A stretch of 64,000 nucleotides of DNA from Bradyrhizobium sp. NDS-1. GTDB lineage: Bacteria; Pseudomonadota; Alphaproteobacteria; Rhizobiales; Xanthobacteraceae. A program made the translations under genes and the position numbers. Below, piece by piece: positions 1 to 64,000 of the stretch (its first letter is position 1; every line of letters begins with the position of its first letter). The stretch lies in NCBI RefSeq assembly GCF_032918005.1, contig NZ_CP136628.1, positions 7,177,501 to 7,241,500 on the forward strand, read 5' to 3'. The notes beneath the pieces were generated by a model. The model saw nothing but the letters and a program-made list of their open reading frames with translations, did not search any database and was not told the DNA's origin.

Positions 1-4
1 CCAA

Positions 5-36
5 AAACAAAAAAGGCCGCAGCGGATGCTACGGCC
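5..36 (-). terminator. Intrinsic terminator for minus-strand transcription
   Basis: The stem GGCCG/CGGCC plus AGC/GCT (positions 15-23 with 28-36, one mismatch, GGAT loop) is preceded on the plus strand by an A-rich run. On the minus strand it is therefore a GC-rich hairpin followed by TTTTTTGTTTTT. This is a textbook rho-independent terminator for transcription running leftward out of the window start. It would end the short minus-strand reading frame next to it. Confidence 0.6.
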
Positions 37-49
37 ATGGGTGGACGGA

Positions 50-76
50 AAAGGCCCCACCTCCGGCAGGGCCTTT
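50..76. terminator. Second GC-rich hairpin, terminator-like
   Basis: AAAGGCCC (50-57) is perfectly complementary to GGGCCTTT (69-76) around an 11-base loop. It sits just after the stronger hairpin at 5-36, so the two form a tandem terminator. The T-run is short on either strand, which makes it weaker on its own. Confidence 0.4.
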
Positions 77-78
77 GT

Positions 79-300
79 TCAAATAAAATAGCGATGTGAA
101 GATAAGATAATCAGCGCTCCGGCAAAATGCAAATTTTTGATCTTCCGGGCCAACGCCTCGGGTGCTTTGCAAAAGTTGACACACCCAAAAAAGTCAGGGG
201 TGCGCCTTAGGCTCGTCTGAGCAGCGAGTTTCCGCCCCGCCTCCGCTGACGCGAGTTCGATAAAGCCAAGGGCGACACAGCGTCTGACGATAAGCTGCAC
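79..300 (-). CDS. Doubtful small ORF, possible remnant of a longer gene
   Basis: This is a 73-residue reading frame of no family I recognise. The same frame continues upstream past a TGA at about 316-318 with protein-like sequence (residues reading TIDAHRTALLDLIG). That suggests the tail of a longer gene broken by a stop codon. It is followed directly by the terminator pair at 5-76, which supports a real transcript end here. No ribosome binding site stands out before the ATG at 300. It is probably a decayed gene at the edge of the defence island; nothing about function can be claimed. Confidence 0.25.
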   Translation of the reverse strand: MQLIVRRCVALGFIELASAEAGRKLAAQTSLRRTPDFFGCVNFCKAPEALARKIKNLHFAGALIILSSHRYFI

Positions 301-435
301 CCGCTGGGATCACCTAGGCAGACTCCCAATCAGATCGAGGAGGGCGGTGCGGTGCGCATCAATCGTGCCTGGAGACGTCTTCGCCGACAACGACGCCCTG
401 TCCTTCCGACCAGGGAAGTAGGATAGCCGCGGGGA

Positions 436-696
436 TTACTTCTTGCTCGATGCAAAAGCTATTCCGAGAATAACGATCACGACGAGAATCCCAAAAGCTA
501 GTCCTGCGTCGCGGCCGAAGAACTCCCGCCAGCCCAGAACAATCAGAATTATGACCGTAAACACCGCGGCGACCGCGGGCGGATTTTGAATGAGCGTTCG
601 GTTGCTCATAAATTGACGAGAGCCTATCGCCACGAAAAACAGAACTATCAGGTACAGTGAGCCTATGCCTATAAGTGCCCAAAACAGGCTCTCCAT
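436..696 (-). CDS. Small two-helix membrane protein
   Basis: This 86-residue protein begins at an ATG (694-696) preceded by GGGAGGG at good spacing. A longer in-frame extension to 732 lacks such a site. Two strongly hydrophobic stretches (residues about 3-22 and 38-56), followed by a third near residues 65-80, point to an inner-membrane protein with a short basic tail ending SSKK. No family was recognised. It lies alone between a relic to its right and a terminator region to its left. Similar short membrane proteins are common strays at island edges. Confidence 0.6.
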   Translation of the reverse strand: MESLFWALIGIGSLYLIVLFFVAIGSRQFMSNRTLIQNPPAVAAVFTVIILIVLGWREFFGRDAGLAFGILVVIVILGIAFASSKK

Positions 697-796
697 ATGA
701 ATCCCTCCCGCTACCTGATTGTGCATCGGCATCGACGAGATTCAAGCCGGGTAATGATTTCGGTGGCCGACCTTTCTTCGCAGGACGGTACGGCGT

Positions 797-1139
797 TTAG
801 CTTGCGGGTTTGTATTCAGGCTCGGCTACCTTCTCCGCTTCCGCCTCGATCTGCTCGACGAGATCCTGTCTTCGCTGCGCCCAAGGCGGTCCAGCGATCA
901 GCACCCGCTATGAGTTGTCGTCGCAATTCGCGCAACGCATTCCGGCCCTATTGGGCTCCGGGAGTAATCCCGACGATAGCAATCCGGGCGCCGTGCTGAA
1001 TAAGCTCAAAGGGTGCATAGCTGATCGCAAGCGGATACTGCTGCGCGAGGAGAAGGCGGCCACCAAGCGTGACGTCTGCGGCAATCTCGGCCTCACGGGC
1101 CTCCGTGATCAGGTTCGCGAAGCGTTTTAGTTCCGACAC
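797..1139 (-). pseudogene. Broken uracil-DNA-glycosylase-like gene with an in-frame amber codon
   Basis: Starting from a GTG at 1137-1139 (AGAGG just upstream), the frame reads through SYAPFE and then ARIAIVGITPGAQ, where GITPG resembles the G-x-x-P-G motif A of the uracil-DNA glycosylase superfamily. A TAG at 948-950 then interrupts it. The same frame continues sensibly with GRNALRELRRQL, so a single CAG-to-TAG change explains the break. Homology fades at about 870, and a different frame with a charged protein-like tail (DLVEQIEAEAEK) runs to a stop at 797. This suggests a deletion that joined two genes. It lies 70 bases after the GIY-YIG gene, so it was probably once a fourth member of that operon. 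Family membership is an inference from the short motif. Confidence 0.45.
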
Positions 1140-1208
1140 CTCAATCCTCTTTACACTCGCGATCACTCGCGTGTCAGACGGTCGAGCAAAATCCGGCGAT
1201 CGCTCTGG

Positions 1209-2384
1209 TCAGTCGCCCTTGGTAGCGATTGGCACAAGCGCACCCGCATCACGATCGTAGCGATAATTGACTATCGACCCATCCTTCAATCGTACAACCG
1301 CCTCGCCAATGATGTGGGATGGCACCAAGAACCATTCACGGGGCCGCACCTTCTGGCCAAAGCGGTCCGTGATCTCGATATCGAGCCGCGCGGATGCAAA
1401 TAAATCGTGCAGTAAATGTTCAAGCTTAACCCGGTCGATGTTGTAGAGAGTGTAGGTCGTCACCGGATGCACGGAGGCCATCAGAAACGTTGGATCGTCC
1501 TTAGCATTCTGAATGCGGATTTCCATCTTGCCTGAAGTGAAGCCGATCTTGTGAAGCACGCCGTCCAATTTGCGGATTTCTGGGTCGTCTGAAAGGCTTT
1601 TCACAACGTAAATCATCCCCGTCTGCGCGTCGCCCGCAGCAGGTGTGTCCGTAAAGAGCGGCCCCATGTCGGTGGTGGTGATCCGGCGGCCGTTGGGGTC
1701 TTTGTACAGTTCAGTCGCAAGCGAACGCAAAAGGTTGTTGCCTTCGGTTCCGTTATCGAAGATGAGTCGCAGTCGCGCATTCTTCTTTCCGTTGCGGATG
1801 TGCATCTCGCCCACCTCCGCGACGTAAACGAGCACGCCGTTCAGGATGAAGAACTCCCCCGCGCCGATTTCCTGCTCGTTAGCGAAAGGGATGGCTTTAC
1901 GCTTGCCATCAGCCATTTCGCGGACGCATTGCTCAAACAACGGCTTGAATTTGTCGAACTCGGTGCACAGCTGACGCTCGGCGATTTCGTCCGGCTTGGC
2001 AGCGGCCGGCTTAACATGGACGAGATCGAAGATGTCATCTTGCGGCGTCTTCAGCAGGTCGTCGTCGAATATCTCATCGAGCGTCTGCAGCTGCTTCACC
2101 GGAGCGATCGGAAGCAGCGCGTGGCGATCGAGCGGCAACAATACGTCGCGGATGGTCGGGTCCTTCAATAGGCCGTTCAATTTCATGCGCAAGGCCCGCT
2201 CGGAGACGGTCGGCTTGTCCGTATCGCCGGGTTTGCGCTTGTGATGATCGATGAACTTATTGACATCGACGAAGGTATCGACAATTCGCTGTTGCTCGCT
2301 TGAAACTGCTTTGGTGGCGGCTGGCTTGACGTCCAGCAAGGGGTCGCTACCGCTTAAGAGGTCATGGAGCGTCGGTTTTGGCAT
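1209..2384 (-). CDS. GIY-YIG nuclease-domain protein of an RM-like operon
   Basis: This 391-residue protein has a helical N-terminal region (1-250) of unknown fold and a C-terminal GIY-YIG domain of the T5orf172/MUG113 type. Residues 258-261 (IYVV) and KIGFTSG at 279-285 match the two core strands. Glu322 in KLEHLLHDLF fits the conserved metal-binding acid, and REWF near 349-352 matches the C-terminal motif of the subfamily. GIY-YIG domains cut DNA by hydrolysis with one divalent metal. The gene is the third of a run with the methyltransferase and helicase, starting 6 bases after the helicase stop. The context implies it is the cleavage subunit of a restriction-like complex. That role is inferred, not shown. 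Confidence 0.85.
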   Translation of the reverse strand: MPKPTLHDLLSGSDPLLDVKPAATKAVSSEQQRIVDTFVDVNKFIDHHKRKPGDTDKPTVSERALRMKLNGLLKDPTIRDVLLPLDRHALLPIAPVKQLQTLDEIFDDDLLKTPQDDIFDLVHVKPAAAKPDEIAERQLCTEFDKFKPLFEQCVREMADGKRKAIPFANEQEIGAGEFFILNGVLVYVAEVGEMHIRNGKKNARLRLIFDNGTEGNNLLRSLATELYKDPNGRRITTTDMGPLFTDTPAAGDAQTGMIYVVKSLSDDPEIRKLDGVLHKIGFTSGKMEIRIQNAKDDPTFLMASVHPVTTYTLYNIDRVKLEHLLHDLFASARLDIEITDRFGQKVRPREWFLVPSHIIGEAVVRLKDGSIVNYRYDRDAGALVPIATKGD

Positions 2385-2390
2385 GGCGAC

Positions 2391-4370
2391 TTAGCCCGAC
2401 TGTTGGGCGCGCATCTGTTCGCGCTTTTTTGCCCTAATCCATTCAAGCGCCTCGGCGAGGCGGCGCTCCATCGGGTTCTGCGCCGTCAAGCTCGGCTCAC
2501 GTCCATGCGTCTCGTTGAAGCTCTTGATGCGCGGCCAAAGTGCTACCGCCTCCTCCTCGGTCATCTGAATGCGACGCGCCGTGATCGCGCCGTGGATGCG
2601 CTTTAACACATCGGCATCTACTGACTTCGACATGATCTCATACGCAAGCTGGAACGGATTGATGCTATTGATCAAATCAATATCGAGCTCTTTAACGTTG
2701 ACGAACTTATCGGCCATCTTGATGAGATTATCGTTCAACTCCGGCAAGCTGCCGTTACTGCTCGCCTTGAATGCGGCGTTAGCGACGACATGTTGGCGCA
2801 CCTCTTCGACCTCTTGGGGCGTGAGGTCGGGGTATTTGGTCTCGATGACTTTCGGCACATAGACTTGCGTCACGACTTCCGCAGGAATCTCCTCCGGGTT
2901 CATCGCGGCACGGAGCACGCGCTCGTCCTGCATGACCGAAGCGGTGAGGTCGATCAGGTCGCTCTGCAGGATCTGCCGCACGCGAGGCGTACTGGGCTCG
3001 GCGAAGCCCTTGATGGCGACGGTAGTTTCGCTGTTCGTGTAGTCGATATCGACGATCTTGGTGCCGCCGTCTATATTATCGTCCGTGGCGCGTGTCTTGA
3101 ACTTGAAGTTCGGTGCAAGCACCTGCTCCATCAGGAGCGAGGCGGCGATCGCCTTCAGCATGTTGTTGACGGCTTCGGCAACGTTGTCGGCGGAGGCGTC
3201 GGGCTCGGCGATTAGGTTAGTGAACTGGGCGTGCGACTTACCTGGGCAGTCCCGCGTGGCGCGCCCGATGATCTGGATGATTTCCGTAAGCGAGCCGCGA
3301 TAGCCGACAGTCAGCGCGTGCTCGCAATAGATCCAGTCGAAACCTTCTTTAGCCATGCCGAGGGCAATGATGATGTCGACGTCATCGCGATCCTTGATAT
3401 TGCGCAGCGTCTCCATCACACGGTTCCGCGTCTTCTCGTCATCCTCCACAAGATCGGCCACTTTGAGAATCTTGCCGCTCTTGTGCCGGACATGATGGAG
3501 CCCGGTGGCCGCATCTGTTTGGATGACGTCTCCCAAGTGATCTAGGATGCGGTCGACTTCCTCATACTTCTCCTTGGTGCTCTCGGCGGCGTTGACGCTT
3601 GGGATATGGATGATGGTCTTTTTGTCAGGGTCGAGAATCTCATTGATCGCATCGAGATAGCGGCCCCGGTAGAAATGATACCCAATGCCGAGGCTCTTAA
3701 GATGCGTGTAGCCGTTCAACTGCTCATAGTAGGTGTAGCTGACGCGAGTGAACCGCTCCTCGTCTTCCGGCCGGAGCACTGGAATGCTGTCGCCCCGGAA
3801 ATAGCTGCCAGTCATAGCAACAATATGAACACGGCCGTCGGCCATTAGACCGCGAACGACCTCGCCAAGGCGGCTATCTGCGTCAGCCGAGGCGTGGTGA
3901 AACTCGTCGACGGCGAGGAGGCAATTGGCAAACGGCTCAGGGCCAATTTTGTCATAAGCGAAGCGTAGCGTGGCATGCGTGCAGATCAGCACCTCGGCGT
4001 CGCTCTCGATGAACGTCTGAAACCGGCCGACCTTTCCCGCATCACCGCCAGCGGTGCAGAGGTTCCATTCATCATCGACGGCCCAATCCCGAAAGAAGCC
4101 GTGGTCGGTGAGCTTCGTCGCACGAAATGACGAACCGATCGATCGCTCGGGCACAGCGACGATGACTTTGCGAATGGCCTGATGTTGCAGCTTGTCAAGA
4201 CCAATGAACATCAAAGCGCGGGACTTGCCGGAGGCTGGTGGCGCTTTGACGAGGAGATATTGGGAGCCGCGCTCAGCGTAGGCTCGCGCCTGCATCGCGC
4301 GCATTCCCATGGCGTCCTGCTTTTGGCTCGCGCCGGTTTGCCCGTAAGTGACATGCACGAAATCAGGCAC
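2391..4370 (-). CDS. DExH superfamily 2 helicase/translocase of an RM-like operon
   Basis: This 659-residue SF2 ATPase has Walker A APPASGKS at 43-50, motif II DEFHH at 155-159, motif III MTGSY at 186-190 and motif VI QIIGRATRD at 366-374. The two RecA-like domains span roughly residues 35-400. The remaining 250 residues are helical with no recognised domain and may bind a partner or DNA. It overlaps the methyltransferase stop by 8 bases and runs into the GIY-YIG gene after 6 bases, so the three are translationally coupled. The organisation resembles the motor subunit of type I/III restriction systems. I infer DNA translocation or unwinding that links target recognition to cleavage. Confidence 0.9.
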   Translation of the reverse strand: MPDFVHVTYGQTGASQKQDAMGMRAMQARAYAERGSQYLLVKAPPASGKSRALMFIGLDKLQHQAIRKVIVAVPERSIGSSFRATKLTDHGFFRDWAVDDEWNLCTAGGDAGKVGRFQTFIESDAEVLICTHATLRFAYDKIGPEPFANCLLAVDEFHHASADADSRLGEVVRGLMADGRVHIVAMTGSYFRGDSIPVLRPEDEERFTRVSYTYYEQLNGYTHLKSLGIGYHFYRGRYLDAINEILDPDKKTIIHIPSVNAAESTKEKYEEVDRILDHLGDVIQTDAATGLHHVRHKSGKILKVADLVEDDEKTRNRVMETLRNIKDRDDVDIIIALGMAKEGFDWIYCEHALTVGYRGSLTEIIQIIGRATRDCPGKSHAQFTNLIAEPDASADNVAEAVNNMLKAIAASLLMEQVLAPNFKFKTRATDDNIDGGTKIVDIDYTNSETTVAIKGFAEPSTPRVRQILQSDLIDLTASVMQDERVLRAAMNPEEIPAEVVTQVYVPKVIETKYPDLTPQEVEEVRQHVVANAAFKASSNGSLPELNDNLIKMADKFVNVKELDIDLINSINPFQLAYEIMSKSVDADVLKRIHGAITARRIQMTEEEAVALWPRIKSFNETHGREPSLTAQNPMERRLAEALEWIRAKKREQMRAQQSG

Positions 4371-7152
4371 TCGCTACCTCCTTTTCCTTGCCGGAGGTCA
4401 TCGCTGCATAAAGTTCGAACAAGTGTTCGAGGCGCTCGGTATCATTCTTGAAGGGCCGCCCGATGTAAATTCTCTCAAGACATGAATCGAGTTCACGATG
4501 AGCGTCGACCAAATTCTGCGGCATCGTTTTTGATGCATAAAGCCAAGCCAACGTCTTGCCCGAATGAGCTTCTCGTGCAGCGAGAACCTCCCATGCAAGT
4601 TCTTCGAGTAAGTTTATCTGCGCTTCGTCAAGACGAGGTAGAGGGAACGTATTGTACACGACGGTGTTCGAATATCGAAAATCGGTCTTCATCCGGCCGC
4701 CGACAAGACGCAACCACGCGACATGCATTTTTGAAACAACTACAGACAGCAAGTAGGCTGGCGGATCGACCACCATGTACGCGAGATGGGTAACAATGGT
4801 GTTGGCATCGACGAAACCGGCGGGTATGTACTCTCGACGTTCGGAAGAGACCGCTGGAACGACCAGCGTCGTCTCCTTTGCCGTGCGGCGCAGAAAGAAC
4901 TGATGAGGACGATCGGCGCACGAAACGGCTGTCTGGCCGCCCTCAATACGGAATGCGCGAACCGCTTGAATGCGGCTCGCGATTTCCTCAATACGGCTTG
5001 CCTCCACTAGGTCCGCATCTTCAATCCACAGGCACCATCTTTTGATGCCGTTAATGTGCTCGCGAGAACCGACAACGGGACGAAGGAACTTGGCGGCGCC
5101 GGGCGCTGATGCCAGAAGTCGCTCCTTGTCTGGATCGGACAGTAGAAGCTGTCCGTCATCAAGCGCCGTATTGCCGTGATACATGCGTGGCAATCCCGAC
5201 AATTGCCCTGATCGCTTGCGTACATAGTAGTTTGGCGCAGCGATGAGGTAGGAATTAATGTTAGGTACCTGAATCTGGGCTCCTTCCTTGAAGAGCCGCT
5301 TTCTACCTGGGCCACCAGCCCTACGAGCACCTACAATTGAACAAATGACGTTGGCATTATGCGACGCACTATTTGACCACTTGAAATCTCTAAATGCGAA
5401 AGAAATTTCCACGTTTCGTGCAAATATCTCGCGCCAAAGTTCGGAGGCGTGAATGCCCTGATTTAGAGAGTTGGTGCAAACAAAGGCGAACTCGATAGAA
5501 TCGAATTTGCCAAGATAGTCAGTTGCCTTTGCAAACCAGCCAGCTACGTAGTCCAGATTTTTGGGGCTAAGCGGCCAGCCATCAAAGGACCGGCGCAGAT
5601 CTCCCTTTTGAGTCGCATTCTGGATTTTTCCTCCCAGATAAGGCGGATTCCCAACAACGAACGTTTCTGCCTCGTTGTCGATCACTTCCTCGCTCGCATG
5701 AACCTTCTCCACACGCGCGAGGTCGAAAATTTTCTCCTTCTGAACCGTCTTGGTCGGCCGGGGACAAACGAGAAGCCAATCGATCAGCAAGGCGTTCCCG
5801 CAAACGATATGGCCCCCATCTCGTAGGGGAAAGCTCTTCGGCGCCTCGCCGAAGAGGCGCTTGAATCGCTGATTCATCTGGTATTCGGCGATCCAAAGCG
5901 AAAGTTTCGTCGTTTCCGCCGCAAAGTCGGCTAGTTCGATTCCGTAGAAGCTCGATAGCTTGACCCCACTCTTCTCGCGCCACGTCGTCTGGCCTCCGCC
6001 AATCTCGTCGATGCGCTGAAAGATGCGCATCTCGAGCGTGCGCAGTTCCCGGTACGCGATAATCAGAAAGTTGCCGGAGCCGCAGGCCGGGTCGAAGACG
6101 CGAATCTTTGAGATGCGCGTCAATAGCTTCCGCAAAAGCGAGCGCTCCTCGCGGTGCCCTCGTGCACGCTCAAACTCTTCTTCGAGCGACATCAGAAAAA
6201 GAGGCTGCAAAACCTTCATGATGTTCGGCACGGACGTATAATGCATGCCGAGATCGCCACGCATGGCAGTGTCGACAACGGCCTGGATCATCGACCCGAA
6301 GATGTCTGGATTGATTTCACGCCAATCGAGCTGGGCGGCTTCGATTAGCATACGTTTGGAGCGCCGATTGAAAGCGGGGACTTCCGTACTGTCCGCAAAG
6401 AGACCCCCGTTCACATAAGGAAACGCACGAATGTGAGCGGGCAGCTCGTTGCGACGGTCCTCGGGCAGGTTCATTACGTCGAACATCTGCTTCAAAAGTC
6501 CTTGCAGATGCTCGCCGTCGTTACCTCCATGTTCGGTGATGGTCTTGACGAACAAATCTTGAGGAAAACTGCCGGTGTCCTCGGCGAACATGCAAAAGAG
6601 GATGCGCGTAAGAAATTGATTGAGCGCGTGCCTCTTTCCCGGCACCAACCACTCGGGGTTTTGACGTTCGATTTCGTCGTGCAATTTAGCCAGACGGCCA
6701 GCCGCTTTGATGTCGGCCGGGTTCTCGGCGACCGCTTCGTACTTTTCGATTCCTACTAGCGGCAGGAAGAAATCGAAGCGATCGTTTAGCTTGTCGAAGT
6801 CGCAATGACAGGTGTCGTCGGCCTTTGTGTCGTAGACAGCAACGTCGCGCCCATCGGTTACCAGGAGGAAGCGCGGCTTTTGCGTCTTCGCCGCCTTGCT
6901 TTCCCTGAGCTGGTCCAGTGTCTCTGCAACTTTTCCGACTGGGGCGGGGCGGTAATAGAGCTTTCGTGACCAGAGCACATCGCTCGGCCTCTCCCCCTTA
7001 TTCTGAGTGCCTGAGCGCAACTTCGTGAGTGTCGCCTTGGGAGCGTTGTAGACTTCTAGAAGTCGGAACGCGAACTCGCCTTGGTCAAATGGCTCCTTCA
7101 CGAGGTCGGCAAACTGCATTACGATTTCGGCGATGTTCATCCGGCACAGCAT
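4363..7152 (-). CDS. MmeI-like class I DNA (adenine) methyltransferase
   Basis: This 929-residue protein has the layout of the MmeI/type IIG family: an N-terminal domain (1-165), a helical spacer, a methyltransferase core and a C-terminal target-recognition region. S-adenosylmethionine motif I is DPACGSGNF at 354-362, and catalytic motif IV is GNPPYLGG at 501-508, typical of N6-adenine methylation. HYTS at about 304-307 precedes motif I as in the family. The N-terminal domain, which carries a D-ExK nuclease site in MmeI, shows LYYRPAPVG where the ExK strand should lie, so it is probably not a nuclease. Several in-frame starts exist (7152, 7140); neither has a strong binding site. First gene of the helicase/GIY-YIG operon. 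Confidence 0.9.
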   Translation of the reverse strand: MLCRMNIAEIVMQFADLVKEPFDQGEFAFRLLEVYNAPKATLTKLRSGTQNKGERPSDVLWSRKLYYRPAPVGKVAETLDQLRESKAAKTQKPRFLLVTDGRDVAVYDTKADDTCHCDFDKLNDRFDFFLPLVGIEKYEAVAENPADIKAAGRLAKLHDEIERQNPEWLVPGKRHALNQFLTRILFCMFAEDTGSFPQDLFVKTITEHGGNDGEHLQGLLKQMFDVMNLPEDRRNELPAHIRAFPYVNGGLFADSTEVPAFNRRSKRMLIEAAQLDWREINPDIFGSMIQAVVDTAMRGDLGMHYTSVPNIMKVLQPLFLMSLEEEFERARGHREERSLLRKLLTRISKIRVFDPACGSGNFLIIAYRELRTLEMRIFQRIDEIGGGQTTWREKSGVKLSSFYGIELADFAAETTKLSLWIAEYQMNQRFKRLFGEAPKSFPLRDGGHIVCGNALLIDWLLVCPRPTKTVQKEKIFDLARVEKVHASEEVIDNEAETFVVGNPPYLGGKIQNATQKGDLRRSFDGWPLSPKNLDYVAGWFAKATDYLGKFDSIEFAFVCTNSLNQGIHASELWREIFARNVEISFAFRDFKWSNSASHNANVICSIVGARRAGGPGRKRLFKEGAQIQVPNINSYLIAAPNYYVRKRSGQLSGLPRMYHGNTALDDGQLLLSDPDKERLLASAPGAAKFLRPVVGSREHINGIKRWCLWIEDADLVEASRIEEIASRIQAVRAFRIEGGQTAVSCADRPHQFFLRRTAKETTLVVPAVSSERREYIPAGFVDANTIVTHLAYMVVDPPAYLLSVVVSKMHVAWLRLVGGRMKTDFRYSNTVVYNTFPLPRLDEAQINLLEELAWEVLAAREAHSGKTLAWLYASKTMPQNLVDAHRELDSCLERIYIGRPFKNDTERLEHLFELYAAMTSGKEKEVASA

Positions 7153-7321
7153 TCATAGGTAGGGGGCACGCAGCGTTGCTCGGCATTTAGCGCCTTTGGG
7201 TGACGCATCTCGAAACGCGCGGCGTCCAGGGAATCTTCCGCGAGAATATATGCGAAGTATACCGCCAGGTCCAACGGGGACCTGTACATCTTTGGAAGCA
7301 GGCTGCCCATCGCGAGGGTCC

Positions 7322-8203
7322 TTACACTAGCTGCCTATCGACGATTTCGCCTTGTGTGATGAAGAGCCGGTTGATCTTCCGATCCTTCATCGTGGGTTGC
7401 GCAACGACCCTAAGGGTAAGTCCCTCATTAAGGGCACGGGTGTATATGTTTCCCGGCTTTAAAAGCTCATCGTCTGCGATCTTTCCGGAGACGATCTTCT
7501 TCTTTGGCGCGTTCAGGATTTCGACACGGCAGGCCCCATTCGTTTTGAAGACGCCGTGAATGCGAACAACATACTCCTCCTTTTCGCCGAGACTAAGCAT
7601 GTCCGGCGATCTGAGTACCTCCGCTGCCGGCTCGTCTATTACTGTAGCGACGCTGGCCTCACCGATCTGCATGTGATTGACGGTTCTTCCGACTGGGTCG
7701 GGAAGCTGTCTGATCGAGGCCCGGTTCTCGCGCGCCATCGTTGTGATCATACGCTGTAGCCAAGCCTTATCCCGCATATGACCTTCGTGAACCTGCTTCC
7801 CAAACTCGTTGTGGGCCATGGCAAGTTCGTGGATACGATCGACGGCGTTGTTGCTCTCCTTCTTTGAAAGGACCCTGTCGATTACCGCCTTGATCGAAAG
7901 CTCGATGAACTTCTTCGCGACCGTAATGAGGATCGGACTGTAAAGCGGAAGCTGACCAGAATTGGAGATCGCGAAGATCTCTTGCAGTAGACCGTTCTCG
8001 CGGCTCGGCCCCACACAAAAGCGTATGTGATAGGAACGCGGATCGTGCGTGATGTTCTCCCAGAAGAGTTCGTGACAGATGCTATTGGCGAGTTTAGTTG
8101 TCCCAATGAGCGATCGGCCGAATTGCTGAGCATCAACGAAATGCTGATCGGCAAGCAGTCCTCTGTACGCAATAGGTATCGGCTCAAATAGTGGTTCCGA
8201 CAT
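7322..8203 (-). CDS. DUF7946-like hypothetical protein of the defence island
   Basis: This 293-residue soluble protein starts at the ATG at 8201-8203, preceded by GGGGGT; a longer frame to 8245 lacks a site. The N-terminal half has the pattern I associate with DUF7946: an AYRGLLADQH-like start, SLIGTTKLANSICH, DPRSYHIRFCVGP and SGQLPLYSP. A helical KQVHEGHMRDKAWLQ stretch lies in the middle and a beta-rich C-terminal domain begins near residue 190. No catalytic motif is evident. It lies between the DUF4145 gene (59 bases upstream) and the methyltransferase operon (169 bases downstream), all in one direction. The function is unknown; a sensor or adaptor for the neighbouring enzymes is possible. 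The family assignment is from memory and needs a profile search. Confidence 0.65.
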   Translation of the reverse strand: MSEPLFEPIPIAYRGLLADQHFVDAQQFGRSLIGTTKLANSICHELFWENITHDPRSYHIRFCVGPSRENGLLQEIFAISNSGQLPLYSPILITVAKKFIELSIKAVIDRVLSKKESNNAVDRIHELAMAHNEFGKQVHEGHMRDKAWLQRMITTMARENRASIRQLPDPVGRTVNHMQIGEASVATVIDEPAAEVLRSPDMLSLGEKEEYVVRIHGVFKTNGACRVEILNAPKKKIVSGKIADDELLKPGNIYTRALNEGLTLRVVAQPTMKDRKINRLFITQGEIVDRQLV

Positions 8204-8262
8204 TCTACCCCCGTTGACCAAACACCCTATCCATCCGGACCTCAAGGAGCCCCACCGTTGAA

Positions 8263-8913
8263 TTACTTCTTCCTGGGCGGCACACGCCCGGCCAATGCGC
8301 GCGCTTCGTTCGCATGTCCAAAGATGGGAGCCATGACACCCTCGACGACGTCTAGCGCGACGTTCAAGTCTGCCTCGGTTGGTACAAAGCCGCGGTGCAT
8401 TGCTGCATCACCGACATCAAGCGTCGCTCGCATTGCGTCGCGCTGAAGTGCAGATATGTAGCCGTCTCTCTGGAATGCGTCGAGTTTCTCATTGAATGTA
8501 GGCAAGTCGCCCACCTTCATAATCATCACCTGTTCGAGAAGCGCTCTGATACCCATTGCTGCAAGGCGATGCTGGCTTCCGTGCACGGCTTGATAAATTT
8601 CTCTTAGCAGGAACATCAGCTTCGCCGCTTGCTGCTCAGCGCTTGAACGAAACTGGCCCAGCCACACCCAGTACACCCAGTCTGGCTCTCTCCTCGACAC
8701 GGGTGATGGAAAGAAATCATGGTCTATCGTGCCATCGTCCTTCCATACCCGCTGATAGCCCATCGAAATTCGAGAACAACCGCAGCATTCGATCATCGCA
8801 TATTTCTCGATGGTCTCCTCTTCGTGTTGGGCCGTCTCGAATAATACCCGATGCTTCCGCTTGCCGAGGCAATCGGAGCAAGGCGCCATGACGATTTTGT
8901 CTTCCTCAATCAC
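8263..8913 (-). CDS. DUF4145-type protein with zinc-finger-like cysteines
   Basis: This 216-residue protein has two CxxC-type pairs (CSDC at about 12-15 and CCGC at about 43-46) that would form an N-terminal zinc ribbon. A helical domain follows with AMGIRALLEQVM and GDAAMHRGFVPT, typical of DUF4145. DUF4145 domains are often found next to or fused with restriction enzymes and are otherwise uncharacterised. The frame opens with GTG at 8911-8913; an ATG at 8889, with GAGGAAG about 11 bases ahead, is an equally good start and still keeps both cysteine pairs. Same direction as its neighbours, so probably part of one defence transcription unit. Confidence 0.7.
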   Translation of the reverse strand: MIEEDKIVMAPCSDCLGKRKHRVLFETAQHEEETIEKYAMIECCGCSRISMGYQRVWKDDGTIDHDFFPSPVSRREPDWVYWVWLGQFRSSAEQQAAKLMFLLREIYQAVHGSQHRLAAMGIRALLEQVMIMKVGDLPTFNEKLDAFQRDGYISALQRDAMRATLDVGDAAMHRGFVPTEADLNVALDVVEGVMAPIFGHANEARALAGRVPPRKK

Positions 8914-9081
8914 GACTAAGCTTCACTCGGTCTTTCGGGGCAGCATTCGATCCACCGCCTTTCGTTTTTGGATTCGATAGCTTCGGTATCGGTAAGTCGC
9001 TCGCCCCTTATCGATGGCCATCTGGCGGAGAGACACTCCCAGCTTATGTGGATGCGAGCGTCCGAAATTTGGGCTGCTCGA

Positions 9082-10779
9082 TCAGGCTTTCCGGTTTTGC
9101 AAGCGCCAATGGCTCTCAAGCTTCTCGCAGAGTTGCTTCTGGCGAGCCTCAACAATCGAGGGCGTCCAATCAGCGTGCTCCAAAACTTGAGTGGTTAGCA
9201 CGAACGGCGACACACCATCTTTGGCGAAATAGGCCTTCTTCTTGCGATCGAAATCCCAATTACTCGCCGCCGCGTTCTTCTTTCGCGTCAACAGGGCTAA
9301 ATTTCCGAGGGAGTGAACCACCTCTAGACGCTTCTGCGCATCCGGAAACCACTCTACCCACTTGCTGTCTGCCTTGGGATTTTGGGGAAGCACATGCTCC
9401 ACCGTGATCGTGTCATAGTCGTAACTTGCGCCGCCACCGGACATCAGTGCGTCCAGACGAAGCAACACCGCCGATCGGGCGCGAGCCGCAAGCGTATCAT
9501 AGAGAGGGCCGCTCAGGACCTTGTATGTCGCCGCTTGTTCTGCCTGGGAGAGCTGCAAAGCGGATTTCGTGCTATCCAGGTCATCTCCATTCTCGACCTC
9601 TTTCGTAAGTCTAGAAAACTTTTCTATACGATCGTTTATGCTACTCTTACGGACCAGCATCGAATAGGCGAGACGCTCCAAATCTCGGAAGAACGCCTCC
9701 ATTTTTTTGGGTTGATTTCGGTGTCGGACCGCAAAGGCCAGCCCTGGCGGCAGCCAATCATTAAACTCAAGTCTATTGAGCCACTTGAGATGCTCATTAA
9801 TGATCTCAGCCCTTTCTGAGCTGACGTAAGCAGCGTCAGTCAGTTCAGCGAAGACTTCGCCAATTGGCACGATCACGTCGTCGACTAATTGCTTCGGTTT
9901 ATAGGCTTGGGCTACGTGCTCGCGAAACTCTTTCAAGACTGTGCCTTTCGGCTTTGCCTTGCGATAGATCATGCGAATGAGGCTCAGAAGTTCGCTAAAC
10001 TGATCGCGCCCTAGGGACTCTTCGAGGTCTTCCCATTTCTTGGTGTATGCGTCGCGTTGGCCATCTTCGATTGCGCCAACGATCTCCGCCTTCAAGATGT
10101 CACCTGGAGCGAGAGGCAGACCGCGGCTGTTGAGGATGGAAAAGATGCGGTAGGCGGAATCAAGATCGGGAGTTGACACTGCGACAAGAAAGCAGCGCGT
10201 CACAATGAACTGGGCGAGCGTAACGCGCTCCGCGGCAGTCAACTTCTTCAATCGTTCATCGAAATAGAGCGCATTTCTTCGCAGGTTTTGGCGGCTGTCG
10301 GAATTTTGTTCGCCCAGTGCGACAAGCTTGGCGAACCCGCCCTCACGTTGAACATACGTTTGAAAAAATTCGAGATCTCTGGATCGCAACGCCAGCCGAA
10401 ATCGATCCTGCGTCCCAAGAATCTGACTACCCTTCTCGTATATCAGCTGGGTAATATCGCGGCCTTCTTCCGTAGCCAAGTTGGCGCGGATAGCTGAAAG
10501 CAGCAGAGTAATCGTTGTCAGCCTCTGCTGGCCGTCTACGACCTGACACAGGGGGGCGGTGCTTTCTGGTTTAATTAGAACAATGCTTCCGAGGAAATAC
10601 GGCGTCGAGTCATCGTCCGACTCCTCTGATCTCGCGGTGTCCCAGATGTCATCAAATAGATCGCGCGCCTGCTCAACAGTCCAAGCGTAGGGACGTTGAA
10701 AACTGGGTATTTCAAAAACATAGTCGCCGCCAAAAATCTTGGATATGGGATGTTCGTGCGCTGAAAGTGGTGATGCCAT
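9082..10779 (-). CDS. DUF262/DUF1524 protein, GmrSD-like nuclease
   Basis: This 565-residue protein has an N-terminal DUF262 domain with IPSFQRPYAW (24-33) and DGQQRLTT (82-89), the ParB/Srx-like nucleotide-binding signature. The C-terminal DUF1524 domain has EHVLPQNP at 461-468 followed by HSLGNLALL and N-A-A-A-S-N, the His-Me (HNH) nuclease motif. The single-chain fusion corresponds to GmrS plus GmrD of the GmrSD modification-dependent restriction enzyme. In that family nucleotide-stimulated cleavage targets DNA with hydroxymethylated or glucosylated cytosine. Start chosen at ATG 10777-10779 because GGGGGAA precedes it at proper spacing; the frame is open to 10815. It is the first gene of the leftward island. 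Confidence 0.88.
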   Translation of the reverse strand: MASPLSAHEHPISKIFGGDYVFEIPSFQRPYAWTVEQARDLFDDIWDTARSEESDDDSTPYFLGSIVLIKPESTAPLCQVVDGQQRLTTITLLLSAIRANLATEEGRDITQLIYEKGSQILGTQDRFRLALRSRDLEFFQTYVQREGGFAKLVALGEQNSDSRQNLRRNALYFDERLKKLTAAERVTLAQFIVTRCFLVAVSTPDLDSAYRIFSILNSRGLPLAPGDILKAEIVGAIEDGQRDAYTKKWEDLEESLGRDQFSELLSLIRMIYRKAKPKGTVLKEFREHVAQAYKPKQLVDDVIVPIGEVFAELTDAAYVSSERAEIINEHLKWLNRLEFNDWLPPGLAFAVRHRNQPKKMEAFFRDLERLAYSMLVRKSSINDRIEKFSRLTKEVENGDDLDSTKSALQLSQAEQAATYKVLSGPLYDTLAARARSAVLLRLDALMSGGGASYDYDTITVEHVLPQNPKADSKWVEWFPDAQKRLEVVHSLGNLALLTRKKNAAASNWDFDRKKKAYFAKDGVSPFVLTTQVLEHADWTPSIVEARQKQLCEKLESHWRLQNRKA

Positions 10780-10835
10780 TGATTTCCCCCGTCTAGAAAC
10801 ATTGACATCTGGCACCTAGGGTTGTCGAGAACCAA

Positions 10836-10916
10836 CGCTACAAGCTAACAAGGTTCTTCGCTCAACGCGCAGTCCGCTTGACTAGACGCGGCCACGCATT
10901 GTGTTAGCTTGGAGCG
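10836..10916. repeat. 15-bp inverted repeat at the island's right edge
   Basis: CGCTACAAGCTAACA at 10836-10850 is the reverse complement of TGTTAGCTTGGAGCG at 10902-10916 except for one base. The arms are 51 bases apart, in the gap between the DUF262 gene and the RidA gene. They could be ends of a short miniature element, a regulator site or a long-range hairpin. It coincides with the change from the A/T-richer island to ordinary GC-rich sequence. Confidence 0.5.
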
Positions 10917-10982
10917 ATAGAGCGCCACCCAAGAGTGCCACACAAATCCATATCGCCGGGCCGAAAACTTCAATAAAATCAA

Positions 10983-11012
10983 TTGACAACAGGACTGCGA
11001 CATTAGTTCAAT
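10983..11012 (+). promoter_or_regulatory. Possible sigma-70 promoter of the RidA gene
   Basis: TTGACA at 10983-10988 matches the -35 consensus exactly. TTCAAT at 11007-11012 is a weak -10 at 18-base spacing. It lies 75 bases before the proposed RidA start. Single sites like this occur by chance, so the call is tentative. Confidence 0.3.
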
Positions 11013-11086
11013 CCTGTCTGGCAGCACCAGCCTTTCCCTCCCGAAGCGAGCCCTCCAGAGAGTCCGCAACGTCCACGGATGCCATC

Positions 11087-11437
11087 GTGATCAAACGTTC
11101 CCTGCCCTATGAAGGACTGCTCCACGAGATCGTCGAGCACAACGGCGTGCTCTACCTCGGCGGCATCGTCCCTGAGGATGCGGGGCTCGACATGGCGGGC
11201 CAGGCCGACGATGTGCTTCGACAGTTGAAGACCCTGCTTGAAGGGGCCGGCTCCGATCTTTCCTGTATTCTGCAGGTGACCATCTTCATGGCTGACCTCG
11301 CCGACAAGGCGGCGTTCAACGACGTGTGGAAGCGCTATTTCACCGCGGACCATCTGCCGGCGCGCGCCGCTATCGGCGTTGCCGATCTCGGCAAGGGCGT
11401 CAGGCTGGAGCTGACCGCGACCGCCGCCCGTCGGTGA
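11087..11437 (+). CDS. RidA/YjgF family protein
   Basis: This 116-residue protein covers the whole RidA fold: GVLYLGGIVPED near the N-terminus, the helix GQADDVLRQLKTLLEGAGSD, then VTIFMADL and the C-terminal LPARAAIGVADLGKGVRLELTATA. In RidA proper, an arginine in the last motif (PAR) binds the carboxylate of enamine/imine substrates, and it is present here. RidA proteins hydrolyse reactive 2-aminoacrylate-type imines or act in dedicated catabolic pathways. The start is taken as GTG 11087 because the family begins a few residues before IKRSLPYEG; the open frame extends to 10901 with sequence that does not look coding. It is a single gene facing away from the defence island. Confidence 0.85.
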   Translation: MIKRSLPYEGLLHEIVEHNGVLYLGGIVPEDAGLDMAGQADDVLRQLKTLLEGAGSDLSCILQVTIFMADLADKAAFNDVWKRYFTADHLPARAAIGVADLGKGVRLELTATAARR

Positions 11438-11476
11438 CTCGAGCGAGGCGAGAAGGCGAGACGCCTAAGTCATTCT

Positions 11477-11516
11477 TGTGTTCACACATGAAGCTTCTGT
11501 GTTCACACATGAAGCT
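11477..11516. repeat. Tandem pair of a 19-bp direct repeat
   Basis: TGTGTTCACACATGAAGCT occurs at 11477-11495 and again at 11498-11516, a 21-base period. Each copy contains the palindrome TGTGTTCACACA-like core, so it may also bind a dimeric regulator. It sits immediately before the long dispersed repeat. Confidence 0.7.
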
Positions 11517-11564
11517 GCGTTCTCGCGGCTTGAAACGCCCGAGTTTTGCTCTTTTCCTTGACCC

Positions 11565-12010
11565 TCTTCCTTGAAGAGGGCGCAGGGAAGACCGGGTGCC
11601 GACAGGCACCCGCGGTCCGCTGCGCGAAATGCACACGCAGAAAGAACCGCACAGCAGCATACAGGTGGTGCCGATCACTCGGCCTTCCCTGCGCGATGGT
11701 CGGACGGCTTATGCCGTGCTCTCCCGGGAGCCGAACTTTCCTCTGGCCTCCCTCGCCCCGCGAATTGGATGATGCAGCCCGCCCGGTTGGGCTCGCTCGC
11801 ACCTCCGAAGGGCTTGACCGTAGCAACGACGGCCAGGACCACACGGTTTTGCCGTACGCAGCAACATCGTTCGTCACACGGAGAAGGACCTCACGAGGTT
11901 CACCCGCCCTGGTCCCGCCTTGCCGTGCCCGACGCAGCCGCGTCCACCGCAGCCCGGCCCACGTTCGTTGCGACGTACGATCGCCCCTCTCCTCGGGCCG
12001 GGATGCCGGG
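11565..12010. repeat. Dispersed Bradyrhizobium-type intergenic repeat
   Basis: About 450 bases of GC-rich sequence are open in several frames yet resemble no protein family; their translations are the typical over-annotated 'hypothetical proteins' of Bradyrhizobium genomes. The element begins near CTTGAAGAGGGCGCAGGG and includes a perfect hairpin CGGGTGCC/GGCACCCG (11593-11612). From memory, near-identical blocks recur many times in these genomes. It fills most of the gene-free gap 11438-12211; I see no convincing gene in it. Boundaries are approximate. Confidence 0.55.
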
Positions 12011-12211
12011 ACTATGCCGCAATTCCGAATTTCGGTAAAGTGGAATATTTTTGCAGGAGGGGATTGACGGGGTTTGGGTGTTTTGCCCGACGCGCCCAAA
12101 TCGCTGCATGATGTCGGTTTCCGATGTCGAAAAGATGCAGCCATACTGTCCTTTTGACCGCTAAATTCGTGGTGATAGTGTCATATCGCGCAGTTTGTCC
12201 GGGAGGACACG

Positions 12212-12409
12212 ATGGAATGGCTTGACCGGCTGTTTGGAAGGACGTCGGCGCCTCCGACCCGATTCTTTGCGAGATTTAGGCGGAGGGGACCGACCGATCC
12301 CGACCTTCTGAAAATTGCCAAGGACCGAAAAGGGCATGTCTCACGAAGGGCGGTACGGGATGAATATAACCGGCTGGTCTTGGAGAAGTACGCGCACGAC
12401 AAGTCGTGA
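12212..12409 (+). CDS. Small basic hypothetical protein
   Basis: This 65-residue protein begins with ATG at 12212, preceded by a good ribosome binding site (GGGAGGA). It is rich in Arg and Lys with no membrane segment. The C-terminal half (PDLLKIAKDRKGHVSRRAVRDEYNRLVLEKY) looks like two amphipathic helices. No family was recognised and no partner gene is adjacent. The clear start signal and clean stop support a real gene. Confidence 0.6.
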   Translation: MEWLDRLFGRTSAPPTRFFARFRRRGPTDPDLLKIAKDRKGHVSRRAVRDEYNRLVLEKYAHDKS

Positions 12410-12486
12410 CGTCCAAGACCCGTCGAGACCCTGCTCAGTGGCGAGACATGATGGTTTCGCAGCTGCCCTAGCGGTGCTGCGCACCA

Positions 12487-13020
12487 TCAATTGTCGTTCT
12501 CCGCCTGGAGGCCGGTGAAGCGGTTATCCGCCCGGCGCAAGCGCCGGCAAAGCTCGCGATTGATGTTCTGCAGGACGACCACATAGGCGTGGATGTCGGC
12601 CTTGTAGCAGGCGTAGAGATTCCGGGCCGTCAACTCGTACAGCACCGTCGGCACCTCCGCGACGACCGTCGCCGAGCGGTTCTGCATTTCGATCAGCGTC
12701 ATCTCGCCGAAGAAATCGCCACGCTCCAGAACGGAAATCGGGATGGTGCTTCCCGCATTCGCCCGCTTGCTCACCGCCAGACGGCCGGATTCGACGATGA
12801 ACATCGAGCGTCCCGGCTCGCCCTCCGCCACGACGGTCGCCCCGGCATCGAAGCGGCGCTCGACCAGCATCGACATCAGGAGATCGAGGCCTCCGTCCGA
12901 GAGACCGCCGAAGAACGGCGTCGCGAGCAGGAACGCTTTCAGATCGGGGGCGGTGACGGTCATGGCGCGAGGGTACGCCTCGGCGCTATTTGCGGCAAGC
13001 GGAGCGGCGTGCTCCATCAT
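12487..13020 (-). CDS. Cyclic nucleotide-binding domain protein
   Basis: This 177-residue protein is almost entirely a CRP-type cNMP-binding beta-roll: LKAFLLATPFFGGLSD at the start, GEPGRSMFIVESGRLAV, and GDFFGEMTLIEMQNRSATVVAEVPT, where the FGEM/RSATV segment corresponds to the phosphate-binding cassette. There is no helix-turn-helix after the C-helix, so it is not a CRP-type transcription factor. The family often acts as a regulatory subunit or stand-alone sensor. ATG 12963 (MTVTAPDLK) is an alternative start that fits the domain better; neither start has a strong binding site. It lies 80 bases downstream of the ferric-reductase-like gene, same direction, and may share its transcript. Confidence 0.8.
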   Translation of the reverse strand: MMEHAAPLAANSAEAYPRAMTVTAPDLKAFLLATPFFGGLSDGGLDLLMSMLVERRFDAGATVVAEGEPGRSMFIVESGRLAVSKRANAGSTIPISVLERGDFFGEMTLIEMQNRSATVVAEVPTVLYELTARNLYACYKADIHAYVVVLQNINRELCRRLRRADNRFTGLQAENDN

Positions 13021-13100
13021 TGCGAGCGGAAGCGAGGCGATCCGGAATCTTTCCGCAGAGATGACGCGTGGAGAGGCCTTCGCTTCTCGAATCCCAAGAT

Positions 13101-13739
13101 CTACTGCCGCGCGACACTTTCCCCGCGCAACGTCCTTCGCTTTCGCCAGACCTGCAGATCAACCATCACCTTGATGCTCGCCGCGAGGATCAGCAGGCAA
13201 AGCGCCACCTTCGAAACCGTCTCCATCGTCCCCTCGATCAGCAGGCAATGGACCACGCTGCCTGCGACGATGACGATTGCGAGCGGAAGATGGACGATAC
13301 GCCAGGTACGCAGGCGCAGTCCCAATCGCCGGCGCAGTGCAGCCAGAACGGCAACGATGAAGATGGCCCACATGGCGGTCACGCCAAAGGGTGAGAACGG
13401 CGTCGGCGATGCGTAGGTCAGCGCGTCGATCATATCGGGCGGGCTGGTGATCCAGAGACCGGCGACGTGGATTACCACGGCCAGTACCAACGCGCCGCCG
13501 ATCCAGTGATGGACGCGCCGGCCACGATAGGTCGACAGGCCCGGCAGATAGCCGCCGATCAGCAGGGGCTGCACGAGCACGAGACCGAGGGCAATGATCC
13601 CTGCAAAGCCGGCGAGGATGTAGACCGGACCGCGCCATGCGAGCTGCTCGCTTGTCGCCGCCAGCGCGACCGGCACGCCAATAGCCAAGGCAAGAGCGAC
13701 CCAGATCAGGATCACCCGCGCCGATCTCCACTCCGTCAT
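13101..13739 (-). CDS. Ferric-reductase-like transmembrane cytochrome b protein
   Basis: This 212-residue integral membrane protein has about six hydrophobic helices. Two helices carry paired histidines (RRVHHWIGGALVLAVVIH and WRIVHLPLAIVIVAGSVVH), spaced as heme-b ligands in the ferric reductase-like/YedZ superfamily. It lacks the FAD/NAD(P)H domain of full ferric reductases, so electrons must come from another protein or quinol. The gene starts 12 bases after the stop of a Tat-exported intradiol-dioxygenase-like protein, so the two very likely form one redox unit across the inner membrane. The substrate is unknown. Confidence 0.8.
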   Translation of the reverse strand: MTEWRSARVILIWVALALAIGVPVALAATSEQLAWRGPVYILAGFAGIIALGLVLVQPLLIGGYLPGLSTYRGRRVHHWIGGALVLAVVIHVAGLWITSPPDMIDALTYASPTPFSPFGVTAMWAIFIVAVLAALRRRLGLRLRTWRIVHLPLAIVIVAGSVVHCLLIEGTMETVSKVALCLLILAASIKVMVDLQVWRKRRTLRGESVARQ

Positions 13740-13751
13740 TCGCTGGCCCGG

Positions 13752-14255
13752 TCAGGCCGGCTGCAGGACGAAGTGCGCCTCGAGGCTGGTCTCCTTTGCG
13801 CTCCGCATCACCGGCCGCAGGAAGACGGTCTTGAACTCGCCGCTGTCATAGGCGAGGTGGCCGTGCGGCTGGCCGAAGATCGGAATGATCTGCGGCATCT
13901 CCAGCCGGAACTTGCCGTCCTTGTCGGTGAGCGTGGCGCCATGGCTCTGCGGCTCGTGCTCCTGGCCTTCGACCGTGTGCGCCCAGATCTGGATGCGCTG
14001 CCCGGCCAGCGGCGTGCCGTCGCCGGCGCGACGGACGGTGCCGCTCATCCAGAAGCCGCCCTTGCCGATGCGATCCACGATCTGCGCGCCCTTGCGATAA
14101 TTGTTCGCGCCGCCCGACATCGTTTCGGTCGGCGCGAGGCCTGCCGCACGGGCGGGGAGCAGGAGACCGGAAACGCCTGATGCCAGGACGCCTGTTGCGA
14201 GGACGGTGCCGCCCGCGGCGAGCAGGCTTCGGCGGTTGAATACGACCGTGGTCAT
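13752..14255 (-). CDS. Tat-exported intradiol ring-cleavage dioxygenase-like protein
   Basis: This 167-residue protein starts at ATG 14253-14255 behind a strong AGGAGGA. It has a twin-arginine signal (NRRSLLAAGG then a hydrophobic stretch to about residue 38). The mature part is a short beta-barrel typical of protocatechuate 3,4-dioxygenase-like proteins (GTVRRAGDGTPLAGQRIQIW, TLTDKDGKFRLEMP, IFGQPHGHLAY). Cytosolic ring-cleavage enzymes use two Tyr and two His for Fe(III); here HGHL is visible but the tyrosine pair is not obvious, so catalysis is uncertain. Export and pairing with a membrane cytochrome b set it apart from aromatic catabolism. It begins a likely operon reaching 13101 or 12487. 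Confidence 0.75.
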   Translation of the reverse strand: MTTVVFNRRSLLAAGGTVLATGVLASGVSGLLLPARAAGLAPTETMSGGANNYRKGAQIVDRIGKGGFWMSGTVRRAGDGTPLAGQRIQIWAHTVEGQEHEPQSHGATLTDKDGKFRLEMPQIIPIFGQPHGHLAYDSGEFKTVFLRPVMRSAKETSLEAHFVLQPA

Positions 14256-14416
14256 GTCGGTTCCTCCTGGCAACCCTGCGGCTGCTCCCGCAAGCTACAA
14301 CAACAGGCCCAAAACGCCCAGTTGCGACGAAGGGCGCCATAGGCCGCAATAACAGTGTTGTGAACGGGCGGGCGTGGGCCACTCAGGGCAGGCAGGACGG
14401 AAGCCATCCTGCGCGC

Positions 14417-15397
14417 TTACTCGATCACTTCATCCGTCAGCACGAGGATGGTGGGAGGAACAGTCAATCCGAGTGCACGCGCCGTCTTGAGATTGACAGC
14501 CAGCTCGAATTTGGTGGGGAGTTGAATCGGCATGTCCGCCGGCTTTTGTCCCTTCAGAATCAAATCGACATAACCCGCGGCGCGACGAAAGAGGTCGCCT
14601 ATGTCGGCACCATAGCTGAACAGCGCGCCAGCTCGCGCAAATTCGCTCTGCTGACCGATGACGGCGATCTTCCTTTCGATGCCGATCTGACAGATCTCAT
14701 TCTGCATTGCAGCGGTCATGTAATCGCGAATGACGATCACGGCGCTGCCACCGGCGGCCGCCAGCACATCAAACTGCTCGGCGACCGCTGCCGGCGACGC
14801 AGTGGTGAGACCAAGTCGCACCGGTTCGACGCCCGCTCGTCGTGCTTCCAGCACGGTTTGCGCGCCCCAGGCACTAAACGTCGGGTCCGTTGCGTTATTC
14901 AAAACGCCGATTCTCCTGAGCGTTGGCAAAATCTCGCGGATCATCTCGATGCGTTTGGCCGACATCTCTTCGCCAAATGCAGCAAAACCGGTGAGGCTGC
15001 CGCCGGGACGAGCGAGGCTCTCAAACAACTCGCGGTCGCTCTGCACAGCAGGCAGCGCGACCGCAACAACGGGGATATTGGTCCTCTTCACGATCGCGCG
15101 GGCCGCGGCCGGTCCCGGCGCAAGCAGCACATCGACGCGTTTTGCCACGAGCTCATCAATCAGCGTCAGGCCGCGCGAGACATCCCCTCCGGTCGAGCGT
15201 GCGTCGATGATGATGTTGCGACCCTCGACGTAACCGAGCCCAGCCATCGCCTTGCGAAAGGGAGCAAGCGCGGCGTTGTCCACCTCAGTGGTGGCAAACC
15301 CGACGAAGCCCACGACCGGAACGCGCTGTTGGGTAAACGCCACACGTGGCGACATGGCAGCAAGTCCCAAGGAAGCTAGAAAATTCCGCCGTCTCAT
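14417..15397 (-). CDS. ABC transporter substrate-binding protein (PF04392 type)
   Basis: This 326-residue exported protein has the N-terminal signal [15 protein letters not shown], possibly Tat-dependent. The body is the ABC_sub_bind family (TrpX-like): [57 protein letters not shown] and a C-terminal [29 protein letters not shown]. The family binds small aromatic or amino-acid-like ligands in the periplasm. No permease or ATPase gene is adjacent, which is common for this family in Bradyrhizobium. It stands alone, divergent from the luciferase-like gene, with 182 bases between the two starts. Confidence 0.85.
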
Positions 15398-15579
15398 TTG
15401 ACCGTCTCGATAGACCTGAACGGTCGGATCATAGCTTGTCGGAGGGGTGGGGCGAAGCGAAACCGGCCAAGGTCTTGTACGATGGCGGTGCCTGCGGATC
15501 TCGCCAGTGCTCTACCGATCCGATGCACCGACACTACATGTGTGCAGACCCACACACGCGCTCAGTTCAGGTACCCCCC

Positions 15580-16584
<1,005 letters not shown>

Positions 16585-16598
16585 GCGGTAGGACCGCA

Positions 16599-16685
16599 CG
16601 TCATTGCGAGCGCAGCCAAGCAATCCAGACTGCCACCGCAGCAGGACTCTGGATTCCTTCGTCGCAAGAGCTCCTCGCGATGACG
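16599..16685. repeat. Short palindromic dispersed repeat between convergent genes
   Basis: CGTCATTGCGAG at the left is the inverse of CTCGCGATGACG at the right (11 of 12 positions). The inner blocks CAATCCAGA and TCTGGATTCCTTCG are also near-complementary. The whole 87-base unit can fold into a long hairpin. Units with this wording are abundant between genes in Bradyrhizobium. Lying between two convergent stops, it may also end both transcripts. Confidence 0.6.
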
Positions 16686-16701
16686 ACCGAGGGAGTTCGC
16701 T

Positions 16702-17583
16702 CTAATCCGCAAACCCGAACAGCTTTGCCGGATTGCGCACCAGGATCTTCTCCAGCTCCGTCTGATCCGCGACGTAGCGGTACATCAGCTCGAGCAGGTC
16801 GGCGTCGTTGGGCGGCTGCTTCACCGAGACGGGATGCGGCCAGTCGCTGGCCCAGACGCAGCGGTCGGGCGCGGCCTCGATATAGACGCGCGCGATCGGG
16901 ATGACGTCGTCATAGGGCGCACCGAGTTTCGAGGTCTTCTCGCCGAGCGACAGCATCACCCAGAAATTGCCCTTCTCGAGCAGCTCGAGCATCTTGCGCA
17001 GGTTCGGATCGGCCTTGCCGGCCTCGGGGTCGGGGCGAGCCATGTGATCGATCAGCACGGGCACGTCGAGGTTCTCGTATTTGGCGACGCTCGACATGAT
17101 GCCGTCCTTCTCGGGCTGGATCTTGACGTACCAGCCGAGCTCGCGAATGCGCGCAATCGCACGTGCGAAATCGGCGTCCGACAGCACGGCGCCGAGCTCC
17201 TGGCGGAAGCTGAAGCGTGCGCCGCGCACGCCGGCCTGGTGCAGCTTGGAGAGGTACGAGTCGCTCGCCTCGGCGAACACCAGCGCGTTGGCGCAGCCGC
17301 GATAGTTCGGGCCCATCGCGGCGAGGCCGTCGAGCACGACCGCATGGTCGGCGCCGTAGGTCGTGGTCTGCACGATGATGCCGCGCTCGATGCCGAGCGT
17401 CTTGTGCATGCGCAGCGCCGCTTCCCAGGTCGCGGTCGGCATCCGATAGGCCGCGCCCGGACGCTCCGGATATTTGTCGATGGGCCCCAGCACGTGGAAC
17501 TGGCTGTCGATGGTCTTCGGCGGTGGCGCCTTGCTGGGGCGGCGCGGGTTGGGATCGAACGGCAGATAGGTCGGCATGCGCAA
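16702..17583 (-). CDS. Amidohydrolase, 2-pyrone-4,6-dicarboxylate lactonase (LigI)-like
   Basis: This 293-residue amidohydrolase_2 family TIM barrel shows the start motif TIDSQFHVLGP (D26, Q28, H30), the strand motif LIDHMARP and the late motif WASDWPHP with the catalytic Asp. In most relatives the first motif is D-x-H-x-H; here the first His is Gln, so the metal site is incomplete, in line with the metal-independent LigI group. LigI opens a pyrone lactone in aromatic degradation. The gene is the last of six in a leftward operon, starting 7 bases after the RidA gene stop. A hydrolytic step in the same pathway is likely; the substrate cannot be named. Confidence 0.82.
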   Translation of the reverse strand: MRMPTYLPFDPNPRRPSKAPPPKTIDSQFHVLGPIDKYPERPGAAYRMPTATWEAALRMHKTLGIERGIIVQTTTYGADHAVVLDGLAAMGPNYRGCANALVFAEASDSYLSKLHQAGVRGARFSFRQELGAVLSDADFARAIARIRELGWYVKIQPEKDGIMSSVAKYENLDVPVLIDHMARPDPEAGKADPNLRKMLELLEKGNFWVMLSLGEKTSKLGAPYDDVIPIARVYIEAAPDRCVWASDWPHPVSVKQPPNDADLLELMYRYVADQTELEKILVRNPAKLFGFAD

Positions 17584-17590
17584 AACTCCT

Positions 17591-17986
17591 TCAGTCGATC
17601 ACGGCGGTAAAGTCGCACTGCACCAGCGCGCCGCCGTCCATGTTGTCCATCGGCAGCGCGTGGCGCGCCGGGCGCGAATGCTCGTCCGGAAACATCTTGA
17701 GCCATTCGACGTTGACGGGCCCGCGGTTGCTGCGGTCCTTCAGCCACACCGTCATCTTGATGATGTCGTCCGTGCTGCCGCCGGCGGCCTCCACCGTCGC
17801 CTTCATGTGCGCGAACATGTTGGCGCATTGGGCGTCGAGACTCTCAGGCATCGCGTTGGTCGCGGGATCGCGGCCGAGGATGACGCCGGACATCACGAGA
17901 TTGCCGATGCGGCAGGCGTTCGGAATCGGATTGGCGTGCTTGAAGCCGCCGATGTGGATGCTCTTGCGCCGCGATTGACCACTCAT
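17591..17986 (-). CDS. RidA family protein in a catabolic operon
   Basis: This 131-residue RidA/YjgF protein has a KHANPIPNACRIGNLVMSGVI start, a long central helix with QCANMFAHMKATVEAAGGS, VTVWLKD-like sheet residues (MTVWLKDRSNRGPVN) and a C-terminal PARHALPMDN carrying the substrate-binding arginine. Starts at ATG 17986 behind GGGAGC. In operons with meta-cleavage enzymes RidA homologues act as 2-aminomuconate deaminases or as imine hydrolases. That is the attractive role here, between a hydratase and an amidohydrolase, but the sequence alone does not prove it. Confidence 0.85.
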   Translation of the reverse strand: MSGQSRRKSIHIGGFKHANPIPNACRIGNLVMSGVILGRDPATNAMPESLDAQCANMFAHMKATVEAAGGSTDDIIKMTVWLKDRSNRGPVNVEWLKMFPDEHSRPARHALPMDNMDGGALVQCDFTAVID

Positions 17987-18011
17987 GATGCGCTCCCTTT
18001 TTGTTGTTGGT

Positions 18012-18815
18012 TCAGACGAACTGGCACGACACCGAGCCGAACGGGCCGTAATCGGCGTGGAACGTGTCGCCGCGGCGGATGTCGACCGGCCGCGTGAACG
18101 ATCCCGCCAGCACCACCTCGCCCGCCCTCAGATGCTCGTCATGCGGCGCGAGGCGGTTGGCGAGCCAGGCGATGCCGTTCGCGGGATGATTGAGCACGCC
18201 GGCGGCGAGGCCGGTTTCCTCGACCTCGCCGTTGCGGAACAGCAGCGCGCCGATCCAGCGCAAATCGGCATCAAGGGGGCGGAACGGCCGGCCGCCCAGC
18301 ACCAGCGCGGCATTCGCCGCGTTGTCCGAGATCGTGTCCATCACCTTCCGTGTCTTGCCGGTCTCGGGATCGACGCGGTGCATGCGCGTCTCCAGGATTT
18401 CCAGTGCCGGCGTGACGTAATCGGTGGCGTTGAGGACGTCGAAGATGGTGCAATCGGGCCCGCGCAGCGGCGCCTTCAGCACGAAGGCGAGCTCGACCTC
18501 GATGCGCGGCGCGTGGAAGCGGTCGAACGGAATTGGCGTCGCGTCGGCATAGAACATGTCGGCGAACAGCACGCCGTAATCCGGCTCGGAGATGCCGACC
18601 GCGTTCTGCATCGCCTTCGAGGTCAGGCCGATCTTGTGGCCCTTGATAATGCGGCCGCGGCCGAGCTGGAGTTTCGTCCAGGCGCGCTGGACCGCATAGG
18701 CGTCCTCGATGCTGAAATCCGGATACTCCTTCGAGAACATCGGGATCAGCGACTTGGTGCGCTCGGCCTCGTCGAGGCGCGCGGCGAGACGTTCGATCGT
18801 GGCGCTATCCAGCAT
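18012..18815 (-). CDS. 2-oxo-hepta-3-ene-1,7-dioate hydratase-like (HpaH/MhpD family)
   Basis: This 267-residue protein of the vinylpyruvate hydratase family belongs to the FAH superfamily. Marker blocks are [60 protein letters not shown] and the C-terminal [20 protein letters not shown]. The EVELAF segment holds the metal-binding acids. The enzyme adds water to 2-oxo-enoate intermediates after ring cleavage. It starts 3 bases after the stop of the neighbouring FAH gene, so translation is coupled. The closest named relative is HpaH of the homoprotocatechuate pathway, but the other hpa genes are not in this window. Confidence 0.88.
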
Positions 18816-18818
18816 GAT

Positions 18819-19679
18819 CTAGCTCTCCGCGGCCACGGTGTTGCGCAGCACGCCGATGCGACTCGACTCGACCTCGACGACGTCGCCCACCTTCAGCCAG
18901 CGCGGCGGATCGAAGCGGGCGCCCGCACCGGTCGGCGTGCCCGTCACGATCATGTCGCCGGGCTTGAGGGTCGCGAAGGTGGAGAGATAGGAGATGATGA
19001 AGTCGAACGGAAACATCAGCCGCTCGGTCGTGTCCTGCTGCCGCACCTCGCCATTGACGCGCGTGACGATGTCGTGGGGACCGCGCGGATCGAGCTCGTC
19101 CGACGTGACGATCCACGGACCGATGCTGCCGGAGCGGTCGAAGTTCTTGCCTTGAGTCACGTTGAACTTGCCGTGACGCAGCCAGTCGCGGATCGTGCCC
19201 TCGTTGCACAGCGTCATGCCGAAGATGTGCGACCACGCCTTGTCCCGCGGGATGTGACGGCCGCCCTGTCCGATGACGATGACGAGCTCGCCCTCGTAGT
19301 CGAGCTGGTCCGAAACCTTCGGCTTCTCCAGCGGCTGGCCGGAGCCCGTCATCGACGACATGCTGCGCACGAACAGGCTCGGATATTTGGGCAGGTCCGA
19401 ACTGTCCTTGTATTCGGCGTTGCGCTCGGCATAGTTGACGCCGATGCACCAGAGCTTTTCCGGCGCCAGCACCGGCGGAAGCAGGACCAGCTCTTCCAGA
19501 GCGTAGTCCGGCGCGGCGCCGGCAACCGCTTCCTGCGCGTCGGGCAGCGCGTTGGCCGCGATCAGCGCGCGCACATCCGAGAAGTCGTGGCCGATCCGCT
19601 TGGTCAGATCGATCACGCCGCCTTCGACGGCCGCGCCGTAGCGCGGCTCTCCGTCCATGAGATAGCTTACGAGGCGCAT
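18819..19679 (-). CDS. Fumarylacetoacetate hydrolase family protein
   Basis: This 286-residue protein has a small N-terminal domain (1-60) and the FAH catalytic domain: KLWCIGVNYAERNAEYK, LDYEGELVIVIG with the metal-binding Glu residues, AWSHIFGMTLCNEGTIRD, the IGPWIV segment and LKPGDMIVTGTPTG. Family members hydrolyse or decarboxylate 2,4-dioxo or 2-oxo acids. With the hydratase beside it, a decarboxylase/isomerase (HpaG-like) or acylpyruvate hydrolase role is plausible. It is separated by 45 bases from the flavin reductase gene and abuts the hydratase gene. Confidence 0.87.
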   Translation of the reverse strand: MRLVSYLMDGEPRYGAAVEGGVIDLTKRIGHDFSDVRALIAANALPDAQEAVAGAAPDYALEELVLLPPVLAPEKLWCIGVNYAERNAEYKDSSDLPKYPSLFVRSMSSMTGSGQPLEKPKVSDQLDYEGELVIVIGQGGRHIPRDKAWSHIFGMTLCNEGTIRDWLRHGKFNVTQGKNFDRSGSIGPWIVTSDELDPRGPHDIVTRVNGEVRQQDTTERLMFPFDFIISYLSTFATLKPGDMIVTGTPTGAGARFDPPRWLKVGDVVEVESSRIGVLRNTVAAES

Positions 19680-19724
19680 GGTCGTTCTCCAATGGTGTTC
19701 GGGCAGAGCGGCGGGCGGCGGCGC

Positions 19725-20342
19725 TCAGTCTTTCGATTTCGGGGTCTGGAACACGGTCTTGAGCGTGACGATCTCGCCGAGCCGGGCGTAACGGGGACCT
19801 CCGATGCGGGCGATCGGGTCGAGGGCGGCAGTCTCGACCTTGCCGTCGTTCACGAGGCCGTCGCGAATGTGGAACATCACGACCTCGCCGACGATGAGCC
19901 GGCTCCTGGCCTCGCCGAATTCGAGGCACTGCCGGAAACGGCATTCCATCGCGACCGGCGCCGCCGCCAGCCGCCGCACCTTGACGAGCTCGCAGGGCAG
20001 CGTTTCGAGCCCGAGATGTTCGACCTCGCTGATCTCAGGCGGATGCTCGACGGATGAATCGTGCACCGCCGACATCAGTGGGGTATCGGCGATGTGGATG
20101 ACATATTCCTCGGTATCGAGGATGTTGTGCGCGGTGTCCTTGTAATCGGCGCCCTTGCGGCCGACGCTGATGGCGAGCATCGGCGGCTTCTGCGAGACGA
20201 AGGTGAAGGCGCTGAACGGGGCGAGATTAAGCACGCCGCTGCGCGACAGGCTCGTCACCCAGGCGATCGGACGCGGCACCACGATGCCGGTCATCAGCCG
20301 GTAGATGCGCTCGGCGCCGAACTCGGTGGGATCGATCCGCAT
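19725..20342 (-). CDS. Flavin reductase family protein
   Basis: This 205-residue FMN-binding split-barrel protein has RLMTGIVVPRPIAWVTSLSRSGVLNLAPFSAFTFVSQKPPML, the classical flavin reductase-like start, followed by RKGADYKDTAHNILDTEEYVIHI and RLIVGEVVMFHIRDG. Such proteins reduce FMN/FAD with NAD(P)H for a two-component monooxygenase, or act as stand-alone oxidoreductases. No monooxygenase lies in the operon; the luciferase-like gene at 15580 is a possible but unlinked user. It follows the Bug-protein gene by 3 bases. Confidence 0.85.
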   Translation of the reverse strand: MRIDPTEFGAERIYRLMTGIVVPRPIAWVTSLSRSGVLNLAPFSAFTFVSQKPPMLAISVGRKGADYKDTAHNILDTEEYVIHIADTPLMSAVHDSSVEHPPEISEVEHLGLETLPCELVKVRRLAAAPVAMECRFRQCLEFGEARSRLIVGEVVMFHIRDGLVNDGKVETAALDPIARIGGPRYARLGEIVTLKTVFQTPKSKD

Positions 20343-20345
20343 GGC

Positions 20346-21311
20346 TCAATTGGCCGTGATGTTGGCCTTGCGCACCACCGGAATCCACTTGGCGTCCTCG
20401 CGCTCCAGATAAGCCCTGAATTCGGCCGGCGTCATCGGCGTGGCTTCGCCGCCGAGTTTCTCGAATTTGTCGACCACGCTGGGGTCCTTCAGGATCGCGA
20501 CGAGCGTCTCGTGCAATTTCTCCACGACCGGCGCCGGCGTGCCGGCAGGAGCGAACAGGCCGGTGAAGGTCTGGCCGTCGAAATCCTTGTAGCCGAGCTC
20601 GGCGAAGGTCGGCACGTCGGGCAGCGACTTCAGGCGGTGCGGGCTGGTGACCGCCAGCGCGCGGAACAGGCCGGCCTTGATGTGCTGGAGACTGACCGTG
20701 AGCTGGTCGAAGGCGAACTGCACCTGCCCGCCGAGCAGGTCGTTGATCGCCGGCGCGTTGCCGCGGTAATGCGCGGTGACCCATTGCACCTCGAGGCTTG
20801 ATTGCATCAACTCGCTGAGCAAATGGTTGGTGGTGCCGGGACCGGGCGAAGCCATCGTCAGCTTGCCGGGCTCGCGCTTGGCAAGATCGAGAAACTCCTT
20901 CAGCGTCGTCGCCTGCACCGACGGATGAACCTCGAGCACCAGCGGCGTCATCGAGATCGTCGAGATCGGCAGAAAGTCCTTCTTCCAGTTATAGGCGTCG
21001 CGCTTGTTGATCTCGGTCGCGAACAGCACCGGGCCGTTGGCGCCGACGAACAGCGTGTAGCCGTCGGGCGCCGACTTCGCGAAAGCCTCGCCCGCGATCA
21101 TGCCGCCGGCGCCGGCCTTGTTCTCGATGACGAAGGGCTGGCCGAGCTTTTCCTGCAGCTTGTCGGCGACGATGCGCGCGGCGCTGTCGACATTGCCGCC
21201 GGCGGGATAGGGCACGATCAGCTTGACGTTGCGTGCCGGCCATTGCTGGCCCGATGCGGGCCCGGCCAGCATCGCAGTCGCGGCTGCTATGGCGATCCAG
21301 ATTAATCTCAT
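20346..21311 (-). CDS. Bug-family tripartite tricarboxylate transporter binding protein
   Basis: This 321-residue exported protein starts at ATG 21309-21311 behind GGGAGG, then a cleavable signal peptide (IAIAAATAMLAGPASG). The mature part has the Bug/TctC pattern: VKLIVPYPAGGNVDSAARIVADKL, IENKAGAGGMIAGEAFAKSAPDGYTL, ALAVTSPHRLKSLPDVPTFAELGY. These proteins bind carboxylates in the periplasm and feed a TctAB permease, absent here. It is the first gene of the catabolic operon, so the pathway substrate is probably an organic acid imported through a permease encoded elsewhere. Confidence 0.9.
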   Translation of the reverse strand: MRLIWIAIAAATAMLAGPASGQQWPARNVKLIVPYPAGGNVDSAARIVADKLQEKLGQPFVIENKAGAGGMIAGEAFAKSAPDGYTLFVGANGPVLFATEINKRDAYNWKKDFLPISTISMTPLVLEVHPSVQATTLKEFLDLAKREPGKLTMASPGPGTTNHLLSELMQSSLEVQWVTAHYRGNAPAINDLLGGQVQFAFDQLTVSLQHIKAGLFRALAVTSPHRLKSLPDVPTFAELGYKDFDGQTFTGLFAPAGTPAPVVEKLHETLVAILKDPSVVDKFEKLGGEATPMTPAEFRAYLEREDAKWIPVVRKANITAN

Positions 21312-21446
21312 GTTAACCTCCCGGCGGCGCTTTTCAATTTCACGTCGAATGCCTGACGTCGCACTGAGGGCAACTCGATAGGCAGCTCGATCGGAGCGCA
21401 ATCTCCAGATGATTGCGCTTTACCTGTCGAGTGAATTGTGGCGTTC

Positions 21447-21465
21447 TTGTCCATATTATGGACAA
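21447..21465. promoter_or_regulatory. Perfect palindrome, likely IclR operator
   Basis: TTGTCCAT-ATT-ATGGACAA is an exact 8+3+8 inverted repeat in the divergent promoter region. It overlaps the ATG (21458) of the IclR gene and lies 136 bases from the start of the Bug protein. IclR-type dimers bind palindromes of this size, so autoregulation plus control of the catabolic operon is the simple reading. Confidence 0.65.
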
Positions 21466-22249
21466 AACCAGAGTACCCCGCAACGCCATGGCACCGCGGC
21501 AGGGCGCGCAGGCGATCCGGCGCGCGCTCGCGGTGCTGCGCATTCTGGCCGCAGGCCGCGAGGCCGGCGTGCCATTGGCCGAGGTCGTGCGCGGAACCGG
21601 CCTCACCCGCCCGACCGTGCATCGCATCGTCCACGTGCTGATCGAGGAAGGCATCGTCGAGCGGAACGAGCGGAGCGGCTGCTACGCGATCGGCAACCAG
21701 GTGCCGGAGCTGGCGCTGGCGCGGCCGCGGCCGTCGCGACTGCTGATTGCCGCCAATCCGTCGCTGCAACGCGCCTCCGCCGAGATCGGGGACACGCTGT
21801 TCCTAACGGTGCGCACCGGCAACGACACGCTGTGTGTCGACCGCAGGATCGGCGTCTATCCGATCCAGGTGCTGTCGATCGAGATCGGCGCGCGACGGCC
21901 GCTCGGCGTCTCCAGTGCGGGCGTCGCCATCCTCGCCGCGATGCCGGCGCAGGATGCGCGAAAGATCGTCGCAGCCAACGAGAAGAGATTCGAGGCCTAC
22001 CGGACCGATGTGGCGACGGTAATGGGCGAAGTAATGGCGGCCAGACGCTTGGGCTACGGCAAGCGGGAGATTGGCCTCGTGCAGGGCACCAAATCGATCT
22101 CGACCTGGATCAAGACGCCGGACGGCCAGCCGGCTGCCGCGATGACGGTCTCCGCCGTGCGGACCCGGCTCGGCCCCCGCCGCGAGCAAGAGGTCGCGGA
22201 GATATTGCTGCGGGAGGCCCGGATCATCGAACAGGCGATCGGGGGTTAA
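21458..22249 (+). CDS. IclR family transcriptional regulator
   Basis: This 263-residue regulator (start at ATG 21458, reading MDKTRVPRN) has an N-terminal winged helix (QAIRRALAVLRILAAGREAGVPLAEVVRGTGLTRPTVHRIVHVLIEEGIV) and the C-terminal IclR effector domain (DTLFLTVRTGNDTLCVDRRIG, RPLGVSSAGVAILA). The frame is open to 21413, but the ATG inside the palindrome fits family starts. It faces away from the six-gene catabolic operon and is its probable controller. Effectors of this family are often aromatic or carboxylic acids from the regulated pathway. Confidence 0.9.
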   Translation: MDKTRVPRNAMAPRQGAQAIRRALAVLRILAAGREAGVPLAEVVRGTGLTRPTVHRIVHVLIEEGIVERNERSGCYAIGNQVPELALARPRPSRLLIAANPSLQRASAEIGDTLFLTVRTGNDTLCVDRRIGVYPIQVLSIEIGARRPLGVSSAGVAILAAMPAQDARKIVAANEKRFEAYRTDVATVMGEVMAARRLGYGKREIGLVQGTKSISTWIKTPDGQPAAAMTVSAVRTRLGPRREQEVAEILLREARIIEQAIGG

Positions 22250-22346
22250 ACCCTGCAAGGCACTGTGCGACGCTTCAATGGGCTGACTTGCCCCGCCGTT
22301 CTGTGGCACAAGAGCGGCCTCCGCCGATTGACCAACGAGGCCACGC

Positions 22347-23642
22347 ATGCCCGCACCGAAACCGCCTGCCTTCGAGACCCTGAGCCTGCATGCGGGCCAG
22401 CATCCGGATCCCGCGACCGGGGCCCGCGCGGTGCCGATCTACCAGACCACGTCCTACGTGTTCCAGGATTCGGATCACGCGGCTGCGCTGTTCAATCTCG
22501 AACGCGCGGGCCACATCTACACGCGCATCTCCAATCCGACCACCGGCGTGCTGGAGGAGCGGCTCGCGGCGCTTGAGGGCGGCGTCGGCGCGATCTGCAC
22601 GGCAAGCGGTATGGCCGCACTGCATCTGGCCATCGCGACGCTCCTCAACGCCGGCGATCACATCGTGGCGTCGAGCTCGCTCTATGGCGGCACCATCAAT
22701 CTGCTGGCGCACACGCTGCCGCGGTTCGGCATCACAACGACCTTCGTCAAACCGCGCGATCTCGACGCGTTCCGCGGCGCGATCAAGCCCAACACGAAGC
22801 TCGTGATCGGCGAGACCATCGGCAATCCCGGGCTGGAAGTGCTCGACATTCCCAAGGTCGCGGCCATCGCGCATGACGCGAAGATTCCGCTCTTGATCGA
22901 CAACACCTTCGCCACGCCCTATCTCAGCCGGCCGATCGAGCTTGGCGCCGACATCGTGATGCATTCGGCGACCAAATGGATCGGCGGCCATGGCATCGCG
23001 ATCGGCGGCGCGATCATTGACGGCGGCCGCTTCGACTGGCGCGGTTCCGGCAAGTTCGCCGTGCTGACCGAGCCCTATGGCGGCTATCACGGCATCGTCT
23101 TCGACGAGCAGTTCGGCACGGCCGCCTTCATCATGCGCGCCCGCACCGAAGGCTTGCGCGATTTCGGTGCGTGCCTGTCGCCGACCAACGCATTCCAGCT
23201 GCTGCAGGGCGTCGAGACGCTGGGCGTGCGCATGGACCGCCACATGCAGAACACGCATCTCGTGCTGGAAGCCCTGAAGTCCAACAAGGCGGTCGACTGG
23301 GTGCTGCATCCCTCGCTGGAGACGCACACGGACTATCAGCTTGCAAAGCAGCTTCTGCCGCGCGGCGCCGGCTCGATCATTTCTTTCGGCATCAAGGGCG
23401 GGCGGCCCGCGGGCCGCAAGTTCATCGAATCCCTGCGCATGATCAGCCATCTCGCCAATGTCGGCGACGCCAAGACGCTGGTGATCCACCCGGCCTCGAC
23501 CACGCATCAGCAGATGGACGCCGAACAGCTCAAGGCGGCCGGCATCGGGGAAGAGCTGGTGCGGCTGTCGGTCGGCATCGAGACCGCGAGCGACATCATC
23601 GACGATCTCGCCCAAGCGCTGCGCATCTCGCAAAAGGTCTAA
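22347..23642 (+). CDS. metY: O-acetylhomoserine sulfhydrylase-type enzyme
   Basis: This 431-residue PLP enzyme of the Cys/Met metabolism family has FETLSLHAGQHPD, PIYQTTSYVF, YTRISNPTTGVLEERLAALEGG, IDNTFATPYL and HSATKWIGGHG, in which Lys210 would hold PLP. The length and the insert after IGGHG match O-acetylhomoserine aminocarboxypropyltransferase rather than the shorter cystathionine gamma-synthases. It makes homocysteine (or methionine) from O-acetylhomoserine and sulfide (or methanethiol). An alpha/beta hydrolase follows 3 bases later, so the two are probably co-transcribed. No SAM riboswitch was recognised upstream. Confidence 0.92.
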   Translation: MPAPKPPAFETLSLHAGQHPDPATGARAVPIYQTTSYVFQDSDHAAALFNLERAGHIYTRISNPTTGVLEERLAALEGGVGAICTASGMAALHLAIATLLNAGDHIVASSSLYGGTINLLAHTLPRFGITTTFVKPRDLDAFRGAIKPNTKLVIGETIGNPGLEVLDIPKVAAIAHDAKIPLLIDNTFATPYLSRPIELGADIVMHSATKWIGGHGIAIGGAIIDGGRFDWRGSGKFAVLTEPYGGYHGIVFDEQFGTAAFIMRARTEGLRDFGACLSPTNAFQLLQGVETLGVRMDRHMQNTHLVLEALKSNKAVDWVLHPSLETHTDYQLAKQLLPRGAGSIISFGIKGGRPAGRKFIESLRMISHLANVGDAKTLVIHPASTTHQQMDAEQLKAAGIGEELVRLSVGIETASDIIDDLAQALRISQKV

Positions 23643-23645
23643 GCC

Positions 23646-24428
23646 ATGAAGCTCTCCGTCAACGGCCTTGAAGTGTTTGTCGCAACCGGCGGCCGCGACT
23701 TCGACAAATCGCTGCCCGCGGTCGCCTTCATCCACGGCGCCGGCTTCGACCATTCGACCTGGGCGCTACATACGCGCTGGTTCGCTCATCACGGCTTTGC
23801 CGTGCTGGCGCCTGATCTCCCCGGCCACGGCCGCTCTGGCGGGCCTTCGCTCGGCAGCATCGCCGAGATGGCCGACTGGACGGCGGCGCTGCTCGATGCG
23901 GCAGGGAGCTCGAAGGCACATCTGATCGGCCATTCCATGGGATCGCTGATCTCGCTGGAGACGGCGGCGCGGCACCCGGACAGGGTTTCCGCGCTGAGCC
24001 TGATCGGCACCGCCGCGACCATGACAGTCGGCCCGGATCTGCTGAAGGCCGCCGAGGCCAATTCGCAAGACGCCAACGATATGGTCTCGATCTGGGGCCT
24101 CGGCTTCAACGCGGAGCTCGGCGGCAGTCTCGCGCCTGGCCTGTGGATGCATGGCGGCGCGCAGGCCGTGCTGAAGGCTTGCGAACCCGGCGTGCTGTTC
24201 AGGGATCTGTCGGCCTGCAACGCTTACGCGAATGCGCTGACCGCCGCCGCGACCGTCAAGGTGCCGACAACGCTGATCCTCGGCGAGCGGGACATGATGA
24301 CGCCGGCGAAAGCCGGCAAGGCGCTCGCGGCGGCAATTCCCCATGCAAAGACCGTCGTGGTGCCCGGCGCCGGTCACATGATCATGGCCGAGCGGCCTGA
24401 TGAACTGCTGGCTGCCTTACGGAACTGA
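23646..24428 (+). CDS. Alpha/beta hydrolase
   Basis: This 260-residue alpha/beta-fold hydrolase has the oxyanion HGAGFDHSTW loop (30-39), nucleophile Ser97 in GHSMGS, a lid region around 125-180 rich in Leu/Ala, the acid near GERDMM (about 218) and the catalytic His in PGAGHM near 240. It starts 3 bases after metY, a coupling often seen in rhizobia. The substrate is unknown; an ester or thioester connected with sulfur amino-acid metabolism is one possibility. Confidence 0.88.
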   Translation: MKLSVNGLEVFVATGGRDFDKSLPAVAFIHGAGFDHSTWALHTRWFAHHGFAVLAPDLPGHGRSGGPSLGSIAEMADWTAALLDAAGSSKAHLIGHSMGSLISLETAARHPDRVSALSLIGTAATMTVGPDLLKAAEANSQDANDMVSIWGLGFNAELGGSLAPGLWMHGGAQAVLKACEPGVLFRDLSACNAYANALTAAATVKVPTTLILGERDMMTPAKAGKALAAAIPHAKTVVVPGAGHMIMAERPDELLAALRN

Positions 24429-24497
24429 AAAGGATCAATCGTCCGCGTCATGCGTTGCGGTCCGACATCCCTATGTCTCTCAGAGGGAACTCGGCCC

Positions 24498-25001
24498 ATG
24501 CCAAGACAGGAAATCATTCGCAAAGCGAAGCAGGACAAGCGCGCCGGCAAATCCGCGAGCACGCAGGCCGGCGAATTCGTCAAGGACAAGATCGACAGGA
24601 TCCGCAAAGGCAAGCACGGCGCACGCTCGACGAAGCAGGCAATCGCCATCGGCCTTTCCGAGGCACGCCGCGCCGGCGTCGACCTGCCGCCACCGCGCAA
24701 GGGGCGAACCAAGAAGGCGACCCGCCGCAGCGCCAAATACGCCTATGAGGTCGGCCAGGGCAAGCGCACGCCGAAGCGCCGGCCGAAAGTGTCACGCGCG
24801 GTCGAGAACGTCTTGAAGAAGGAGCCGCGCTCGACCGCATCGCGGAGCGCGCTGTCGAAGCAAAGCAAGCGTGCTGCGAGCCAGCGAAGCGCCGCGTCGC
24901 GTTCAGCGGCCGCGCGGAAGGCGAGCCGGACCAAGGGCGCCAAGGTCCGCTCGGCCGCCGCGAAGAAGGCGGCACGCACCAGGGCGCGCCGCCGCAGCTG
25001 A
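24498..25001 (+). CDS. DUF6496 protein with a long Lys/Arg/Ser/Ala-rich tail
   Basis: This 167-residue protein starts at ATG 24498 behind AGAGGGAAC. The N-terminal part (RKAKQDKRAGKSASTQAGEFVKDKIDRIRKGKHGARSTKQAIAIGLSEARRAG) is the DUF6496 domain. From about residue 80 the sequence is low-complexity and basic, built from R/K-S-A-A units like histone H1 tails or bacterial Hc1/AlgP-type nucleoid proteins. DNA or RNA binding is therefore likely. It stops one base before the convergent stop of the next small gene. Confidence 0.8.
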   Translation: MPRQEIIRKAKQDKRAGKSASTQAGEFVKDKIDRIRKGKHGARSTKQAIAIGLSEARRAGVDLPPPRKGRTKKATRRSAKYAYEVGQGKRTPKRRPKVSRAVENVLKKEPRSTASRSALSKQSKRAASQRSAASRSAAARKASRTKGAKVRSAAAKKAARTRARRRS

Positions 25002-25205
25002 TCAACTCGGACGCCGGCCCCGCTCGGAAAGCACCGCTCGTGCGGCGCGTTCGGCCTCACGCGCCGAGCGGAACTGGCGGCCCTCGAGACTGTCGAACAG
25101 GCGCTCGGAAGAGAAGAAGCGGAAGCCGCGCTGGTCCCTCGTGACGATGCCGGCGGCGCGGTCGTGGATCTCGATGATGTAAGCGTTCGATTGGGCTTGG
25201 GACAT
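25002..25205 (-). CDS. Small conserved-looking hypothetical protein
   Basis: This 67-residue protein (ATG 25203-25205) reads MSQAQSNAYIIEIHDRAAGIVTRDQRGFRFFSSERLFDSLEGRQFRSAREAERAARAVL in outline: a short beta-hairpin followed by a helix. Proteins with this pattern, and many Arg residues, recur in Bradyrhizobium genomes without known function. It is convergent with the DUF6496 gene with no space between the stops. The frame is open upstream to 25514 but that part looks non-coding. Confidence 0.6.
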   Translation of the reverse strand: MSQAQSNAYIIEIHDRAAGIVTRDQRGFRFFSSERLFDSLEGRQFRSAREAERAARAVLSERGRRPS

Positions 25206-25598
25206 GACTGCTCGCTCGCCGTGGTCCCGGCGTTCCTGTTTTGAGATTTGTCGTGTGGGCTGCTGCTGGAAGGCGATCAGCAACAACAACAGGCGCCGGT
25301 AGCCGCCGAGAAACAGCGCGGCGTCATGCACGCATGCATGTCGTTCTGATTGCGCTGGTGATCGGTTCTCATATCGCGGCGTGGGCTCGAGGAGCAGTTT
25401 CGATGCTGCGACTATCGAGCGATCGGCGCGATTGGTCAATGAAATGGCTCTCCATATTTGCGATGACGGCGCTGGAGCGCTTCTCCTGCGGCAAGCACCG
25501 GCAACTGGATTCATCTCGCGATGAGTTCAACGCGGGGGCGCAGTCGTTATGATAGGATTCCAGCAGCCTACAGAACAGAAGAACCGGGAGGTCCGGCG
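25206..25598. other. Gene-free interval
   Basis: These 393 bases separate the small gene at 25002-25205 from the SDR gene. Short open frames exist on both strands but none has a start signal or recognisable product. No repeat, RNA gene or clear promoter was recognised, apart from the SDR ribosome binding site (CGGGAGGT) near the right end. Confidence 0.5.
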
Positions 25599-26330
<732 letters not shown>

Positions 26331-26356
26331 GGGGGCGAAGCGGCAATCTCCACTTT

Positions 26357-26509
26357 CCTTCTCCCCTTGTGGGAGAAGGTGGCGCGCAGCGCCGGATGAG
26401 GGGTATCTCTCCACGAACCTCGATCGCGAGAGATGCGCGAATGGAGAGATACCCCTCACCCGTCTCGCCGCTATTGCGTCGAGCCACCCTCTCCCGCAAG
26501 GGGAGAGGG
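26357..26509. repeat. Palindromic ~150-bp dispersed repeat, copy 1
   Basis: The unit is bounded by CTTCTCCCCTTGTGGGAGAAGG at the left and by a related CCCTCTCCCGCAAGGGGAGAGGG at the right, with inner blocks TGAGGGGTATCTCTCC and GGAGAGATACCCCTCA that are inverse complements. It would fold as a long hairpin. A second copy in reverse orientation lies at 34345-34494. Such elements are frequent between genes in Bradyrhizobium and Rhodopseudomonas. It directly follows the last gene of the phn core block. Confidence 0.8.
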
Positions 26510-26517
26510 TAAGGCAA

Positions 26518-27129
26518 TCACCACATCGTAGCGGCTGCGCGTTCCGGCCAGATCCGATCATATTCGTCGCCGCCGACCTTGTTGTCGCTCATCTCGGCGA
26601 GGATCTGGCCGGGCGTCGGCAGGGCCTTCGGATCAACCCGTTTGTCGGGATTCCAGAGGTCGGAGCGCACGATGGCGCGGGCGCACTGGAAGTAGATCTC
26701 GTCGACCTTCATCACCATGACGCTGCGCGGCGCCTTGCCTTCCACCTTGAACGAGGCCAGCAGCTCGGGATCGATGGAGAGATGGGCGCGGCCGTTGACG
26801 CGAACCGCATTGCCCGAGCCGGGGATCAGGAACATCAGCGACACCCTGGGATCGCGCACGATGTTGCGCAGGGAATCGACGCGGTTGTTGCCGCGGCGGT
26901 CCGGCAGCATCAGCGTCTTGGGGTCATGGATCCGGACGAAGCCGGGCAAATCGCCGCGCGGCGAGCAGTCGATGCCTTCAGGGCCGATGGTGGCGAGCGC
27001 CGCGAACGGCGCCTTCTCGAGGAAGACCCGATAGAGCGGCGTGACATGGTCGGCGACTTTCACGGTCGAGGCGTCGTTGGTGACGCCGTAGATGGCCTCG
27101 AGCTGAGCGACCGTTTCGATCACCGACAT
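26518..27129 (-). CDS. Pyridoxamine 5'-phosphate oxidase-family FMN protein
   Basis: This 203-residue PPOX-fold protein starts at ATG 27127-27129 behind AGGAGA. Recognisable parts are APFAALATIGPEGIDCSPRGD (FMN-binding strands), LMLPDRRGNNRVDSLRNIVRDPRVSLMFLIPGSGNAVRVNGRA and the C-terminal cysteine-containing CARAIVRSDLWNP. This matches the MSMEG_1061-type FMN-dependent subgroup rather than PdxH. The gene lies 22 bases after phnN on the same strand and may be the tail of the phn transcript, although no role in phosphonate use is known. Confidence 0.85.
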   Translation of the reverse strand: MSVIETVAQLEAIYGVTNDASTVKVADHVTPLYRVFLEKAPFAALATIGPEGIDCSPRGDLPGFVRIHDPKTLMLPDRRGNNRVDSLRNIVRDPRVSLMFLIPGSGNAVRVNGRAHLSIDPELLASFKVEGKAPRSVMVMKVDEIYFQCARAIVRSDLWNPDKRVDPKALPTPGQILAEMSDNKVGGDEYDRIWPERAAATMW

Positions 27130-27151
27130 TCCGTTCTCCTGGTTGTACCGG

Positions 27152-27748
27152 CTATTCCTGCCAACCGTCATTCCTGATCACGCGCAGGAGCTGGCGGCCG
27201 TGATAGTCCGCGCTGCCGGCGTTGAGGATGGTGACATCGGCAGGCGCCGAGGCCTCATCGACGCTGCGGGCGAGGCGTTCGGCGATGTTGCCGTCGCTGT
27301 GCCGCGCACGCGCGGCAAGCCGCTGCGCCAGCACATCCGGCGGTGCCGTGATCGCGACCACCACGACATTCGCATAGGTCTGGCGCAGTGCGCCGATCAC
27401 CGTACGCGAGACGTTGGCGACGACCGTGCGTCCGGCACGGATATCGTCGTTGATCCCAGTCGACAAGGCGTAGGAATGCCCATGCGCCTCCCAATGCACC
27501 GCGAAATCGCCGTGCTCGCGCGCTTGGCGGAATTCGTCCGATGTCGCCGCGATGTTGTCCTCGTCGGCGGAAGATTCGCGCGTCACGACACGGCGCGGAA
27601 AGACGACGCGGTGGTCATCGACGCACGCTGCCCGCGCCAGCCGCAGCAGCGTGTCCTTGCCGGCGCCGCTGGGACCGACCACGAGCACGAGCCGCCCGGG
27701 TCCGATCCCGCCTGCTGCGCCCTGCGCCATGGCCGCGGTCTCGCTCAT
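27152..27748 (-). CDS. phnN: Ribose 1,5-bisphosphate phosphokinase
   Basis: This 198-residue P-loop kinase related to guanylate kinase has VLVVGPSGAGKDTLLRLARA (Walker A near 21-29), VFPRRVVTRESSADEDN (acceptor region) and VVVVAITAPPDVLAQRLAARAR. PhnN phosphorylates ribose 1,5-bisphosphate to PRPP, the last step of the C-P lyase pathway. It overlaps phnM by 4 bases. Confidence 0.93.
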   Translation of the reverse strand: MSETAAMAQGAAGGIGPGRLVLVVGPSGAGKDTLLRLARAACVDDHRVVFPRRVVTRESSADEDNIAATSDEFRQAREHGDFAVHWEAHGHSYALSTGINDDIRAGRTVVANVSRTVIGALRQTYANVVVVAITAPPDVLAQRLAARARHSDGNIAERLARSVDEASAPADVTILNAGSADYHGRQLLRVIRNDGWQE

Positions 27749-28905
27749 GCGACGCGGCTGCCTTCGCGCCAGACGCTGCGGACGACCGGAACGTGGCCTG
27801 CTACATGCACGCGAATGAGGTCGGCGCGCTTGCCGATCGCGATCTCGCCGCGGTCGGTGAGGCCAACCGCCTCGGCCGGCGCCTTCGTCACCGTCCGGAT
27901 CGCCGCCGGAAGGCTGATCGCGGGCACATGCTCGGGCAGTTGCAGCGCGCCCATCAAGAGGCTGGACGGGATGTAATCCGAGGACAGGATGTCGAGCAGG
28001 CCCTCGCGGGCCAGATCGACCGCGGCGATGTTGCCGGAATGCGAGCCGCCGCGCACGACGTTGGGCGCGCCCATGAGGATGTCGATGCCGGCCTCGTGCA
28101 GGCCGCGCGCGGCCTGCAGCGTGGTCGGGAACTCCGCCACGGCGACGCCGTCGCGCACTGCGTCCGCGACGTTCTCGTCGGTGGTGTCGTCATGGCTTGC
28201 GAGCGGGATCCTGTAGGCTTGCGCCAGCGCCACGATCTCGCGCATGTTGGTGGCGGCATAGGCCTTCTGGTACTCGAAACGCTTGGCGAACAGCTCGTCG
28301 AGCTCGGCATCGGTCTTGCCACCGCCCTTGCCGCGATAATAGTCGCGCAACTTGACCTCGTCGCGGAACTGGCGCTGGCCGGGGGTATGATCCATCAGCG
28401 ACATCAGCTTGACGTCGGGGCGGTCGATCAGCTCCCTGGCCTCCTCGACCACGCTCGGCATCGGGATTTCGCAGCGCAGATGCAGGAAGTGGTCGGCGCG
28501 CAGCAAGTCGCCGTCACGCGCGGTCGTGATCGCGGCGGCGAGCACGCCGGCGCGACCATCGACCTCCTCGGCGCCGTCCTCGCGCCAGACACGCAGCGAA
28601 TCGAACACCGTGGTGATGCCCGAGGTCGCGAGCTGGCCGTCATAGGAGATGACGGCGGCGACCGGATTCCAGAACACTTTCGGGCGCGGCACGTAATGGG
28701 CTTCGAGATGGTCGGTGTGGAGCTCGATCAGGCCTGGCATGATCAGGTCGCCGCCGGCATCCTCCGCACCTGCTGGCGCCCGGCCCTCGCCGATCTCGGC
28801 AATGCGGCCATTGGCAAGGGCGAGCCAGCCTTGCTCGATCACCCGGTCGGCCAGCACGATCCTGGCATTGGCGATCACGATGTCCTTCGGGGCGTTCATG
28901 TCCAT
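27745..28905 (-). CDS. phnM: Alpha-D-ribose 1-methylphosphonate 5-triphosphate diphosphatase (copy 1)
   Basis: This 386-residue amidohydrolase-superfamily enzyme has PGLIELHTDHLEAHYVPRP (metal motif H-x-D), ISYDGQLATSGITTVFDSL, MDHTPGQRQF, IPLASHDDTTDENV and the late [14 protein letters not shown]. PhnM removes pyrophosphate from the triphosphate formed by PhnGHIL, giving the substrate of PhnJ. It sits in its normal place between phnL and phnN with tight spacing. A second, more distant phnM is at 38979-40175. Confidence 0.93.
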   Translation of the reverse strand: MDMNAPKDIVIANARIVLADRVIEQGWLALANGRIAEIGEGRAPAGAEDAGGDLIMPGLIELHTDHLEAHYVPRPKVFWNPVAAVISYDGQLATSGITTVFDSLRVWREDGAEEVDGRAGVLAAAITTARDGDLLRADHFLHLRCEIPMPSVVEEARELIDRPDVKLMSLMDHTPGQRQFRDEVKLRDYYRGKGGGKTDAELDELFAKRFEYQKAYAATNMREIVALAQAYRIPLASHDDTTDENVADAVRDGVAVAEFPTTLQAARGLHEAGIDILMGAPNVVRGGSHSGNIAAVDLAREGLLDILSSDYIPSSLLMGALQLPEHVPAISLPAAIRTVTKAPAEAVGLTDRGEIAIGKRADLIRVHVAGHVPVVRSVWREGSRVA

Positions 28906-28910
28906 GTCCT

Positions 28911-29621
28911 TCAGGCAGCGGCGGCAAAGCTGGTGACGTCGACGATACGGTCGGCAATCAAATGGCGGATTTCGTCGTCATGGACAATGGCGACCATGGC
29001 GACGCCCTGGCGCTTCTTTTCAGTGACCAGCTCGACCACCACAGCGCGGTTGGCGGCATCGAGCGAGGCGGTGGGCTCGTCGAGCAGAAGGATCGGCAGG
29101 TCCGAGATAAAGCCGCGCGCGATGTTGACGCGCTGCTGCTCGCCGCCGGAGAAGGTCGCGGGCGGAAGCTGCCACAGGCGCTCCGGAATATTGAGACGGT
29201 GCAACAACTCGCTGGCGCGGGCTTGCGCATCGGCGCGGGCCATGCCGTTCACGATCAACGGCTCGGCGACCACGTCGATGGTCGCAACGCGCGGCACTGC
29301 CCGCAGGAACTGGCTGACATAGCCGATGGTGGAACGGCGAATGTTGAGCACCTGCCGCGGCTCCGCGCTGGCGAGATCGATCAGCGCACCGCGATGGCGG
29401 ATGCCAATGCGCCCCGAATCACAGCGGTAATTGCCGAAGATCATCTTCAGGATCGACGATTTTCCGGCGCCCGATGGCCCCGAGAGCACCACGCACTCGC
29501 CGGGATTGACCTGGAAGGTCACGCCGCTGACGACCGGCAGCTCGATGCCGCCCTGCAGGTGCATCGTGAAGGTCTTGTTGGCGTCAGCGATTTCGATCAT
29601 TGCGGTCATCTGTGAGCTCAT
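28911..29621 (-). CDS. phnL: C-P lyase ABC-type subunit PhnL
   Basis: This 236-residue ABC-type ATPase has Walker A GPSGAGKSS, FSGGEQQRVNIARG signature and LLLDEPTAS Walker B. PhnL works with PhnG, PhnH and PhnI in attaching the phosphonate to ATP-derived ribose; it is not a transporter. The start at 29621 overlaps the phnK stop by 4 bases. Confidence 0.93.
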   Translation of the reverse strand: MSSQMTAMIEIADANKTFTMHLQGGIELPVVSGVTFQVNPGECVVLSGPSGAGKSSILKMIFGNYRCDSGRIGIRHRGALIDLASAEPRQVLNIRRSTIGYVSQFLRAVPRVATIDVVAEPLIVNGMARADAQARASELLHRLNIPERLWQLPPATFSGGEQQRVNIARGFISDLPILLLDEPTASLDAANRAVVVELVTEKKRQGVAMVAIVHDDEIRHLIADRIVDVTSFAAAA

Positions 29622-30415
29622 GGCGGCAGAATCGAGGAGACGAGGAGTTGCGTATAGGGCTCGCGGGGATCGTCGAGCACCTGGTCGGTCAGACCGGTCT
29701 CGATGACCCGGCCGCCCTTCATCACCATCACGCGGTGCGACAACAGGCGCGCGACCGCGAGATCGTGGGTGACGATGATGACGGCCAGATGCAGCTCGGC
29801 GACGAGGCTGCGCACGAGGTCGAGCAGGCGGGCCTGCACTGAGACGTCAAGCCCGCCGGTCGGCTCGTCCATGAACACCAGCCGCGGCTCGGTGACGAGG
29901 TTGCGGGCGATCTGGAGGCGCTGGCGCATGCCGCCGGAATAAGTCCGCGGCGCATCGTCGATGCGGGCGATGTCGATCTCGACACGCGTGAGCCAGTCGG
30001 ATGCGGTGTCGCGGATGCGACCATAGTGATTCCAGCCCACCGCCATCAGCCGCTCGCCGACATTGGCTCCGGCCGACACCGCCATGCGCAGGCCCTGCGC
30101 GGGATCCTGATGCACGAATCCCCAATCGGTGCGGAACAGAAAGCGCCGCTCGGCCTCGCCGAGCGTGGCGAGATCGCGAGCGACCCCGTCCCGCATCCGA
30201 TAGGACACATGCCCGCCGCTGGCCGCGAGCTGGCCCGACAGCAGCTGCAGCAGCGTCGACTTGCCCGAACCGGACTCGCCGACGATTGCCAGCACCTCGC
30301 CGGGATAGAGCGCGAACGACACGTCGCGGCACGCGGCGATGCGGCCGAAGGACTTGCTGAGAGATGTCGCGACCAGCAGCGGCTGGTCGCTTTCAAGGGC
30401 ATCGAGATCAGCCAT
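29618..30415 (-). CDS. phnK: C-P lyase ABC-type subunit PhnK
   Basis: This 265-residue ABC-type ATPase starts at ATG 30413-30415 inside the end of phnJ (8-base overlap). Motifs are GESGSGKST, YSGGMRQRLQIARNL and LVFMDEPTGG. PhnK binds the PhnGHIJ core and is thought to drive its conformational cycle. The open frame extends upstream to 30688, but that part is the phnJ gene read in another frame. Confidence 0.93.
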   Translation of the reverse strand: MADLDALESDQPLLVATSLSKSFGRIAACRDVSFALYPGEVLAIVGESGSGKSTLLQLLSGQLAASGGHVSYRMRDGVARDLATLGEAERRFLFRTDWGFVHQDPAQGLRMAVSAGANVGERLMAVGWNHYGRIRDTASDWLTRVEIDIARIDDAPRTYSGGMRQRLQIARNLVTEPRLVFMDEPTGGLDVSVQARLLDLVRSLVAELHLAVIIVTHDLAVARLLSHRVMVMKGGRVIETGLTDQVLDDPREPYTQLLVSSILPP

Positions 30416-31298
30416 GTGCGCCCGCCTTCTCCTTGTACGGCGCAGCGCTGAGGCTGCCGTGATGGCCAGCGGCCTGACGGCCCTCGCAATAATCGGTGTC
30501 CGAGCAGACGAACATGCGGCTGCCCTTGTCGTCGGTGACGATCTCGTCGAGATAGGAATTCTCCGCGCCGCACAGCGCGCAGGGCGCGTTGAAGCGGTAA
30601 GGCTCGAACGGGTGATCCTCGAAATCGAGTGACACCACCTTCGTGTAGGGCGGGATCGCGTAGATGCGCTTCTCGCGGCCGGCGCCAAAGAGTTGCAGCG
30701 CCGGGCAATTATCCATCTTGGGATTGTCGAATTTCGGCGTCGGCGACGGGTCCATGACGTAGCGCGCGTTCACCTTTACCGGATAGGCATAGGCGGTGGC
30801 GATGTGGCCGAAGCGGGCGATGTCCTCATAGAGCTTCACATGCATCAGGCCGTATTCGGCGAGCGCGTGCATGCGCCGCGTCTCGGTCTCGCGCGGCTCG
30901 AGGAAGCGCAGCGGCTCCGGGATCGGCACCTGATAGACCAGCACCTGATTCTCATGCAGCGCCGTCTCCGGGATGCGGTGGCGCGTCTGGATCACGGTCG
31001 CCTCCTCCGTCGCCGTCGTGGTGGCGACGCCCGCGGTCTTGGCAAAGAACTTGCGGATCGAGATCGCGTTGGTGGTGTCGTCGGACCCCTGGTCGATCAC
31101 CTTCAGCACGTCCTGTGGACCGAGGATCGCGGCGGTGACCTGGACGCCGCCCGTGCCCCAGCCATAGGGCATCGGCATTTCGCGGCTGGCGAACGGCACC
31201 TGATAGCCGGGAATGGCGATCGCCTTCAGGATAGCGCGGCGGATCATCCGCTTGGTCTGCTCGTCGAGATAGGCAAAGTTGTAGGCGGGCGCGTTCAT
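30408..31298 (-). CDS. phnJ: C-P lyase catalytic radical-SAM subunit PhnJ
   Basis: This 296-residue protein uses a [4Fe-4S] cluster and a protein radical to break the carbon-phosphorus bond, giving methane (or another alkane) and ribose 1,2-cyclic phosphate 5-phosphate. Cys240, Cys243, Cys265 and Cys271 match the E. coli quartet 241/244/266/272 with a shift of one, and Gly31 in AIPGYQVPF matches the radical-bearing Gly32. The protein should therefore be active. Start at ATG 31296-31298 overlaps the phnI stop (ATGA); the longer open frame is an artefact. Confidence 0.96.
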   Translation of the reverse strand: MNAPAYNFAYLDEQTKRMIRRAILKAIAIPGYQVPFASREMPMPYGWGTGGVQVTAAILGPQDVLKVIDQGSDDTTNAISIRKFFAKTAGVATTTATEEATVIQTRHRIPETALHENQVLVYQVPIPEPLRFLEPRETETRRMHALAEYGLMHVKLYEDIARFGHIATAYAYPVKVNARYVMDPSPTPKFDNPKMDNCPALQLFGAGREKRIYAIPPYTKVVSLDFEDHPFEPYRFNAPCALCGAENSYLDEIVTDDKGSRMFVCSDTDYCEGRQAAGHHGSLSAAPYKEKAGAHG

Positions 31299-32398
31299 TC
31301 CGCGGCTTCCTTCATGGCATCGGGCGCCTGGGCATCCGCGAACTCCTGACGCAGCTTGCGCAAGAGGCCGAGCTCGGACTGGAAATCGACGTAGTGCGGC
31401 AGCTTCAGATGCTCGACGAAGCCGGTCGCCTGGACGTTGTCCGAATGCGACATCACGAATTCCTCGTCCTGCGCCGGCGCACGCACCTCCTCGCCTAGCT
31501 CGCGGGCGCGAAGTGCGCGATCGACCAGCGCCATCGACATGGTCTTGCGCTCGCTCTGGCCGAAGGCGAGGCCATAACCGCGGGTGAAGCACGGCGCTTC
31601 CGTCGCAGAGCCCTTGAACTGATTGACCATCTGGCACTCGGTGAGTTCGATCGAGCCCAGCGGCACGGCGAATCCGGCGTCCTCCGCGACAAAGTCCACC
31701 TCGACCTCGCCGAAGCGGATCTCGCCTGCGAAGGGATGGTTGCGGCCATAGCCGCGCTGGGTGGAATAGCCCATCGCCAGCAAGAAGCCTTCGTCGCCGC
31801 GCGCGAGGTTTTGCAGGCGCAGGTCACGGTCCGCCGGAAAATTCAGCGGCTCGCGGGTGAGATCGCCGACGCTGGCGCCGTCTTCGGCCTGCGGCGAGGA
31901 TTCGATCAGCCCGTCGCGGCCGAGAATGTCGGTCACGCGCGGCGTTGGCGCCGTCGACGCCTCAGCAGTCGCCGGCGCCTCCGGCACAAAACCTTGCGCG
32001 AGCGAGGGATCGAGCAGGCGGTGGGTATAGTCGAAGGTCGGCCCGAGGATCTGGCCGCCCGGAATGTCCTTGAAGGTCGAGGACACCCGCCGCTGCACCC
32101 GCATCGCGCCGGTGTCGACCGGCTCGCTCGCGCCGAACCGCGGCATCGTGGCGCGGAAGGCGCGGACCAGGAAGATCGCCTCGATCAGATCGCCGCGTGC
32201 CTGCTTGATCGCAAGCGAGGCGAGCTCACGGTCGTAGAGCGAGCCTTCGCTCATGACGCGGTCGACGGCCAGCCCAAGCTGCCCCGAGATCTGGTCGAGC
32301 GTGACCTCCGGAACGGCTTGGTCGCCGCGCCGCACATTGGCGAGCAGGCGGTGGGCGTTCTCAATGGCGCGTTCGCCGCCTTTGACTGCGACATACAT
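31295..32398 (-). CDS. phnI: C-P lyase core subunit PhnI
   Basis: This 367-residue PhnI starts MYVAVKGGERAIENAHRLLA, the near-universal start of the family, and has the conserved QARGDLIEAIFLVRAFR and GYSTQRGYGRNHPFAGEIR blocks. PhnI cleaves the adenine from ATP and, with PhnG, H and L, makes alpha-D-ribose 1-methylphosphonate 5-triphosphate. The stop overlaps the phnJ start by 4 bases; phnH ends 3 bases upstream. Confidence 0.95.
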   Translation of the reverse strand: MYVAVKGGERAIENAHRLLANVRRGDQAVPEVTLDQISGQLGLAVDRVMSEGSLYDRELASLAIKQARGDLIEAIFLVRAFRATMPRFGASEPVDTGAMRVQRRVSSTFKDIPGGQILGPTFDYTHRLLDPSLAQGFVPEAPATAEASTAPTPRVTDILGRDGLIESSPQAEDGASVGDLTREPLNFPADRDLRLQNLARGDEGFLLAMGYSTQRGYGRNHPFAGEIRFGEVEVDFVAEDAGFAVPLGSIELTECQMVNQFKGSATEAPCFTRGYGLAFGQSERKTMSMALVDRALRARELGEEVRAPAQDEEFVMSHSDNVQATGFVEHLKLPHYVDFQSELGLLRKLRQEFADAQAPDAMKEAAE

Positions 32399-32401
32399 GC
32401 T

Positions 32402-33010
32402 TTAGCTTCCCTTGCTCACGACGCGCGTGGTGCGGGGGATCGCCACCAATGCGTCATCGGCGACCAGCACGACATCGATGCCGCGCGGAAACAGCGCCTC
32501 GTTGACATGCAGGCGCTCGAACAGATCGAACGGCTTGATCGAGGCCTGGAGCGTCGCGGCGCCGTCGATCCCCGGACCTCGCAGCTCGAAGCTGCGTCCC
32601 GAGCCCAGATGATCGACCTGGATGATCAATGTGGTCGACCGATCCGGATATTCGCTGGTGCCGAGCGCGAAGCATTCGAGCGGCGGAAGCTCCGCGCCAT
32701 CGCTGATCAGCGCGAAGCTTGCGATCGAGGAATCCTGCACCACCGGCGCGCCGGTGTGGAATTTCAGCCATTTCACCAAATCCGAGCTCTCCGCCATGCG
32801 CGCATCGAGCCAGAGCGGCGTATCATGGTCGAACAGCGTCAGCGCGATCGCGGCGGTGCCGCGCATCATCCTGTCGGGCGCCCCCGCTCCCGGCACGATG
32901 CGCCGGACCGAGCCGGGCCGCGCCATCGCGTCCATCACCGAGCGAAAAGTCGATTGCGCCGATAGCACCTTGTCGACGAAACCCGGCGGCAGTTCCGCAA
33001 TCGTGGTCAT
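32402..33010 (-). CDS. phnH: C-P lyase core subunit PhnH
   Basis: This 202-residue protein starts at ATG 33008-33010 with GGTGAGA ahead. It has the family opening PGFVDKVLSAQSTFRSVMDAMARPG and later LTLFDHDTPLWLD, HTGAPV and a C-terminal FPRGIDVVLVADDALVAIPRTTRV. PhnH is a dimeric PLP-transferase-fold protein without PLP that assembles into the PhnGHIJ core. Four bases separate it from phnG. Confidence 0.93.
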   Translation of the reverse strand: MTTIAELPPGFVDKVLSAQSTFRSVMDAMARPGSVRRIVPGAGAPDRMMRGTAAIALTLFDHDTPLWLDARMAESSDLVKWLKFHTGAPVVQDSSIASFALISDGAELPPLECFALGTSEYPDRSTTLIIQVDHLGSGRSFELRGPGIDGAATLQASIKPFDLFERLHVNEALFPRGIDVVLVADDALVAIPRTTRVVSKGS

Positions 33011-33014
33011 GATC

Positions 33015-33482
33015 TCACCCCTCACCGCGCACCATGGTGTAGAAATCAACCTTCGTCGCGGCGGTCTCGGCCGCCGCCTGCTTGCGGCGAATCATAAGCT
33101 GCTCGCGCAACGGCGCGATAACGTCCCGTTCGACCGCTCTGCCGAAATCCCTGGACTGCACCAGCGCATCGCACAGGGCGATCAGCCGCGCCTTCTCACC
33201 GTCCCGCCCGAGCGTGTAGCCGAAGCCGACCTCGCCGCTTGCAAGCCGGACCGCCGCGCGCGAGACCGTGGCTTCGCCGAGATTGAAGGGCGCGCCGTCG
33301 CCGCCGGCCCGGCCACGCAGCATGACGACGCCGTTTTCGGGGGCGCGCAGATCCTGATGGGCCGGCAGAGCCGAGTTCAAGCCCAAGTCGCGGAGGCGGG
33401 CGGCGATCTCGCCCGCCTCCGCGTGCGCCAGCACGGCCATGGCGGCCTTGCGCTGGGCTTTCTGGTCGTTGTGCTGCGTCAC
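33015..33482 (-). CDS. phnG: C-P lyase core subunit PhnG
   Basis: This 155-residue protein starts at GTG 33480-33482 (VTQHNDQKAQR). The body has the PhnG pattern RKAAMAVLAHAEAGEIAARL, VMLRGRAGGDGAPFNLGEATVSRAAVRL and GFGYTLGRDGEKARLIALCDAL. The open frame runs upstream to 33701, but translating it would read through the PhnF palindrome and Pho box, so the GTG is the better start. First gene of the phnGHIJKLMN operon. Confidence 0.92.
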   Translation of the reverse strand: MTQHNDQKAQRKAAMAVLAHAEAGEIAARLRDLGLNSALPAHQDLRAPENGVVMLRGRAGGDGAPFNLGEATVSRAAVRLASGEVGFGYTLGRDGEKARLIALCDALVQSRDFGRAVERDVIAPLREQLMIRRKQAAAETAATKVDFYTMVRGEG

Positions 33483-33506
33483 CGATTCACCGAACTTGCC
33501 GATTCT

Positions 33507-33532
33507 AAGTTGTCTATGATAATAGACAACTT
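33507..33532. promoter_or_regulatory. Perfect 26-bp palindrome, likely PhnF operator
   Basis: AAGTTGTCTAT (33507-33517) and ATAGACAACTT (33522-33532) are exact inverse complements around GATA. The palindrome lies between the divergent phnG and phnF genes, just downstream of the putative phnG -10 region and 66 bases before phnF. GntR/HutC-type regulators bind palindromes with this TNGT...ACNA pattern. Confidence 0.75.
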
Positions 33533-33546
33533 CATAAGTGAGCGCC

Positions 33547-33575
33547 ATGACTGTTTCGTGACAAAACCGTGATTT
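33547..33575 (-). promoter_or_regulatory. Pho box of the phnG operon
   Basis: Read on the minus strand this is AAATCAC-GGTT-TTGTCAC-GAAA-CAGTCAT: three 7-base units with 4-base spacers, the 11-base period expected of PhoB binding (consensus CTGTCAT repeats). TATGAA follows about 10 bases later as a possible -10, then the PhnF palindrome. The order Pho box, -10, operator suggests PhoB activation blocked by PhnF. Confidence 0.65.
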
Positions 33576-33597
33576 CTGGGCTAGGCTGACCGGCGAT

Positions 33598-34329
33598 ATG
33601 AGCATGCAAGACACTGCGTCGTCGGGCGTTGCGCTGTGGCGCCTCGTTGCCGACGGCATCGAGCGCGGCATCGCCGACGGCCGCTTTGCGGCCGGCGACA
33701 AATTGCCGGGCGAGATGGAGATCGCCGAAACCTATCGCGTCAACCGCCACACCGTGCGGCGCGCGCTGGCGGCCCTTGCCGAGCGCGGCCTGGTGCGGGC
33801 CGAGCGCGGCAGCGGAACCTATGTCGAGGCGCAGAAGCTCGCCTATCCCTTGCGTTCGCGTACCCGCTTTTCCGAGATCGTCGGCGCCGAGGGGCGCGAA
33901 CCGCATGGCCGGCTGATCGAGGCAACGGAGGACGTCGCGACGCGCGAGCTGGCGCGGGAGCTCGGATTGAAGACCGGCGCGCCCTTGGTGCGGATCGAGG
34001 CCATCCGCCTCGCCGATCGCACGCCGATCTGCGTCTCGACCACCTGGCTGTCGGCCGTGCTGTTTCCCGACGCGGGCGCCGTGTTCGCCGCGACGCGCTC
34101 GATGACGAAACTGCTCGAACATTTCGGCGTGCGCGACTATCGCCGCGGCGCGACCCGGATCACCGCCGGCATCGTGGACGCGACCGATGCGGCCCGGCTC
34201 GATCTCGCGCTGGGACGCCCGATCCTGGTGGTCGACGCGACCGACCACGATCTGGCCGGCAAGCCGCTGATGACCAAGCATTCGCGCTTCGCCGCGGAGC
34301 GGGTGGAGTTTCTGGTGGAGAACGGCTGA
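33598..34329 (+). CDS. phnF: GntR (HutC/UTRA) regulator of phosphonate genes
   Basis: This 243-residue regulator has an N-terminal GntR winged helix (ALWRLVADGIERGIADGRFAAGDKLPGEMEIAETYRVNRHTVRRALAALAERGLV) and a C-terminal UTRA ligand domain from about residue 90. PhnF is a repressor known to control phn genes in several bacteria. The gene is divergent from phnG with the perfect palindrome in between, and is convergent with phnE2 across a palindromic repeat. Confidence 0.93.
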   Translation: MSMQDTASSGVALWRLVADGIERGIADGRFAAGDKLPGEMEIAETYRVNRHTVRRALAALAERGLVRAERGSGTYVEAQKLAYPLRSRTRFSEIVGAEGREPHGRLIEATEDVATRELARELGLKTGAPLVRIEAIRLADRTPICVSTTWLSAVLFPDAGAVFAATRSMTKLLEHFGVRDYRRGATRITAGIVDATDAARLDLALGRPILVVDATDHDLAGKPLMTKHSRFAAERVEFLVENG

Positions 34330-34344
34330 CGTGACCGCTTCTTC

Positions 34345-34494
34345 CCCTCTCCCCTTGTGGGAGAGGGTGGCTCGCCGCGATTGCGGCGAGACGGGTGAGG
34401 GGTTCTCTCCGCGAGCGAATCTCTCGCGCCGAACTTGCGGAGACAGACCCCTCATCCGGCGCTTCGCGCCACCTTCTCCCACAAGGGGAGAAGG
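34345..34494. repeat. Palindromic ~150-bp dispersed repeat, copy 2 (inverted)
   Basis: The unit runs from CCCTCTCCCCTTGTGGGAGAGGG to CTTCTCCCACAAGGGGAGAAGG, with inner TGAGGGGTTCTCTCC and an opposing GACCCCTCA block. Read in reverse complement it lines up along its whole length with 26357-26509. It lies between the convergent phnF and phnE2 stops, where it may also end transcription. Confidence 0.8.
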
Positions 34495-34501
34495 AAAAAA
34501 C

Positions 34502-35350
34502 TCAGGCTATCGCGCGCCTTCCGATGATCGCAAAGCGCAGCTTGCCCGAGACGAAGTCGATCGCGGCGACGGCGACCAGGATCATCAGGATCAAGAACGA
34601 CACTTTCTGCCATTCCAGCACGCGGATCTGCTCGGCGAGTTGGAGACCGATGCCGCCGGCACCGACGATCCCGATGATGGTGGCCGAGCGCGTGTTGGAT
34701 TCGATGAAGTACAACACCTGGCCCGCGATCACGGGCAGCACCTGCGGTAACAGGCCGAAGCGGATCTCGTGCAGCGCGCTCCCGCCGGAGGCGCGAATGC
34801 CTTCGACCTGTTTCTGGTCGGCACCTTCGATCGCCTCCGAGAACAGTTTGCCAAAGGCGCCGAAATCCGCCACCGCAATGGCGAGCACGCCGGCGAACGG
34901 GCCCAGCCCGACGACGTTGATCCACACCAGCGCCCAGATCAGCGTGTCGACGCCGCGGATCGAATCCAGCACGCGGCGAACCGGAAAGCGAAGGAGCTTC
35001 GACGGCACCACGTTGCGCGCGGCAAGCAGGCTGACAGGAAGCGCGAACACCGCGGCCAGCGTCGTGCCGAGCAGCGCGATCGAGAGGGTCTCGCCGAGGG
35101 CCTTCAGATAGATCGGCAGCGAAGAGCCGGGATCAGGGGGGATCATCATCAATGTGATCCAGCCGAGCTGGCTGAGACCAGCGATGAATCGCGCCGGCGA
35201 AAAATCGAGATCGACGAGGCCGTAGACGAGGATCGCGAACGCCGCGACGATCATCCCGGGCATGGCGAGGCGCGCCGAGGCGGGCCGGTCGAAAACATCG
35301 GGGTGGCGCGCGCGAAGCTCTCGCATATCGAACTCGTGCGGCCTCGTCAC
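34502..35350 (-). CDS. phnE: Phosphonate ABC transporter permease PhnE2
   Basis: This 282-residue inner-membrane permease starts at GTG 35348-35350, with GGAGG seven bases ahead, overlapping the phnE1 stop (GTGA). Six hydrophobic segments follow a charged N-terminus. The permease (EAA) loop is EGIRASGGSALHEIRFGLLPQVLPVIAGQVLYF, which contacts the ATPase PhnC. It is the second of two permease subunits in phnCDE1E2. The longer open frame to 35977 is phnE1 read in the wrong frame. Confidence 0.92.
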   Translation of the reverse strand: MTRPHEFDMRELRARHPDVFDRPASARLAMPGMIVAAFAILVYGLVDLDFSPARFIAGLSQLGWITLMMIPPDPGSSLPIYLKALGETLSIALLGTTLAAVFALPVSLLAARNVVPSKLLRFPVRRVLDSIRGVDTLIWALVWINVVGLGPFAGVLAIAVADFGAFGKLFSEAIEGADQKQVEGIRASGGSALHEIRFGLLPQVLPVIAGQVLYFIESNTRSATIIGIVGAGGIGLQLAEQIRVLEWQKVSFLILMILVAVAAIDFVSGKLRFAIIGRRAIA

Positions 35351-36231
35351 GTGCGCACCTCCCCGCCGAACAGGCGGCCGCGCAGCCAGCCGGTGGTGAT
35401 GTCGATGATGAAGACGGTGATGATGATGGTGAGCAGAATCGCGCTGACGTCCGAGTAATAGAACTTGCGGATGGCGACGACGAGCTCCTGACCGATGCCG
35501 CCGGCGCCGACGAAGCCCATCACGGAGGCTTCGCGGACGTTGATCTCGAAGCGCAGCAGCGCGTAGCTGGCATAGCCCGCCGTCACTTGCGGCACCACCG
35601 CGAACCGCATGCAGGACAGCCAGCTCGCGCCGGTCGAGCGGATGCCCTCGACCGGCTTCATGTCGGCGTTCTCGACGATCTCCGAAAACAGCTTGCCGAG
35701 CGCACCGGTGGAGTGGATCGCGATCGCCAGCACGCCCGCCATCGGCCCAAGCCCGAAGGCGATCACGAACACCAGCGCGAAGACGATGCCCGGAACGGTG
35801 CGGGCGAATTCGAGCAGGCGCCGCACCGAGAAGCGCAGCCAGGGGGCCGGCGAGGTGTTTTCGGCCGCGAGAAAGTTGAGGCAGAATGCCAGGGTCGCAC
35901 CGATCAGCGTGCCGACATAGGAGATCAGCAGCGTCTCGCCCAACATCTTCAGCCATTTGCGCCAGCCCCACAGCCACTCACCGACGTCGGTCCAGACGCG
36001 CTGACCGGTGTCGAGCGTGAGGATACGGTCGAAATAGCTGATGAAATTGCCGAAATAAGTGAAGAGCGTGCGCAGATTCACTTCGGCGCCGATCGCTGCC
36101 AGCAGCAGCGCCGCGGCGAAGACCACGATCCCCAGCAGCAGGCGGAGCCGCTTGCGCCCAACCGCCCGGCGATAGGCGGCATTGAGCATGGCGAGCTGCT
36201 GGTCGGGAAGGAGCGAAACCGCTGTTGTCAT
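35347..36231 (-). CDS. phnE: Phosphonate ABC transporter permease PhnE1
   Basis: This 294-residue inner-membrane permease starts at ATG 36229-36231; an in-frame TTG at 36255 is possible but sits in the hairpin region after phnD. It has a long first helix (LLLGIVVFAAALLLAAIGAEV), an inserted periplasmic segment with two Trp-rich turns, then the permease domain with EGIRSTGASWLSCMRFAVVPQVTAGYASYALLRFEINVREASVMGFVGAGGIG. It pairs with PhnE2 to make the heterodimeric channel. Confidence 0.92.
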   Translation of the reverse strand: MTTAVSLLPDQQLAMLNAAYRRAVGRKRLRLLLGIVVFAAALLLAAIGAEVNLRTLFTYFGNFISYFDRILTLDTGQRVWTDVGEWLWGWRKWLKMLGETLLISYVGTLIGATLAFCLNFLAAENTSPAPWLRFSVRRLLEFARTVPGIVFALVFVIAFGLGPMAGVLAIAIHSTGALGKLFSEIVENADMKPVEGIRSTGASWLSCMRFAVVPQVTAGYASYALLRFEINVREASVMGFVGAGGIGQELVVAIRKFYYSDVSAILLTIIITVFIIDITTGWLRGRLFGGEVRT

Positions 36232-36260
36232 CGGCCTGAGATCAAGTCCGGTCAAAGAAA

Positions 36261-36284
36261 GAGCCGGGTCGATGGACCCGGCTC
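36261..36284 (-). promoter_or_regulatory. Intercistronic hairpin between phnD and phnE1
   Basis: GAGCCGGGTC (36261-36270) pairs exactly with GACCCGGCTC (36275-36284) around GATG. On the transcribed minus strand the stem is followed by TTTCTTTG. It can act as a partial terminator or an mRNA-stabilising stem, keeping the binding protein PhnD more abundant than the permeases. Confidence 0.6.
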
Positions 36285-36304
36285 GAGGTGCCTCGTCCCG
36301 AAAC

Positions 36305-37240
36305 TCAGGACGCCTTCTTCTTACGTAGCGCGTCGACGAACTTGATCAGCTCGATCGTGCCATCCCAGTCCTTGGTGGTGGCGGGATGAAAGCCCTTCTT
36401 CTGCCCGTCGGAGAGACGATCGAAGGCGGCCTTGTCCTTGGTCGGCGCGTCGAAGAACGCCTTCGCGATGGCCGCCTTGGCCTCTGCCGGCAGGTCGGAA
36501 TTATAGGCATAGGGCCCGTTGATGATCGGCGCCGATTTGTGGATGATGCGGAAATCGTCCTTCTTCATCGCCGAGCCGTCGGCGTTCTTCAGCATGCCCT
36601 TGGTCAGCATCTGCGCCAGCGTGGAATCGTTGTCGCTGGTCCACTGGTTGGCGGCAACCTCGACCGTGCCTTGCGCCAGCGCCAGCATCGCGTTCTCATG
36701 GCTGCCGGTGAAGACGACCTTGCTGAAATAGGTATCGGCGTCGTGGATGCCCAACTTGTCGAGTTCGAAACGCGGCACATTGTTGCCCGAAGTCGAGTTC
36801 GGATCGACGAGACCGAGGTTCTTGCCCTTGAGGTCATCGATCTTCTTGTAGGGGCTGTTTGCCTTGACGAAGAACACTGAATAATAGCCGGTCGAGTCAT
36901 CGGCATTGATATCGTTGGCGAAGGCTTCGCTCTTGACGCCCGTCAGGCGCGCGCGCGCGAACGCCGCCGAGCCGTAGCTGGCGACGTGGATATTGCCGGC
37001 TCGCTGGCCCTCAATCACCGCGGCGTAGTCGTTGGCGATGCGCAGCTTGACCGCCACACCGAGTTCCTTCGACAGGTAGGTCATGAACGGGGCCCAGCGC
37101 TCGGTGACACCGGACGCGTTCTCGGCCGGGACGACCGCGAAAGTCAGTTCGGGATATTTGGCTTTCCAATCGTTTGCCGAGGCGGAGGCCGTGAAAGCGA
37201 GCGCGGCGGCGCCGGCAAGGACTAATCTGCGAGTGATCAT
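36305..37240 (-). CDS. phnD: Phosphonate ABC transporter substrate-binding protein PhnD
   Basis: This 311-residue exported protein starts at ATG 37238-37240 behind AAGAGGGTAGC, with a signal peptide ([21 protein letters not shown]). The mature sequence starts [39 protein letters not shown] and has the phosphonate-binding block [13 protein letters not shown]. PhnD captures phosphonates in the periplasm for PhnCE. A 62-base gap separates it from phnC. The open frame to 38089 is phnC in another frame. Confidence 0.93.
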
Positions 37241-37302
37241 GCTACCCTCTTCATCAGTTTGGGTCGGTTGACGCAAAGACTTGCAAAAGAAACAGGCGCC
37301 GC

Positions 37303-38112
37303 TCAGGCGGCCGCGGCCGTTCCGAGCGCCGGGACCCCGTCGGGCGCCGGGACAGGCACGGTGCCCATGACGTCGGCGGCTTCGAGATCGTAGAGCTCGC
37401 GTGCCACGTGGTCGGTCAGCGCGGACGGCGCCCCGTCGAACACGACGCGCCCCTGCGCCATACCGATCAGGCGGTCGCAATAGCTGCGCGCCAGATCGAG
37501 CGAATGCAGATTGCAGAGCACGGTGATGCCGAAATGCTTGTTGATGCGCAGCAGCGCGTCCATCACGATCTTGGTGTTGCGCGGATCGAGCGATGCGATC
37601 GGCTCGTCGGCGAGGATGATGTCGGGCTGCTGCACGAGGGCGCGCGCGATCGCCACGCGCTGCTGCTGGCCGCCGGAGAGCTGGTCGGCGCGCTGGGCGG
37701 CAAGCGACGCAATGTCGAACTGTTCGAGTGCGGACATCGCCAACGCCTTGTCCTGCTCCGGCCAGATTTGCGAGAGCGAGCGCCAGGCCGGCATCGTGGC
37801 AAGGCGTCCCATCAGGACGTTGGTGAGGACATCGAGCCGGCCGACCAGGTTGAACTGCTGGAAGATCATCGCCGAGCGTGCCCGCCACTGCCGCAGCTCC
37901 TTGCCGCGCAGCGCGGTGACGTCGATCCCGTCGAACAGGATGCGCCCGTCGTTCGGCGTCACCAGGCGGTTGATGCTCCGCAGCAGCGTCGACTTGCCGG
38001 CGCCGGACCGTCCGATCACACCGACGAACCCGCCGGGCGAAACTTGAAACGAGGCGTCGTCGACCGCGGCTTTTGCGCCGAAGCGACACGTCAGACCATC
38101 CACCACCAGCAT
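37303..38112 (-). CDS. phnC: Phosphonate ABC transporter ATPase PhnC
   Basis: This 269-residue ABC ATPase starts at ATG 38110-38112 with GGAG ahead; an in-frame TTG at 38139 is less likely. Motifs: GRSGAGKST Walker [16 protein letters not shown] signature, [12 protein letters not shown]alker B and [10 protein letters not shown] switch region. It begins the phnCDE1E2 operon, with a Pho-box-like sequence 44 bases upstream of the start. Confidence 0.94.
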
Positions 38113-38155
38113 GCAGCGCTCCAGATTAGCTGGGGCCAACCGCTAACGCCGGCAC

Positions 38156-38173
38156 TTAACACTTGTGTGACAC
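38156..38173 (-). promoter_or_regulatory. Pho-box-like site upstream of phnC
   Basis: On the minus strand GTGTCAC-ACAA-GTGTTAA gives two 7-base units with a 4-base spacer, resembling CTGTCAT-N4-CTGTCAT. It lies 44 bases before the phnC ATG. It is a poorer match than the sites at 33547 and 38211. Confidence 0.45.
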
Positions 38174-38210
38174 GGGCGTTGCAATGCGGCGATCCTGCAC
38201 AACTCATCCC

Positions 38211-38239
38211 CTGTCATCGCGGCGTCATGACATCGTCAT
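38211..38239 (+). promoter_or_regulatory. Triple Pho box of the hexapeptide/phnM2 operon
   Basis: CTGTCAT-CGCG-GCGTCAT-GACA-TCGTCAT contains three 7-base units at an exact 11-base period, the first being the full consensus. It lies 48 bases before the ATG of the plus-strand operon, a normal distance for a PhoB-activated promoter. Confidence 0.7.
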
Positions 38240-38286
38240 CAAGCCGCTCGAAGAGGAACGCTCACCCTCCTGACTCCGGATGCAAC

Positions 38287-38982
38287 ATGGTCGCCAAAGC
38301 TCTTTCGGTCCAGCCGACCATCGATCCCTCGGCCAAGCTGCATGAGACCAGGCTCGGCGCCTATACCGAGGTCGGCGCGCGCACGATCCTGCATGACGTG
38401 GCGATGGGCGATTACTCCTATGTCGTCAACGATGCCCAGATCACCTACGCCACCATCGGAAAGTTCTGCTCGATCGCGGCGATGACGCGGATCAATCCCG
38501 GCAATCATCCGATGCTCCGCGCGACGCAGGCGCATTTCACCTACCGCTCCAGCGCCTATTTCGAAGGCGAGAGCGACGATGCCGAATTCTTCGACTGGCG
38601 GCGCCGGCACCACGTCCATATCGGCCACGACGTCTGGATCGGCCATGGCGCGATCGTGCTTCCCGGCCGCAACATCGGCACCGGCGTGGTGATCGCGGCC
38701 GGCGCCATCGTCACCAAGGACGTGCCGGCCTATACCATCGTCGCCGGCAATCCGGCCCGCATCATGCGGCGGCGGTTCTCCGAGGAGATCGCCGGACGGC
38801 TCGCCCGGCTGGCCTGGTGGGATTGGAATCACGACAAATTGCGTGAAGCCCTGCCCGATTTCCGCAAGCTCGGGATTGAAGATTTCCTTGCGACATACGA
38901 AGCACGGGCGAGATCTCTCACCAATTCTCCTGCCAGTTCCCTTGCTAGTTCCCTTGCCAGCAAACGAAGCGCGGTCGCGTGA
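38287..38982 (+). CDS. Phosphonate-associated hexapeptide-repeat acyltransferase
   Basis: This 231-residue left-handed beta-helix transferase has hexapeptide repeats at about 10-60 and 115-165 ([56 protein letters not shown] in part), with active-site His in HHVHIGHD. It matches the family repeatedly found in phn clusters (phn_thr family, related to chloramphenicol/xenobiotic acetyltransferases). Its role may be N-acetylation of aminophosphonates, in place of PhnO, which is absent. A short Ser/Ala/Leu repeat tail (SSLASSLAS) precedes the stop. The next gene starts inside its stop codon. Confidence 0.85.
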
Positions 38983-40175
38983 CAGACATCATCCTTGAGG
39001 GCGGCCGGGCCCTGATCGGCGCCGAGCTCGTCGAAACGTCATTGGCGGTGTCCGGACAGGACATCGCCGCGATCGATGCCTCTCGCGGCCGGGCGCGGCT
39101 TGCGATCGATGCCCGCAATCTGCTGGTGCTGCCCGGCATCGTCGATCTGCATGGCGATGCCTTCGAGCGGCAGATGATGCCGCGCGCCGGCGTCGATTTC
39201 CCCATCGACGTCGCGCTCGCCGACAGCGATCGCCAGGCGATCAGCAACGGCATCACGACGGTCTTTCATGCCACGACCTGTTCGTGGGAACCCGGCCTGC
39301 GCAGCGCCGACAACGCGCGCGCCCTGATGGAGGCAATCGAGCGGCAGCGCCCGCAATTCGCCGCCGACACCCGCTTCCACCTGCGGCACGAGACCTACAA
39401 TCTCGACACCGAGATTGAGATCAGCCAGTGGCTCTCCGAGCGCCGGGTCGACCTGTTCGCCTTCAACGACCACATGGACGGCACCGTCGCCGACATGGCC
39501 AAGCCGCGCAAGCGCAACCGCATGGTGGAGCGCACCGGGTTGTCAGCCGAGGATTTCGACCGCCTCGTCGAGAGCGTCGTCTCGCGCGCGGACGAGGTGC
39601 CAGCTTCCGTATCGCGTCTCGCCGCCGTGGCCCGCGCTGCCGAAGTGCGGATGCTCTCGCACGACGATGCGACACCGGCAATGCGCCAGGAGTTTCGCGC
39701 GCTCGGCGCTGAGATCGCGGAGTTTCCGGTCAACGAGGAGACGGCGCGGGCGGCGGCAAGCCACGGCGATGCCATCGTCTACGGCGCGCCGAACGTCGTG
39801 CGCGGCGGCAGCCACACCGGCTGGACCAGGGCCTCCGACATGATCGCCAAGGGCCTCTGCTCGGTGCTGGCGTCGGACTATTACTATCCCGCGCAGCTGC
39901 TCGCCGCGTTCCGGCTCGCCGCCGACGGCGTGCTGCCGCTGACCGAAGCCTGGAACCTAGTCTCCGCCGGCCCTGCGCGCGCGACCGGTCTTACCGATCG
40001 CGGCGTGCTCGCGGAAGGCCGCCGCGCCGACATTCTGCTGGTCGACGACAGCGTGAAGCTGAGACCGCGGCTGATCGCGGTGATATCAGGCGGAAAGCTG
40101 GTTCATCTCACCGATGCGACGCGGCTACTCACCGCTGTGGCGGCGGCGCCACGCGAAGCTGTCGTCGCGGCCTAA
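38979..40175 (+). CDS. phnM: Second PhnM-family diphosphatase
   Basis: This 398-residue amidohydrolase of the PhnM family starts at GTG 38979, overlapping the previous stop by 4 bases. It has [24 protein letters not shown] (metal motif H-x-D), [43 protein letters not shown] and [14 protein letters not shown]. The main motifs are intact, so it is probably active, but it differs in many places from the phnM at 27745. It may act on a different phosphonate-ribose intermediate or be the partner of the DUF1045 gene that follows. Confidence 0.9.
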
Positions 40176-40193
40176 ACCGGCTATGCTCGAGCA

Positions 40194-40892
40194 ATGACAG
40201 GTTTTCCCCGCTACGCGATCTATTTTGCCGCAGGCGCCGATCACGCGCTCTCGCGCTTCGGCGCGGAGCTGCTCGGTTACGATGCCTACACCGGCAACGA
40301 GCTGCCATTTCCGCGCGAGGCGTTGGAGGTCGCGCCTGACTGGCGCGACGTCAGCGCCGATCCCCGCAAATACGGCTTTCACGCCACGCTGAAGGCGCCG
40401 ATGGCGCTCGCGCCTGGCAAGACTGATGCCGAGCTGATGGCCGCCTGCGCGACATTCGCCGGCAAGCCGCGGCCGCTTCCTGTGATCCGGCCGGTCGTCG
40501 ATGCCATCAGTGGCTTCATCGCCGTCATTCCAGCCGAGCCTGTCGAGGCACTTCAAGCGCTCGCCGCCGATTGCGTCCGCGAATTCGACTCGTTCCGCGC
40601 CGCTTTGTCTGCGGAAGACCGCGCGCGGCGCAGACCCGAGAAGCTCAGCGAACTGCAGCGCGACCATCTCGACCGCTGGGGCTACCCTTACGTGATGGAA
40701 GAATTCCGCTTCCACATGACGCTGACCGGGCGGCTCGATGCGGAGCGGCGCGGGCCGATTTTGGAGATGTTGCGAGCGCGATTTGCCGCGCTCCGTCTCG
40801 GCATGTTGGCAATCGATCGTCTCGCTCTGTTCGAGCAGGACGATGCGAGGGCACGCTTCCGCATCATCGGTGAATGGGCGTTGGCGCGGTAG
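40194..40892 (+). CDS. DUF1045 2H-phosphoesterase of phosphonate metabolism
   Basis: This 232-residue protein has the two H-x-T-L motifs of the 2H phosphoesterase superfamily: His63-A-Thr65 in GFHATLKAP and His174-M-Thr176 in RFHMTLTG. It matches the DUF1045 family named 'putative phosphonate metabolism protein'. 2H enzymes open cyclic phosphates. PhnJ yields ribose 1,2-cyclic phosphate 5-phosphate, which PhnP normally opens, and no phnP was found here. I infer that this protein does that step. It begins 18 bases after the second phnM. Confidence 0.88.
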   Translation: MTGFPRYAIYFAAGADHALSRFGAELLGYDAYTGNELPFPREALEVAPDWRDVSADPRKYGFHATLKAPMALAPGKTDAELMAACATFAGKPRPLPVIRPVVDAISGFIAVIPAEPVEALQALAADCVREFDSFRAALSAEDRARRRPEKLSELQRDHLDRWGYPYVMEEFRFHMTLTGRLDAERRGPILEMLRARFAALRLGMLAIDRLALFEQDDARARFRIIGEWALAR

Positions 40893-40901
40893 GCATGACC
40901 C

Positions 40902-41609
40902 TCAGCTCGCAAGACTGAATGCGAGCGCCACCGCGCCGACCAGAACGAGGCTGATCGCCCAAACCGCATCCAGATTGAACCAGCTTCGCGAAACGAACTG
41001 CAATCCCAGATAGCGGTAGACCAGCCAGGCCAGACTTCCGCCGGCGCTGACCATGGCGATCACGTGCACGAAGGACACCAGCACCGCCATCCCGAGATTT
41101 GCCTTCATTAGCGCTTCTGCCGCCTCATGGCCGGGATCGAGTGCCAAGGCCTGGCAAAGCCCGAGATAAATCGGCACGAGCATCAGTGCGGCGCCGTGAG
41201 CGATGGCAACGGCAAATGACCAGAGTGCCAATTGCGTCGGCGGAATTCGTGCCAGCGCGCGGGGATGGCGCCGCGCGATCAACCGATAGACACCGAAAGC
41301 GATGACGAGAAGGCTCGCGCTGAGCTGGATCGAACGCTGCCACTCGGCCAGCACGAACAGGAATGCGAACGGCAGCACCACGAGAAGCGTCGCCAGAAGA
41401 TGCCCGGCCGCCAGTGCCCACAACGCGCGGAAGAGCGCGCGTGGGCTCTTGTCCATCAGCCCGGCCGAAACCGCGAGCGGCCATCCCATCCCCGGATTGA
41501 CCCCGTGGTAGAAACCGCTCGCAACAAGAGCGAACCAGAGCCAGCCAAGCGCCGGGCTCGCGTGCCCCCCGTCTAGACCGACGGGTAGCAAAACGAGTCT
41601 GTCGAACAA
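40902..41609 (-). CDS. Polytopic membrane protein paired with the selenium-binding protein
   Basis: This 235-residue inner-membrane protein has about six hydrophobic helices. Helix-embedded His residues (YHGVNPGMGW, AAGHLLATLL, AIAHGAALMLVPIY, SFVHVIAMV) could bind a metal or heme. The family is not named. It starts 37 bases inside the end of the SBP56 gene, in another frame, so the two are co-translated. Repeated H-G and H-x-x-A motifs recall metal exporters (RcnA/NicO-like), which would suit a copper-dependent partner, but this is a guess. Confidence 0.75.
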   Translation of the reverse strand: MFDRLVLLPVGLDGGHASPALGWLWFALVASGFYHGVNPGMGWPLAVSAGLMDKSPRALFRALWALAAGHLLATLLVVLPFAFLFVLAEWQRSIQLSASLLVIAFGVYRLIARRHPRALARIPPTQLALWSFAVAIAHGAALMLVPIYLGLCQALALDPGHEAAEALMKANLGMAVLVSFVHVIAMVSAGGSLAWLVYRYLGLQFVSRSWFNLDAVWAISLVLVGAVALAFSLAS

Positions 41610-42973
41610 TCGCCGCCCTCGAGCCTGATCTGGTGCGCGCGATATCCGTCGGGGAAGCTCACGAAGTAGTCCTTGTCGAGCTCGAGGCCGCCGTTGCGAC
41701 CGACATTGGCCATCACCTCCACGCCCGGAACTCCGTCGGGATAGAACTGGTCGTCCCAGGTGGAATAGAGCGAATTGGTCCAGTATACGCGCCTGCCGTC
41801 GCGGCTGATCTCGACCATTTGCGGGCCGGCCGCAAAGGCCTTGCCATTCGGATGCGCCGTTCGGCGTGCAATGCCGCCGATGTGAACCGAGCCCGCAAGC
41901 TTCGGCTTGCGCGGATCAGTGACGTCGTACTGCCGCATTTCACCCGTGCCCCAGCACGAGACATAGAGGAACCGGTCATCCATCGACAGGTCGATGTCGG
42001 TCACCAGCGGCGGCACGGCACCAAAGCCCTGCAGCAGCGGCGGGAGCTTCTCCTTTGGCGCGGGCTCGGGCGGGATCGTGGCCGTCTTCTCTGCGTGGAA
42101 TTTCCCGCCTTCGCGCCACCACGTCCAGATCGATGCTTCGAGATTGGTGGTGTCGACCACAACGCCAACGAAGCCGTATTCGCGAACCGGATCGTGCGCC
42201 GGCCGCACCTCCAGCGCCATCTGATGGTTGGCGCCGAGATCGATGGTCTGAACGTTGCGACGTGCGCGTAGATCCCAGAAGTGGAGACGATGGCCATATT
42301 TGTTCGACAGCAGATCTTCCGGGACGATCCCGTTCTCGAACTGCGGCGGCAACGCCCATTCGCTCGTCACCATGTAGTCGCGCGGCAGGTTCCACCAGAA
42401 ATCATAGTGCAGCGTCTGCGGACCGCGGTCGATCTCCCATCGTCCCAGGACTTCGAACGTCTCGCAATCCATGATGAAGACGCCTGGAGGCCCGTTGGTG
42501 CCGTCCTTGCCGCCGCCACCCAGCGTGCTGACATAAATGCCGTCCGGCCCGCAATGGATCGTGTGCGGCCGCGAGTAGCCGGTTTTCTTGAACACTTCCT
42601 CGGGCTCGATGATCTTGTGGATCTTGGCTTGGGTCGGATCCGGCTTGGTATCGATGATGTAGATCCGCGACGAGCGCAGCCCGGGGATGATGAGATAGCG
42701 TCGCTCGATGAAGGCATGTCCCGCAAGCGGCGACAAGGCGGAGGAGCAGGCATTCCAGCCGAAGTGATGAAACTCGTCGCCCTTGTTGGGCATCGTCACG
42801 GTGTGGACGATCCGACTGTAGGTCGGCGATCCCGGCTTGACGTCGATGACCGCAAGAGCATCCGGCTTTGAGAAATCCGGACTGAGCAGCAACGTGTAGG
42901 CAAAGTTCTCCGCGGGCGCCTCCATCGCAAGCCTGGGCGATGCGTGGAAGGTGGGATCGGGCCTCATCGTCAT
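41573..42973 (-). CDS. SBP56-family selenium-binding protein / methanethiol oxidase
   Basis: This 466-residue beta-propeller protein starts at ATG 42973 with GGGAGG seven bases ahead. Family blocks include MPNKGDEFHHFGWNACSSALS, RYLIIPGLRSSRIYIIDTKPDP, YSRPHTIHCGPDGIYVS, TSEWALPPQFENG, KYGHRLHFWDLRAR and SCWGTGEMRQYDVTDP. Bacterial members (MtoX) are copper-dependent methanethiol oxidases giving formaldehyde, sulfide and peroxide; the conserved His and Cys residues are present. There is no signal peptide, unlike exported MtoX, so it may be cytosolic. The SCO1 and MauG genes often found with mtoX are missing. Confidence 0.9.
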   Translation of the reverse strand: MTMRPDPTFHASPRLAMEAPAENFAYTLLLSPDFSKPDALAVIDVKPGSPTYSRIVHTVTMPNKGDEFHHFGWNACSSALSPLAGHAFIERRYLIIPGLRSSRIYIIDTKPDPTQAKIHKIIEPEEVFKKTGYSRPHTIHCGPDGIYVSTLGGGGKDGTNGPPGVFIMDCETFEVLGRWEIDRGPQTLHYDFWWNLPRDYMVTSEWALPPQFENGIVPEDLLSNKYGHRLHFWDLRARRNVQTIDLGANHQMALEVRPAHDPVREYGFVGVVVDTTNLEASIWTWWREGGKFHAEKTATIPPEPAPKEKLPPLLQGFGAVPPLVTDIDLSMDDRFLYVSCWGTGEMRQYDVTDPRKPKLAGSVHIGGIARRTAHPNGKAFAAGPQMVEISRDGRRVYWTNSLYSTWDDQFYPDGVPGVEVMANVGRNGGLELDKDYFVSFPDGYRAHQIRLEGGDCSTDSFCYPSV

Positions 42974-43181
42974 GGCACTGCCTCCCTGTTCTGTCGGTTC
43001 GCGCCAACCTGGCTCGGGATAACGGCATAATGAAGAGGTATTAAGCGATGTCTTGGGATTCTCCGCAGGGCCGGCTGGCAGGCGTACAATATGTCATTGC
43101 CGGGCTGCGGGAAACCGGCGGAATCGCGCTAATTCGAAGCCTTCGGCCGAAATGCGGGCGCAACGTCCTACCCGCAGCCCT

Positions 43182-43305
43182 CGTAGGGCGAGCAAAGGCG
43201 CAGAGCGCCGTGCCCCCACTCTCCTCGACGGCAGACAGGTTGGTGGGCACGCTTCCGCCTTCGCTCTGCGAGCTACGGCGGACAAGTCGCTTTGCTCACC
43301 CTAGG
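43182..43305. repeat. Dispersed repeat with inverted ends
   Basis: GTAGGGCGAGCAAAG at the left and CTTTGCTCACCCTAG at the right are inverse complements with two mismatches. Inside, GCGCCGTGCCC and GGTGGGCACGC are a second, related pair. Units of this wording are a known feature of Bradyrhizobium intergenic DNA. It occupies most of the otherwise empty gap 42974-43323. Confidence 0.65.
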
Positions 43306-43323
43306 CCTGCGGAGGCTGGGACT

Positions 43324-44262
43324 CTACTTTCCCCACCGCAAGGCCAGCGCATCGCGCTCCTTGGCGAGTTCCAGCAGGCCCGCGCGCGTTGCCGGATGCA
43401 GCGGTTGGAGCGGATGGCGCACGGCGTCCGACTTGATCACGCCGCCGGCTTGCATCATCGCCTTGCAGGCGATCAGGCCGCACTGGCGGTTCTCGTAATT
43501 GATCAGCGGCAGCCAGCGCTCATAGGCGGCCTTCGCCTTCTCCCGATCGCCGGCGAAATAGGGATCGATGATCTGGCGGATGCCGTCGGGATAGCCGCCG
43601 CCGGTCATCGCACCGGTCGCACCCGCGTCGAGATCGGCCAGCAGCGTGATCGCCTCCTCACCGTCCCAAGGACCCTCGATGTCCTTGCCACCAGCCTCAA
43701 TCAGGCTGCGCAGCTTCGAAGCTGCGCCTGCGACCTCGATCTTGAAATAGCGGATGTTGGCGAAGTCGCGCGCCAGCCGTGCGAGCAGTTCCACCGAGAG
43801 CGGCGTACCGGCAACCGGCGCGTCCTGGATCATGACGGGAATGTTGATCGCGCCCGAGAGCACGCGGAAGAATTCGACGATACCCTTCTCCGGCACGCGA
43901 AAGGTCGCGCCGTGATAGGGCGGCATCACCATCACCATGGCGGCCCCGGCCGCCTCCGCCTGCTGGCTGCGTGCCGCGCAGACGGCCGAGCTGAAATGGG
44001 TGGTGGTGACGATCACGGGAACCCGGCCCGCGACATGCTCCAGCACGGCATGCATCACGGTTTCGCGCTCGGCATCGGTGAGAACGAACTGCTCGGAGAA
44101 ATTGGCGAGGATGCAGATGCCATGCGAGCCGGCATCGATCATGAAATCGATGCAGCGACGCTGACCCTCGAGGTCGAGCTCGCCGCGCTCGTCGAAGATG
44201 GTGGGCGCGACCGGGAACACGCCGCGATAGGGGCGCTGGGCCTTGTGAGGGGTGACCGGCAT
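43324..44262 (-). CDS. Dihydrodipicolinate synthase/NAL-family aldolase or dehydratase
   Basis: This 312-residue TIM-barrel of the DapA/NanA family starts at ATG 44260-44262 behind GGAGAG; ATG 44274 is an alternative. It has FPVAPTIFDERGELDLEGQRRCIDFMIDAGSHGICILANFSEQFVLTDAE, the strand with the Schiff-base Lys (RYFKIEVAGA, normally xxKD/E) and a GATGAMTGGGYPDG block. The sequence is closer in style to 2-keto-3-deoxy sugar acid dehydratases than to true DapA, and no lysine genes are nearby. Substrate unknown. Confidence 0.82.
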   Translation of the reverse strand: MPVTPHKAQRPYRGVFPVAPTIFDERGELDLEGQRRCIDFMIDAGSHGICILANFSEQFVLTDAERETVMHAVLEHVAGRVPVIVTTTHFSSAVCAARSQQAEAAGAAMVMVMPPYHGATFRVPEKGIVEFFRVLSGAINIPVMIQDAPVAGTPLSVELLARLARDFANIRYFKIEVAGAASKLRSLIEAGGKDIEGPWDGEEAITLLADLDAGATGAMTGGGYPDGIRQIIDPYFAGDREKAKAAYERWLPLINYENRQCGLIACKAMMQAGGVIKSDAVRHPLQPLHPATRAGLLELAKERDALALRWGK

Positions 44263-44399
44263 CGAACTCTCCATCCCTGATGTGTCTTACGTCTGTTGCC
44301 GCCTACGCGACGCGGCGCCACAGATGTAGCCGCCGCACGGATCGGCGGCAATGCCCGCGCGACATCAGGTGGAGAATTGCGAGAAAGCTCGCTTGCGGC

Positions 44400-44441
44400 C
44401 ATCCTTCGAGACACCCGCCTTCGGCGGGCCCTCAGGATGAG
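44400..44441. repeat. Short dispersed hairpin repeat
   Basis: CATCCTTCGAGACACCCGCC and GGCGGGCCCTCAGGATG form an imperfect hairpin: CATCCT pairs with AGGATG and CCCGCC with GGCGGG across a TTC loop. This is another wording typical of Bradyrhizobium intergenic repeats. It lies downstream of the chemoreceptor gene stop and could end its transcript. Confidence 0.6.
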
Positions 44442-44484
44442 GTCCAGGTTCGTGGCGAGATATCGGCCAAGTGATCTAACGGAA

Positions 44485-46566
44485 TTACGCGGTCTTCACC
44501 GCTCCCAAGAAGCCCTCGACCGCAACGCGGAGGCGATCGGCGTCGGCCGACATCTTCTTGACGGAGTCCGACAACACCGTGCCGGCGTTGCCGGTTTCCT
44601 GGTTGAGCCTGGCGACGCTGCCGATGGTGTCGGTGACCTCGCGGGTGCCCTGCGCGGCCTGCTGGAAGTTGCGCGAGATCTCGGTGGTCGCCGCGCGCTG
44701 CTCTTCGACGGCGGCGGCAATCGCCGTCATCTTCTCGTCGATGCCGCTGATGGCGCCGCCGATCGCGCGGATGGCGGTGACAGCCTGGCCGGTGGCGCCC
44801 TGGATTTCCTCGACCTGGCGCGAGATCTCTTCCGTCGCCGTCGCAGTCTGCGCCGCGAGGCTCTTGACCTCGCCGGCGACCACGGCGAAACCGCGGCCGG
44901 CCTCGCCTGCGCGCGCCGCTTCGATCGTGGCGTTCAAGGCCAGAAGGTTGGTCTGGGCGGCGATGGCATTGATCATTTTCACGACCTCGCCGATGCGGCT
45001 CGCGGTCTGGTCGAGAATCTCGACCGTCGCATTGGTCTGCTCGGCCTGTGCAACAGCCTCGCGGGCCTCGCGCGCGCTGGACTGCACTTGCGCGGAAATC
45101 TCGCCGACGGACGCGGAGAGTTCTTCGGTCGCCGCCGCGATGGTCTCGAGATTGTTGGTGGCCTGCTCGGCCGCGGAGGAGACCGCCGCGGTCTGGCTGC
45201 TCGATTCCGAAACCAGCGAGCGCACGCCGGTCGCGGTCGCATCGAGCTCCCGCGTCGAGGCCACAACGCTCTGGATGACGGCCTGCACGGTGTCGTCGAA
45301 GCTGCGGCATGCGGAATCGACGGTGCCGGAGCGGGCGAGTTGGAGTGCCTGCTGCGATTCGCGTTCCCGGCCCAGCCGTTCCGCAGTCGCCGCACTCTCG
45401 CGCAGGCTTTCGAGTGCGGCGGCCATGGTCCCGAACTCGTCGGGGTGCCGGGATTGCGGCACCGGCGTCGCGTAGTCGCGCGCACTGATGCGGGCGATGG
45501 CGCCGAGAATGGCGCGCACCGGGCGCATCAGGCGATTGCGCACCACGTACACGCCGGTCAGAGTCACGGCCAGCGCTAGCAGGAAGGCGAACGATTGCAC
45601 GATGAGGTTGGTGAGGGCTTTCGCCTGAACCATCTCCGCACGCGCGATCGACTGGTCGAGCGCCATGTTGGCGACAGCAACGATGGGCGCGAAGGGCGAC
45701 TGGCACAGCGCATTCCATTCCGCAGCGGGCATCGCCGGCTTGCCGCTGCCGTCGAAATTCCTGGTGAGGTCACCGATCTGCTTGAGGACGCCATCTGTCT
45801 TGGCGCGCGCTTCCTTCGCCGCGTTGACCAGGCTCGCCGTCACGTCGGGTGCGGCCAGCAGCTCCTCCATGCCGGTCCACCCGGCGGTGACGATGCCGTT
45901 CCAGCCGGCCACGGTCTGCTTCTGGGTCTCGTCGAGCGGCTTGGAGGTGTTGACGTTCGGGCGCAGGGTCGAGCACTGGATGCCGTAGCGGTCGCGCACC
46001 TGCCAGGCGAGGCGGCGGGCCTGGATCATGCGGGCGATGAAGGGATCATTCATCCAGGCGCGGTTCGACACCGCGGTGGACGCGAGGTTGGCGGTCTCGA
46101 TCACCTTGGTGATGCCATCGTACCAGGGGGCGGTGCGCTCCACCTTGCGCTCGGCGCGCGGCAGCTTGGCCTCGTCGTGGAACAGCTGGAATTTCGGCGC
46201 GGCCTCGCTCCAGCGCTGCTTCAGCGTGCCTGCGAGCTCGTCGCGACGGGCGAATTCGACGGTGGAGAGCGCCGCGACGATGGCATCAAAGCCGGCCTGC
46301 TCGGCCTTCTCGGCGGCCCCGAGCTTGGCGCGCGGATCGTCCTCGCCGAGCAGCGCACTCTGGGCATCGCCCCGATTGTTGCGCAAGGACAGCACGCCAT
46401 GGAAGATCGCCTTGTCGGCATTCGCAAGCCGTTCGGTCTCCAGACTATCGCTGTAGCGGCCGAAAGCCCCGACCATCTGGATCGCGGTCGAGGCCAACGC
46501 GCCGGCGGCCAGCAGCGCCATCAGCGTCAGGAGAAGCGAGCTTACCGATTTCTTAAACATCGTCAT
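44485..46566 (-). CDS. Methyl-accepting chemotaxis protein
   Basis: This 693-residue transmembrane chemoreceptor has TM1 at about 8-30, a long periplasmic helical sensor (31-320), TM2 near 322-345, a HAMP segment ([27 protein letters not shown]) and the cytoplasmic signalling hairpin. The hairpin tip region ([51 protein letters not shown]) is the contact for CheA/CheW. There is no C-terminal CheR-binding pentapeptide. The periplasmic domain is of no type I recognise; its many charged residues and a Cys near 208 do not identify a ligand. No che genes are adjacent. Confidence 0.92.
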
Positions 46567-46686
46567 GGGTCGGGGGCCTACTCTTCACGAGAGGCCACCT
46601 TGCATGGCGACATGCCAAGGTTTGGTTAAGACTTTAATCAAGAGCCTGCGGTGGTGTCCGCCGCCGCTCCTGGCAGGCCGGTTCCC

Positions 46687-47457
46687 TCACGCAACCTTGG
46701 TGAAATCCGGCGGGCGGCGCTCGGCAAAGGCCGTGAATGCTTCGCGCGCCTCGGCGGTGCGCAGGCGCTGGGCGAACTGCTCGCCTTCGGCCTGCATCTG
46801 CGCGACCAACGCCTCGCCGTTGCGCATCAGCTTCTTGGTGGCGGTGAGGGCGCCGGCCGGCTGGCGGGCGAGACGCTGCGCGAGCGCGAGCGCCTCGGCA
46901 TCGAGCTTGTCGAGCGGCACCACGCGGTTGGCAAGGCCCCATTCCAGCGCCGACCTGGCGGGAACGGTCTCGCCCAGCGCGAACATCTCATAGGCGCGGG
47001 CATAGCCGATGCGCGCCGGCATCAACAGGCTGGAGGCGGCTTCCGGCACCAGCGCGAGGCTGACGAAAGGAGTCGACAATTGCACGTTGTCGGCGAGCAC
47101 GACGAGATCGCAATGCAGCAGCATCGTGGTGCCGACGCCGACGGCGCGGCCTTGTACCGCCGCGACCAGCGGCCTGGTGCAGCGCGCCAGCGATTGGATG
47201 AAGCGGATGACATTGCGGCTGCCTTCCGACTTGCCCGACGCCACAGCGGCGAATTCGCCGACGTCGTTGCCTGCAGTGAACATGTCGCCCTCGCCGCGGA
47301 TCAGGATCACGCGGGCCGACGGATCGAACTCCGCGGACTCGATGCTGTCGGCGAGCTTGCCGTACATCGCATCGGTCAGCGCGTTCTTCTTGTCGGGACG
47401 CGCCAGCGTGAGGGTGAGAATTCCGCCATCGTTCTCGATCCGGACGTGCTCGGTCAT
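46687..47457 (-). CDS. Enoyl-CoA hydratase/isomerase family protein
   Basis: This 256-residue crotonase has ARPDKKNALTDAMYGKL, GEGDMFTAGNDVGEF (oxyanion-loop block), QGRAVGVGTTMLLHCDLVVLADN and FVSLALVPEAASSLLMPARIG. In the second block the usual catalytic Glu is replaced (GVGTTML), and a Glu appears in VPEAAS, so it could hydrate, isomerise or cleave. It starts 12 bases after the MarR gene stop and is most likely controlled by that regulator. Confidence 0.88.
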   Translation of the reverse strand: MTEHVRIENDGGILTLTLARPDKKNALTDAMYGKLADSIESAEFDPSARVILIRGEGDMFTAGNDVGEFAAVASGKSEGSRNVIRFIQSLARCTRPLVAAVQGRAVGVGTTMLLHCDLVVLADNVQLSTPFVSLALVPEAASSLLMPARIGYARAYEMFALGETVPARSALEWGLANRVVPLDKLDAEALALAQRLARQPAGALTATKKLMRNGEALVAQMQAEGEQFAQRLRTAEAREAFTAFAERRPPDFTKVA

Positions 47458-47469
47458 CGGTCTCTCCTT

Positions 47470-47934
47470 CTAGTCGTCTGAACTTCTTGTCTCTGAAGGT
47501 CTTGGAAACTTGTCCTGAATGCTGGTCAGCCAGCGTGCGACGATGTCGATCTCCGCGGCTGTAAATCCGTCCGTCAGTGCCGCATTGACCTCGGCAGCGC
47601 CGGCCTTCGCCTGCGCCAATGCCGTCCGTCCCTTCGGCGTCAGCCAGATCCGCCAGGCGCGTCCGTCCTCGCGATCGGCCCGCCGCTCGATCAGCTTGGC
47701 GGCCTCCGTGCGGTCGACGAGGCCGGAAATGCCGGCCGGACCCAGATCGAGCGCCGCGCCCGCCTCGCCCATCAGGACGCCGTCCTGCCTGCCGAGAATG
47801 AACAACAGCCCGGCCTGCGCCGGCGTCACCTCGCTCTCGGGCCGAGCCGCCATCCAGCGCTGCAGGCGGCGCTGCGCGACGCTCAGCAGGTAGATCAGCC
47901 GATGATGCCGGGCCTCGATGCCGTTATTTCGCAT
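47470..47934 (-). CDS. MarR family transcriptional regulator
   Basis: This 154-residue winged-helix regulator has HHRLIYLLSVAQRRLQRWM (dimer helix), EVTPAQAGLLFILGRQDGVLMGEAGAALDLGPAGISGLVDRTEAAKLIERRADREDGRAWRIWLTPKG (winged helix and wing with DxR). The ATG (47934) lies in the middle of a perfect 18-base palindrome, implying autoregulation. The enoyl-CoA hydratase gene follows in the same operon. In Rhodopseudomonas a MarR protein (CouR) with CoA-thioester ligands controls hydroxycinnamate genes; an analogous role is possible. Confidence 0.9.
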   Translation of the reverse strand: MRNNGIEARHHRLIYLLSVAQRRLQRWMAARPESEVTPAQAGLLFILGRQDGVLMGEAGAALDLGPAGISGLVDRTEAAKLIERRADREDGRAWRIWLTPKGRTALAQAKAGAAEVNAALTDGFTAAEIDIVARWLTSIQDKFPRPSETRSSDD

Positions 47935-47942
47935 GCGAAATA
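47925..47942. promoter_or_regulatory. Perfect 18-bp palindrome over the marR start
   Basis: TATTTCGCATGCGAAATA reads the same on both strands. It contains the ATG of the MarR gene in its centre. MarR dimers bind palindromes of 16-20 bases, so this is the likely self-operator; binding here would block initiation. Confidence 0.7.
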
Positions 47943-47982
47943 GATAGCCGGGCCCGAGGCGGTTGTCAAACCAGCCGTTTCG

Positions 47983-49653
47983 CTAGGGCGCGCAGGTAAA
48001 GCTCGCCGCCTCCGTCACCGCACCCGCCTTGTAATGCGGCCAGGCCGGCCAGCGGCACAGCGGCAGCGCGCGCAGTGTCGCGAACGACGGTGGCTCGACC
48101 TTCTGCTCGATCACCTCGAGATCGCCGGGCGCCTTGCCCTTCTCGACCCAGTCGACCAGCACACTGAGCATGTCGACATTGGCCGGCGCGCCGGAGCCGA
48201 CATGATCGACGCCGGGCGCAGTGTAGAGCCGCGCGAACTCGGCGGTCTCGGCCTTGCCCATCTTGCGCTCGACGTTCTCGAAATAGCGGATGCCGGCATA
48301 GGGGCTCTGGGCGTAGTCGGCCATGTGCTCGAGCATGATCAGACGGCCGCCTCGGGCACGGAAGCGGCTGAGATCGGGATCGGTCGAATCCATCAGCTTG
48401 GAGACCTCGAGCAGCCGCGCCTTGTGCTCCTCCACCTTGTAGGTGGTGACGTCGAGGTTGGGATCGCGCGCGAAGACGTATTTGATGCCGCCGGCGCCGT
48501 AGATCCAGGCGATGCCGTTGTTGGGCGCAGGCGGTTGCGCCGGCGGCGCGGTGCCGAGCCACCACGAAACCCAACCGCCGGTCGGACCGATCGCCGGCGT
48601 GTCCTCGCCCGACACGCCCCAGCCGGGATAATCGTCGAGACCATTGGCGAGCGCGAACGGAAACTTGTAGGTGCCGTGCAAGGTCTCGATCGCCTTGATC
48701 TGCGGATCGGTCAAACACTGATCGCCGCTCTGGCCAGAGTCGCAGCGCAGCGTCTCGACCTTGAATGCCGCCTTGCAGGCGACGGGGTTCTGCACCAGCG
48801 CATCGTCGGAGCCGTCGGCCTTGTCGCAGGCCGCGCGCACGGCGTTGCCGACGAGCTTCACCTGCGCCGGATTGATCCAGCCCGGACCCATGGTCGCGAG
48901 ACCCGAACGCGTACCGGCGTGCTGCAGGCCGACCCAGTTGATCACAGGCACGCGGGCAAAGATGCCGTCGAAATCGTCGGGGTAACGCTGCGCCATGGTG
49001 AGGCCTTCGCGGCCGCCTTCCGACGAACCCATGAAGTACATCTTTTCCGGCTTCCTGCCGTAGGCTCGCTCCATCAGGCCAACGGCCGCATCGCGCACTC
49101 TCTTGTAGGAGCGGTGAGCGAAATTCTCGAAGGCTTCGTCGTTGAGTGCGAACACCTGCGGCGGCTCGCCTTGTTTCGTTTCATGGCCGGAATCGGTGCC
49201 GTAGGTGACGAAGCCGCGCGCAAGCGGCGACGGCTTGTCGAAGGGATAGGCCGGCGGCAGCGCAAGGCCGGTGATCAGCACGCCGTTGAAACCGCCGCCG
49301 CCATATTGCAGCGAGCGGCCGTTCCATTCGACGGGAAGGTTGACCTGGAATTTGATCGGGGGCGCCTTGGGGTCGACCGGGTCGACATGGCCGAGCACCT
49401 TGCAGAAGCCGGGATTGGCCGGCGTGATGCGTCCGGACGGCGTCGGCCCGCGTTCGGCGACGGCGATTGGCGAGGGTGCCTGCAACGTGGTGGAATTGAT
49501 CTTCACGGCGTCGGTGCCGCCGACGAGACCCTTGCAGACGGTTTCTGCGTCCTCCGCCAAAGTCAGCGCCAAGGCGGAATTCGCGCTCAGCGCCGCCGCC
49601 GTGGCCAGGAGCCATACGCACAGCTTCGCTCTTGTCAGCGTCATCGTTCCCAC
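47983..49653 (-). CDS. Tannase/feruloyl esterase family protein, Cys-less variant
   Basis: This 556-residue exported hydrolase (signal peptide LCVWLLATAAALSANSALA) has the tannase-family pattern: YGGGGFNG, GFVTYGTDSGH, nucleophile Ser211 in G-S-S-E-G-G, Asp446 in EHMADYAQSP and His484 in PGVDHVGSG. In classical members the Ser and His are each next to a Cys (C-S...H-C) linked by a disulfide; here these are Ser210 and Val485, so the bridge is missing. The fold and triad should remain. Substrates of the family are gallate, ferulate or related plant esters. It is 48 bases upstream of the MarR gene on the same strand. Confidence 0.88.
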   Translation of the reverse strand: MGTMTLTRAKLCVWLLATAAALSANSALALTLAEDAETVCKGLVGGTDAVKINSTTLQAPSPIAVAERGPTPSGRITPANPGFCKVLGHVDPVDPKAPPIKFQVNLPVEWNGRSLQYGGGGFNGVLITGLALPPAYPFDKPSPLARGFVTYGTDSGHETKQGEPPQVFALNDEAFENFAHRSYKRVRDAAVGLMERAYGRKPEKMYFMGSSEGGREGLTMAQRYPDDFDGIFARVPVINWVGLQHAGTRSGLATMGPGWINPAQVKLVGNAVRAACDKADGSDDALVQNPVACKAAFKVETLRCDSGQSGDQCLTDPQIKAIETLHGTYKFPFALANGLDDYPGWGVSGEDTPAIGPTGGWVSWWLGTAPPAQPPAPNNGIAWIYGAGGIKYVFARDPNLDVTTYKVEEHKARLLEVSKLMDSTDPDLSRFRARGGRLIMLEHMADYAQSPYAGIRYFENVERKMGKAETAEFARLYTAPGVDHVGSGAPANVDMLSVLVDWVEKGKAPGDLEVIEQKVEPPSFATLRALPLCRWPAWPHYKAGAVTEAASFTCAP

Positions 49654-49727
49654 CCGGTCTTATGTTTCTCGTTCAACCCACCAGAGGCCGCATTCAATGC
49701 GACCTCCGGCCTGCCGTCAATGACGCG

Positions 49728-50972
49728 CTAATGCTCGAACACCAGCCGCGCGCCGACCGTGCCGTCGAGACCGCGGATCTGCTCGAGCAGCGCGCCGGAA
49801 TCCTGGCCGCCGAGATCGGCATCGAGCACGACGTAACCGAGATCGCCGGATGTCTCCAGATATTGCGCTGCGATGTTGATGTCGCGCTGGAGGAAGACCT
49901 CGTTGAGCCGCCGCAGCATGCCCGGCACGTTGCGATGGACATGGCTGAAGCGCGCGCCGGAGGGGCGAAGATGCAGCTGCACCTCAGGGAAATTCACCGC
50001 GCCCATGGTCGATCCCGTGATGAAATAATCCACCAGCTTGCGCGCGACCTCGCCACCGATGCGCTCCTGCGCCTCTTCGGTGGAGCCGCCTATATGCGGC
50101 GTGAGAATGACGTTCTCGAGGCCCTGCACCGGGCTGTTGAAGCGATCCGCGTTCGAGGACGGCTCGACCGGAAACACGTCGATGGCGGCGCCGGCGAGAT
50201 GGCCGTCGCGCAAGGCGCGCGCGAGCGCATCGAGATCGACCACGGTGCCGCGGCTGTTGTTGACCAGGAACGAGCCCGGCTTCATCGCCCGCAGCTCCTT
50301 CTCGCCGATCATGCCCGCGGTTTCCGGTGTCTCCGGAACGTGCAGGCTGACGACGTCGCTCTGCGCCAGCAGATCGTCCAGCCGCTCGACGGGCTCGGTG
50401 TTGCCGTGGCGGAGCTTGTCGGTGCGGTCGAAATAGATCACGCGCATGCCGATCGCCTCGGCCAGCGTCGAGAGCTGCGAGCCGATATTGCCGTAACCGA
50501 CGATGCCGAGGGTGCGGCCGCGCACCTCGCGGCTGCCGGTCGCCGACTTGTCCCAGCCGCCCTCATGCGCCGACACCGAACGCGGAAAGATCCGCCGCAG
50601 CAGCATCACGATCTCGCCGATCACGAGCTCGGCGACGCTGCGCGTGTTGGAGAAGGGCGCGTTGAAGACGGGAATGCCGCGCTTGCGCGCCGCCGCCAGA
50701 TCGACCTGGTTGGTGCCGACACTGAAGCAGCCGACGGCGAGCAACTGGTCGGCGGCGGCGAGCACCTCATCGGTGATCTGGGTACGCGAGCGGATGCCGA
50801 GCAGCGACACGCCCTTGAGCGCGCGCCGCAGGTCCTCGCCGTCCAGCGCCTTGGTCAGCCGCTCGACATTGGTGAAGCCGGCACTCCTGAACAGGTCCAC
50901 GGCACTGTCATTGACGCCTTCGAGCAGCAGCGCCTTGGCACTCCGCTCAGGGCTTTGGCCTGGGGCTGGCAT
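49728..50972 (-). CDS. serA: D-3-phosphoglycerate dehydrogenase
   Basis: This 414-residue enzyme of the D-isomer-specific 2-hydroxyacid dehydrogenase family has LLGIRSRTQITDEVL, the NAD-binding GYGNIGSQLSTLAEAIGM, the catalytic His in LTPHIGGSTEEAQERIG and a C-terminal ACT domain (from about 335: MLRRLNEVFLQRDINIAAQYLETSGDLGYVVLDAD). Length and layout match the E. coli type of SerA, where L-serine binds ACT to inhibit. It makes 3-phosphohydroxypyruvate, the first step to serine. It stands alone. Confidence 0.93.
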   Translation of the reverse strand: MPAPGQSPERSAKALLLEGVNDSAVDLFRSAGFTNVERLTKALDGEDLRRALKGVSLLGIRSRTQITDEVLAAADQLLAVGCFSVGTNQVDLAAARKRGIPVFNAPFSNTRSVAELVIGEIVMLLRRIFPRSVSAHEGGWDKSATGSREVRGRTLGIVGYGNIGSQLSTLAEAIGMRVIYFDRTDKLRHGNTEPVERLDDLLAQSDVVSLHVPETPETAGMIGEKELRAMKPGSFLVNNSRGTVVDLDALARALRDGHLAGAAIDVFPVEPSSNADRFNSPVQGLENVILTPHIGGSTEEAQERIGGEVARKLVDYFITGSTMGAVNFPEVQLHLRPSGARFSHVHRNVPGMLRRLNEVFLQRDINIAAQYLETSGDLGYVVLDADLGGQDSGALLEQIRGLDGTVGARLVFEH

Positions 50973-51089
50973 GGTGACTCCTGAAATGGCGGCTTTGCCG
51001 CAGCTCTTAGACCGCGGAAGAGGCCCAGCACAATAGGGGTCGGATACGGGGAGAAGATGGCGGGGCGGTGGGTGGGCCCAATAGCTGGG

Positions 51090-52322
51090 TCAAATCACAT
51101 AAAACCCGTGCGTGCCGTCGCGGCGGAGCTGTTCGACGAGGCCATATTCCCAATCGAGATAGGCCTGCATCGCGGCTTGCGCGACGTCGGTACCTTCATA
51201 GGGACGGCGATAGCGATGGGCCGGATCCGGCTTGGGCAGCACGCGCGGCGGGCCGATCTCGAGCGCGCCGTCATAGCGGCCTTCGAGCACATAGACCTCC
51301 CAGCCCATCTGCGCCAGCCACGACGCCGTCATGTCGGCGCGGACGCATTTGTCGTCGGTCAGGACGATGCGCGCACCGCGCACGGGCGCAGCCATGTCGG
51401 TTTCCTGCACCAACTGGCCACCCGGATAATGGCGGAAGCCCGCGAGATGGCCGGCCGCATACTCTTCCGCGTCGCGCACGTCGAGCCGGTAGAGCGTGCG
51501 ATCCGTCTGCGCGACAAGCGCAGCCATCTCGTTCGCGCCGATGAGGCGCACGCCGGCGCGATAGGCGACGTCGCGCGCATTGGCCGGACCGCCCTCGAAC
51601 GGCCCGATCGCGCCGCGCCTATCGGCGCCGTGGTCGAGCGTATGTCGTGCCAGCGTCCACCCGATGGTGCCGTTGCGCAGCGCGCGAACCTTGTTGGGCA
51701 CGCCGGCATTGATCAGCGACTGGGTGCCGATGATGGATCGGGTGCGGCCGGCGCAATTGACGATGATGGTGGTCTGGGGATCAGGCGCGGCCTGCCCTGC
51801 ACGCAACACCAGCTCCGCGCCGGGCACGCTGACCGAGCCCGGAATGTTCATGGTGGCGTATTCGTCAAAACGGCGGACGTCGAGAATGGCGATGTCAGCC
51901 TTGTCGGCGATCAGCTTGGCCACCTCGTCGGCACTGAGCGACGGCGTGTGCCTGCGCGACTCGACCAGTTCGCCGAACGCTTTCGAATAGGAGTTGACGT
52001 CCTCGAAGACCTCGTAGCCTGCCGCCCGCCAGGCCTTCAGTCCGCCATCCAGCGCGCTGATGTTGGTATAACCCAGCGCGGCGAGCCGCTCGGCACCTCG
52101 CGCGACCAGCCCCTCACCGTCGTCATACAGCACGATCGCCACGTCCTTGCGCGGCAGCCGCGTCTCGGCCTCGATCTCGATCCGGTCAGCGGACATGTTG
52201 GCGGCGAACAGCGGATGCCCCGTCGCGAAGCCTGCCTCGTATCTGAGATCGAGCACCGCTATTTCTTCGCGCAGCAGCAGGGCGCGGCGGATATCGGCGG
52301 GAGTGACGGCGGGAAGCTTCAT
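51090..52322 (-). CDS. Triple-rhodanese sulfurtransferase-like protein
   Basis: This 410-residue protein has three rhodanese-like domains: about 10-105, 128-235 and 255-360, plus a 50-residue C-terminal helix rich in Tyr/Trp (YEGTDVAQAAMQAYLDWEYGLVEQL). Only the second has an active-site loop with Cys (NCAGRTRS, Cys190). The first has Asp-Asp-Gly-Glu in that place, and the third has D-D-K-C-V-R-A-D, where the Cys is displaced. So one catalytic and two probably structural or ligand-binding domains. It transfers sulfane sulfur or handles thiosulfate or persulfide; the partner is unknown. Confidence 0.85.
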   Translation of the reverse strand: MKLPAVTPADIRRALLLREEIAVLDLRYEAGFATGHPLFAANMSADRIEIEAETRLPRKDVAIVLYDDGEGLVARGAERLAALGYTNISALDGGLKAWRAAGYEVFEDVNSYSKAFGELVESRRHTPSLSADEVAKLIADKADIAILDVRRFDEYATMNIPGSVSVPGAELVLRAGQAAPDPQTTIIVNCAGRTRSIIGTQSLINAGVPNKVRALRNGTIGWTLARHTLDHGADRRGAIGPFEGGPANARDVAYRAGVRLIGANEMAALVAQTDRTLYRLDVRDAEEYAAGHLAGFRHYPGGQLVQETDMAAPVRGARIVLTDDKCVRADMTASWLAQMGWEVYVLEGRYDGALEIGPPRVLPKPDPAHRYRRPYEGTDVAQAAMQAYLDWEYGLVEQLRRDGTHGFYVI

Positions 52323-52392
52323 GGCATGGACCTTAGCGAGGACAGGCCTGGGCTTTTGACCGATTGGAAGCGTATTGGCTAGCCTTGAACGC

Positions 52393-53571
52393 TCACTCGC
52401 CGGGGACGAGCCGCCCGAGCGGCGGCTGCGCCGGACGCCGCAGCCGGCGGCGCGACAGATAGAGCAGGATGCCCGTGACCGCGAACAACGGCATCAGGAT
52501 CGCGGCAATCATGAACGCGAGCTTGCCGGGCCAGCCCAGGATTTCGCCGCGATGGATGTCGTAGATGGCCGCGATGATCGTTTCGCCAAAAGTCTTGTCG
52601 GCGTAGCGCTCCGCGGAGACCAGTTGCCCGGTGACGGCGTCGATGCGGAATTCATCGCGCGTGGTCTCCAGCAGCGACGCCTTGCCCCACGAGCGGATGC
52701 GGATCGCCGTGCCCGATCCCGCCGGCAGCGTCAGCAGAGCCTTGGAGAACCGAGCGCCTTCCTCGCGCTGGAACGTCATCCAGGCTTGATCGAATCCGAT
52801 CGGCGACGCCGGCTCTGCTCGGCCACCCGGCGACTTTGCGGGCATCTTCGCTGCGGCGACCTGGGGACGCGCCAGCAGCCAGGTTACGCCGTCCTTGTAC
52901 CATTCGAACGAGAAATACAGTCCGGTGAGCGTCATCGTCAGATAGACCGGCAGGACCCAGGTGCCGATCACGGTGTGCAGCGTCCGGTGCAGTCCGCGGC
53001 CGCTGAGCCCGAGATTCGGCTTCAGCCACATCTTCACGCTACCCGTGCGACGCGGCCAGCGCAGCACGAGGCCCGACACCAGCATGATGATGAGGCCGAT
53101 CGCGATGCTGCCGGTGATCGGGCGTCCCCAACCCTTGCCGTCGCCGGGAATCAGCAGCCAACGATGCAGCTGGCGCACGGTCGCGAAGAAGGCCTCGCCG
53201 CGGGGCGAGCCCAGGACGCGCGCATCATAGGGATCGACATAGAGCGAAGCGGGCCGGCCGCCCTGCTCGTCGCGGCCAAAGCGGACGTGGACCGCCGCCG
53301 ACGGATCGCTCGACAGCGTGACTGCCGCGACCTTGCCGAGATGCTGCCCCGCTTTCAACCGCGCCACCAGCTCATCAGGCATCAACGCCGGCGCCTGGCG
53401 CGGCGCGACCTGCATGATGCCGGCATTGAGATGATCGACGATCTCGTCCTCAAAACTCATGATCGCGCCGGTCAGCGCGATCAGGGACACCAGTAGCGCG
53501 AGGACCAGGCCCGCGATGGAATGAACCTGGAACAGGACCGCCTTGATCGTGTGTCCTAGCCGCACTGCCAT
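52393..53571 (-). CDS. PepSY-domain transmembrane protein of iron uptake
   Basis: This 392-residue protein has an N-terminal helix (VHSIAGLVLALLVSLIALTGAIMSFEDEI), a periplasmic PepSY region, the conserved RQLHRWLLIPGDGKGWGRPITGSIAIGLIIMLVSGLVLRWPRR core, and two further helices ending in a short basic tail. The H-x-x-x-G...H spacing fits heme or metal ligands seen in PepSY_TM ferric-siderophore reductases. Its start is 2 bases after the TonB receptor stop, so it most likely reduces Fe(III)-siderophore delivered by that receptor. Confidence 0.88.
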   Translation of the reverse strand: MAVRLGHTIKAVLFQVHSIAGLVLALLVSLIALTGAIMSFEDEIVDHLNAGIMQVAPRQAPALMPDELVARLKAGQHLGKVAAVTLSSDPSAAVHVRFGRDEQGGRPASLYVDPYDARVLGSPRGEAFFATVRQLHRWLLIPGDGKGWGRPITGSIAIGLIIMLVSGLVLRWPRRTGSVKMWLKPNLGLSGRGLHRTLHTVIGTWVLPVYLTMTLTGLYFSFEWYKDGVTWLLARPQVAAAKMPAKSPGGRAEPASPIGFDQAWMTFQREEGARFSKALLTLPAGSGTAIRIRSWGKASLLETTRDEFRIDAVTGQLVSAERYADKTFGETIIAAIYDIHRGEILGWPGKLAFMIAAILMPLFAVTGILLYLSRRRLRRPAQPPLGRLVPGE

Positions 53572-53573
53572 CG

Positions 53574-55904
53574 CTAGAACTTCACCGTTGCTGACAGCGA
53601 GACGCGACGCGCATCGCCGATGGCGACGTTCAGATTGTTGACGGCCGAGGAGTAGTAGACGGTGTCGAGCAGGTTCTTGACGTTGAACTGGTAGACCACC
53701 GGCGTGTTCTGGCGTTTCATCTCGTAGGTCGCGAAGATATCGGCGACGACATAGGACGGCAGGAAGAAGCTGTTGATGGAATCACCGGGGCGGTCGCCGA
53801 CATAACGCGCGCCGCCGCCGAGGCGGAGCTGACCGGGCAATGCGGTGCCGAAGTCATAGACCAGATAGAGCGAGGCGGTGTTCAGGGCGACGTTTTGCAG
53901 CTTCTTGCCGAGCAACGTCAGATCGTCGGACGCCGTCACGCGGGCATCGGTAAAGCCATAACTGCCGATCAAGGCCCAGCTGTCGGTGAGCCTGCCGGTC
54001 ACGTCCAGCTCGACGCCGCGCGAGCGGGCACGGCCGACGGTATGGAGCTCCACGATGCCCGCACTGTTGGTCTTCGTCGTCTGCACGTTCTTCTTGTCGA
54101 GATCGTAGAGCGCCAGCGTACCCGAGATGCGCTTGTTCAAATCGAACTTCACGCCGGTCTCGTACGACACGCCTTCCTCGGGCGCGACGTTGGAATCGAT
54201 CATCACGCCAATCGGCGCAATCGTCGAATTCGGCTTCAGTGATTGCGTGTAGCTCGCATAGAGCGATATCTGGTCAGTAAGCTTGAAGATGGCGCCGCCG
54301 AGCGGAAGCACCTTGTCCTGCGACACATTGGTGTTGGTGATGAACGGCTTTCCGCGGCCGGCGATCTGGTCGTAGTCCATGTAGCGCACGCCACCGACCA
54401 GCGCGAACCGCTCGGTAAGATGCAGAGTGTCCTGGAAGAACAACGACCACTGGCCGAGCTTGTCGGTCTGGGCACTATCGGGATTGGAGGCGGTCGTCCC
54501 GGGCCCGATCAAGCCGTAGACGGGATTGTAGACATTGAAGGCGGGAGTCGTCTGCCGGATCAAGGTGTCGCGGTAGATGGTACGATACTGACCGTCGCCG
54601 CCGAAGACCACGTCATTGCGCATGTTGCCCAGCCAGAAGCTGCCGGACATGTAGGACGTTCCATAGCTGACATTGCTGAGCGAGCCTCGCGTGCCGTCAT
54701 TGCTCCGCGTTTCGTTACCGGTCGTGAAGTTGATGCCGGTGATGCGGAGCTGGTTGGCGCTGAAGGTTTCGGTGTTGTAGCTGTAGCCGGCGTAGAGCTT
54801 CCAATCCTGGTTCAAGCGATGCTCGACCGAGGCCTGGATCAGGTCCGATGTCCCCCAAGTGTTGTTGAAGGGCTCATCCAGCCGGCGCGTCGCTGGCACC
54901 GCCAACGGTGCCTTGGTCACGGGATTGAAGGCCGTGCCGCGATCGAACGGATAAATGAACTCGCGGTGCTCGTAGTTGAGCTGGACCGTGGTGTCCTGGC
55001 CGTACCAGGCCAGCGACGGCGCGACCAGCATCTCGCGGTGACGGCCGAAATTACGCCAATAGTCCTCGCTGACGCCGTAGCCGATGAAACGATAGGCAAG
55101 GCCCTGATCGCCAATCGGACCGGTAACGTCGAGCAGGCCGTCCGCGCCGGTCTTCGAGGCACTGAAGGCCGATCCGAGCAGCGTGACGGAGCCGTGCTGA
55201 TAGAGCTCCGGACGCTTGCTGATGGTGTTGACGATGCCGCCGGGATCCATGATGCCGTAGAGCAGCGAGGCCGGCCCTTTCAGCACCTCGACGCTTTCGA
55301 CCGCGGGATTGAAGCTGCGGCCCTGCACCAGCGGCATGCCGTTGCGCATGATCGAGCCGTCGCGGTTGTCGCCGAAGCCGCGGCGGATCACGGCGTCCTG
55401 GCTGCCCGCCAGCGTATTGGTCTGGGTGATGCCGGAGACGTTGATGAGCGCATCATCGATGTTGCGCGGGAGCTGGTCCTTCAGCACCTGCTCAGGCACG
55501 ACGTTGACGGCCTGCGATGTGTCGAGCGGCGTGGCGCCGCTGCGCAGCGTCGTCGCGCTCGGCATCGCGCGGTAGCCGAGCCTGGCGGCCTGCTGCGCGG
55601 CGGCTTCCGCGGCCGCGCGCTCCGAGAGCGTTGGCGGCGCGGGGGCAGGATTGCGGGCGGATTGGCGGCGAGCGGCCTGCATGCGGCGTGGCGATTGCTC
55701 CGACGCACGTGCTGGCCTGGACCGCGGCGCCGGGGCTTCCACCGTCACCGGCGGCAGCGCCGACTGCGCCCGCCCGCTCGTGGTATGGGACGAAAATCCG
55801 GTGAGCAGCACGACTACACCGACGAAAAGACCTGCACGGCTCTCGCCGGCACGATGACGATGGCTGCCGCTACGCAGGCCATCCACGGAGGCACGCACTT
55901 TCAA
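53574..55904 (-). CDS. TonB-dependent siderophore receptor
   Basis: This 776-residue outer-membrane receptor has a signal peptide (AGLFVGVVVLLTGFSSHTTSGRAQS), a Pro/Arg/Ala-rich linker (50-110), the plug (VNVVPEQVLKDQLPRNIDDALINVSGITQTNTLAGSQDAVIRRGFG, then VEVLKGPASLLYGIMDPGGIVNTISKRP) and a 22-strand barrel ending in Phe (VSLSATVKF). The family is FhuE/FpvA-type ferric-siderophore receptors. The 5' end is uncertain: the open frame starts with TTG at 55904, and GTG codons at residues 3 and 7 are alternatives. The operon includes the PepSY gene. An Irr-box-like site lies 90 bases upstream. Confidence 0.92.
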   Translation of the reverse strand: MKVRASVDGLRSGSHRHRAGESRAGLFVGVVVLLTGFSSHTTSGRAQSALPPVTVEAPAPRSRPARASEQSPRRMQAARRQSARNPAPAPPTLSERAAAEAAAQQAARLGYRAMPSATTLRSGATPLDTSQAVNVVPEQVLKDQLPRNIDDALINVSGITQTNTLAGSQDAVIRRGFGDNRDGSIMRNGMPLVQGRSFNPAVESVEVLKGPASLLYGIMDPGGIVNTISKRPELYQHGSVTLLGSAFSASKTGADGLLDVTGPIGDQGLAYRFIGYGVSEDYWRNFGRHREMLVAPSLAWYGQDTTVQLNYEHREFIYPFDRGTAFNPVTKAPLAVPATRRLDEPFNNTWGTSDLIQASVEHRLNQDWKLYAGYSYNTETFSANQLRITGINFTTGNETRSNDGTRGSLSNVSYGTSYMSGSFWLGNMRNDVVFGGDGQYRTIYRDTLIRQTTPAFNVYNPVYGLIGPGTTASNPDSAQTDKLGQWSLFFQDTLHLTERFALVGGVRYMDYDQIAGRGKPFITNTNVSQDKVLPLGGAIFKLTDQISLYASYTQSLKPNSTIAPIGVMIDSNVAPEEGVSYETGVKFDLNKRISGTLALYDLDKKNVQTTKTNSAGIVELHTVGRARSRGVELDVTGRLTDSWALIGSYGFTDARVTASDDLTLLGKKLQNVALNTASLYLVYDFGTALPGQLRLGGGARYVGDRPGDSINSFFLPSYVVADIFATYEMKRQNTPVVYQFNVKNLLDTVYYSSAVNNLNVAIGDARRVSLSATVKF

Positions 55905-55990
55905 TCCACTTCACGTCAGGACATTGAAGTGTGCGCGTGTAACAGCCGGCGAGATCGAGGAGAACCGTGACCGAGCTTGAATCGCTCCAG

Positions 55991-56007
55991 TATGGAATCG
56001 TTCTAAG
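55991..56007 (-). promoter_or_regulatory. ICE/Irr-box-like site upstream of the siderophore receptor
   Basis: TATGGAA-TCG-TTCTAAG matches the rhizobial iron control element TTTAGAA-N3-TTCTAAA in 11 of 14 half-site positions. It lies 87 bases before the receptor start, where a promoter is expected. Irr is the global iron regulator in Bradyrhizobium. Confidence 0.55.
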
Positions 56008-56104
56008 AACGGACCGGCATTGAGCGGCAATCTCTAATTGGCCTCGCGTCGGCCGCGACACGCAGTACGCGAATCGCGGCGGCGTGTCGCGATGTCGTGC
56101 GGTC

Positions 56105-56989
56105 TCACGCGATGGCAGGCGCCATCAACTCGTCGAGCTTCCGCTTGAACGCGGAGCCGTCCGACAATGCGCGGAGCGGCGGGCGCACGCGCAACCACGC
56201 GGGGTCGCCGGTCTGCGCCGCAATGATGGCCTTCAGGGTCGCGAGGAACGACGGCGTCTTCAGCACGATATCGGCCGCAGCCTGCATGCGCGGTTCGACA
56301 TCCTTGCCGTCGATCATCGCCCTGACCAGCTCCGGCACGATGTTGGCCATGCCGCAGATGGTGCCCGCGCCACCGGCGGCGATCGCGCGGGCGATGTCGG
56401 TTTCGTTCCCGACGGTGATGGCCAGATCGGGAGCCGCGGCACGGAACGCCTGGAACTGCTTGAAGTCGCCGCTGGAATCCTTCAGGCCCGCGACCACCCT
56501 GCCGTAACGCTTGCGCAGGTTCGCGGCGACGCCGGTCGGGATCGCAACGCCCGAGATCTGCGGGATATGATAGAGATAGGCGCGCAACCGGTCGTCGGAG
56601 ACGCCGTCGATGATCGCGGCGAAGGCATCCTCGATGCCTTCAGCCGTGGCGCTGCGATCGAAGTAAGGCGGCAGCACCAGCACGTGACGCAGGCCGAGAC
56701 CGAGCGCGGCGCGCGCGAGCGCGATGCTGTCCGTGATGGCGGGGAAGCCGCCGCCGATGCCGATGCGTTCCGGCGCGACACCAGCCTTGAGCACGGCTTC
56801 GATGGTTGCAACGCGCTCGGTGACATTGAACGAGGTGCCCTCGCCGGTGGTGCCGAACAGCACGACGCCGTCGACACCCTTGCCGAAGAGCTGCTTGGCA
56901 TGAGCCGCGAGCTTTGCGGAATCCACGCTGCCGTCGGCCGCCAGCGGTGTCGCCGATGCCACCCAGAACCCGCGAATTGCCTCAGTCAT
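56105..56989 (-). CDS. DHDPS/NAL-family lyase divergent from an FAD oxidase
   Basis: This 294-residue TIM barrel starts at ATG 56987-56989 (AAAGGG seven bases ahead). It has GFWVASATPLAADGSVDSAKLAAHAKQLFGKGVDGVVLFGTTGEGTSFNVTE (GTTGE substrate loop), the catalytic Tyr in YLYHIPQISG and the Schiff-base Lys in VVAGLKDSSGDF. The residues are complete, so it is an active aldolase or dehydratase; 2-keto-3-deoxy sugar acids are more likely substrates than lysine precursors, because it faces a 2-hydroxyacid oxidase and a FadR-type regulator. Confidence 0.88.
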   Translation of the reverse strand: MTEAIRGFWVASATPLAADGSVDSAKLAAHAKQLFGKGVDGVVLFGTTGEGTSFNVTERVATIEAVLKAGVAPERIGIGGGFPAITDSIALARAALGLGLRHVLVLPPYFDRSATAEGIEDAFAAIIDGVSDDRLRAYLYHIPQISGVAIPTGVAANLRKRYGRVVAGLKDSSGDFKQFQAFRAAAPDLAITVGNETDIARAIAAGGAGTICGMANIVPELVRAMIDGKDVEPRMQAAADIVLKTPSFLATLKAIIAAQTGDPAWLRVRPPLRALSDGSAFKRKLDELMAPAIA

Positions 56990-57080
56990 CACACTGCCCT
57001 TTGCTTCGATCCCGAGCTAAGCCTCTGATCTCAAAGATCTTCCGAAGCCGGATCGGTCCTTGTTTTTGCTTTACTTTTTA

Positions 57081-57101
57081 TCTTGTACCTTACATACAAG
57101 A
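57081..57101. promoter_or_regulatory. Inverted repeat, likely GntR/FadR operator
   Basis: TCTTGTA (57081-57087) and TACAAGA (57095-57101) are exact inverse complements 7 bases apart, in the 174-base divergent gap between the DHDPS-family gene and the FAD oxidase. TTGTA...TACAA is the TNGT-N-ACNA pattern of the FadR subfamily. It would control both promoters. Confidence 0.6.
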
Positions 57102-57163
57102 AGCGCGCAAATCCTTTTCCGGTGTCACGGCGTATGGCGCAGCCAGATTTTGAGGAGGTTCGC

Positions 57164-58576
57164 ATGGACATGGTGACCCCGGCCGGGCGCCCCGACCAAT
57201 TGCTCGGCGCCCTGCGCGACAAGCTCGGCGCAGCGGCGGTGCTTGTCGGCACCGACGTGCCGGCGCGCAATTGCAACGACTGGAGCGCGAGCCTGCCGCA
57301 GACGCCGCTCGCGGTGATCCGCCCCGTGGATGCGCAAGGTGTCGCCGACGCGATTCTGACCTGCCGGCAGGCGCATCTGCCGTTCGTGCCGCAGGGCGGC
57401 TTGACCGGACTGTGCCGCGGCGCCTCGCCCGAGGCCGGCTGGGTCGCGATCTCGCTGGAACGCATGACCGGCATCGAGGAGATCGATCCTGCCTCGATGA
57501 CGATGACCGTGAAGGCAGGCACGCCGCTCGAGACAATTCAGAAAGCCGCGGATGAAGCCGGCTTCTTCTTTCCGCTCGACCTCGGCTCGCGCGGCTCCTG
57601 CGCGATCGGCGGCAATCTCTCGACCAATGCCGGCGGCAACCGCGTGATCCGCTACGGCATGACGCGCGAGCTGGTGCTCGGTCTCGAAGTGGTGCTGCCC
57701 GACGGCACCGTCATCACCAGCCTCAACAAGCTGATGAAGAACAACGCCGGCTACGATCTGAAGCATCTGTTCATCGGCTCGGAAGGCACGCTCGGCATCA
57801 TCACCCGCGTGGTGTTGAAACTGTTTCCGAAGCCGCGCTCGACCATGGCTGCGCTCTGTGCGCTGAAGGACTATGCCGCGGTGGTCGCGCTGCTCGGCGC
57901 GGCGCGCAGCGGGCTCGGCCCGCTGCTGTCGGCGTTCGAAGTGATGTGGCCGGACTATTGGGACGTGATCACGACCCGCGCCGGCGTGAAGCCGCCGGTC
58001 ACCGCAGGTCACGGCCTCTACGTGCTGGTCGAGGCGCAGGGCACCGACGAGAGCGTCGACGCGCCGCGCTTCCAGGCCTGGCTCGAAGAGCTGATGGAGC
58101 GCGGGCTGCTGGCGGATGCCGCCGTGGCGCAATCGCTGGCGCAGACGCAGGCCTTCTGGCGCGTGCGCGACATCTGCGCCGAGTTCGGCCAGGTGCTGGG
58201 CCCGCACATCTCCTATGATATTGGCCTTGCCGTGGCGCGGATGGACGAGTTCGCCACGCGCTGCAAGGCCGCGCTGGCTTCCGGCATCGAGGGCTGCGAG
58301 AGCGTCTATTACGGCCATATCGGCGACGGCAATCTGCATCTCGTCTCCTGGGTCACCGGCCTTCCCGTCGAGCAGCAGCCGAAGGAGGAGATGGATACGA
58401 TCATCTACGGTCTGGTGCGCGAGCTGGGGGGCAGCGTCTCGGCCGAGCACGGCATCGGCACGCTGAAGAAGAAGTGGCTGGGACATGCCAGGAGCGAGGC
58501 CGAGATCGCTCTGATGCGGACACTGAAGGCGGCGCTCGATCCTGACCATCTGCTCAATCCCGGCAAAGTCGTCTGA
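57164..58576 (+). CDS. FAD-binding 2-hydroxyacid dehydrogenase (GlcD/D-2-hydroxyglutarate dehydrogenase-like)
   Basis: This 470-residue flavoenzyme starts at ATG 57164 behind GAGGAGG; an upstream ATG at 57134 lacks a site. It has an FAD_binding_4 domain (VPQGGLTGLCRG, GSRGSCAIGGNLSTNAGGNRVIRYGMTRELVLGLEVVLPDG, FIGSEGTLGIITRVVLKLFP) and the C-terminal oxidase domain (YYGHIGDGNLHLVSW metal-binding motif, EHGIGTLKKKWL). It oxidises a D-2-hydroxy acid to the 2-oxo acid, passing electrons to the respiratory chain or an electron-transfer flavoprotein. Eight bases upstream of the GntR gene. Confidence 0.9.
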   Translation: MDMVTPAGRPDQLLGALRDKLGAAAVLVGTDVPARNCNDWSASLPQTPLAVIRPVDAQGVADAILTCRQAHLPFVPQGGLTGLCRGASPEAGWVAISLERMTGIEEIDPASMTMTVKAGTPLETIQKAADEAGFFFPLDLGSRGSCAIGGNLSTNAGGNRVIRYGMTRELVLGLEVVLPDGTVITSLNKLMKNNAGYDLKHLFIGSEGTLGIITRVVLKLFPKPRSTMAALCALKDYAAVVALLGAARSGLGPLLSAFEVMWPDYWDVITTRAGVKPPVTAGHGLYVLVEAQGTDESVDAPRFQAWLEELMERGLLADAAVAQSLAQTQAFWRVRDICAEFGQVLGPHISYDIGLAVARMDEFATRCKAALASGIEGCESVYYGHIGDGNLHLVSWVTGLPVEQQPKEEMDTIIYGLVRELGGSVSAEHGIGTLKKKWLGHARSEAEIALMRTLKAALDPDHLLNPGKVV

Positions 58577-58584
58577 GAGAGCAG

Positions 58585-59265
58585 ATGCGCTCGCTCAAGC
58601 TCGACACGCCGAAATCACTGTCGCAGCGGGTGATGCAGCGGTTGCGGCAGGCGATCATCGAGGGCGAGTTCACCCTGGGCGCCGCCATCTCCGAGGAGAT
58701 GGTGGCCAATTCCTTCGGCGTCAGCCGCACGCCGGTGCGCGAGGCGATGGGCCTGTTGCAAGCGCAAGGCCTCGTGGTGATCCGCCCGCAGGTCGGCAGC
58801 TTTGTGTTCACGCCGAGCGCGGAGGACATCAATGCGCTCTGCACCTTCCGCATCGCGCTCGAACCCAGGGCGGCCGAGCTCGCCTATCGCTGCGATCGCG
58901 ACGGTGCGGCCGCCGCGATGAGCGATGCGATCGCCGCAATGGAGCCGGCGGTCGCGGCGAAGGACAACATCGCCTATGGCCGCGCCGATGCGGCCTTTCA
59001 CGAGGCGCTGTTCACCCATTGCGGCAACCGCTACCTCGCCGAATCCTATCAACTTGTCTCCGGCCGCGTCGCCGCGCTCCGCACCAATCTGACCTCGCCG
59101 ATCGACGTGCGCACCCGCACCTCGTTCGACGAGCACCGCAAGCTTCTCGATTTGTTCGCGCGCGGCGACCTCGCCGCCTTCGAGGAGTTGATGACCACGC
59201 ATATCACCAATTCGGGGCTGGTCTATGCCAGGGCTTTGAAGGTCGAGACATCTAAGGTGGATTGA
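58585..59265 (+). CDS. GntR/FadR-type transcriptional regulator
   Basis: This 226-residue FadR-subfamily regulator has an N-terminal winged helix (SLSQRVMQRLRQAIIEGEFTLGAAISEEMVANSFGVSRTPVREAMGLLQAQGLVVIRPQVGSFV) and a C-terminal FCD all-helical effector domain with a possible metal site (DAAFHEALF, DEHRKLL, TTHITNSG). It follows the FAD oxidase in the same operon and probably represses it and the divergent aldolase through the inverted repeat at 57081-57101. Confidence 0.9.
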   Translation: MRSLKLDTPKSLSQRVMQRLRQAIIEGEFTLGAAISEEMVANSFGVSRTPVREAMGLLQAQGLVVIRPQVGSFVFTPSAEDINALCTFRIALEPRAAELAYRCDRDGAAAAMSDAIAAMEPAVAAKDNIAYGRADAAFHEALFTHCGNRYLAESYQLVSGRVAALRTNLTSPIDVRTRTSFDEHRKLLDLFARGDLAAFEELMTTHITNSGLVYARALKVETSKVD

Positions 59266-59271
59266 GCGCGG

Positions 59272-59436
59272 CTATTTCGCGTCCTTCGATCCCGGCCTGT
59301 CCAGAAAATCCAGCGCGGTGTTGATCTGCTCGAGCTGGTGCTCGATCTTGTCGCGATCCTCGACCGATGGCGCCTTTTCGAGCTGCTCCACGAGTTTCTG
59401 CTTCCGCAACAGCAGGTTCTCTATGACTGTACTCAC
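59272..59436 (-). CDS. Small coiled-coil hypothetical protein
   Basis: This 54-residue protein starts at GTG 59434-59436 (VSTVIENLLLRKQKLVEQLEKAPSVEDRDKIEHQLEQINTALDFL). Two heptad-like helices separated by AP-S would form a helical hairpin. GGGGGAG lies a few bases ahead of the GTG. No family is known. It converges with the GntR gene, 6 bases apart. Confidence 0.55.
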   Translation of the reverse strand: MSTVIENLLLRKQKLVEQLEKAPSVEDRDKIEHQLEQINTALDFLDRPGSKDAK

Positions 59437-59561
59437 GGCTCCCCCACGCCAGAGGCGAACGTTGCCAGCGCGCGCGAGCCGGGCCCGCCGCAACCCCTCC
59501 ATCAGAATGTTCACGACACCGGATGGTTCCTGCGGATGAACCGGGACGCGTGCGGATGGAA

Positions 59562-60506
59562 CTAGCGGCGGAGGCTGGCCCAGACGCCGCCCAGGATCAG
59601 CAAACCGCCGAAGAGATGGATCAGCTTCGGCGGTTCGCCGAGGATGGCGAAAGACAGCAGCGCGCTCGCGATCGGCCCGAGATAGAGCACGAGCGAGGTC
59701 CGCACCGAGCCGAACTTGCCGCCGAGCCAGGCAAAGCCGGCATAGGCGAGCAGGCCGGGAACGATCCCGGCGAAGACATAGGCCGAGAGCGCCTTGGTGC
59801 TGAAGACCTGCCCCGGCGACGCCCACATCTCTATGGCCGCGAGCGGCAGCGAGAACAGCGCGCCCGCGCCGGAGAACAGGCTGATGCGTGCCAACAGCGA
59901 GGCCTTCGGCGCGGCGCGCGATTGCAGCAGCGTGTAGCCGGACCAGCCGAGCATGGCGATCACGACGAGGCCGTCGCCTGCCGCGGTCTGAAGCTCGATC
60001 AGCGTCTGCGGATGGCCGCCGGAGATGATCAGCAGCGCACCGGCGAGCGCGAGTGCCGTGCCGAGCCATTGCAGCGGGCCGACATGCTCGATGCCGCGCA
60101 CGGCCGAAATCAGCAGCACCGTGATCGGCGACAGCGCCATGATCAGCGCGATGTGGATCGCCGTCGTCGATACGCCCGCGGCATAGACCGGACCGCCGCA
60201 CAGGAACATGCCCATGAATCCGGCAGCGAGGATGGGCCAGATGCTCCCGGCCAGCGTCACGCGGCCATCGCGGATCTCCTTGAGCGCGATCGGCGCGAGC
60301 CCGATGGCGACGATGCTCCAGCGGAAGAAGGCGAGCGCGAAGGGCGGGACCGAGCCGGCAAGTCCGCGCGCCAGAATTTGATTGGAGGCCTGCGCGGTCG
60401 CCACCAGGATGAAGCCGATCAGCGCGACCGCGCCAAGCCAGGCGTGCGTGGACGGTGATGCACCGGTGCTCGCGCCACGACCGCCGTCAGAGGTTCCCTT
60501 GCCCAT
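59562..60506 (-). CDS. EamA-family (DMT) transporter
   Basis: This 314-residue inner-membrane protein has ten hydrophobic helices arranged as two EamA repeats (ASNQILARGLAGSVPPFALAFFRWSIVAIGLAP in the first; ISLFSGAGALFSLPLAAIEM and GGKFGSVRTSLVLYLGPIASALLSFAILGEPPKLIHLFGGLLILGGVWAS in the second). The second repeat ends in the conserved EP-x-x-x-x-x-x-GG loop. It exports or imports an unknown metabolite. It begins 20 bases inside the end of the small membrane protein gene. Confidence 0.9.
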   Translation of the reverse strand: MGKGTSDGGRGASTGASPSTHAWLGAVALIGFILVATAQASNQILARGLAGSVPPFALAFFRWSIVAIGLAPIALKEIRDGRVTLAGSIWPILAAGFMGMFLCGGPVYAAGVSTTAIHIALIMALSPITVLLISAVRGIEHVGPLQWLGTALALAGALLIISGGHPQTLIELQTAAGDGLVVIAMLGWSGYTLLQSRAAPKASLLARISLFSGAGALFSLPLAAIEMWASPGQVFSTKALSAYVFAGIVPGLLAYAGFAWLGGKFGSVRTSLVLYLGPIASALLSFAILGEPPKLIHLFGGLLILGGVWASLRR

Positions 60507-60774
60507 GGATCAATCGGATATCCGATGTCTGCGGCGGTGAGAACCCCGACGACGGCTCGTCCATATGCATATGAGGCACGCGCACCATTCCGGAAGGCGC
60601 GGAGGTGCTAGCGAGGAGAACCGGCACGATGGGGGTGCGGGTGATCGAGAGCGAGAACACCGCGAGCAGCGCGCACAGCATGCAGAGCCTCATCCGCACC
60701 GTCCGACGATCGGTGATCGGCAGGAACAGGAAGAACAACATCGCCAGGATCAGCAGCGCATCGACCAGCAACAT
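60487..60774 (-). CDS. Small membrane-anchored protein overlapping an EamA gene
   Basis: This 95-residue protein starts at ATG 60774 after AGGAGAG, the best binding site in the neighbourhood. Residues 1-20 and 33-47 are hydrophobic; the rest is a polar tail with HMHMDEPSSG. No family is known. The stop lies 20 bases inside the EamA gene start, so translation is likely coupled. Confidence 0.6.
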   Translation of the reverse strand: MLLVDALLILAMLFFLFLPITDRRTVRMRLCMLCALLAVFSLSITRTPIVPVLLASTSAPSGMVRVPHMHMDEPSSGFSPPQTSDIRLIHGQGNL

Positions 60775-60981
60775 GGGGCTCTCCTAGAGGACTGGAGTGA
60801 GCATGACGCGACGGCACCGGCTGTTATGTGGACGGCGTCACACACCTGCCGCCGCTGGTCGGGGAGGAGACGGTAGGCGCTGGCGAACCCGTTAACGCAG
60901 CGCATGGGCGGCTGGGGAACCGCGATCTTTCACGCGTCCGTCGGTTGTATTCGCAGGCCCGGAGTCCTATGCCTACGCCCC

Positions 60982-63003
<2,022 letters not shown>

Positions 63004-63018
63004 CGGGCCGATCGCCTG

Positions 63019-63312
63019 CTAGAGACCGAGCACCACCTCGCCCGAAACGGCATCCGTCACACCGCGGCCGTTGCCCTGGTCCTCGAGCACCGACCTGAAA
63101 CTATCGAGGGTCTTGATCATTGCTGGTCGTGCCGCGAGCAGCGCATCCTGGCTGGACCATGTGCCGATGAGGCAGAAGGTCTGCTCGCCGGTCTTGATGA
63201 TGACGCCATGCTCGAGGCCAGGCCATTTGGCCTTGCCGTTCCGGTGCGCGTCGAGGAAGGCGGCTTCCTCGCCCGGCTTCACCCTGAACTTCACCACATT
63301 GTAAACCTGCAT
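63019..63312 (-). CDS. Antibiotic biosynthesis monooxygenase (ABM)-like dimeric alpha/beta protein
   Basis: This 97-residue protein starts at ATG 63310-63312 with GGAGG ahead. It has a ferredoxin-like fold pattern: MQVYNVVKFRVKPGEEAAFLDAH, KWPGLEHGVIIKTGEQTFCLIGTWSSQDALLAARPAMIKTLDSFRSVLED. That fits a dimeric alpha-beta barrel of the ABM superfamily. Some members oxidise quinols, many have no known reaction. It is convergent with ygiQ. Confidence 0.7.
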   Translation of the reverse strand: MQVYNVVKFRVKPGEEAAFLDAHRNGKAKWPGLEHGVIIKTGEQTFCLIGTWSSQDALLAARPAMIKTLDSFRSVLEDQGNGRGVTDAVSGEVVLGL

Positions 63313-63567
63313 GATGCGCCTCCAAAAAATGGATGGATGAAAACCGGCGCCGCGCGAGGTGAGGGACAAAAAGTCCACGCGGTGTCCGGCTGATTGTTGT
63401 CCTCGCGCGCGGCGGCGTCACCGTGACAAATCAGCATGGCGGCCTCGGTCCTTGGGCTCACCGAAACAAAAAAGTCGAAAACAACCCCATGCACAGTAGC
63501 CGGCATGAGCGGGATCAATGGGTTAGCGCGCAGCAAAATCGGGGGATTGTCATCGGGCCTTGGCCAT

Positions 63568-63602
63568 TTGACATTTGAGCATCACGTAACATATAGAGTT
63601 AC
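63568..63602 (+). promoter_or_regulatory. Strong promoter with overlapping operator, leaderless start
   Basis: TTGACA (63568-63573) and TATAGA (63592-63597) at 18-base spacing are close to sigma-70 consensus. Transcription would begin at or next to the ATG at 63603, so the mRNA is probably leaderless. The inverted repeat GTAAC-N7-GTTAC (63586-63602) covers the -10 and the start point, a suitable place for repressor binding. Confidence 0.6.
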
Positions 63603-64000
63603 ATGAAACGAGATTCCCGGCTGTCCGGCGTGCTCCATGTGCTCTTGCACATGAAGCAACAACCCGGCCCGTTCACGTCCGAGACCCTTGCGAAAGCCAT
63701 GGACACCAACCCGGTGGTGATCCGCCGCATCATGGCCGGGCTGCGCGACCTCGGTTACGTCCGCTCCGAGAAGGGGCATGGCGGCGGCTGGACGCTTGCC
63801 TGCGACCTGTCGAAGGTGACGCTGCGCGATGTCTACAACGCGCTCGGCAGTCCCTCGCTGCTGGCCATGGGCAATCGCACGGAGGCGCCGGGCTGCCTCG
63901 TCGAGCAGGCCGTCAACGCCGCGCTCGACCAAGCCTTTCACGATGCCGAGGCTCTGCTGCTGTCGCGGCTCGGCGAGGTGACGCTGGCGATGCTGAGCGA
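63603..64000 (+). CDS. Rrf2 family transcriptional regulator, cut by the window end
   Basis: The first 132 codons of an Rrf2-type regulator are present: [82 protein letters not shown] in outline. This is a winged helix with the characteristic GGxxL wing. The three-Cys cluster motif of Rrf2 sensors is not seen; a single Cys (APGCLVEQA) is near residue 100, so a cluster is unlikely and a different signal is expected. No stop occurs before the end of the window. Confidence 0.88.

Follow-up and report, generated by a model that had tools for sequence, protein, structure and literature searches.

In the 64,000-nt stretch of Bradyrhizobium sp. NDS-1 DNA analysed here (the window, to which all operon coordinates refer), three adjacent genes probably form a working Type I-like restriction-modification operon of the DnmA-YeeB-YeeC kind. 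The gene combination itself is not new: it is that of the dnmA(yeeA)-yeeB-yeeC cluster of Bacillus subtilis, which had been proposed earlier to be Type I-like, its helicase and nuclease acting only with the methyltransferase (Morgan 2009, as cited in PMC7261158). What is new here is the gene order shared across phyla, the loss of the nuclease residues, the exchange of a recognition cassette, the conserved Tyr, Arg and Glu of YeeC, the inserts within the operon and the tRNA-Thr element that carries it.

Briefly, the proposed mechanism would run as follows. The MmeI-like methyltransferase, its own nuclease site gone, would read an asymmetric 6-bp site and methylate one adenine; on unmethylated sites of incoming DNA it would recruit the YeeB helicase, which would use ATP to travel along the DNA or to remodel it, and the GIY-YIG domain of YeeC would then cut. 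We infer that the proteins form a complex, that translocation and cleavage take place, and that the operon restricts phages.

Gene order, distribution and host element

The operon consists of three consecutive open reading frames on the minus strand (ORF listing), of which those of the methyltransferase and the helicase overlap by 8 bases (4363-4370), and those of the helicase and YeeC are separated by 6 bases (2385-2390). The features referred to in the text are these:

4363-7152, minus strand: MmeI-like N6-adenine DNA methyltransferase (DnmA/YeeA-like), 929 aa, ATG start, intact, nuclease site lost
6943-6981, minus strand: methyltransferase residues 58-70, the position of the D...ExK nuclease site of solo MmeI-like enzymes, here DVLWSRKLYYRPA, without E and K (alignment)
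4633-5700, minus strand: recognition cassette, exchangeable, roughly residues 485-840, taking in the end of the methyltransferase domain and the TRD (identity to the G146 allele)
4377-4383, minus strand: AAGGAGG, ribosome-binding-like, inside the methyltransferase 3' end, six bases ahead of the helicase GTG
2391-4370, minus strand: SF2 helicase (YeeB-like), 659 aa, GTG start
1209-2384, minus strand: YeeC-like protein, 391 aa, ATG start, an N-terminal part without Pfam match and a C-terminal GIY-YIG/T5orf172 domain
1290-1619, minus strand: GIY-YIG/T5orf172 domain, residues 256-365 (Pfam and alignment)
7322-8245, minus strand: DUF7946/DUF7947 protein upstream of the operon, not core, accompanying it in just the two nearest copies of the genus
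11005-11032, plus strand: right attachment repeat of a 21.5-kb element, identical over 28 bases to the tRNA-Thr 3' end

A preliminary description of this DNA had named the same three genes, overlap and gap, which the reading frames, motifs and Pfam matches confirmed. It had also taken them for one restriction-like unit that should co-occur elsewhere, and the conservation of the unit was borne out by same-order homologs in many genomes. In a genus sample of 195 genomes (that of the window included), the helicase was present in 20, and 19 of these carried all three genes in the order methyltransferase-helicase-YeeC; in a class sample of 142 (again with that of the window) it was present in eight, seven of them with the complete set. 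One genome (G045) has the helicase, with YeeC not found in the 2.7 kb downstream, another (G290) has a helicase fragment alone, and three (G178, G327 and G065) hold YeeC and methyltransferase remnants without the helicase. A wider collection scan, in which loci were picked by the helicase alone, gave at least 552 loci; among the best 80, YeeC lay downstream of the helicase in 79 and an MmeI-like methyltransferase upstream, on the same strand, in 71. Eight scan loci gave no methyltransferase match, and five of them hold 1.2-2.4 kb ahead of the helicase, a length that could show part of an adjoining gene, so that the methyltransferase is probably not directly adjacent there and an insert between the two genes is possible. 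At L155 the methyltransferase lies downstream. Extra sequence separates methyltransferase and helicase in 22 of 66 operons, often as toxin-like or regulatory genes.

The record titles of operon-bearing sequences name alphaproteobacteria, Bacteroidota, Actinomycetota, Bacillota and one archaeal MAG; the operon is thus widespread across many phyla, with the described gene order recurring, though its B. subtilis member was judged a relic. Helicase relatives with at least 80% query coverage occur on 152 plasmid records, a count of helicase matches, and the phage collection held no near full-length helicase (matches in 3 of 50,697 records, best coverage 64%). An MmeI_Mtase match was found in seven of 14 control genomes, B. 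subtilis among them. The helicase, YeeC and the N-terminal part of the methyltransferase are under purifying selection, with dN/dS in five close pairs of 0.03-0.09 for the helicase, 0.07-0.16 for YeeC and 0.03-0.16 for all three together. Considering these values and the same-order, whole-length homologs, the three-gene unit is not a product of chance.

A 21.5-kb tRNA-Thr element carries the operon as cargo, and the empty site of this element is found in a conspecific genome; the matching tRNA-Thr 3' end is situated some 10.5 kb to the left of the window (L058:9522-9549). Neighbouring genes were rejected as core parts by tblastn (1e-5) against 117 other loci: DUF7946 and DUF4145 recurred only in the two closest copies, and the GmrSD neighbour gave one weak match (L178).

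A methyltransferase without its nuclease site and with an exchanged recognition half

The methyltransferase carries the motifs DPACGSGNF (residue 354) and NPPYLGG (residue 502). All five MmeI domains of Pfam are matched (MmeI_Mtase, E=4.1e-93). However, among 67 aligned operon methyltransferases (that of the window included) none has both the E and the K of the MmeI nuclease site, K being present in none and E in one, while six of six solo relatives in the same alignment keep both; six of the 72 scan methyltransferases, too short for this alignment, are not part of the 67. It seems hardly credible, then, that this is an ordinary Type IIG/IIL restriction-methylation enzyme beside two unrelated neighbours, as PADLOC would label it. 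The PADLOC model PDLC03598 ("Type IIG restriction enzyme-methyltransferase") does span the protein nearly end to end (E=3.5e-284), but three solo enzymes with nuclease residues (1125-1228 bits) outscored three operon methyltransferases (821-943 bits), so the model does not separate the two, and it calls the latter Type IIG restriction enzymes although the nuclease residues are gone. The conservation of the neighbouring helicase and YeeC likewise speaks against unrelated genes, and a stand-alone Type IIG enzyme was rejected on the missing residues. According to the MmeI base-reading code of PMC4833311, K822/D824 correspond to G at position 6 and L790/R826 to G at position 4, the position-3 residues being A767/H789; the predicted site is asymmetric, of 6 bp, and ends in G-m6A-G.

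A second observation concerns the recognition half. Compared with the G146 methyltransferase, amino acid identity per block is 75-100% before residue 480, 32-45% over residues 521-800 and 50-78% after residue 800, so these two natural alleles differ mainly in the recognition cassette. Across 171 pairs from 19 complete systems, helicase identity correlated with that of YeeC (Spearman 0.90) and of methyltransferase residues 1-480 (0.82), but hardly with that of residues 500-800 (0.17), these ranges having been set after the window-allele comparison had been inspected. Loci with an ORF below 880 aa (methyltransferase), 600 (helicase) or 350 (YeeC) had been dropped, whether the gene was broken or truncated or ran off a contig. 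Median pairwise identity was 80% (helicase), 78% (methyltransferase N-half), 64% (YeeC) and 39% (recognition half), YeeC being less conserved than the helicase and the N-half; the recognition half was not less conserved than the N-half in 14 of the 171 pairs. At the DNA level, five of six pairs showed the drop over the cassette too, and the remaining pair shares its cassette. By sequence comparison, then, the recognition half is swapped as a cassette whereas the helicase and YeeC are conserved, and specificity probably resides in the methyltransferase. This suggests that the methyltransferase alone, and not the helicase or nuclease, would pick the DNA target, as in Type I systems; the cassette exchange makes the older Type I-like proposal testable.

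The helicase, the putative nuclease and the damaged copies

The helicase motifs are intact, with APPASGKS (43), DEFH (155), TGS (187) and GRATR (369), and its Pfam matches lie below the cut-offs (Helicase_C 23.1 of 23.5 bits, DEAD 20.9 of 26 bits). The YeeC-like protein matches MUG113 (E=1.2e-9) and T5orf172 (E=1.2e-8), and has IY at 258-259 and, at 279-281, KIG in place of YIG as the second GIY-YIG motif. The nuclease Tyr, Arg and Glu (Y259, R290 and E322) are invariant in 23 of 23 aligned sequences, that of the window included. An Asn is usual in the GIY-YIG family; it was not evident in this alignment. A PDB sequence search with YeeC gave nothing meaningful, and no NCBIfam model exceeded its cut-off for any of seven ORFs. 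KIG and the lack of an evident Asn would suit a BREX-like exclusion, in which methylation marks self and foreign replication or transcription is blocked without cutting, the T5orf172 domain merely binding DNA; T5orf172 domains are described as largely uncharacterised, with predicted functions that involve DNA binding (PMC9973331). Against this stand the three invariant residues and the report that the phage protein Odn (Gp88), a T5orf172 protein with Arg and Glu, makes double-strand cuts (PMC8263062), and we regard such exclusion as improbable.

A further alternative, unlikely too though slightly less so, is that selection maintains the methyltransferase alone, as an orphan epigenetic enzyme, with the helicase and YeeC decaying beside it as leftovers, the view put forward for B. 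subtilis. There, as described in PMC9973331 and PMC7261158, gene deletions left killing and plaquing by three phages unchanged, dnmA deletion left transformation unchanged, and the authors termed the cluster a relic. At least one gene is broken or truncated in five of the 19 genus operons, and two genus copies fit decay, with a whole methyltransferase beside a split helicase and an interrupted YeeC (G165) or a split YeeC (G302). However, the methyltransferase is broken or truncated and its partners full-length in four copies (G319, G286, G270 and G034), both partners are under purifying selection, and the helicase is conserved at least as well as the methyltransferase, though YeeC falls below the N-half of the latter. 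Moreover, an orphan regulator should retain its motif, yet the recognition half is exchanged. In G319 the methyltransferase is interrupted by a transposase element while helicase and YeeC are full-length, from which it was argued that both depend on the methyltransferase. The comparisons made here give new support to the earlier proposal that helicase and YeeC, the latter as putative nuclease, act only with the methyltransferase, so that the coupling of methylation status to GIY-YIG cleavage suggested in the preliminary description is partly supported.

For the restriction reading we counted the conserved order, the handover of the nuclease, cassette exchange, selection, the dependence on the methyltransferase and the protection reported in Vibrio crassostreae; against it, the B. 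subtilis null tests, the KIG and the Asn that is not evident, the damaged operons, and that cleavage is so far putative in every member seen.

Relation to known systems

The preliminary description rightly saw a restriction-like unit, but its account of an unusual composition is incomplete: the combination is known as dnmA-yeeB-yeeC (PMC7261158, PMC9973331), and a match to a named system was among the grounds it gave for its own refutation. According to the published descriptions, the B. subtilis cluster has the same three kinds of protein in the same order (an MmeI homolog without nuclease motif, an SF2 helicase and a T5orf172 protein), and in the window likewise a homolog without the D...ExK site is followed directly by the helicase and then by the T5orf172/GIY-YIG gene. 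A further trait of the cluster is m6A at an asymmetric site, and the window enzyme has the motifs DPACGSGNF and NPPY. Both lie in low-GC, apparently acquired regions; the B. subtilis copy appears inactive and adjoins other mobile genes. The literature used describes no other member at length and takes this one for a dead relic, in which, according to its authors, YeeB and YeeC lack stretches; our direct comparison was with the Bacillus mediterraneensis operon (L164, a 56% helicase match). In V. crassostreae, whose copy is gammaproteobacterial unlike that of the window, homologs of the same three genes protect against some phages, dnmA or yeeB deletion having raised sensitivity (reported in PMC9973331).

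MmeI itself (Type IIL/IIG; PDB 5hr4) shares the methyltransferase, spacer, TRD and C-terminal domains and the base-reading positions, but cuts with its own D70...E80-K82 site (PMC4833311), whereas in the window no single chain joins methyltransferase and PD-(D/E)XK nuclease, and two extra proteins are present. Odn of phage ICP1 shares the catalytic Arg and Glu with YeeC, and differs as a stand-alone nuclease with a RepA_N-like DNA-binding domain (PMC8263062). As the preliminary description had stated, DISARM and BREX markers are absent: seven ORFs at the left end of the window were scanned (the three operon genes and four neighbours), and their best matches included no PglZ/BrxC or DrmA/DrmB core gene, nor an HsdS or HsdR match. 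The methyltransferase matches PglX and DrmMI models more weakly than the IIG model, and DISARM, BREX and MADS were rejected as matches merely through the shared methyltransferase fold; a Dnd-type helicase was rejected with TIGR04095 far below its cut-off.

Type I systems combine an ATP-dependent helicase with specificity that resides in the modification part, an exchangeable recognition domain and accessory genes inside the operon. By sequence comparison the window operon resembles them in all of these, and differs in having neither HsdS nor an HsdR with fused nuclease: recognition and methylation share one chain, and a GIY-YIG protein of its own supplies the putative nuclease. ATP-driven translocation with distant cleavage, a further mark of Type I enzymes, would be putative here. 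If the methyltransferase alone sets the target, this would be a Type I-like restriction system made from Type II parts. More tentatively, and with slightly less than even confidence, we propose an unnamed, widespread class between Type I and Type II, in which a Type IIL enzyme would have shed its nuclease and become an HsdM/HsdS-like specificity subunit, cutting having passed to an SF2 motor plus GIY-YIG protein; cassette exchange would make new specificities without touching motor or nuclease, and the internal slot would hold interchangeable back-up genes (AlbA/Schlafen, Fic, Abi, RhuM, GmrSD-like), coming into play once restriction is disabled.

Distribution of the operon

The operon in the window is of a known kind, and this copy, carried by a single-contig genome of 7.65 Mb, looks intact. 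As the preliminary description had proposed, it is a three-gene unit, and the 8-base overlap and 6-base gap between its genes are as reported there:

7152-1209, minus strand: three intact genes, in order an MmeI-like methyltransferase, an SF2 helicase and a GIY-YIG/T5orf172 protein

The combination, which had been thought possibly undescribed, has been named before: literature on T5orf172 led to DnmA (YeeA), YeeB and YeeC of B. subtilis, so named in the available parts of PMC9973331 and PMC7261158. No alternative name for the system appears in titles among the matches listed, from a literature outside which most subscription papers lie. The closest named homologs of the window's YeeC-like protein are from Bradyrhizobium.

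Whether the three genes co-occur in other genomes had also been raised, and they do. Two sets were compared, of 195 genomes (genus) and 142 genomes (class), both including the window's genome. In the genus set, at cut-offs of E<=1e-10 for the helicase and the MmeI-like methyltransferase and E<=1e-5 for YeeC, these were found in 20, 35 and 21 genomes, respectively, and all three genes stand in order in 19 of the 20 genomes with the helicase; the remaining one, G290, has a helicase fragment only, on a 7-kb contig. Judged by ORF lengths and split matches, all three genes are whole in 14 of the 19 operons. In the class set, the helicase is present in 8 genomes, YeeC in 8 and the methyltransferase in 18, with the full trio in 7 of the 8 helicase carriers. 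In genome G327, an open 774-aa frame (L125:7418-9742) combines a C-terminal portion of the methyltransferase with most of YeeC, the helicase not being found there; it is likely a deletion remnant, and another methyltransferase-YeeC remnant was seen in G065 (L098).

A scan of a genome collection with the helicase alignment gave at least 552 relatives, the best 80 of which were kept. YeeC lies downstream in 79 of these 80, the contig of the other ending there, and an MmeI-like methyltransferase lies upstream on the same strand in 71 and downstream in 1; in the 8 loci with no methyltransferase match, the helicase begins at locus base 4 to 2413. By record title, among the hosts are Pseudomonadota, Bacteroidota, Bacillota, Actinomycetota, Campylobacterota, Planctomycetes, Cyanobacteria and an archaeal MAG. 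Among 72,556 plasmid records, 263 match the helicase, 152 of them over at least 80% of it and all of these below 60% identity; 3 of 50,697 phage records match, none over 80%.

The mobile element and the internal slot

The window copy was acquired on a mobile element. Its features, some of them in L058 (a locus including DNA left of the window), are:

L058:9472-9546: tRNA-Thr
L058, after the tRNA-Thr: integrase, apparently broken into two frames, the first of which was scanned
window 7322-8245: DUF7946/DUF7947 protein, upstream of the operon
window 9082-10815: intact GmrSD-family protein (PADLOC 'Orf5', E=7.8e-169)
window 11005-11032: 28-base exact repeat of the tRNA-Thr 3' end

The tRNA-Thr 3' end and its repeat delimit an element of 21.5 kb (L058:9472-9546 to window 11032), with a GC content of 57.6% between flanks of 65.5% and 65.2%. 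A conspecific genome, G233, has a match to none of the three operon genes; there the tRNA end directly joins the right flank (98% across 714 bases), which marks an empty site. Besides the operon, the element carries a phage minor-tail/peptidase-like protein, a resolvase, a weakly replication-like protein and the GmrSD-family protein, possibly a second defence gene. The DUF7946/DUF7947 protein is 95% identical where it adjoins the two closest genus copies of the operon, and has no match next to any other operon compared. A tRNA-Sec gene (window 45993-46083) lies far from the operon.

Between methyltransferase and helicase, 22 of the 66 collection loci with a full-length methyltransferase have a gap of more than 300 bases; the window's own operon has no such insert. 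These 22 loci and three class or genus loci hold 42 same-strand ORFs in this slot, of which 20 were scanned, taken from 11 of the 22 loci and from the other three. AlbA_2/Schlafen domains were found in 4 and Fic in 3, while RhuM, BRO-N, Abi_C, AAA_15, KAP NTPase, GmrSD_N and pentapeptide repeats occurred once each; one ORF gave a weak HEPN/Abi_2 match under the cut-off and 5 gave no domain match. The slot recurs in loci such as L140, L168, L144, L202 and L149, and the accessory genes that it houses are toxin-like or regulatory.

Cleavage and specificity

The cleavage site of MmeI is D70...E80-K82, according to the accessible part of PMC4833311. These D, E and K residues are kept in all six solo MmeI-like enzymes that were compared. 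In contrast, E and K occur together in none of 67 operon methyltransferases (66 from the collection plus that of the window), K being found in 0, E in 1 and D in 8, nor do they in a second alignment of 20 other operon methyltransferases and the window's. YeeC keeps Y259, R290 and E322 in 23 of 23 sequences, and Odn, a T5orf172 protein with Arg and Glu, is a nuclease in the part of PMC8263062 available. The sequences suggest that cutting was passed from the methyltransferase to YeeC. PADLOC model PDLC03598 (window 4363-7152) gives its label of Type IIG restriction enzyme alike to solo enzymes with the nuclease residues and to operon methyltransferases without them (three of each tested).

Between the window and genome G146, the helicase is 96% and YeeC 93% identical, and methyltransferase identity per 40-residue block is 75-100% over residues 1-480 and 32-45% over residues 521-800; in the DNA, a stretch of about 1 kb at 44-52% identity separates sequence at about 84% from sequence at 84-88%. 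Across 171 pairs from 19 complete systems, with residue ranges picked after inspection of the first pair, the Spearman correlation with helicase identity was 0.90 for YeeC, 0.82 for the methyltransferase N-terminal half, 0.65 for its C-terminal end and 0.17 for the recognition half. The loci L118 and L116, with helicases 86% and cassettes 91% identical, form a pair of the kind expected under cassette exchange. Under the MmeI code for position 6, both classes are represented among the 67 operon methyltransferases, with K-D in 31, E-R in 23 and other residues in 13. The methyltransferase alone probably carries specificity, and a reading of the site by YeeB or YeeC themselves would be hard to square with this exchange pattern.

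Mechanism and comparison with known systems

Several operons keep their partners beside a broken methyltransferase. The gene of G319 is interrupted by an element carrying a DDE transposase; helicase and YeeC are full-length there, and the surrounding 16 kb are 99.9% identical to G146. In G286, the methyltransferase gene is split by a 2.5-kb insertion with transposase-like ORFs, as read from translation. The ORF of G270 lacks about 180 N-terminal residues and that of G034 contains a stop, defects that may be assembly errors. Full-length helicase and YeeC thus seem to be tolerated without a working methyltransferase, unlike in ordinary Type II systems; this fits a nuclease that requires the methyltransferase, or an inactive one.

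Sequence comparison supports a division of labour among the three proteins. The mechanism that fits best is a restriction complex resembling Type I, with motor and GIY-YIG nuclease as separate proteins; complex formation, translocation and cleavage are predicted. Type I specificity evolves by such exchange, in the same way as the recognition half of the operon methyltransferase, and some Type I operons hold anticodon-nuclease or Abi genes, resembling the accessory genes of the methyltransferase-helicase slot.

A Type I-like system had been suggested by Morgan in 2009, according to the available part of PMC7261158, which also credits that work for nuclease-less MmeI homologs adjoining yeeB/yeeC. 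In the portions of PMC9973331 and PMC7261158 at hand, single deletions in B. subtilis made no difference with three phages and dnmA deletion left transformation unaltered; V. crassostreae is reported (via PMC9973331) to become more sensitive to some phages when dnmA or yeeB is deleted. Two reviews, in the parts available (PMC12707154, PMC13076061), term DnmA an orphan or regulatory methyltransferase. The B. subtilis genes, as described in those portions of PMC9973331 and PMC7261158, are kept as a cluster of an MmeI homolog that lacks the nuclease motif, then a helicase, then a T5orf172/GIY-YIG protein: the same three kinds of protein, in the same order and with the same loss of the motif, as in the window.
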